25,510 nt of DNA from Nostoc sp. GT001 (GTDB lineage: Bacteria; Cyanobacteriota; Cyanobacteriia; Cyanobacteriales; Nostocaceae). Under the pieces are notes generated by a model. It saw only the letters and a program-made list of their open reading frames with translations. It was not told the origin of the DNA and searched no databases. Where the stretch lies: positions 4,129,382 through 4,154,891 of the forward strand of contig NZ_JAUDRJ010000003.1 in assembly GCF_030382115.1 (NCBI RefSeq), read 5' to 3'. Numbering within the stretch: the stretch's first letter is position 1; every line of letters starts with the position of its first letter. Below, one piece after another: positions 1 through 25,510 of this stretch. Both the position numbers and the translations under genes were made by a program.

Positions 1-11
1 TTTTCCGAGAG

Positions 12-114
12 AGGGAAAAGGGTAAAGGTTAAAGGGGAAGGGGACGATACAGAACTTTTTCCCCTTCCCCTTTCCCCTTATCCCCAGAGGGGACCCCACC
101 TTCCCCTTTTCCCT
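12..114. repeat. Nested purine/pyrimidine inverted repeat
   Basis: Two nested perfect inverted repeats are present. The inner one has 14-bp arms at 31-44 (AAAGGGGAAGGGGA) and 60-73. The outer one has 11-bp arms at 12-22 (AGGGAAAAGGG) and 104-114. One strand of each arm is all purine, so the DNA could extrude a cruciform. G/A-rich repeats of this kind are common between genes in Nostocales; no coding function is evident. Confidence 0.7.
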
Positions 115-229
115 ACAAATGCCAAGAAGTCTATTGTAAAAATCAGTGCCTTGTGAGCAAATAATCTTAGAAAATAAGAACTTTAGTCCTTACTATGATA
201 CGAACTTATTTATCTATCAATTTAAAATA

Positions 230-253
230 AGCCGGACTTTTGCAAATCCGGCT
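230..253 (-). terminator. Rho-independent terminator of the 262-636 gene
   Basis: A 7-bp perfect stem (AGCCGGA at 230-236, TCCGGCT at 247-253) with a 10-nt loop lies 8 bp past the stop codon of the minus-strand gene. On the minus strand it is followed by TTATTTTAAA, a U-rich tract. Confidence 0.75.
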
Positions 254-261
254 GAGTTTAA

Positions 262-636
262 TCAATCATCTATACGCAGTAGCTTGCGGTAAAATGGTTG
301 TGAAAAATCGGTTATACGATAACGTTTATAGTTGTCCATAAGTTCAATTAAAAAATTAATAAACTCGAAACTAGCCATCATCAGTTCATAACTCAGGTCA
401 GCATTGCCATCAAACTGAATTCGGCAACGGGTTAAGTCTGAGGGTAAAGTAGCAACATTCCAGGAGGCGACAAAGGGGACATGTTCGCTGGCTTCTATTT
501 TCCGATGTCCTTCCAAGACGCCTTTTTGATAAAGACTGATGGCATAGGGTAAGAAATTGCGCCTAGCGCCCTGAACATAAGGTAAGTAAACACTGGCTTG
601 TTGTTGAGTTGCAGGCTGGAGTTGCTCAATAGACAT
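262..636 (-). CDS. Conserved cyanobacterial protein, possibly EbsA-like type IV pilus factor
   Basis: A 124-aa soluble protein with no signal peptide or membrane segment. Recognisable conserved stretches are VYLPYVQGARR near residues 16-26, ISLYQKGVLEGHR (33-45) and the strongly conserved-looking LPSDLTRCRIQFDGNADLSYE (64-84). The pattern and length resemble the cyanobacterial EbsA family, which is known to work with the type IV pilus ATPase PilB and Hfq in pilus assembly and biofilm control. That assignment is from memory and tentative. The gene stands alone, has its own terminator just downstream, and is preceded by about 600 bp without a firm gene. No clear Shine-Dalgarno sequence precedes the ATG. 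An alternative is a generic cyanobacterial protein of unknown function. The gene itself is well supported; its function is not. Confidence 0.75.
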   Translation of the reverse strand: MSIEQLQPATQQQASVYLPYVQGARRNFLPYAISLYQKGVLEGHRKIEASEHVPFVASWNVATLPSDLTRCRIQFDGNADLSYELMMASFEFINFLIELMDNYKRYRITDFSQPFYRKLLRIDD

Positions 637-1253
637 AGTTAAATATTCCTCAAGTTAGTTAGCAACTAGGGATATTAGTGGATGTTAGTAGTATTCCCCA
701 AAGATGTGTCTAAAGCACATAGTAGTCAGTGAAGAAGGGAATAGGGTACAGATTATTCCCTATCACCTGTCACCTATCTATAATCCCAATGCCCAATAAA
801 TGAAGTTACTACTAAGAAATATTAAAATTTCGGTTACAATAATGCTGCATTAACTGTTATCGAATCTGGAAACGGTAACACTAAAAATGTCTACTGTAAA
901 GTGGTGGATGCCGTTATTGCAGTTTTTCCCAACAAAAAGCTGCTGCTACCTTGCGATTACTTTACCCAAACCGGAGTTCTCGTTGGAGAAAGTCCGACTC
1001 TACAAGCTTCCTGCCGAAGTGGCTATCAAAGGAATCAAGCTTCTGTCTAAGAGTAGTAAACGCGGTTAATATGAGGTAATTACGCACAGTGGCGGTGACA
1101 ACAAAGGTAGTCCCAGCGGCTTTTGGCTTAGGGATAGCGGGTATTGCAGTTTGCCCATTCCGATTAATATCGGGAAAAGTAGCTTAGGGATATTTGTCCG
1201 TAAAATTACTAACTGTAGACAAATAGTGGTTTTTGAATCAAGCAACCTAACCT
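637..1253. other. 617-bp intergenic region with repeats, no firm gene
   Basis: The region holds an 8-bp inverted repeat (AGGGAATA 736-743, TATTCCCT 754-761) and a short CACCTGTCACCTAT direct repeat near 764-777, both typical of cyanobacterial spacer DNA. A 60-codon ATG frame (887-1069) and a start-less open frame on another phase (about 830-1031) overlap each other. Neither looks like a known protein. The promoter of the downstream glycosyltransferase must lie here, but no convincing -35/-10 pair is visible. Confidence 0.5.
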
Positions 1254-2684
1254 ATGCCAGCGAATTCCTGGCCCGAAGAAGATTCTTATCAAGAGCTTGA
1301 TCCGCTCAACTCCTTGTTGTCTGACCTATCAGTAGATGAGGAGTCGGTGTTAGAGACAGATTCTATGTCTCTACCATCCCGGTTTCAAGGTCGTAGAGGC
1401 AAAGCAGCTCTAGTCTTGACTATCGTCTGGAGTGGCACGATCGCTCTACATTTAGTTTCTTGGGCTTCAATTTTTATTCTAGGACTGACCACCATTCTAG
1501 GATTTCATGCTTTGGTGGTGGTGTTTACTAAATCCCGTCGCTATCCAAAAGAAATACAGGGAGATTTGCCTTCTGTTTCTGTGCTAGTAGCTGCGAAAAA
1601 TGAGGAAGCGGTAATTGCTAAATTAGTCAAAAATCTTTGTAATCTGGAATATCCAGGTGGGCAGTACGAAATTTGGATAATTGACGATCACAGCAGTGAT
1701 AGCACGCCACATTTATTAGCAGAACTCGAACAGAAACACGACCAACTGAAAGTACTAAGGCGTTCAGCAGAAGCTACTGGTGGCAAATCGGGGGCGTTGA
1801 ATCAGGTGTTGCCGCTGACAAAGGGCGACATTATAGCAGTATTTGATGCTGATGCCCAAGTAACACCAGACTTGCTGCAACAGGTAGTACCTTTATTTCA
1901 AAGAGAAAATGTGGGGGCGGTGCAGGTGCGAAAAGCGATTCTGCAAGCAGACGCTAACGCGAACGCCAACGCTAAAGACAACTTTTGGACTAAGGGTCAA
2001 ATGGCAGAAATGGCACTTGATACCTGGTTTCAGCAACAGCGGACTGCCCTTGGTGGCATTGGCGAACTGCGAGGTAATGGTCAATTTGTCCGGCGTTCCG
2101 CCTTGGAAAGCTGCGGTGGCTGGAATGAAGAAACCATTACCGATGATTTGGATTTGACAATCCGTTTACATTTGGATAAATGGGATATTGAGTGTGTTTT
2201 CCATCCAGCAGTGCAAGAAGAAGGAGTGACAAATGCAGTTTCACTCTGGCATCAGCGCAACCGTTGGGCAGAAGGCGGTTATCAGCGCTATTTGGATTAT
2301 TGGGATTTAATTCTCAAAAACCGCATGGGAACGCGTAAAACCTGGGATTTGCTGATTTTCATGCTGATTATGTATATCTTACCGACAGCAGCAGTCCCAG
2401 ATTTATTAATGGCGATCGCTCGTCATCGTCCACCAATGTTAAGTCCGATCACAGGCTTATCCATTTCTATGTCGATGGTAGGAATGTTCACAGGTCTGAA
2501 GCGGGCGCGTCAAGATCAAAAGTTCCCACTTTCTACATATCTGACGATGCTGGTGCAAACCCTGCGTGGCAGTTTATATATGTTGCACTGGTTAGTCGTC
2601 ATGAGCAGTACTACTGCTCGGATGTCGGTAAGACCAAAGCGCCTGAAATGGGTGAAAACCTTGCATACGGGGAATGGGGAATAG
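1254..2684 (+). CDS. mgdA: Beta-monoglucosyldiacylglycerol synthase (membrane GT2)
   Basis: A 476-aa family 2 processive-type glycosyltransferase. In cyanobacteria this family (Synechocystis Sll1377 type, about 470-480 aa) transfers glucose from UDP-glucose to diacylglycerol, the first step of galactolipid synthesis for thylakoid membranes. The N-terminus is acidic; two membrane segments follow at about 51-92. The catalytic domain carries the expected D, DxD, D, QxxRW set: IIDDH (D144/D145), DAD (198-200), TDDLD (296-300) and QRNRW (334-338). Three or so membrane segments close the protein (about 364-385, 398-415, 430-450). An Ala/Asn run at 232-240 (ADANANANA) looks like a small local expansion between DxD and the third Asp. 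The gene converges on dnaX and shares a terminator with it. Family assignment is firm; substrate assignment rests on length and overall match. Confidence 0.82.
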   Translation: MPANSWPEEDSYQELDPLNSLLSDLSVDEESVLETDSMSLPSRFQGRRGKAALVLTIVWSGTIALHLVSWASIFILGLTTILGFHALVVVFTKSRRYPKEIQGDLPSVSVLVAAKNEEAVIAKLVKNLCNLEYPGGQYEIWIIDDHSSDSTPHLLAELEQKHDQLKVLRRSAEATGGKSGALNQVLPLTKGDIIAVFDADAQVTPDLLQQVVPLFQRENVGAVQVRKAILQADANANANAKDNFWTKGQMAEMALDTWFQQQRTALGGIGELRGNGQFVRRSALESCGGWNEETITDDLDLTIRLHLDKWDIECVFHPAVQEEGVTNAVSLWHQRNRWAEGGYQRYLDYWDLILKNRMGTRKTWDLLIFMLIMYILPTAAVPDLLMAIARHRPPMLSPITGLSISMSMVGMFTGLKRARQDQKFPLSTYLTMLVQTLRGSLYMLHWLVVMSSTTARMSVRPKRLKWVKTLHTGNGE

Positions 2685-2713
2685 CCCCTTTGGGGAATAA
2701 AAAATTCAAAATT

Positions 2714-2750
2714 AAAAATGCAAAATTACCAAAAATAATTTTGCATTTTT
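2714..2750. terminator. Bidirectional terminator between mgdA and dnaX
   Basis: A perfect 15-bp inverted repeat (AAAAATGCAAAATTA at 2714-2728; TAATTTTGCATTTTT at 2736-2750) with a 7-nt loop. It gives a T-run at the 3' side on both strands. The right arm reaches the first base of the dnaX stop codon (2750-2752), so it can end transcripts of both convergent genes. Confidence 0.85.
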
Positions 2751-4879
2751 TATTCATCATCCACGTCTGCTTCTTCTACCCATTCTGGTGTAGTTATGGA
2801 ATCGGAGAATTCTGGGAAATCATCTGCAAAACGGATAATTTGTCCGTTGAAGAATGTTGCTATACGTTGAGCTCCGATCGCTACTTCATCAGGTTCCCAA
2901 TCAGGTGCGGGTGTTTGTTTTGGGGGTGGAGGCAAAGTTTGCGCCCCATTTCCATTTACACCGTTTCCATTTACACCATTTCCATTTACACCATTTCCAT
3001 TTTTTGCTGCTGTCGGTGCTGGTGGTGGATTAGTTGGCTGTGGTGCTGACGCTGGAGGCGGAATTTGCTGGTTGTAGCTAGGTGTGGGTGGTTGCTGAAC
3101 GCGAGTAGAGTCTTTTGGCGGAGGATTTCTTTTGGCGGAGGTAGAGTTTGAAGAAATTCCTTTTTCTATATTTATCTGGATTTCACGCTGGAAAGTCTGC
3201 TGGAAAGCTGCCGTAATCATCGGTAGATAAGATTTTCCCTTGTCATACCATGCCTGTTTGATAGCAATTCGAGCCATAACACCGTCGAACTCTATAAGTT
3301 GGCTCATTTGACGCAGCATTTCTTGCCTTGATTTTGGCTGGAGGTTGGCAAGCACTTGTTGCCAAATCTGAGTTAAGTCATATTCTGCTTCGCCAACAAC
3401 TTCTGAAGTTACTGGTTCAATGTTCGCAGGTGGCACAGGAACAGCAACAGGTTCTGGGGTTGGTGGTGAAACTGATTTAGCACCAGAATTGTCATTGGTT
3501 TGCTGTTCAACTAGGGGAGATGAAGTGATGGGCTGATTTTGGGCAGCAGCTTGATGATGGTTTAAAGAATTATGATTTGTTTTCGGTTCAGCTACAGGTA
3601 AAGAAGAGACTGGGTGATTTTGGGCAGCCGCTTGATGATGGTTTAAAGAATTATGATTTGTTTTCGGTTCAGCCAGAGGTACAGAAGAGACTGGCTGATT
3701 TTGGGCAACTACTGGAGGATAGCTTGGAGATACAGCAGGATTATTAACTCGCGGCGCGAAACTTGAGGCTTGTGGCTGAATATTCGTCGTCGCACTGGGT
3801 AACAATCCTAGTAATGTTACCTCCAACCACAAACGCGGCTGGGTGGTGTTTTTAATTTGCACTTCTGATGTTCGTAGGTGTTGCTGTCCCGCCAAAATCA
3901 CGCTCATATCGAAGTATTGGGCAAATTCAACCAGCGCTATCCAGGTTTGCTGAGTACAAGCAACCAAATCATGGCGGTTGGGTGCTGTTTTAGCTATGAG
4001 TAAATCGCGGTAAAAAGCAGCGAGATTTTGCAGAATAGTTAGGGGTTCTCGACCACGATCTAGGATGTAGTGAGTACAGTCTAGAACTGCTTCCGGTTTA
4101 TCTTGAGCGATCGCATTTAAAAGGGCTAACAAGTCCTGTTCGCTTACCGTCCCCACCAAATCCCAAACTCGCTCTGGTGTGACTTCACCTGCTAATAAAC
4201 CCAATTGATCGAGTAGACTTTCGGCATCCCGTAAGCCTCCCTGAGAAAGTTGGGCTACCAGGGTGACAGCATCGGGTGAAATATGAATGTTTTCTTTAAA
4301 GGCGATCGCACTTAAATGCTTCACCATCGCCTCTAACTGAATGCGTCTGAAATCAAACCTTTGACAGCGCGAAATAATTGTTGGTAAAACCCTTTGCGGG
4401 TCTGTTGTCGCCAATACAAAAACCACGTGTCTCGGTGGTTCTTCTAGTGTCTTAAGTAGCGCGTTGAATGCCTGGGTACTGAGCATGTGGCATTCATCAA
4501 TAACATAAACCTTGTAGCGACACTGCACAGGAGCAAACTGGGCTTTTTCAATCAACTCGCGGATATTATCGACACCAGTGTTACTAGCAGCATCAATTTC
4601 AATTACGTCTAAGGCATACCCCTTGGTGATCCCCTGACAAACCTCACACACACCACAAGGTTCAGCAGTGGGCTGATCACCTTTGAGACAATTGAGGGAT
4701 TTAGCCAAAATCCGGGCACTAGAAGTTTTCCCCGTACCTCTTGGCCCAGTGAATAAATAGGCAGGGGCAATTTTCGATGTGCCGATCGCGTTCGTGAGGG
4801 TGGTGGCGATCGCCTCTTGGCCCACCAGTTCAGCAAAACTTTTGGGGCGATATTTGTGGTGCAGGGGTTCATAAGACAT
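2750..4879 (-). CDS. dnaX: DNA polymerase III subunit gamma/tau
   Basis: The clamp-loader ATPase of the replicative polymerase. I start it at ATG 4879 (MSYEPLHHKYRPKSF), which gives 709 aa; an in-frame ATG at 4906 would add nine non-conserved residues. In the 4879 numbering the protein shows Walker A GPRGTGKT (45-52, K51), a four-cysteine zinc module (C64, C75, C78, C81), Walker B VYVIDECHML, and a sensor-type SRCQRFDF. The AAA+ and clamp-loader domains end near residue 370. The rest is a low-complexity Pro/Gln/Asn linker with a 27-residue tandem duplication, a tau-like folded segment (about 515-580), and an NGNGV repeat near the C-terminus. No intein interrupts the Walker A region, unlike the intein-bearing dnaX known from Synechocystis. 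It converges on mgdA. Confidence 0.95.
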   Translation of the reverse strand: MSYEPLHHKYRPKSFAELVGQEAIATTLTNAIGTSKIAPAYLFTGPRGTGKTSSARILAKSLNCLKGDQPTAEPCGVCEVCQGITKGYALDVIEIDAASNTGVDNIRELIEKAQFAPVQCRYKVYVIDECHMLSTQAFNALLKTLEEPPRHVVFVLATTDPQRVLPTIISRCQRFDFRRIQLEAMVKHLSAIAFKENIHISPDAVTLVAQLSQGGLRDAESLLDQLGLLAGEVTPERVWDLVGTVSEQDLLALLNAIAQDKPEAVLDCTHYILDRGREPLTILQNLAAFYRDLLIAKTAPNRHDLVACTQQTWIALVEFAQYFDMSVILAGQQHLRTSEVQIKNTTQPRLWLEVTLLGLLPSATTNIQPQASSFAPRVNNPAVSPSYPPVVAQNQPVSSVPLAEPKTNHNSLNHHQAAAQNHPVSSLPVAEPKTNHNSLNHHQAAAQNQPITSSPLVEQQTNDNSGAKSVSPPTPEPVAVPVPPANIEPVTSEVVGEAEYDLTQIWQQVLANLQPKSRQEMLRQMSQLIEFDGVMARIAIKQAWYDKGKSYLPMITAAFQQTFQREIQINIEKGISSNSTSAKRNPPPKDSTRVQQPPTPSYNQQIPPPASAPQPTNPPPAPTAAKNGNGVNGNGVNGNGVNGNGAQTLPPPPKQTPAPDWEPDEVAIGAQRIATFFNGQIIRFADDFPEFSDSITTPEWVEEADVDDE
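2949..3002 (-). repeat. 15-bp minisatellite in dnaX (VNGNG repeats)
   Basis: About three and a half copies of a 15-bp unit containing CCATTTACACC encode repeated Val-Asn-Gly-Asn-Gly in the disordered C-terminal linker of DnaX. The unit is a multiple of three, so copy-number changes keep the frame. Confidence 0.85.
3541..3702 (-). repeat. 81-bp tandem duplication in dnaX linker
   Basis: Two nearly identical 81-bp units start at 3541 and 3622 (each begins GGGCAGC followed by GCTTGATGATGG). Together with a partial third copy after 3702 they encode a repeated 27-residue segment containing AEPKTNHNSLNHHQAAAQN. The repeat lies in the low-complexity tail and keeps the reading frame. Confidence 0.85.
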
Positions 4880-5243
4880 GGAAAAATAGACTTCAATGCC
4901 TTTCAACGTGAATTAGTAGCACCGAGTCGAGTTGAGGATTCAATTATTTTAAACTCTCGTACCTGCTTTGTTGATCGATGTTGCCATAGCCCAAGACTCA
5001 ACTAATGCCGTAAATTTTGGCACTCAGGAAAGCAAGCAACCAGAGCTTATCCTCTACTATGATTTCAACATCAATAGTATGGGAATTATAGCATATCATT
5101 TAGTACATTTGTTCTATTTAAAAAGACTGGAAAGCAGAGGAGAATAACTCTTGACAAATAACAAATGACTATACGTTTTATTTACTGAACTAACGCCATA
5201 GTCCAGTGCGATCGCTACAATTTTATAGATAAAGTAAAACTCG
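4880..5243. other. 364-bp divergent intergenic region (dnaX / 5244 gene)
   Basis: This spacer must hold the dnaX promoter and that of the plus-strand gene at 5244. A TTGACA at 5151-5156 with a TTTTAT at 5176-5181 (19-bp spacing) is a weak promoter candidate for the plus strand. TATAGAT at about 5224-5230 lies too close to the start codon to be an ordinary -10. One HIP1-like GCGATCGC lies near 5208. Nothing else stands out. Confidence 0.4.
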
Positions 5244-5942
5244 ATGGTGCAGCAGATGCTCAAGCGGCTATTTCAATGGCTCAAAAAGCTTTTTCAGAGC
5301 TTGTTTGGTGGAAAACAGACTACCTCAAAATCTAGGGGGAATGTGGAAAAAGAACCAGCACCACCCTTGAGCGATACTGATCTGGAATTTCTCTTCAACG
5401 AACTGTTGCAAGGGGTACATCAAGCACGAGGGGAAGCATGGGCACAGAAGTGGCTGCATAATATTGAACATCGCATCACAACTCAAGACTGGGTTGAGTG
5501 GTTAGGGCGCTTTGGCGACAGATTGCTCGCATCTCCGACACCCAATAATGAAATGGCTGCGCGGTTAGTGCAATTGGGTGAGTTAAAAGTCGGAGAAATT
5601 GGAGATGTTGCCTATAATATCGGGATGCAGTTGTTGACACGCAATGAAGGCGAACCAGTTTGGGAATATGAAGGGCCAGATGCTTTTAGCACTCCTTTGC
5701 CCTCTGAGGTAGTTGCCCCAGTATCAGAGTCAGCAGATGCACCAGAAAACCTCCCAGAGGGAGAATACCAAACTGTCACCCTAGAACAGTTGTTTGTAAT
5801 GTTACAGGAGGATGAAAATTTACGTCAGCAAATTGCTCAACAGCTTGCCGTTGAAACAGACGATCCACAAGTGCTTGTCCAGGCATTAATTAGTCAGTTA
5901 TATCCTGACGGTCAATCGACTACAGAGCAAACTGAAAATTAA
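5244..5942 (+). CDS. Protease-free paralogue of the N-terminal region of the adjacent TPR-CHAT protein
   Basis: A 232-aa protein, function not recognised. It starts with a basic amphipathic stretch (QMLKRLFQWLKKLFQSLFGGK, about residues 4-24) that could touch a membrane or nucleic acid. A compact helical domain follows (about 42-135: LEFLFNELLQGVHQARGEAWAQ... LLASPTPN ... VQLGELKVGEIGDVAYNIG), then a WEYEGPDA motif (W140), an acidic linker, and a second domain (about 172-222: TLEQLFVMLQEDENLRQQ). Each part has a clear counterpart, in the same order, in the first 375 residues of the protein encoded 188 bp downstream, but the TPRs and CHAT protease are missing. Inference: it is an adaptor, inhibitor or substrate of the CHAT protein. 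It has no resemblance to a known toxin. The two genes may be co-transcribed, although the gap is long. Confidence 0.85.
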   Translation: MVQQMLKRLFQWLKKLFQSLFGGKQTTSKSRGNVEKEPAPPLSDTDLEFLFNELLQGVHQARGEAWAQKWLHNIEHRITTQDWVEWLGRFGDRLLASPTPNNEMAARLVQLGELKVGEIGDVAYNIGMQLLTRNEGEPVWEYEGPDAFSTPLPSEVVAPVSESADAPENLPEGEYQTVTLEQLFVMLQEDENLRQQIAQQLAVETDDPQVLVQALISQLYPDGQSTTEQTEN

Positions 5943-6130
5943 CTGCTTGCCAGAATCAAATTCAAGAGTTAAACCTGGGAATTGTAACGTTGTAATGCTA
6001 TGCTCTTGAAGATTTGTATATTTTTTGCTAACCTGCTACGGAAGCGCTGTCCGAATCTAATGGATTTTTACGTAATTGATGATTTTTTTAACACAACGAT
6101 GGCTACAATCTAGAAAAACAAAATCCAAGA

Positions 6131-9100
6131 GTGTGGCAGATGCTCAGGCGGATATCGCAGTCGCTTAAAAGGTTTATAAAGCGCCTCATTGCAAGTAAAC
6201 AGAATAGTTCTCTCAAGGGTGCGAGAGGACGCAATCTGGTGGGGGTACTACCAGAACTAACCAATGCGGATCTGGAACAATTGTTTATCCAATTGTTAGA
6301 AGGCGTGCATCAAGCACGAGGACGACAGTGGGCATTGAGGTATCTGCAACGGATTGAAAATCGCGTTCCGGCTGAACGTTGGATAGACTGGTTGGTGATG
6401 TTTGGTGAAAGCTTGCTAGCTTCACCTACACCAAATCCTCTTTTAGCAACACAGATGGTGCAATTGGGGGAACTTGGTGTTGGCAGAATTGGAGAAGTTG
6501 CTTATGACATTGGCATTCGGCTAATGCAAAACTTACCTACAGAAATAGAAGATTACCCTGACAATCAGGCACAAGATGATGTAGAAATCACTCCTGGGCA
6601 AGAACTGATCCGCGATTTGGGCGAACAGTTATGGGAGCATGATGAGCCAGATGTAATAGAAACTACTCCTGGACAAGAACTGATCCGCGATTTGGGCGAG
6701 CAGTTATGGGAGTATGATGAGCCAGATGTGGTAGAAACTACAACCGATGAAGAAATTATCCCAACTTCTCCTGAACAAGAGCTAATCGTTAGCTTTGGCG
6801 AACAATTATGGGAATATGATGTGCCAGATGTTGAACCAATAACGTCAGCACCTCAAAATGTCTCTTTTGAGGAGACATCGCCCGAAAACTTCGAGGAAGT
6901 GGTATGGGAATATGAAAGGGAAGACGCTCAAGCCACAATACCAGAAAATATCCCTCTCCCGGCAGCGGAAGATTCAATCAGCTTGTTAACTGAATTGAGG
7001 TTTGACGAAGAAGTTGTTGTTCAAATTACAACACCAGTAAATCTCCTTTCCACTAGACAAAAGACTGAATTAGCAACGTCTCCCTCGGTGGAAACCTGGG
7101 ATAACACTTTGACGAATTTAGAGCCAAATGTGGCTAATACTTTAGATGAGTTGTGGGTAAGGTTGGATCAAAGTACCAATTTAGTCCAGCAACTTGCTTC
7201 TGATTTGGCTGTTCAAAGCAGTAATTCCCCTGGTATTATTGAGCGGCATAGTGATAATCCGATTACCCACGCTCAAGGGTGGTTTTACCAAGGTCTTCAG
7301 CAAGCGAAAACAGGCGATCTGTTAGGTGCGATCGCATCTTATGACCAAGCTATTGAAATGCAACCCGAATTCTCAGAATATTGGTTTAATCGAGGCTTAA
7401 CGCTGTTCCATTTAGAACGTTTTGATGAAGCGATCGCGTCTTATGAAACAGCCATAGAATTGAAGCCAGACTTCTACAAAGCTTGGTACAACCGGGGTGG
7501 AACTCTCGGAGAATTAGGATATTTTGAAGAAGCGATCGCTTCTTTTGACAAAGCTATAGAAATCAAGCCAGACTATCAAGAAGCGTGGTCTAGCAAGGGT
7601 TTGGCACTGCTGAAATTAGGTTGGCTACCAGAAGCTATTGCTAGTTATGACCAAGCGCTACAACTCGAACCAGAAGACCAGGAAAACTGGTATCACCGAG
7701 GCATAGCCCTAGCTGTCAGCGAACAATTTGCTGAGGCAATTATATCTTATGACAGAGCTATAGAAATTAACCCAGAATACCATGAAGTTTGGATAGACCG
7801 GGGTGTAGTACTGTTTAATTTGGGAAGGTGGTCAGAAGCGATCGCCTCCTGGGATAAAGCACTTTCAGTTCAAGCCGACTTCTACTTAGCTTGGTACAAC
7901 CGAGGTATAGCATTAGACAATTTAGGACGGAGAGAAGAAGCGATCGCCTCCTATCGGCAAGCGATCGCCATTAAACCCGACTTCCACTTAGCTTGGTATA
8001 ATCAGGCAATAGCACTGTTTAATTTAGAACAATTTGCCGAAGCGATCGCTTGTTATGACAACGCTTTGCAAATCAAACAAGATTATTGGGAAGCTTGGAT
8101 TGGTCGGGGAACTGCGATCGGTCATTTAGTGAATTATGACGAATTACTGAATTTGCCGAGTAGTATCACAGCGACAAATCCCGCTTTACAACAGGGCGGC
8201 TACGAAGGAAAATTAGCCAGCTACGAAGAAGGGTTAAGGCATCTGCGGACAGATACCCATCCAGAAGGTTGGGGGAGATTGCATTTTGCGATCGCTAATA
8301 CTTACTACGAAGAAGGTAAAAAACATACCAATACCCGCGATTATTGGCGCAAAGCTGCATCTGAGTACCATCAAGCGCTGTTAACCCTGACATTAGAATA
8401 TTTTCCCCAGTTGCATTTAGAGGTTTTACAATCTCTAAGCAAAGTTTTGATGGGTTTGGGACAAACCACACAAGTTCAAGAATTGCTGCAACGCGGGACA
8501 GATTTATTGCGACAATTACTGAGTGAAGAAACTCGCTCAGACGAAAGTAAAAAACAGCTAGCTCTAAAATTTCTAGGCTTCGATCAATTGGCAGTTGATT
8601 TAGCTGTGGAATCGGGTGATTTAGTAGAAGCTTGGGAAATTGCCGAACAAGGTAAAAATGCTTGTTTAAACTGGCTGCTTTCTGGCTGGAATCATAATAT
8701 TTACTCGCCTTATTATGGCGCAATTCAACAACTATTCAATCCCACAACAGCAATTATTTACTGGCATATTAGCCCAGTTGCCCTACATACTTTCATTCTC
8801 AAAGACCAAGCGCCATCACCAATTCTCCTGTTTACACCCATGCAAGATACTGGGCTAATACCTTTAGGAGAAGATGCTATTCGTCTCAATGAATTGCCTC
8901 TACCCGAAGCAGTGCAGCGCCTAATTGAATTTGAAATTTGGCTAGAAGATTGGCATCAACAATACCAAGAATATCGCAGCACAGCCCACGACAAAGAAAG
9001 TAAAAGTCACCATTCTTGGCGAGTTGAAATGGAAGAGAAACTGTTGCAACTGTATGAAATCCTAAATATTTCCACAATTGCACAGGAACTCGAAGGCATC

Positions 9101-9997
9101 ACCCAACTGGTCTTAATTCCTCACCGTGACTTGTACAGATTGCCCATTCATACACTTTTCCATCTTTCTTCACCATCACCAGAAGATTTACCCAACGTAG
9201 AATCAAATTTCAGCGTCACCTATCTACCTAGTGCCCAAATAGGTTTATCAATCAGAACTGAGGATATTTGGCAGTGGCAAAATAAGTTCTTGCTCAGTGT
9301 TGAACATCCTGAAAGTACAGGTTATCCCACACTTAAATTTGCCAAACTGGAGTCTGAAGTTGTTAGCCAGATGTTCAATAATATCCAACGAATTCAGGGG
9401 GTAGAAGCAACGAAAAATATTGTCGGAAATGCCTTATCTGATAATTATAATATCTTGCATTTTACGGGTCATGTCACTAATAATTTAGCTGAACCTAAAA
9501 AATCAGAATTAGCATTAGCAGGTGAAGACAGACTTACTCTAGATGAAATCTGCCAACAAAATCTAGATAGTTACAATCTTATTACCCTCTCTGCCTGTGA
9601 AAATTTAAGTACTAACAACTACACTATCAGCAGCGAATATGTGAGTTTAGTCAGTGGTTTTGTAACTCAGGGTGTACCTCATGTAGTGAGTACTCTCTGG
9701 AGTGTAGAATCTTCGGCTAGTGCCTTGGTGATGATCGAGTTTTACCGGCGATTACAGCCTAATAAATCAGCAGTTATTGCTTTAGCCGAAGCAACACGAT
9801 GGCTAAAAGAACTAACTGCTGGAGAACTGACAAAATGGTATGAAGAGATCTTAAATAATCTGCATCCAGAGGAAGTAAGAATTCAAACTTATTTAGCGAC
9901 ACAACTATATAGAAATAGTAAAATGGCATCAGACAAAATTCTTTATAACCATCCTTACTACTGGGCAGCTTTTACGATTATGGGTAAGCCGAATTAA
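6131..9997 (+). CDS. TPR-CHAT protein (caspase-like protease) with basic N-terminus and WEY-motif linker
   Basis: A 1288-aa protein. The start is GTG 6131, or ATG 6140 three codons in; both keep the QMLRR start shared with the upstream paralogue. Order of parts: basic N-terminus (1-25); helical domain (about 45-135) ending in the VQLGELGVGRIGEVAYDIG stretch; acidic linker with four WE(Y/H)(D/E) motifs (W168, W193, W227, W259); a second short domain (about 335-370); eight TPRs plus a partial ninth (about 381-660, period 34, e.g. AWYNRGIALDNLGRREEAIASYRQAI); a helical region; and a CHAT domain (about 960-1288). The CHAT dyad is intact: LHFTGH (H1114) and LSACEN (C1156), with the usual HPYYWAAFTIMG ending. 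CHAT domains belong to the caspase/separase clan, and many act as proteases on a partner. Its substrate is unknown. It is not obviously HetF, the shorter membrane-linked CHAT protein of heterocyst control. Confidence 0.92.
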   Translation: MWQMLRRISQSLKRFIKRLIASKQNSSLKGARGRNLVGVLPELTNADLEQLFIQLLEGVHQARGRQWALRYLQRIENRVPAERWIDWLVMFGESLLASPTPNPLLATQMVQLGELGVGRIGEVAYDIGIRLMQNLPTEIEDYPDNQAQDDVEITPGQELIRDLGEQLWEHDEPDVIETTPGQELIRDLGEQLWEYDEPDVVETTTDEEIIPTSPEQELIVSFGEQLWEYDVPDVEPITSAPQNVSFEETSPENFEEVVWEYEREDAQATIPENIPLPAAEDSISLLTELRFDEEVVVQITTPVNLLSTRQKTELATSPSVETWDNTLTNLEPNVANTLDELWVRLDQSTNLVQQLASDLAVQSSNSPGIIERHSDNPITHAQGWFYQGLQQAKTGDLLGAIASYDQAIEMQPEFSEYWFNRGLTLFHLERFDEAIASYETAIELKPDFYKAWYNRGGTLGELGYFEEAIASFDKAIEIKPDYQEAWSSKGLALLKLGWLPEAIASYDQALQLEPEDQENWYHRGIALAVSEQFAEAIISYDRAIEINPEYHEVWIDRGVVLFNLGRWSEAIASWDKALSVQADFYLAWYNRGIALDNLGRREEAIASYRQAIAIKPDFHLAWYNQAIALFNLEQFAEAIACYDNALQIKQDYWEAWIGRGTAIGHLVNYDELLNLPSSITATNPALQQGGYEGKLASYEEGLRHLRTDTHPEGWGRLHFAIANTYYEEGKKHTNTRDYWRKAASEYHQALLTLTLEYFPQLHLEVLQSLSKVLMGLGQTTQVQELLQRGTDLLRQLLSEETRSDESKKQLALKFLGFDQLAVDLAVESGDLVEAWEIAEQGKNACLNWLLSGWNHNIYSPYYGAIQQLFNPTTAIIYWHISPVALHTFILKDQAPSPILLFTPMQDTGLIPLGEDAIRLNELPLPEAVQRLIEFEIWLEDWHQQYQEYRSTAHDKESKSHHSWRVEMEEKLLQLYEILNISTIAQELEGITQLVLIPHRDLYRLPIHTLFHLSSPSPEDLPNVESNFSVTYLPSAQIGLSIRTEDIWQWQNKFLLSVEHPESTGYPTLKFAKLESEVVSQMFNNIQRIQGVEATKNIVGNALSDNYNILHFTGHVTNNLAEPKKSELALAGEDRLTLDEICQQNLDSYNLITLSACENLSTNNYTISSEYVSLVSGFVTQGVPHVVSTLWSVESSASALVMIEFYRRLQPNKSAVIALAEATRWLKELTAGELTKWYEEILNNLHPEEVRIQTYLATQLYRNSKMASDKILYNHPYYWAAFTIMGKPN
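6590..6725 (+). repeat. 75-bp tandem duplication in the TPR-CHAT linker
   Basis: Two near-identical copies, 75 bp (25 codons) apart, share CTGATCCGCGATTTGGGCGA and encode TPGQELIRDLGEQLWE(H/Y)DEPDV. A third, more diverged copy follows (W227) and a fourth remnant (W259). The repeat multiplies the WEYDxPD motif within an acidic linker. Confidence 0.9.
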
Positions 9998-10044
9998 TCT
10001 TTTGAAACTTAATCAAAATAATTCGTAATTGATAATAACGTTCG

Positions 10045-10086
10045 ATAGCGTTAGCGCAGCGTCTCTCATTCTCTACGAGGCGCTGT
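10045..10086. repeat. GCGTTAGCGCAGCG hairpin repeat
   Basis: The stretch includes a stem of GCAGCGTCTC (10056-10065) with GAGGCGCTGT (10077-10086), 10 bp counting two G-U pairs, preceded by AGCGTTAGC. Elements of this type are dispersed in Nostoc genomes. It lies about 50 bp after the TPR-CHAT stop and might also act as a terminator, although no T-run follows. Confidence 0.6.
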
Positions 10087-10167
10087 ACATATATATTACA
10101 TAAACTCTAGCGATTTACCGTAAATTTAAGATATAATTTTCGTCTCAATCAGTGGTAGCTAAAGTTT

Positions 10168-11049
10168 ATGAACATTATGAACACTGTCTATGTTTCAGAT
10201 TTAGACGGTACATTGCTTGGAGATAATGCAATTCTTTCTTTGTTAAGCAAGAAAGTCCTTCACGAACTCTTGCATCAAGGATTACAGTTTACTGTGGCTA
10301 GTGCGCGTAGCGTTGTTTCTATGCAAATGATGCTGAAAGGTTTGAATCTTACTCTACCGATTATCGAATTTAATGGTGCTTTTATTTCTGATTTGGATTC
10401 TGGCAGACATGAAATCATTAACTCTATTTGTCCTTCTGTAGTTGAAAGTATCTACAAACTTATCCTAGAGTTCGGCTGTGTTCCGTTTGTATCTAGTTTT
10501 AATGGCAGAGAAGATTGTGCTTACTATAAAGATGTAATTAACGACGGTATGCGATGGTATCTTAACGATCGCCTAACAAGCAAAGACCGAAGATGGCGAA
10601 CAATTGAAGATTTGATGCATTCTTTTGGCGATCAAGTTGTTTGTCTGACCGTGATTGGGCACGCACAACAACTGCTCGAACTTCAAGGTGCGATTATTCA
10701 AAAACATGGAACTACCGTAGAGACACACTTGATCGAGAACCAATACTCTCCGGGGTGGTACTGGTTAACAATTCATGACTGCAAAGCTACTAAAGACCAA
10801 GCTATTCGGACTCTGGTAGAGAATTATGGGTTACAGGAAAGTGAGATTGTGGTCTTTGGAGATCAAATTAATGACATCAAAATGTTCAAAATTGCTGATC
10901 GTGCCATTGCAGTTGCTAACGCAGATGCCGAACTCAAGCGTTACTCGTCATTGGTAATTGGCTTAAATACAGAAGACAGCGTGGTTAAATACATTCGTCA
11001 GGATTGGTCGAACAAATGTGCTATGAAATCGGACTCTGACATACGCTAG
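10168..11049 (+). CDS. HAD superfamily (Cof-type, subclass IIB) phosphatase
   Basis: A 293-aa protein of a size typical for Cof-type haloacid dehalogenase-like phosphatases, which hydrolyse small phosphorylated sugars or cofactors. Motif I is SDLDGTL (nucleophile D11, acid D13), motif II lies in TVASARS, motif III is Lys in ATKDQAI (K209), and motif IV is GDQIND (D232, D236). The cap lies between motifs II and III (about 85-195). The substrate cannot be told from sequence. The start is ATG 10168; ATG 10177 (fourth codon) is equally possible. The gene stands alone, between a dispersed repeat upstream and a transposase remnant downstream. The last 15 or so residues after the final helix look unconserved. 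Confidence 0.88.
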   Translation: MNIMNTVYVSDLDGTLLGDNAILSLLSKKVLHELLHQGLQFTVASARSVVSMQMMLKGLNLTLPIIEFNGAFISDLDSGRHEIINSICPSVVESIYKLILEFGCVPFVSSFNGREDCAYYKDVINDGMRWYLNDRLTSKDRRWRTIEDLMHSFGDQVVCLTVIGHAQQLLELQGAIIQKHGTTVETHLIENQYSPGWYWLTIHDCKATKDQAIRTLVENYGLQESEIVVFGDQINDIKMFKIADRAIAVANADAELKRYSSLVIGLNTEDSVVKYIRQDWSNKCAMKSDSDIR

Positions 11050-11147
11050 CATCGTTGAGGCTGCTATTTTGATGGAGATGCGATCGCTCAGTAATACTTT
11101 CAAGAAATATTAAGCGGTCAAAAATTACTCTTAATAGTACTGAGAAG

Positions 11148-11255
11148 ATGAAAATTAAGCCGAAAGTAACGCTTGCAGACCATTTTGCAGCAATGCAAGA
11201 CGCACGAGTTGAGCATACAAAACGGCATAAATTAATTGATATTATTCGGACTTGA
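11148..11255 (+). pseudogene. N-terminal remnant of an ISAs1-family transposase
   Basis: A 35-codon frame from ATG 11148 to a TGA at 11253 encodes LADHFAAMQDARVEHTKRHK followed by LIDII. This matches the start of ISAs1-family (H-repeat-associated) DDE transposases, in which DHF, a D-x-R-V pair, a TK-x-H pair and LLDII are typical. The rest of the transposase (normally over 350 aa) is absent downstream, so this is a fragment. No terminal repeats were found. It is too short to be functional. Confidence 0.6.
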
Positions 11256-11368
11256 TAATTACGAACTAGTAATTATTTGATCGAGATGATAATACTTCTA
11301 AATTCGCTTATCAATAGTGTTTGAGATGCACTTACCTTAGTATGGTAAATAATGATCAACGAGTGTAT

Positions 11369-11375
11369 GGGGAGG
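11369..11375 (+). promoter_or_regulatory. Shine-Dalgarno GGGGAGG deciding the carboxypeptidase start
   Basis: GGGGAGG lies 6 nt before ATG 11382 and inside the first codons of the longer frame from ATG 11352, so it supports 11382 as the real start. Confidence 0.75.
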
Positions 11376-11381
11376 TTTGTT

Positions 11382-13073
11382 ATGCCAGATGTTCGGTTTG
11401 ATAAATACTATCGTTATGAAGACCTGACACGCATTCTACACAGTTATGCGAAGGAATTTCCCCAACTAGTACGCATAGAAAGCATTGGCAAAAGTTACGA
11501 AGGACGTGACATCTGGGTATTAACAGTTAGCAACTTTGCCACTGGCGTACATCAAGAAAAACCTGCCCTCTGGGTTGATGGCAACATTCACGCCACTGAA
11601 TTAGCACCGTCAAGTGTTTGTTTATACCTATTGCAAACATTAGTGACAGCTTACGGTACTCACCCAGAAATTACCCGTTGTTTGGATACCCGCACCTTCT
11701 ACATTTGTCCCCGTGTTAATCCTGATGGCGCGGAGTTGGCATTGGCTGACAAACCGAAATTTATTCGCTCCAGTACTCGCCCTTATCCCCATGATGAAGA
11801 AGGCAATGACGGGTTAGTGATGGAAGATATCGATGGCGATGGTCGGATTTTACTGATGCGAATCCCCGATGACAATGGGGCTTGGAAAGTCTGTCCTACT
11901 GAACCTCGGCTGCTGGTGCGACGCGAACCAACAGAAACAGGTGGTCAATATTATCGCGTACTACCAGAAGGAAATATCGAAAATTACGACGGAGTTCAGA
12001 TTAAAATTCAGCCTTCTAAAGAAGGACTAGATTTAAACCGGAATTTTCCATTTTTGTGGCGGCAAGAATCTGAGCAATTTGGATCTGGCCTCTATCCTAC
12101 ATCTGAAACAGAAGTGCGATCGCTAGTTCAATTTATCACTACACATCCTAATATTACAGGAGCGATCGCCTTTCACACCTTTAGCGGTGTTTTCATTCGT
12201 CCCTACACCCACCTCAGCGATGACGAATTCCCCGTCAATGATCTCCGCACTTATCAACGCATTGGTGCAAAAGGTACTGAACTTACTCAATACCCAGCCA
12301 TCTCTGCCTTTCATGATTTCCGCTATGACCCCAAAGATATAATTACAGGTACATTCGACGACTGGGCTTATGAATATCAAGGTCTATTTGCCTGGACAGT
12401 AGAAGTCTGGAGTCCGCAGCGCCAAGCTGGAATTAATGATTATAAATACATCGATTGGCAGCGAGAACACTCTATAGAAGATGACCTGAAATTGCTGCGT
12501 TGGAGCGATGAAAAACTTGCAGGTAAGGGCTACATAGATTGGTATCCCTTCGAGCATCCCCAACTCGGACAGATTGAACTAGGCGGCTGGGATACGATGT
12601 ACGCTTGGGCAAATCCACCCTCTCAGTTTCTGGAGAAAGAAATAGCCCTCTTCCCAGAATGGCTGGTTTGGCATCTATTAATATCTCCGCGTTTAGAGAT
12701 TTACGAAGCCAGTATCCACAGCTTGGGTGATGATACTTATCGGGTGCAATTGGTTGTGCATAATACAGGCTGGTTGCCCACCAATGTCACCCAAAAAGCT
12801 TTAGAAAAAAAGTTGGTGCGGGGCTGTATCTGTGAAATTGAACTGCCTCCTGGGGGAACTTTGGTAACGGGTAAGCCCCGTGAAGAGTTAGGTCAATTAG
12901 AAGGACGAGCCTACAAGCCTTCAACTCCCATTAGACGGCACAGCGATCCTACCAAGGATCGGGCGAAGGTGGAATGGGTAGTGCGTGCGCCTCATGGTAG
13001 CACGGTTAAACTGCTAGCTCGTCATCAGCGTGCTGGAGTTGTTCGCACTGAATTGACATTCCCAGAATTTTGA
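11382..13073 (+). CDS. M14-family zinc carboxypeptidase
   Basis: A 563-aa enzyme that removes C-terminal residues from peptides, or a related amidase activity on peptidoglycan peptides. The zinc site is complete: GNIHATE (H70 and E73, the HxxE pair), third ligand in AIAFHTFSG (H265), and the catalytic Glu in FAWTVEVW (E341). The catalytic domain covers about residues 5-400; a C-terminal beta-rich domain of about 150 residues follows (about 410-560), ending in a probable small beta fold. No signal peptide is visible, so it is probably cytoplasmic. I chose ATG 11382 because a strong GGGGAGG precedes it and MPDVRFDKYYRYEDL matches a family-like start; ATG 11352 would add ten residues. The substrate is unknown. 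Confidence 0.9.
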   Translation: MPDVRFDKYYRYEDLTRILHSYAKEFPQLVRIESIGKSYEGRDIWVLTVSNFATGVHQEKPALWVDGNIHATELAPSSVCLYLLQTLVTAYGTHPEITRCLDTRTFYICPRVNPDGAELALADKPKFIRSSTRPYPHDEEGNDGLVMEDIDGDGRILLMRIPDDNGAWKVCPTEPRLLVRREPTETGGQYYRVLPEGNIENYDGVQIKIQPSKEGLDLNRNFPFLWRQESEQFGSGLYPTSETEVRSLVQFITTHPNITGAIAFHTFSGVFIRPYTHLSDDEFPVNDLRTYQRIGAKGTELTQYPAISAFHDFRYDPKDIITGTFDDWAYEYQGLFAWTVEVWSPQRQAGINDYKYIDWQREHSIEDDLKLLRWSDEKLAGKGYIDWYPFEHPQLGQIELGGWDTMYAWANPPSQFLEKEIALFPEWLVWHLLISPRLEIYEASIHSLGDDTYRVQLVVHNTGWLPTNVTQKALEKKLVRGCICEIELPPGGTLVTGKPREELGQLEGRAYKPSTPIRRHSDPTKDRAKVEWVVRAPHGSTVKLLARHQRAGVVRTELTFPEF

Positions 13074-13128
13074 CATTTGAAATTGCCAAACATACTTCTT
13101 GGGATAATTAAATTACCCTAATACAGTC

Positions 13129-13752
13129 TTGTCTAAACCGATAATTACCGTTCGCCTCATTACACGCGACGAACTTCTCCAACTTTTGGTTTTATATAAC
13201 CATCTAAATCCTGTTGATGCGCCTCTACCGACTGATGATGTTTTACCAAAAAAATGGGTAAAAGCCCCGTCGTTCTACGACAGATTTAAAGTAATGAGTA
13301 AGGAGTAATGAGTTTCATAGTGGATGAAAAATGGGTATTTACTCATTACTTATTACTTATTACTCCTTCTTAAGAGCGCCTTTAGGTCGGTGAGGATGTC
13401 AAAATCTATCTGGGATGGAATTTTACATGATCCCCGGTTGTATTACATAGTGGCTGATGTTGATAACCAGCTAGTAGCAACATGCAACTTAACTATTGTT
13501 CCCAACTTAACGCGTGGTACACGTCCATACGGCATTATTGAAAATGTTGTCACCCATCTCGATTTTCGACAACAAGGATTAGGTACACAAGTGCTACATT
13601 ATGCCCTAGCTTTAGCATGGCAGCAACAGTGCTATAAAGTGATGCTTCTAAGTGGCTCAAAAAACGAGGAGACGTTGCACTTCTATGAAAAAGCAGGATT
13701 CAAGCGTGGACTAAAAACCGGATTTGTTGCCCTACCTCCAGAGGAATTGTGA
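13129..13752 (+). pseudogene. GNAT acetyltransferase gene interrupted by a small insertion
   Basis: The 5' part (possible TTG start at 13129; IITVRLITRDELLQLLVLYN...) ends near 13251, and the 3' part resumes at 13405 (SIWDGILHDPRLYYIVADVD...). The two are in the same frame but separated by about 150 bp containing an in-frame TAA at 13306-13308. Joining at the flanking CAAAA copies restores VLPKSIWDGIL and a protein of about 156 aa, the usual GNAT length. The 3' part keeps the acetyl-CoA loop (FRQQGLGTQ) and FYEKAGFKRG near the end. A shorter product could still start at ATG 13396 or 13324, but it would lack the first strand and helix of the fold. Substrate unknown. Confidence 0.8.
13252..13399. 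mobile_element. Small insertion (about 150 bp, MITE-like) in the GNAT gene
   Basis: This stretch is flanked by direct CAAAA repeats (13247-13251 and 13400-13404). Removing it with one repeat restores the reading frame and a sensible protein. Inside, CCCCGTCGTTCTACGAC (13267-13283) forms a short hairpin, and GGAGTAATGAGT (about 13302-13313) is complementary to parts of the ACTCATTACT...ACTCC stretch (about 13340-13365). The hairpin and the GGTCGGTGAGGATGTC end resemble the ends of cyanobacterial IS200/IS605 (TnpB) elements, but that is from memory, and those elements do not normally duplicate their target. It encodes nothing. Confidence 0.6.
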
Positions 13753-14497
13753 GCAAAATTGATACAGATTAGCCATCCTCCAGAAATCCTAGTTGATCTT
13801 TGGGTTCCCTTTTATCAAATAGTCTTTTGTAAAAAAATAATTCCTAGCCAAAAATCTTGGCGCAATCAGGCTCGAAAATTTTGATTGCGATCGCTAATTT
13901 CCAGTCTAGTATTTGAAAATTTACCACCAAGGACAACTATCTAAAGAGTGAAAGTTTTTCCTCAAAATCTAGCCCTGAGTTAGTTGTATAATTTCGATCA
14001 AAGATTAATAATACATCATATCGCCAAAAGGCATTTTATTTCTTAAATCTTGTTAAAGATCATGATACATTAAGTTTGACGGCATGAACCCTCGTCGGCA
14101 ATTATAAAGAGATGGCTATTAAAGGCCAATTATTTTACTGCTTGACTGCAATTTTAGAACTGATAAAATCGCCTACTTGCATTAATTATCTTTATTGTTG
14201 CAACAGAAGAGATTACCACAGTATGCCTGCTTCTCTTTAGTGCGATCTGCGGTTCTTTAAAAAACAAACAAATAGGAATCCGATACTACATAATGTGGTA
14301 AACATTTGGATAAATGTTATGAGATATCAGAGCAGCTACTCATAATGTCCCACATTTGAACTTTCCAGAGTTAACGGGTTTCATTTTGGTTTCCATATCA
14401 AGGCAACCAAATAATCATCTGGATATTTGTATTCACTTAACCTTGCATCCAGTATTTTCCAATAGTCAACCCAAGAAATTGAAAAGAGGATATTTCC
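13753..14497. other. 745-bp intergenic region upstream of the SLH-fasciclin gene
   Basis: No open frame looks real. An 8-bp inverted repeat (CGCAATCA 13861-13868, TGATTGCG 13882-13889) lies about 110 bp after the GNAT stop without a T-run. A 7-bp one (AACATTT 14301-14307, AAATGTT 14312-14318) lies about 180 bp before the next gene. The region is AT-rich and could hold a long 5' leader, but I see no riboswitch, tRNA or repeat array. The last bases contain the Shine-Dalgarno sequence AGAGGA (14485-14490). Confidence 0.5.
14485..14490 (+). promoter_or_regulatory. Shine-Dalgarno AGAGGA of the SLH-fasciclin gene
   Basis: AGAGGA lies 7 nt before ATG 14498, good spacing that fixes the start of the envelope protein. 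Confidence 0.65.
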
Positions 14498-16172
14498 ATG
14501 TCTAGTTTGTTTCGTTGGTCATCAACAAAGGTTACTTTGCTAGTTCTGGGAATGACAGCTGCTACAATAACCCCCATCATAATTTCTGCCCCAGCTTCAT
14601 CTCAAACTCCTGTTCCATCTGCAACACCCTCACCTGCGACACCATCGCCTACTTCAACAGTTAACCTGTCTGATGTTTCCTCAGATTATTGGGCGCGTCC
14701 CTTCATTCAAGCCCTAGCTGAGAATAACGTGATTAGTGGCTTTCCTGATGGTACTTATAGACCAAATCAGCCTGTGACTCGTGCTGAATTTGCTGCCTTG
14801 ATTCAAAAAGCTTTCAGTACCCAAAACCGAGTCCGGCAATTAAGTGCGGGTGGATTTAGTGATGTTCCTGCTAACTACTGGGCGGCTGCTGCAATTCAAA
14901 ACGCCTACGAAATTGGATTTTTGGCAGGCTATCCTGGGAACGTGTTTAGACCAAATCAAGAAATTCCTAGAGTGCAGGGGATCGTTGCTTTAAGTAGTGG
15001 CTTAGGTTTAACTGGTGGCGATACAAGTACTCTCACTAATTACTACAACGATGCCTCAGCTATCCCTGAGTATGCTGTTGGCAGTGTGGCAGCAGCGACA
15101 GTAGGTAATCTTGTTGTCAACTACCCGGATGTAAAACAACTCAATCCGCAACAGTCTTTGACTCGTGCTGAAGCAGCAGCACTTTTATATCAAGCTTTAG
15201 TTAGACAAGGACGGGCGCAACCCATTGCTAGCAATCTTCCAGCTAGTCAGTACGTTGTCGCTGGAACTCCTGCAAGTACTGATATTGTTTCTCTGGCGGC
15301 ATCCAGTAGTTCTTTTACAACTCTGACTTCTTTATTAAAGACAGCCTAGTCTATCAGATATTCTTCAACAGCCAGGCCCTTATACAGTCTTCGCTCCTAC
15401 CAATGATGCATTTGCTGCTTTGCCTGCCGCTACCTTACAACAGTTAGAGCAACCAGAAAACAGAGAAGCATTAGTTAAGATTTTGAGATATCATGTGGTT
15501 CCCGGTGCGGTAACTGCTAGTCAACTCTCGGCAGGGGAATTGACAACCGATGAAGGAAGACCTGTAAATATTCAAATCGATTCCGCTAACAGTCAAGTCT
15601 CGGTGAATAATGCCAGAGTTCTCCAAGCAGACGTGAAAGCTAGCAATGGTGTCATCCATGCAATTAACCAAGTCCTGATTCCGCCTGATGTTAACATCAG
15701 TCAGTTAAATCAGCCATCAACAGGAAGTACAACGCCTGATGTGAATGTAGGTAGAAGTACTCGTGGTGGCAGAAGCTATATCGGAGTTGGTGGTAACATT
15801 GGTTTGAGCGGCGACGATACAGCTCTGAGCGATACTAACTTTACAGTAATCAGCAAACTTGGTCTGACAAACTATCTATCAGTGCGACCATCAGTAATCT
15901 TTGGGGACGATACAATATTTCTAGTTCCCGTAACTTTGGATTTTTCTCCCCGCAGAGCAGGTTCGGTAGGCGAGAGAACTTATAGCATATCTCCCTACAT
16001 AGGTGCTGGCATAGCAATTGAAGCTAACACTGATACTGATATTGGATTGTTGTTAACAGGTGGTGTAGACGTTCCTATCGGTTCTAGATTTACGCTAACA
16101 GGTGGTGTAAATGCTGCTTTTGTAGATGACACAGATGTAGGACTACAATTAGGACTTGGCTATAACTTCTAA
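14498..16172 (+). pseudogene. SLH-fasciclin-beta-barrel envelope protein, frameshifted
   Basis: One original gene of about 557 codons is split by a single extra base near 15347 (after ACAGCC, where the first frame meets TAG). Order of parts: signal peptide (1-35, ending near ASSQ); a Pro/Thr/Ser linker; three SLH repeats (about 53-105 with FPDGTYRPNQPVTRAEFAALI, 118-170, 185-245), which bind secondary cell-wall polymer or peptidoglycan; a fasciclin domain that begins before the break (TDIVSLAASSSSFTTLTSLL) and continues after it (DILQQPGPYTVFAPTNDAF ... YHVVPG); and a Gly-rich strand-forming C-terminus ending in GYNF, as in outer-membrane barrels. So the protein would span from the wall to the outer membrane. 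Whether the shift is a real mutation or a sequencing error cannot be told here. If real, the product stops after 283 aa with only the SLH part. Confidence 0.85.
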
Positions 16173-16189
16173 GTAAATAGAAATGTGGT

Positions 16190-16217
16190 AAGGGCGCACA
16201 ATTAGTTGTGTGCCCTT
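16190..16217. terminator. Terminator between convergent SLH-fasciclin and methyltransferase genes
   Basis: A 12-bp stem (AAGGGCGCACAA 16190-16201; TTGTGTGCCCTT 16206-16217, one G-U pair) with a 4-nt TTAG loop, placed between two convergent stop codons. The T-run is short on both sides. Confidence 0.75.
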
Positions 16218-16223
16218 GCTGTA

Positions 16224-16889
16224 TTAAGGTCGCTTGATTGCTAAAGTAAGTCCATCGGCGATGGGGACAAGGGAGAGAGTAACTCGTTCATCATGATGTA
16301 ACTTTTCGTTCAGCGCTCGGATTGCTTGGGTGCTTTCATCTTGATTTTGCTCATCAGCTACTTGTCCAGACCATAAAACATTATCGATCGCAATCAATCC
16401 ACCTGGACGAACTAATTGCAGCGATCGCTCATAATATCCATCATAATTTTCTTTATCAGCATCAATAAAGGCAAAATCAAAAGTTTCGGCTTGCCCAGTT
16501 GCCAATAGCCGATCTAAAGTTTCCAAAGCTGGTGCTAATCGGAGATCGATTTTATCAGCAACCCCAGCTTCTTGCCAATACCGCCGAGCGATCGCAGTAA
16601 ATTCTTCACTCACATCACAAGCGATAATTTTCCCATCAGCTGGTAGTGCCAAAGCTACAGAAAGTGAGCTATAACCCGTAAACACTCCAACTTCTAGGGT
16701 TTTCTTCGCTCCAATTAACTGCACCAGAAGGCTCATAAACTGCCCTTGTTCTGGTGAAATCTGCATTCCACTCCGGGGATGATTGGCGGTTTGTTGGCGC
16801 AACTTTTCGAGAATTTCTGGTTCTCGCAGCGAAACAGATAAAAGATAATTGTAGAGTTGGTTATCAAGACCTATAGACTGTTTTGGCAT
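16224..16889 (-). CDS. SAM-dependent O-methyltransferase (Methyltransf_3 / CCoAOMT-like)
   Basis: A 221-aa class I methyltransferase that moves a methyl group from S-adenosylmethionine to a catechol-like hydroxyl, usually with a divalent metal. The SAM motif is [18 protein letters not shown] (about 64-81); ACDV (about 90) binds the adenosine side; the FIDADKENY stretch (about 140-148) and the later DNVLWSG (about 169-175) provide metal-binding Asp and Asn residues. Length and motifs fit the small cyanobacterial group typified by Synechocystis Slr0095, known for methylating caffeate-type phenols. The natural substrate is unknown. It is divergent from the lipoprotein gene at 16957 (67 bp between starts) and converges on the SLH gene. 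Confidence 0.92.
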
Positions 16890-16956
16890 GATAGATGAGA
16901 GAATTGAGAGAAACTACAGTTATACTATCGCTGATAAGTGGAATCTCAGGAATAAC

Positions 16957-17364
16957 ATGGTGCGGTTAGTTTTGACAGCAATATTGCTGGTGCTAGTGAC
17001 AGCTTGTGGCAGTATTGGACTGCTACCGACTAGCGATTTAGTGCAAAAAGCGATCGCACTTGGGCTAGAACAAACTCAACAAAAACTTAGCCAACAGTTG
17101 GATTTAGATTTTCAAGGATTTGAAATCAAGCGGCTATCAATTACCCAAGAACAACCCCTGACGATTGAAAATTTACCAGCTTTCCATGTTCGGGGAACCT
17201 ACGACTTGATTGTTAAGCTACCAAAACGACGCTTGACGCAACCAAAACAACCCTTTGATGTTTATCTACAAATTCAGCAAGAAGGTAAAACTTGGCGATT
17301 GCTGCTTCCAGAAAAGGGTAGTCAAAATACTCAAAAAATTTGGCGCAGTTATTTAGTTGAGTAA
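16957..17364 (+). CDS. Small conserved lipoprotein
   Basis: A 135-aa predicted lipoprotein of unknown function. From ATG 16957 it begins MVRLVLTAILLVLVTACGS, a short signal peptide with lipobox LVTAC, so the mature protein would be lipid-anchored at Cys16. The longer frame from ATG 16888 puts 23 polar residues before the signal peptide and overlaps the start codon of the divergent methyltransferase, so I reject it. The body is a helix (about 28-50, ALGLEQTQQKLSQQLDLD) followed by beta-type segments ending in SQNTQKIWRSYLVE. A Shine-Dalgarno-like CAGG lies a few bases before the ATG. No enzyme motif is seen. Confidence 0.8.
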   Translation: MVRLVLTAILLVLVTACGSIGLLPTSDLVQKAIALGLEQTQQKLSQQLDLDFQGFEIKRLSITQEQPLTIENLPAFHVRGTYDLIVKLPKRRLTQPKQPFDVYLQIQQEGKTWRLLLPEKGSQNTQKIWRSYLVE

Positions 17365-17736
17365 ACCTGTGTCATCAAAGTGCTTTTTTCCGGTTATGTA
17401 AGATTTTGCTGACATCATGATTTCTTACAAGTTGTTAATTATTGAAATCAGAAAATTTTTTTAAGAGGTTGTTTGAAAAGTCTTTGGGTGTGATTTTAGG
17501 CACTTGTTGATCCCCCCTTTCCCCCCCTTAAAAAGGGAATCAAAGTCCCCCTTTTTAAAGGCGATTTAGGGGTATCTAAAACTTTTGATACCGATAAGAG
17601 GACTTTTCAAACATTCTCTAAGTCTGAATTCTGCACAGTATGATATGTGCTACTAGAAAAACCATCACAATCATTTCCGTATAACTGGTGAGGCATAGTA
17701 AAGATCGAGGTATAGTTTCACCGGAGACAGGGCAAG
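17365..17736. other. 372-bp spacer containing a MITE
   Basis: Almost half of this spacer is the repeat element at 17462-17621. The remainder is AT-rich; it includes GCTTTTTTCC near 17382 without a stem, and a CCGGAGACAGGG before the next ATG that can serve as a ribosome-binding site. Confidence 0.5.
17462..17621. mobile_element. MITE-like element (TIR TGTTTGAAAAGTC)
   Basis: About 160 bp bounded by imperfect terminal inverted repeats: left TAAGAGGTTGTTTGAAAAGTC (from 17462), right GACTTTTCAAACATTCTCTA (ending 17621; 17601-17613 pairs perfectly with the inner left part). TA at each edge is consistent with the TA duplication of IS630/Tc1-mariner elements. The centre is a long hairpin of C/G runs with TTTTTAAAG and GATTTAGGGG, the abundant Nostocales core. 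It encodes nothing. A second element with the same core but other ends lies at 24824-24976. Confidence 0.75.
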
Positions 17737-18510
17737 ATGTATATTAACTTTTTCATCAGTTCCATTGCAGGAATTGTGGTTGTGGTGTTGGCAGCTTTTG
17801 GCTTACTGCAATGGTTGCACATACCTGCTGGCAACTTTCTTGATTGGGTGATTGGTGGTGCTAGTTTTTGGTGGCTGTTGGTAATTGTTACCGTACCTTG
17901 GAATGTGCATTTTCAAGCCAAAGAAGTCTTAGCAGAAGCAGCACAATCAACTGAGAAAGGAATTCCAGTCGATGAGAAACAAGTGAAGTATGTCACATTG
18001 TTGGCAAAGCGATCGCTCTGGGTTGCCATTGCTTTACACTTATTCTCAGCCGTTGGTCTTTATACTCTTGCTGCCACTGGTATTAGTACAGTTGGATATA
18101 TAAGTTCTGGTGCAGCTTTATTATTAACAATTCTGCGTCCCGCGATTCGCGCTTATGAGTATTTATATGCGCGGTTAGCGATGATTCGCCAAGAATGGAA
18201 GTATCCACGCGAAGATATTTTTGAACTGCGCGATCGCTTCTCGATATTGGAACAAAAAATTCAGTCATTGGAAGATCAACTCAACCCCGAACAACCCTAT
18301 TCTTTATCCGCGACTCAACAACGTTTTGCCGAAGAAACGCGCAGAGATTTAGCCCGGATTGCAGCTAATTTAGAAGAATTACGGGCGACAAATCAAACAG
18401 AACATGAGCGTTTGGGGAGAGAAGCCAGAAATGCGATCGCGCAACTTTCCACGGACGGGCAATTTCTCGATCATGTCCGCGAAATTATTCGATTTTTTAA
18501 GACTGCTTAA
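17737..18510 (+). CDS. Conserved membrane protein with C-terminal coiled coil
   Basis: A 257-aa protein, family not recognised. Four hydrophobic segments are visible: about 6-26 (ISSIAGIVVVVLAAFGLLQ), 38-58 (VIGGASFWWLLVIVTVPW), 91-110 (SLWVAIALHLFSAVGLYTL) and 114-133 (ISTVGYISSGAALLLTILRP). A charged C-terminal half (about 150-245) follows with heptad-like helices (RFSILEQKIQSLEDQL; RRDLARIAANLEELRATNQT), probably a cytoplasmic coiled coil. The ATG at 17737 is preceded by a CCGGAGACAGGG stretch. The next gene downstream is an inserted transposon 42 bp after the stop, so any operon partner may have been cut off. A membrane scaffold or septum-associated protein is possible; no catalytic motif is seen. 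Confidence 0.8.
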   Translation: MYINFFISSIAGIVVVVLAAFGLLQWLHIPAGNFLDWVIGGASFWWLLVIVTVPWNVHFQAKEVLAEAAQSTEKGIPVDEKQVKYVTLLAKRSLWVAIALHLFSAVGLYTLAATGISTVGYISSGAALLLTILRPAIRAYEYLYARLAMIRQEWKYPREDIFELRDRFSILEQKIQSLEDQLNPEQPYSLSATQQRFAEETRRDLARIAANLEELRATNQTEHERLGREARNAIAQLSTDGQFLDHVREIIRFFKTA

Positions 18511-18551
18511 TGATTGCTTTAATAGCTACAGCTATAGCAGTTATCGTTTAT

Positions 18552-20003
18552 CAATACCTCTGCCAATTTACGAGGGTTCAACGCCAGTGGAAACGGGATG
18601 AATACGTCCTAAAGAAGTAAGCTTGGCAAAAATCTGGGTTAATAAAATAGGCTCAGGGATTTCGGGAAGCATTTTTAACATTTCACGAACATATCGAAAA
18701 CCACGATGGTAAGCCTTAAGGTCAATAATGCCAGAACCGGGATTGAGTTGCTGGAAATCAGCGAGAAGATGGTGGGATAAATTGACCATAAAAAATGCTA
18801 AATTAGAAGCATTAGTCACGGCAGTTTGGCTCAGGTTCATAAAATCTTCCAATCCCCAAAACTGCTTGGCATCCCTAAAATTAAACTCGATTTGGAAACG
18901 GAGTTTGTAATAGTCGATAATTTTTTCAAATGACAGAGTTAGGTCGCTAGAAAAAATAATTACATGGCTGCAAGCATTAGTTTTAAGATTGGTTTTGACC
19001 AAAATCACTACATTGAGAGCTTGGGCAAATTCTTTGTGAATAAGAGTGGCTTGATAAATATCAGTTTGAATATCATCCTCAATAGCACTTTTACATAAGT
19101 ATTTGTCAGGTATATTACGATAGTCTAGCTTATCACCGTATTTACGACGAGAGCGCTTACTGGAGTCAGGATTTTCATAAGGGAAGTATAATGCTGAATC
19201 ATGGCGCAATTTGGAAATTATCTGCAAGTTGACAAGACGTGCCATCTGCAAAGCATTGTTGTTACCAAAATGACCATCTACTACCAAGTAGGTGAGGGAA
19301 ATAGAGTTAGCTAATAACTTGAATAGTGAACCAATCATTTTCTGAATTAGTATTAATTCAGATGTTAATATCACTTCCTTTTTATTTTTGTTTTTACTTC
19401 CTTTTGGTCGTCCACGCCCACGCTTTTCTTTTTTGTTTGGTTTTTCGATTGTCGAGGTACTTTTTGTTTGAGTATCTTTCTTTATTACCTGTTCTATCTG
19501 AATCGGAAACGAGTGCCTCTGTTCAACACTCACTAATGATAATACAAAGAAAGATAATCCTGATATCGGTTTATTGGCTAGGCTAGAAAAGAATCTATCT
19601 AATCCATAAGTCTTTTTACCCGATTTACTGACTACAACTTCATCTCCTGCAAGCAAATATACCTCATTCGCACGGAACAAATGCTTGCGGAAAAATAGCC
19701 AAAACAATGTAGCCCAAGGTATTACTGTATGAAAAAACCGCAACATCGTCCGATAACTACCACCAATGCCTGCCCAACGGGAAATTCCCAACATCGTGAC
19801 TCGTCCGCTCATCGCTAACATAGCCAGGATTATCTGGTTCAATTGCCGCATCGTCGTAGCGTTTATCTGCGGTAGCAAGCATTGTAGCAGTGATAAGATA
19901 TCGGACATGGGCTGATTGTAGTTTTTGAGTTGTCGTTGTGAGAGACAATAACTCTACTACATCGGCCCTCTCTCCTCATCCTCTTATTTTGGCTAAGGTA
20001 TTG
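18552..20003 (-). mobile_element. Complete 1452-bp IS4-like insertion sequence, TSD TTTAT
   Basis: The ends are imperfect terminal inverted repeats: left CAATACCTCTGCCAATTTAC (from 18552) and the reverse complement of the right end, CAATACCTTAGCCAAAATAA (from 20003), about 75 percent identical over 25 bp including CAATACCT-like starts and GCCAA and GAGG blocks. Directly outside, TTTAT occurs at 18547-18551 and again at 20004-20008, a 5-bp target duplication. The single transposase gene fills nearly all of it. The intact ORF and the perfect duplication suggest a recent insertion. Confidence 0.8.
18568..19908 (-). CDS. IS4-type DDE transposase
   Basis: A 446-aa intact transposase. The DDE triad is visible as LLAGDE (D89), YLVVDGHFG (D211) and the YREK signature Y334-R337-E341-K348 (YKLRFQIEFNFRDAK), which is diagnostic for IS4-related elements. 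Between the first two Asp residues is a very basic, AT-hook-like insertion (about 159-177, KKEKRGRGRPKGSKNKNKK), which may bind AT-rich DNA. The N-terminal 60 residues are helical. The stop lies 16 bp from the left IS end, and the ATG 95 bp from the right end. The 5-bp target duplication is shorter than in classical IS4, so the exact subgroup is left open. Confidence 0.93.
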   Translation of the reverse strand: MSDILSLLQCLLPQINATTMRQLNQIILAMLAMSGRVTMLGISRWAGIGGSYRTMLRFFHTVIPWATLFWLFFRKHLFRANEVYLLAGDEVVVSKSGKKTYGLDRFFSSLANKPISGLSFFVLSLVSVEQRHSFPIQIEQVIKKDTQTKSTSTIEKPNKKEKRGRGRPKGSKNKNKKEVILTSELILIQKMIGSLFKLLANSISLTYLVVDGHFGNNNALQMARLVNLQIISKLRHDSALYFPYENPDSSKRSRRKYGDKLDYRNIPDKYLCKSAIEDDIQTDIYQATLIHKEFAQALNVVILVKTNLKTNACSHVIIFSSDLTLSFEKIIDYYKLRFQIEFNFRDAKQFWGLEDFMNLSQTAVTNASNLAFFMVNLSHHLLADFQQLNPGSGIIDLKAYHRGFRYVREMLKMLPEIPEPILLTQIFAKLTSLGRIHPVSTGVEPS

Positions 20004-20023
20004 TTTATATAAAGTAAATTTTT

Positions 20024-20090
20024 GAACCTCAACCCCAAACCTCTCCTCACAAAGGGGAGTGTTTGCATAAGCAAATACGGCGTGAGGTTC
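20024..20090. repeat. Palindromic Nostoc-type repeat
   Basis: Outer arms GAACCTCA (20024-20031) and TGAGGTTC (20083-20090) are perfectly complementary; inside are CTCTCCTCACAAAGGGGAG and the small hairpin TTTGCATAAGCAAA (about 20062-20075). It lies 20 bp from the right IS end. It is non-coding. Confidence 0.65.
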
Positions 20091-20147
20091 CGAATGTATA
20101 TGTTATAACTTTGTACGAATGATGATTAGTAAAGCTTACATAACTTC

Positions 20148-20152
20148 AGGAG
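20148..20152 (+). promoter_or_regulatory. Shine-Dalgarno AGGAG deciding a GTG start
   Basis: AGGAG lies 8 nt before GTG 20161, inside the longer frame from ATG 20119. It argues that translation starts at the GTG. Confidence 0.6.
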
Positions 20153-20160
20153 TACTCACG

Positions 20161-20439
20161 GTGAATCAGATACAACTGACTTTAACTATTGGTTACTTAT
20201 TAATGACATGCTATTTTTTAACTAATTGGTTAATATTTTCCCTACGTCATCCTGCTTCCAATCCAGAAGATAAATTTTTATCGGTTGTGATGTTTGTGGT
20301 GACAACTATCTTCTGGCCTCTGATGATTCCGATATCTTGTTTAGAAATGGTTCAACAAAAGCGAATAGACTTTAGTAAAGTGATTCCTGTTCTCTTAGCA
20401 ATATTTGTATTTAGTATTTCATATTATTTAACCGAATAA
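20161..20439 (+). CDS. Small conserved membrane protein
   Basis: A 92-aa protein from GTG 20161 (106 aa if ATG 20119 is used). Three hydrophobic segments are visible: NQIQLTLTIGYLLMTCYFLT (about 2-21), FLSVVMFVVTTIFWPLMIPI (about 39-58) and KVIPVLLAIFVFSISYYLT (about 73-91). Between the first two lies a short polar loop HPASNPEDK. It is integral to a membrane, with no catalytic residue evident and no family I can name. A strong hairpin terminator follows within 40 bp, so it is probably a single-gene transcript. Its upstream region has been altered by the neighbouring IS insertion and a palindromic repeat, which could affect its promoter. Confidence 0.72.
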   Translation: MNQIQLTLTIGYLLMTCYFLTNWLIFSLRHPASNPEDKFLSVVMFVVTTIFWPLMIPISCLEMVQQKRIDFSKVIPVLLAIFVFSISYYLTE

Positions 20440-20476
20440 TTAATAATTCCTCCTCCTAAATTGCATAGATATAAAG

Positions 20477-20513
20477 AGAAGCCGGAGGTTTGACTTGTTA
20501 CCCTCCGGCTTCT
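20477..20513. terminator. Strong bidirectional rho-independent terminator
   Basis: A perfect 12-bp stem (AGAAGCCGGAGG 20477-20488; CCTCCGGCTTCT 20502-20513), 13-nt loop, followed by TTTA on the plus strand and by CTTTAT on the minus strand. It serves the small membrane protein gene and the convergent lipoprotein gene. Confidence 0.88.
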
Positions 20514-20568
20514 TTATGTACAACTACCTTTACTTGTTAAGCAGTCTATTTATTCAACTTGTAATTGA

Positions 20569-21453
20569 TTAACGGCGTCTGCTGCCAAAACCACTTGAGC
20601 GGCGGGGTGCTGTGCTACGCCCACTACCAAAACCACTGCCAGAATTGCGTCTAGGTGAGGTGGCTCTGCCAGAAGGTTGCAAGGTGCTACCACCAAAACC
20701 AGAACCAGAAGGACGGTTATTACCTGTAGTGCTACGCGGGGTATTGCGTATATTTGAATTACCAGGATATGACCTTCTAATTGTCCCTGTATTGCGGAAC
20801 GCAGTGCGATTTCTCACGGCTGCGGGTTGCGTATTGTAGCGGCTTTGGTAACTTTGAACTGCTTGGCCATAGCTTCCGCCATATCCACCAAAGCCACTTA
20901 ATCCTTGTCCTGGTTGATAGACAGGGGGTACATAATATTGGGGTCTAAACAACATACTACCAATTGCCTGTCCCGCCAAGCTACCAGCCACAGACCCGGC
21001 AAATGGTGCCCAGAAGCTATTTTCTCGACGGACTACAACCGTCTCTTGTTGTCCGGTTTGGGGATTGGTTTTATTCTCGGTAACGTTATGGACGTACTCA
21101 AGTTTAAAGTCTTCTGTTAGATATAAAATCGGTTGTCCTTTTTCTACCTTCAGATAGGTTTTTTTACCCTCCTTAATTTGATCGTCAGTTAACCGCGCCA
21201 TTTGCAAATTTTCGGTTGAAAAAGTTGGGGGCTTATTGTTTAGTAAAAACAGGTTGTACTCACCAGTTGCATCATCATAAGTAGCTTGTTGTATTTGATA
21301 CTCTCCGTCACTCAGTTTTGTGTTAACTGAGGTTTGGCTAACGTTCTTAGCCGGAGGAGTAGTTTCGTTTCCTCCACCACAACCGACAGTTGTGATACAC
21401 AAACTCAGAGCTAAAAAAACGGCTGTAAATTTACGTACTATGGTCATGATCAT
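20569..21453 (-). CDS. Lipoprotein with Arg/Ser/Gly-rich tail
   Basis: A 294-aa predicted lipoprotein; ATG 21453 or 21447 (third codon) may be the start. The signal peptide (VRKFTAVFLALSLCITTVGCG) ends in lipobox TVGC, so Cys25 would be lipidated. A compact region follows (about 45-145: GEYQIQQATYDDATGEYNLF ... YLTEDFKLEYVHNVTE), then a small Gly/Ala segment (about 148-166, FAGSVAGSLAGQAIGSMLF) like a glycine-zipper helix. From about 190 on the protein is Gly/Ser/Arg-rich with an RRNSGSGFGSGR-type pattern and a GSRRR end, a highly basic, disordered tail. The gene lies 70 bp from the DUF1517 gene on the same strand and may be co-transcribed with it. Function unknown. Confidence 0.8.
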   Translation of the reverse strand: MIMTIVRKFTAVFLALSLCITTVGCGGGNETTPPAKNVSQTSVNTKLSDGEYQIQQATYDDATGEYNLFLLNNKPPTFSTENLQMARLTDDQIKEGKKTYLKVEKGQPILYLTEDFKLEYVHNVTENKTNPQTGQQETVVVRRENSFWAPFAGSVAGSLAGQAIGSMLFRPQYYVPPVYQPGQGLSGFGGYGGSYGQAVQSYQSRYNTQPAAVRNRTAFRNTGTIRRSYPGNSNIRNTPRSTTGNNRPSGSGFGGSTLQPSGRATSPRRNSGSGFGSGRSTAPRRSSGFGSRRR

Positions 21454-21522
21454 TGGATTATTGTCCTATCTCTGAGCTTAACAATTTATCATGTAAGTAG
21501 TAGGTACGGACTACCCAACAAA

Positions 21523-22116
21523 TTACAAAGGAATCAATTCTGGGTAATATTGCAACAGTTGATCGCTAGTAAGTTCATCGCCTAACTGTGCTGGTGAGAA
21601 ATGTACTTGGATTGCCTTTAATCTATGTTTATAATGCAAATTTATCAATGCTTTCAAGCCTTCCTTGAGCGCCTGAACGTTAGAAAGATCGGTTTCCAAT
21701 TCTGGTACTTCTCCTTCATAAGCTACTGTAATCATCACAATGACGTTGCGGGTTACAGGTATAGATAAAGGTTCATTCAATCCAGAGTCAGAACTGTAAT
21801 TTGGTTCGCTGAGATATCTTTCGGCAGAGTCAGTAAATAATTCATTCACGTAATCCCCCGCTTCGCCTTCATTAAAAAATACGTCACCTTCGTTAGCAGC
21901 AGAAAGCCAATATTCATCATATTGCAGCAGGGTTTGGCTAATTTCTACCAATCCTTCTCCTAAAACTTCTAAGTCGCCATCGACATCGATCGCATCCCGT
22001 CCAGCACTATTCAATACTCCCAAAATTGGCGCTACTTCACCTCCCCCTAAGTGCAGAAATAGGCGAAACACTACATAGCGAGTTCGACCAATCATTTTAT
22101 TAAAGGTATCGCGCAT
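21523..22116 (-). CDS. DUF1517-like protein
   Basis: A 197-aa protein that I place tentatively in the DUF1517 family of cyanobacteria and plants, function unknown. I start it at ATG 22116 (MRDTFNKMIGRTRYVVFRLF) because GGAGG lies 5 nt upstream; the frame is open to ATG 22161, but those 15 residues are encoded by spacer DNA. Conserved-looking stretches are GGGEVAPILGVLNSAGRDAIDVDGDL (about 25-50), GEAGDYVNELFTDSAERYLS (about 87-106) and VIVMITVAYEGE (about 127-138). The last part (about 147-197) looks like helix-strand. No signal peptide or membrane segment after the start; family members with an N-terminal membrane anchor are longer. It lies downstream of, and in line with, the pentapeptide gene. 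Confidence 0.75.
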   Translation of the reverse strand: MRDTFNKMIGRTRYVVFRLFLHLGGGEVAPILGVLNSAGRDAIDVDGDLEVLGEGLVEISQTLLQYDEYWLSAANEGDVFFNEGEAGDYVNELFTDSAERYLSEPNYSSDSGLNEPLSIPVTRNVIVMITVAYEGEVPELETDLSNVQALKEGLKALINLHYKHRLKAIQVHFSPAQLGDELTSDQLLQYYPELIPL

Positions 22117-22121
22117 TTTTT

Positions 22122-22126
22122 CCTCC
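22122..22126 (-). promoter_or_regulatory. Shine-Dalgarno GGAGG of the DUF1517-like gene
   Basis: On the minus strand GGAGG is followed by AAAAA and ATG 22116. This fixes the start and excludes the upstream ATG 22161. Confidence 0.75.
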
Positions 22127-22137
22127 AAAATTTTTGT

Positions 22138-22195
22138 TTCTTGTCGTTTGTCATTGGTCATTTGTCATTAGTTCAATGCCCCATAACTAATGACT
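22138..22195. repeat. GTCATT short repeat array
   Basis: Imperfect copies of TTGTCATT and TAATGAC (TTGTCGTTTGTCATTGG, TCATTTGTCATTAG, TAACTAATGACTAAT) make up this spacer between the DUF1517-like gene and the pentapeptide gene. Short tandem heptamer-like repeats of this sort are common in Nostoc. Confidence 0.6.
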
Positions 22196-23803
22196 AATAT
22201 AATGAAATCCTTTGACAAAATCTATAATTATATCTAATGAAGGTAATATATTTTTTGTTGAATCACTGGATATATCATAAGCTGAAGCGTTGAGAGCAGA
22301 ACGATTAATAAATCTTTTCCCAAAGTTGGGATGGTCATAAACAATCAAAGTGTGGGCGCTGGAATTCGTTAAAACTATTTGGGTTGGGGCTTTACAAAAA
22401 TTTAACTTTGCGGCTACTTCGATATTTTTTTTCGTCTGTTTAATTATTGTAGCCTGATTTATAGCTTGTTCTAAAAGAGTATTTAGTTGTTTCACTATAT
22501 GAGGTGATTTTAGCAATTTTAAGTTTTGATTTGCAACAACTTCACTGTTAATCATTTCCATAATGCTACAAATATTCTTTTGGATAGATGCTGCATCTAG
22601 AAAGGGAAGAATGACAATGTAAGCAGTGATAAATAATGCTTCGTCGCTATCTACATGAAAGGTAAAAATAGTTCGACGACGGCCACTTTCGATGCTTGGA
22701 GGTTGTTTCAGCCCCCGATATTCTTGAGCAATTTGGTAGTAAGCGCCAGCGATCGCAAAATTGGCTTCATGTTCTAGAGCTGCATCAACAATAATCCGAA
22801 TTGTTGGCGGTGTTTCGTTAAAAAAATCTCGTGATTCTTCAGAATGGAAGTTTTGGACAATGGAGCGATCGCCATTTGGGCTAAGATCGACCCATTCACA
22901 AACCATGCCTTCAGTTTTTAAACCAAATCTGGAAGTGGCATAAAGCTTGGCTCCCGTTAAAGTTGCTCCTGTTAAGTCAGCACCGATCCATTCTGCCCTA
23001 ATTAATTTTGCCTGAGTTAAATTGGCGTGGACTAAACTTGTATTTGTTAAATTGGCATTGCTTAAATCTGCGCCAATTAAATCAGCCCCGCTCAATTTTG
23101 CACCGCTCAAATCTGCCCATCGGAGATTTGCGCCACTCAAATCAGCCCATCGGAGATTTGCACCACTCAAATCAGCCCCGCTCAAATTAGTATGGCTAAG
23201 ATTGGCTTGTCTGAGTTCGGCATCTCGCAAATTTGCACCGCTCAAGTCAGAACGACTGAGATCGCTGGCGTTTAAGTTAGCCATCTCCAAGTTGGCTCCA
23301 GTTAAAGAAGCACCTCTCAAGATAGCCTCACTTAAGTTAGCGTGACGGAGATTCGCTTGGCGGAGTGTCGCCTCTCGCAAATCAGCACCAGTGAGATCGG
23401 CCTCCAATAAATCAGCGCGACTGAGATCAGCGCGAACTAACTCGGTGCGGATTAATGAGGCTCCTCTGAGTTGAGCGCGACTTAAATCCGCTCGAATCAA
23501 ATTAGCGACGTTGAGACTGGCGTTATTGAGAATGGCGCTGCATAGATTCGCACCACTCAGTCTAGCTACATTCAACTTGGCATTGCTTAAGTTAGCTTCA
23601 CTCAGATTCGCGCCACTCAGGTTGACTATACTCAAATTAGCATCGCTCAGATTTACACCACTGAGTTTTACTCCACTCAGATTGGCTTCTGGGAGGTCAA
23701 CACCATTAAAGTTTAAGACTCCTGCTGCGTATTGTTCCAGTAATTCCTCTACAGTCATCGATGCTACCCCTTGGATGCCAACTTTAATAGTTGGTAAAGT
23801 CAT
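22187..23803 (-). CDS. Pentapeptide-repeat protein with C-terminal domain of unknown type
   Basis: A 538-aa protein. After a short head (1-30, including TVEELLEQYAAG, a motif often placed before cyanobacterial pentapeptide repeats), about 50 A(D/N)Lxx repeats run from about 32 to 280 (ANLSGVKLSGVNLSDANLS ...). They should form a right-handed quadrilateral beta-helix, a rod about 12 coils long. The remaining 255 residues are a separate globular region: about 290-400 (GMVCEWVDLSPNGDRSIV ... AIAGAYYQIAQEYRGLK ... FHVDSDEALFITAYIVILPF), then helices and a final segment with FGKRFINRSALNAS. No signal peptide, so it is probably cytoplasmic. Its start is only 25 bp from the divergent tyrA start. Function unknown; the head and rod are typical of scaffold or regulator proteins. 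Confidence 0.92.
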   Translation of the reverse strand: MTLPTIKVGIQGVASMTVEELLEQYAAGVLNFNGVDLPEANLSGVKLSGVNLSDANLSIVNLSGANLSEANLSNAKLNVARLSGANLCSAILNNASLNVANLIRADLSRAQLRGASLIRTELVRADLSRADLLEADLTGADLREATLRQANLRHANLSEAILRGASLTGANLEMANLNASDLSRSDLSGANLRDAELRQANLSHTNLSGADLSGANLRWADLSGANLRWADLSGAKLSGADLIGADLSNANLTNTSLVHANLTQAKLIRAEWIGADLTGATLTGAKLYATSRFGLKTEGMVCEWVDLSPNGDRSIVQNFHSEESRDFFNETPPTIRIIVDAALEHEANFAIAGAYYQIAQEYRGLKQPPSIESGRRRTIFTFHVDSDEALFITAYIVILPFLDAASIQKNICSIMEMINSEVVANQNLKLLKSPHIVKQLNTLLEQAINQATIIKQTKKNIEVAAKLNFCKAPTQIVLTNSSAHTLIVYDHPNFGKRFINRSALNASAYDISSDSTKNILPSLDIIIDFVKGFHYISH

Positions 23804-23828
23804 AAAAAACGGAATGTCAAAATCAAAA

Positions 23829-24665
23829 ATGAATATTGGGATTTTAGGATTGGGACTGATTGGCGGATCTTTGGGCTTTGATTTGCGATCGCAAGGACAT
23901 CATATCTTAGGAGTTAGTCGCCGTGAAGCTACCTGTCAAAAGGCAGTTAGCTTGGGCAGTGTTGATGAAGCATCAGTCGATCTGAGCCTATTAGCAGCCG
24001 CAGAAGTTGTATTTATTTGTACACCTCTAGCCCTTATTGTGCATCAATTTGAACAGTTAGTCGCTCATTTGCCTGTTACTACAATCGTCACTGATGTAGG
24101 TTCGGCGAAAGCACAGATAGTCAAGGATATTACTCCCCTTTGGGATAATTTTATTGGTGGTCATCCAATGGCGGGCAGAACAGACAGTGGGATAGAAGCT
24201 GCACAGCGAGATTTATTTGTTGATAAACCTTACGTATTAACACCGATAACTACAACCCCAACTAGTGCAATTACAGTTGTGGAAGAAATTGTGCGATCGC
24301 TGGGAGCTAATATCTATTATTGTCAACCAGAGCAACACGATCGCGCTGTGAGTTGGATTTCCCATTTACCTGTAATGGTCAGTTCCTCATTGATTGCGGC
24401 TTGTTTGAGCGAAACTGACCCCGATGTTTTGCAATTAGCCCAAAAGTTAGCTAGTTCAGGCTTCCGGGATACTAGTCGTGTGGGTGGTGGGAATCCAGAG
24501 TTGGGCGTGATGATGGCACGGTATAATCGTCAAGCATTGCTGCGATCGCTGCAACAATATCGTCAAAATCTCGATGAGTTGACTAACTTAATTGAGCAAG
24601 AAAATTGGGTAGTTTTAGAGGAAAAGTTCAAATCAAGGCAACAGGCACGACCTGATTTTGTTTAA
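23829..24665 (+). CDS. tyrA: Arogenate/prephenate dehydrogenase
   Basis: A 278-aa enzyme of tyrosine biosynthesis: oxidative decarboxylation of arogenate (in cyanobacteria mostly with NADP+) to tyrosine. The start is ATG 23829 (MNIGILGLGLIGGSLGFDL), right at the Rossmann motif GLGLIGGS (7-14); the open frame extends upstream to 23511, but that is only the antisense of the pentapeptide repeats. The catalytic His lies in GGHPMAGRTDSG (H112, the same number known for Synechocystis TyrA). ISHLPVMVSSSLI and the GFRDTSRVGGGNPELG stretch belong to the dimer-forming helical domain. The length matches stand-alone TyrA; there is no chorismate mutase or ACT domain. It is divergent from the pentapeptide gene, so its promoter must lie inside that gene. 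Confidence 0.93.
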   Translation: MNIGILGLGLIGGSLGFDLRSQGHHILGVSRREATCQKAVSLGSVDEASVDLSLLAAAEVVFICTPLALIVHQFEQLVAHLPVTTIVTDVGSAKAQIVKDITPLWDNFIGGHPMAGRTDSGIEAAQRDLFVDKPYVLTPITTTPTSAITVVEEIVRSLGANIYYCQPEQHDRAVSWISHLPVMVSSSLIAACLSETDPDVLQLAQKLASSGFRDTSRVGGGNPELGVMMARYNRQALLRSLQQYRQNLDELTNLIEQENWVVLEEKFKSRQQARPDFV

Positions 24666-24673
24666 TAGTTGTC

Positions 24674-24710
24674 GGGTGCGTTTAGCTATGGATAACGCAC
24701 CCATTTTTTA
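24674..24710 (+). terminator. Rho-independent terminator of tyrA
   Basis: GGGTGCG (24674-24680) and CGCACCC (about 24696-24702) form a 7-bp stem followed at once by ATTTTTTAA. It lies 9 bp after the tyrA stop codon. Confidence 0.75.
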
Positions 24711-24732
24711 ATTTAGTAAGTTAATTGATAAA

Positions 24733-25086
24733 CAGAATTCAGAATTCAGAATTCAGGAGTCAGAATCAATCAGGTTATTCAGACGCTCTCTACGAACGCT
24801 AACAGCGTGTCGCAGACAGACGCTAAAAGGATGTCTGAGAAGTATTCAATATTTCGCTTGATCCCCCCTAGGCTTAAAAAGGGGGGAACTGGAATCAAAG
24901 TCCCCCTTTTTAAGGGGGATTTAGGGGGATCTACAAGTCTCGAATACAACACCAAAAAGTTTTCAGACATCCTCTAAAAGCATAGCTTGCAACTCTGAAA
25001 GAATACGCGGACTCGCTTGCCGTCGGCGCTATCCGCCAGTCGTACAAAATTTATTCTGAATTCTGATTCCTGACTCCTGAATTCTG
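24733..25086. repeat. Long inverted repeat enclosing a MITE
   Basis: The left arm CAGAATTCAGGAGTCAGAAT (24747-24766, preceded by two more AGAATTC units) is complementary to the right arm ending at 25086 (from 25064: TGATTCCTGACTCCTGAATT), with one extra C in the right arm. About 295 bp lie between the arms. AGAATTC-type repeats are dispersed in Nostocales. Confidence 0.75.
24824..24976. mobile_element. MITE-like element (TIR AGGATGTCTGA)
   Basis: About 153 bp bounded by AAAAGGATGTCTGAGAAG on the left and its near-complement TTTTCAGACATCCTCTA on the right (inner 11 bp perfect), with TA at both edges. The interior holds the hairpin core GATCCCCCC..TTAAAAAGGGG / CCCCCTTTTTAAGGGGGATT followed by TAGGGGGATC. 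The core matches the element at 17462-17621; the ends differ. Non-coding. Confidence 0.75.
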
Positions 25087-25172
25087 TTCGATAAAATCTT
25101 TAAAAATGCTACTCTACAGTCTGACAGTCACCAAACCGATGTACCATACAGATAAATTTACAAAAATCAACA

Positions 25173-25469
25173 ATGGTAGAACGTCCAATTAAGAAATCGG
25201 AACGTCAGTCTCAAGGAAGCACTGACAGCAATTCCGAAAATTCGGATTCTGTAACCCCGATTGAATCCAACCCCAAAAGCTCAAAACCGAGCCGCGAACG
25301 CTCGTCTGACAAAGGGAAAAAAGGATCGTCATATAGGGATGAAGGCAGACAACCTGTGAATCCTGCACTAGCACGTGGCCCAAAACCCGTTAAACCTCCA
25401 GCCCCCAAAGTTCAAACAGAAGAACTTGAAACCGAATCAGAATCTATCTCTGAGGAGTCTCAAGACTAA
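25173..25469 (+). CDS. Small disordered, charged protein
   Basis: A 98-aa protein of unknown function. It is rich in Ser, Lys, Glu and Pro with almost no hydrophobic residue, so it is expected to be disordered. Parts: a polar Ser/Asn stretch (14-35, STDSNSENSDS), a basic stretch (SKPSRERSSDKGKKG, about 38-52), a short more ordered-looking segment (GRQPVNPALARGPKPVKPP, about 58-76) that is likely to be the conserved core, and an acidic end (EELETESESISEESQD). The sequence after the stop is only 41 bp long, so a downstream partner is not visible. Codon use fits the neighbours, and the ATG start is preceded by an AT-rich leader without a clear Shine-Dalgarno sequence. It may be real, because the frame ends in a coherent acidic tail. 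Confidence 0.6.
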   Translation: MVERPIKKSERQSQGSTDSNSENSDSVTPIESNPKSSKPSRERSSDKGKKGSSYRDEGRQPVNPALARGPKPVKPPAPKVQTEELETESESISEESQD

Positions 25470-25510
25470 AATTACAAGTGTTGTTGTGTGTGATGTGGGA
25501 GGCTATAAGC

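Follow-up and report, generated by a model that had tools for sequence, protein, structure and literature searches.

A small gene paired with a TPR-CHAT gene beside dnaX in Nostoc: a probable scaffold family with recurrent loss of the CHAT catalytic pair

Several described systems resemble parts of the locus reported here. Csx29 of type III-E CRISPR (Craspase) has TPRs followed by a CHAT domain, its catalytic residues being H615 and C658 (available portion of PMC10028731), and a TPR-CHAT protein was described as a regulator of Cas7-11 (PMC11089037, accessible text). In Anabaena, HetF contains CHAT within aa 1-555, one predicted transmembrane segment and TPR, as far as stated in the accessible part of PMC8406250, and was reported to be a CHAT protease that cleaves PatU3 (available section of the review PMC12288457). 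Cyanobacterial pseudo-orthocaspases, in which the catalytic His/Cys are replaced (Tyr/Ser), are widely kept according to the accessible section of PMC6426788. Effector-associated and bacterial Death-like domains, as presented in the available part of PMC8195603, are small, helical, terminal and multi-copy, and are coupled to other modules.

The window analysed here is a stretch of 25,510 nt from Nostoc sp. GT001 (assembly GCF_030382115.1, contig NZ_JAUDRJ010000003.1, positions 4,129,382-4,154,891). Both open reading frames of the pair delimited in a first-pass annotation were recovered at the same coordinates (Table 1). According to the starts of relatives, the real start of the small protein is probably Met5 (position 5256), giving 228 aa, and that of the large protein is probably Met4 (ATG at 6140).

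Table 1. Positions of the gene pair, its domains and the neighbouring dnaX gene in the window
Feature	Position	Strand	Content or basis
dnaX (DNA polymerase III gamma/tau)	2750..4906	-	divergent conserved neighbour
Small gene	5244..5942	+	amphipathic helix, N-domain, WEY motif and C-terminal three-helix domain; 232 aa
Basic amphipathic N-terminal helix, small protein residues 3-21	5250..5306	+	moment 0.64, z 3.4, net charge +6
N-domain, small protein residues 44-132, five predicted helices	5373..5639	+	pLDDT about 80-91
WEYEGPD motif, small protein residues 140-146	5661..5681	+	alignments of relatives
C-terminal short helical domain, small protein residues 180-219	5781..5900	+	AlphaFold2 model; profile
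Large gene	6131..9997	+	N-domain, WEY repeats, short helical domain, TPR and CHAT; 1288 aa
N-domain and amphipathic helix, large protein residues 4-133	6140..6529	+	BLASTP to small protein; profiles
Three 75-nt repeats with GEQLWE(Y/H)D.PD motif	6574..6825	+	direct-repeat family D4
Second copy of short helical domain, about residues 334-374 of large protein	7130..7252	+	BLASTP; profile
TPR superhelix, large protein residues 384-671	7280..8143	+	Pfam, profiles, model
CHAT domain, large protein residues 971-1286	9041..9988	+	PF12770, E 2.6e-41
His1114 codon (catalytic position)	9470..9472	+	alignment to Csx29; orthologue alignment
Cys1156 codon (catalytic position)	9596..9598	+	alignment to Csx29; orthologue alignment

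The AlphaFold2 model of the small protein (42 aligned sequences; mean pLDDT 67.5) consists of an N-terminal helix at residues 3-21, which is modelled with low pLDDT, the five-helix N-domain, a low-confidence linker and three C-terminal helices. The N-terminus had been called basic, and the helical-moment computation found the stretch to be basic and amphipathic. Of 85 N-only proteins, 95% have a net charge of at least +3 at the N-terminus, and so do 72-73% of 43 N+TPR and 85 N+TPR+CHAT proteins. Residues W140, E141, Y142, P145 and D146 are unchanged across 35 close small-protein sequences, and E141 is unchanged across 19 diverse sequences. The profile of the short C-terminal domain matched all N-only proteins of the own bacterial family (62/62). 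For the small protein, Pfam and NCBIfam yield nothing above a curated cut-off, and PADLOC and PHROG yield no match; the N-domain hits no Pfam family at E <= 0.01 among the 19 members scanned, both it and the short helical domain stay below the curated cut-offs of the family libraries scanned, and a structure search with the small-protein model gave no convincing fold match. At locus L090, the profile of the short C-terminal domain matches a second time (E 1e-22), 3' of the end of an N-only gene (9643-10293), within a 125-aa ORF (10181-10555) that begins inside this gene and ends beyond it; the ORF is perhaps a separate small gene.

In the large protein, Pfam gives eight TPR_1 stretches and the CHAT domain, in agreement with the architecture initially proposed, and the PF12770 score is 142.4 bits against a curated cut-off of 24. 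H1114 and C1156, whose catalytic positions were assigned by sequence alignment, align with the catalytic His and Cys of Csx29 chain 7y9x_B in a weak phmmer alignment (E 0.11), and both residues are intact in the Nostoc window protein, as originally noted. In the model of residues 131-1288 (mean pLDDT 67.8 overall), a long TPR superhelix is followed by a CHAT-like region of lower, only moderate confidence; in a Foldseek search with this model TPR proteins rank first, and Csx29 and separase chains appear farther down. The WEY motif pointed out earlier is indeed present in both proteins, but it is not single in the large one, where it lies in a 25-codon unit present three times in frame. The 89% identity of two of the three copies of this 75-nt unit points to a recent internal duplication.

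The large protein resembles Csx29 in the order of TPR and CHAT and in the alignment of the His and Cys positions, whereas its N-terminal part differs, the dyad is not conserved among its orthologues (see below), and it scores 44.6 bits with the NCBIfam Csx29 model, far under the cut-off of 300. The genomic setting of Csx29 (cas7-11, csx30 and a CRISPR array) is also different: among the window neighbours scanned, namely the ORFs up to 23803 apart from the shortest, no cas gene and no Cas family was found, and none of the direct-repeat families in the window is CRISPR-like. HetF is likewise a protein with CHAT and TPR in a heterocystous cyanobacterium, but its CHAT lies in the N-terminal half, ahead of a transmembrane segment and TPR (accessible part of PMC8406250), the order in the large protein being N-domain, TPR and CHAT.

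The two proteins of the pair are related to each other. BLASTP aligned residues 4-162 of the small protein with 3-190 of the large protein (40% identity, E 3e-40), and residues 179-213 with 337-371 (37% identity, E 7e-4), so the shared parts stand in the same order in both, as had been claimed. Within the own genome, the small protein has four matches, its own gene and three segments of the large ORF. A tree of 110 N-domains, which took in 15 of 72 loci of the own bacterial family, places the small and large copies of this family as sister groups (support 0.999). The paralogy asserted in the first-pass annotation is thus borne out, and the sister grouping indicates that the two genes arose by duplication in the ancestor of the own family; judged from these comparisons, it was an N-domain gene beside dnaX that was duplicated there. 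Homotypic contact between the shared domains is plausible.

Relatives of the small gene were searched with the small protein, and the best 80 of 149 matched loci were kept. In 77 of these 80 loci, the large N-TPR-CHAT gene lies directly downstream on the same strand, with a gap of 143-806 (median 245), which confirms the expectation that the small gene stays next to a TPR-CHAT gene. Among the three others, the contig ends just past the small gene at one locus (L305), and no large gene was found within 6 kb downstream at two (L264 and L291). Conversely, the fetched stretch lacks a small gene at 10 of 69 large-gene loci of the own family; at least eight of these 10 genomes have the small gene elsewhere, for example about 336 kb from the large gene on the same contig in G363. 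The complete genome G142 possesses only the small gene and no N-domain CHAT gene.

Such strong linkage, together with the intact H1114/C1156 of the window protein and of 49 of 128 orthologues and with the precedents Csx29/Csx30 (available portion of PMC10028731) and HetF/PatU3 (available section of the review PMC12288457), speaks for an active CHAT protease with the small protein as its regulator, decoy or substrate, brought in by homotypic contacts. This explanation is weakened by the fate of the catalytic pair. Both residues were kept in 25/69 of a first orthologue set, from which L044, L121 and L161 are absent as they have no N+CHAT ORF. In an enlarged set, the pair was lost in 79 of the 128 orthologues; these were chosen by the N-domain and comprise the first set and the loci of the best 80 of 149, with 18 of 147 large sequences removed as identical after residue 200 and with L121 left out as its ORF runs off the contig. 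The commonest losses are replacements of His by Tyr (22), Gln (15) or Arg (10) with Cys kept. At five loci of one genus (L039, L042, L043, L128 and L167), the large protein stops short of the catalytic His at nearly the same place and retains part of the CHAT domain; these loci still have the small gene next to it.

On a tree built without the two dyad columns, at least 27 separate losses are required if loss is irreversible, and 21 changes if reversals are allowed. The His1114 column changes in 28 steps, more than about 80% of the 308 CHAT columns (median 15), and the Cys1156 column, with 16 steps, is about average. Fold-core positions such as H998, P1005, Y1031 and W1278 show 1-2 steps each (this list of slow positions comes from the row set that still includes L121). 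Judged from these alignments, the dyad was lost time and again, whereas the fold core and the gene pair persisted. Outside the own family, the dyad is kept in 7/16 relatives and lost in 9/16.

Two other CHAT families were read as controls. The first, another TPR-CHAT family of the own genome chosen by its CHAT region, has matches in 29/49 family genomes; 31 loci were read, one of which (L220) does not contain the positions, and both residues are kept in 30/30 readable loci, down to about 30% identity, where the loci are probably not orthologues. Selection by CHAT similarity favours intact copies, and a second control was therefore added, a CHAT protein searched by the 300 residues that precede its CHAT domain, with matches in 46/49 genomes. 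This family has several copies per genome, and the best-scoring 30 loci, one per genome at 55-78% identity, all keep His and Cys. As both controls are intact in 30/30 loci, the decay of the dyad belongs to the N-domain TPR-CHAT family and is no artefact of the method, and the catalytic pair is not conserved across its orthologues in the way that an enzyme family would show.

The small gene adjoins 42 dyad-negative and 35 intact large copies among the best 80 of 149 loci. If the pairing were due to proteolysis, the small gene would be predicted to fade beside dead enzymes; no fading was seen, which argues that a function other than proteolysis preserves the pair. The small gene of G142 stands against the protease explanation as well. 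The role of regulator, decoy or substrate first suggested for the small protein consequently does not fit as a general function, and we consider it unlikely as an account of the pair. Since the catalytic residues were lost repeatedly while the gene pair was kept, the pair is probably mainly a protein scaffold. We favour, with a probability of about 0.6, the reading that it is one lineage's form of a cyanobacterial family of membrane-tethered TPR scaffolds, in which CHAT is drifting to a pseudoprotease. Both proteins would sit on the membrane by the basic helix and assemble by means of the domains that they share; clients may be bound by the TPR and CHAT parts, CHAT acting mainly as a binding module. 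Where the dyad survives, as in the Nostoc window, some proteolysis may remain, which would not be what holds the genes together. His and Cys persist in many Nostoc copies; together with the window protein and the seven dyad-positive outside relatives, this suggests that activity may matter in some lineages; the pooled dyad count could hide selection for the dyad within some clades.

The pseudo-orthocaspases are similar in being caspase-fold proteins with replaced catalytic His/Cys that are widely kept (PMC6426788, accessible section), but those are p20 orthocaspases, whereas the TPR-CHAT family here has a paralogous partner and shows many independent losses inside one orthologous set. Within this set, the passage from enzyme to scaffold in one caspase-fold family can be followed as a natural series. 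For a single TPR-CHAT protein, finding both catalytic residues is no evidence that the gene is kept for proteolysis.

The N-domain is present in 214/217 genomes of the own family, 210 of which have at least two matches, and in 165/195 genomes drawn from the own order. Outside the order, 4 of about 108 genomes have it (from a class-wide draw of 116, a first pass that scored part of the candidates). Among 104 N-domain ORFs in 81 loci, classed with profiles for TPR and CHAT, 35 are without TPR or CHAT, 42 are N+TPR and 27 are N+TPR+CHAT; as the 81 loci are the top of a ranked list, these proportions are not those of the own order. Pfam gave TPR-type families or nothing above cut-off for nine further N-domain proteins without CHAT. 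The objection allowed for at the outset, that the shared domains are a generic family with many unrelated partners, is right as to a wider family, in which the N-domain occurs alone, with TPR or with TPR and CHAT, but not as to unrelated partners, since the profiles looked for TPR and CHAT and the only Pfam matches of the nine proteins were TPR-type.

It had also been stated that no nuclease, CRISPR or NTPase sensor is adjacent; this leaves out of account the divergent neighbour dnaX, an AAA+ clamp-loader gene. It lies inside the fetched stretch in 38/81 N-domain loci and directly beside the N-domain gene in 32, in 15 families, and an RNase H gene is often found on the other side outside the own family. 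The place between dnaX and the RNase H gene holds one to three N-domain genes, whose architecture varies by lineage: N+TPR alone at L045, N+TPR+CHAT alone at L052, and two N+TPR plus one N+TPR+CHAT at L078 and L091. Genes for a glycosyltransferase and a 124-aa protein are also syntenic with N-domain genes, and the whole block may thus simply be conserved. The link with dnaX is one of genomic context, and it would be quite a long shot that this family, nearly confined to one order, is a membrane-tethered scaffold between dnaX and rnhA that links the replication machinery to the membrane or cell cycle, a caspase-like protease having repeatedly turned into a binding module paired with an assembly-domain-only paralogue. 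Unnamed in the libraries scanned, near-universal in its bacterial family and beside dnaX in fifteen families, the N-domain is a candidate for a core cyanobacterial function.

This distribution bears on two further explanations. The pair might be a conflict or cell-death module of the effector-associated type, in which the N-domain would serve as the homotypic adaptor and CHAT as the effector, and the multi-copy small helical N-terminal domain with TPR and a caspase-like domain does resemble the organisation in the available part of PMC8195603. However, the N-domain sits at a conserved chromosomal locus, theirs being sporadic conflict loci, and no sequence match to effector-associated or Death-like domains was found for it in the libraries scanned. 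Near-universality (214/217) beside housekeeping dnaX and the usual loss of the effector dyad also disagree with such a module, as does PADLOC, which gave only generic TPR-type matches for the large protein, nothing for the small one and, on ten neighbours, only a weak DnaX match and a methyltransferase match to mad2. Nucleotide records matching the N-domain include no phage record and three plasmid records. We regard a conflict module as very improbable.

A second proposal takes the small gene as a remnant of the duplication that does little by itself, which would suit the single N-domain gene of many complete genomes outside the own family (5/5 in family f14 and 5/6 in f8, with a frame of about 320-405 aa). 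It is hard to reconcile with the 62 unvarying columns across 35 small-gene sequences of 66-90% identity and with retention of the gene in G142 without the large gene and at unlinked places such as G363; we hold it to be very doubtful, and prefer the scaffold reading.

Several minor observations were also made. The plasmid matches are N-domain-like stretches of Tolypothrix/Microchaete (NZ_CP063787.1:83023-83358, NZ_CP064881.1:97369-97704 and AP018235.1:2-337), annotated as TPR or prenyltransferase-alpha proteins. Two tandem N-domains occur in single proteins at L100:8177-9148 (-), at about 435752-436435 of G144:C4 and at about 4778918-4779562 of G170:C1, and these proteins are natural fusions. 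In the window, dnaX carries three 81-nt in-frame repeats past the ATPase region (3485-3727). The 124-aa protein (262-636, minus strand) has no Pfam match at E <= 1e-5, and its relatives lie near N-domain genes in 15/81 loci. The gene at 16224-16889 (minus strand) encodes an O-methyltransferase (PF01596) with a partial PADLOC match to mad2 (E 1.6e-21), and is read as an ordinary methyltransferase despite this match. Finally, 22 places of the own genome match PF12770, one of which lies about 21 kb downstream of the large gene (C3:4160504).
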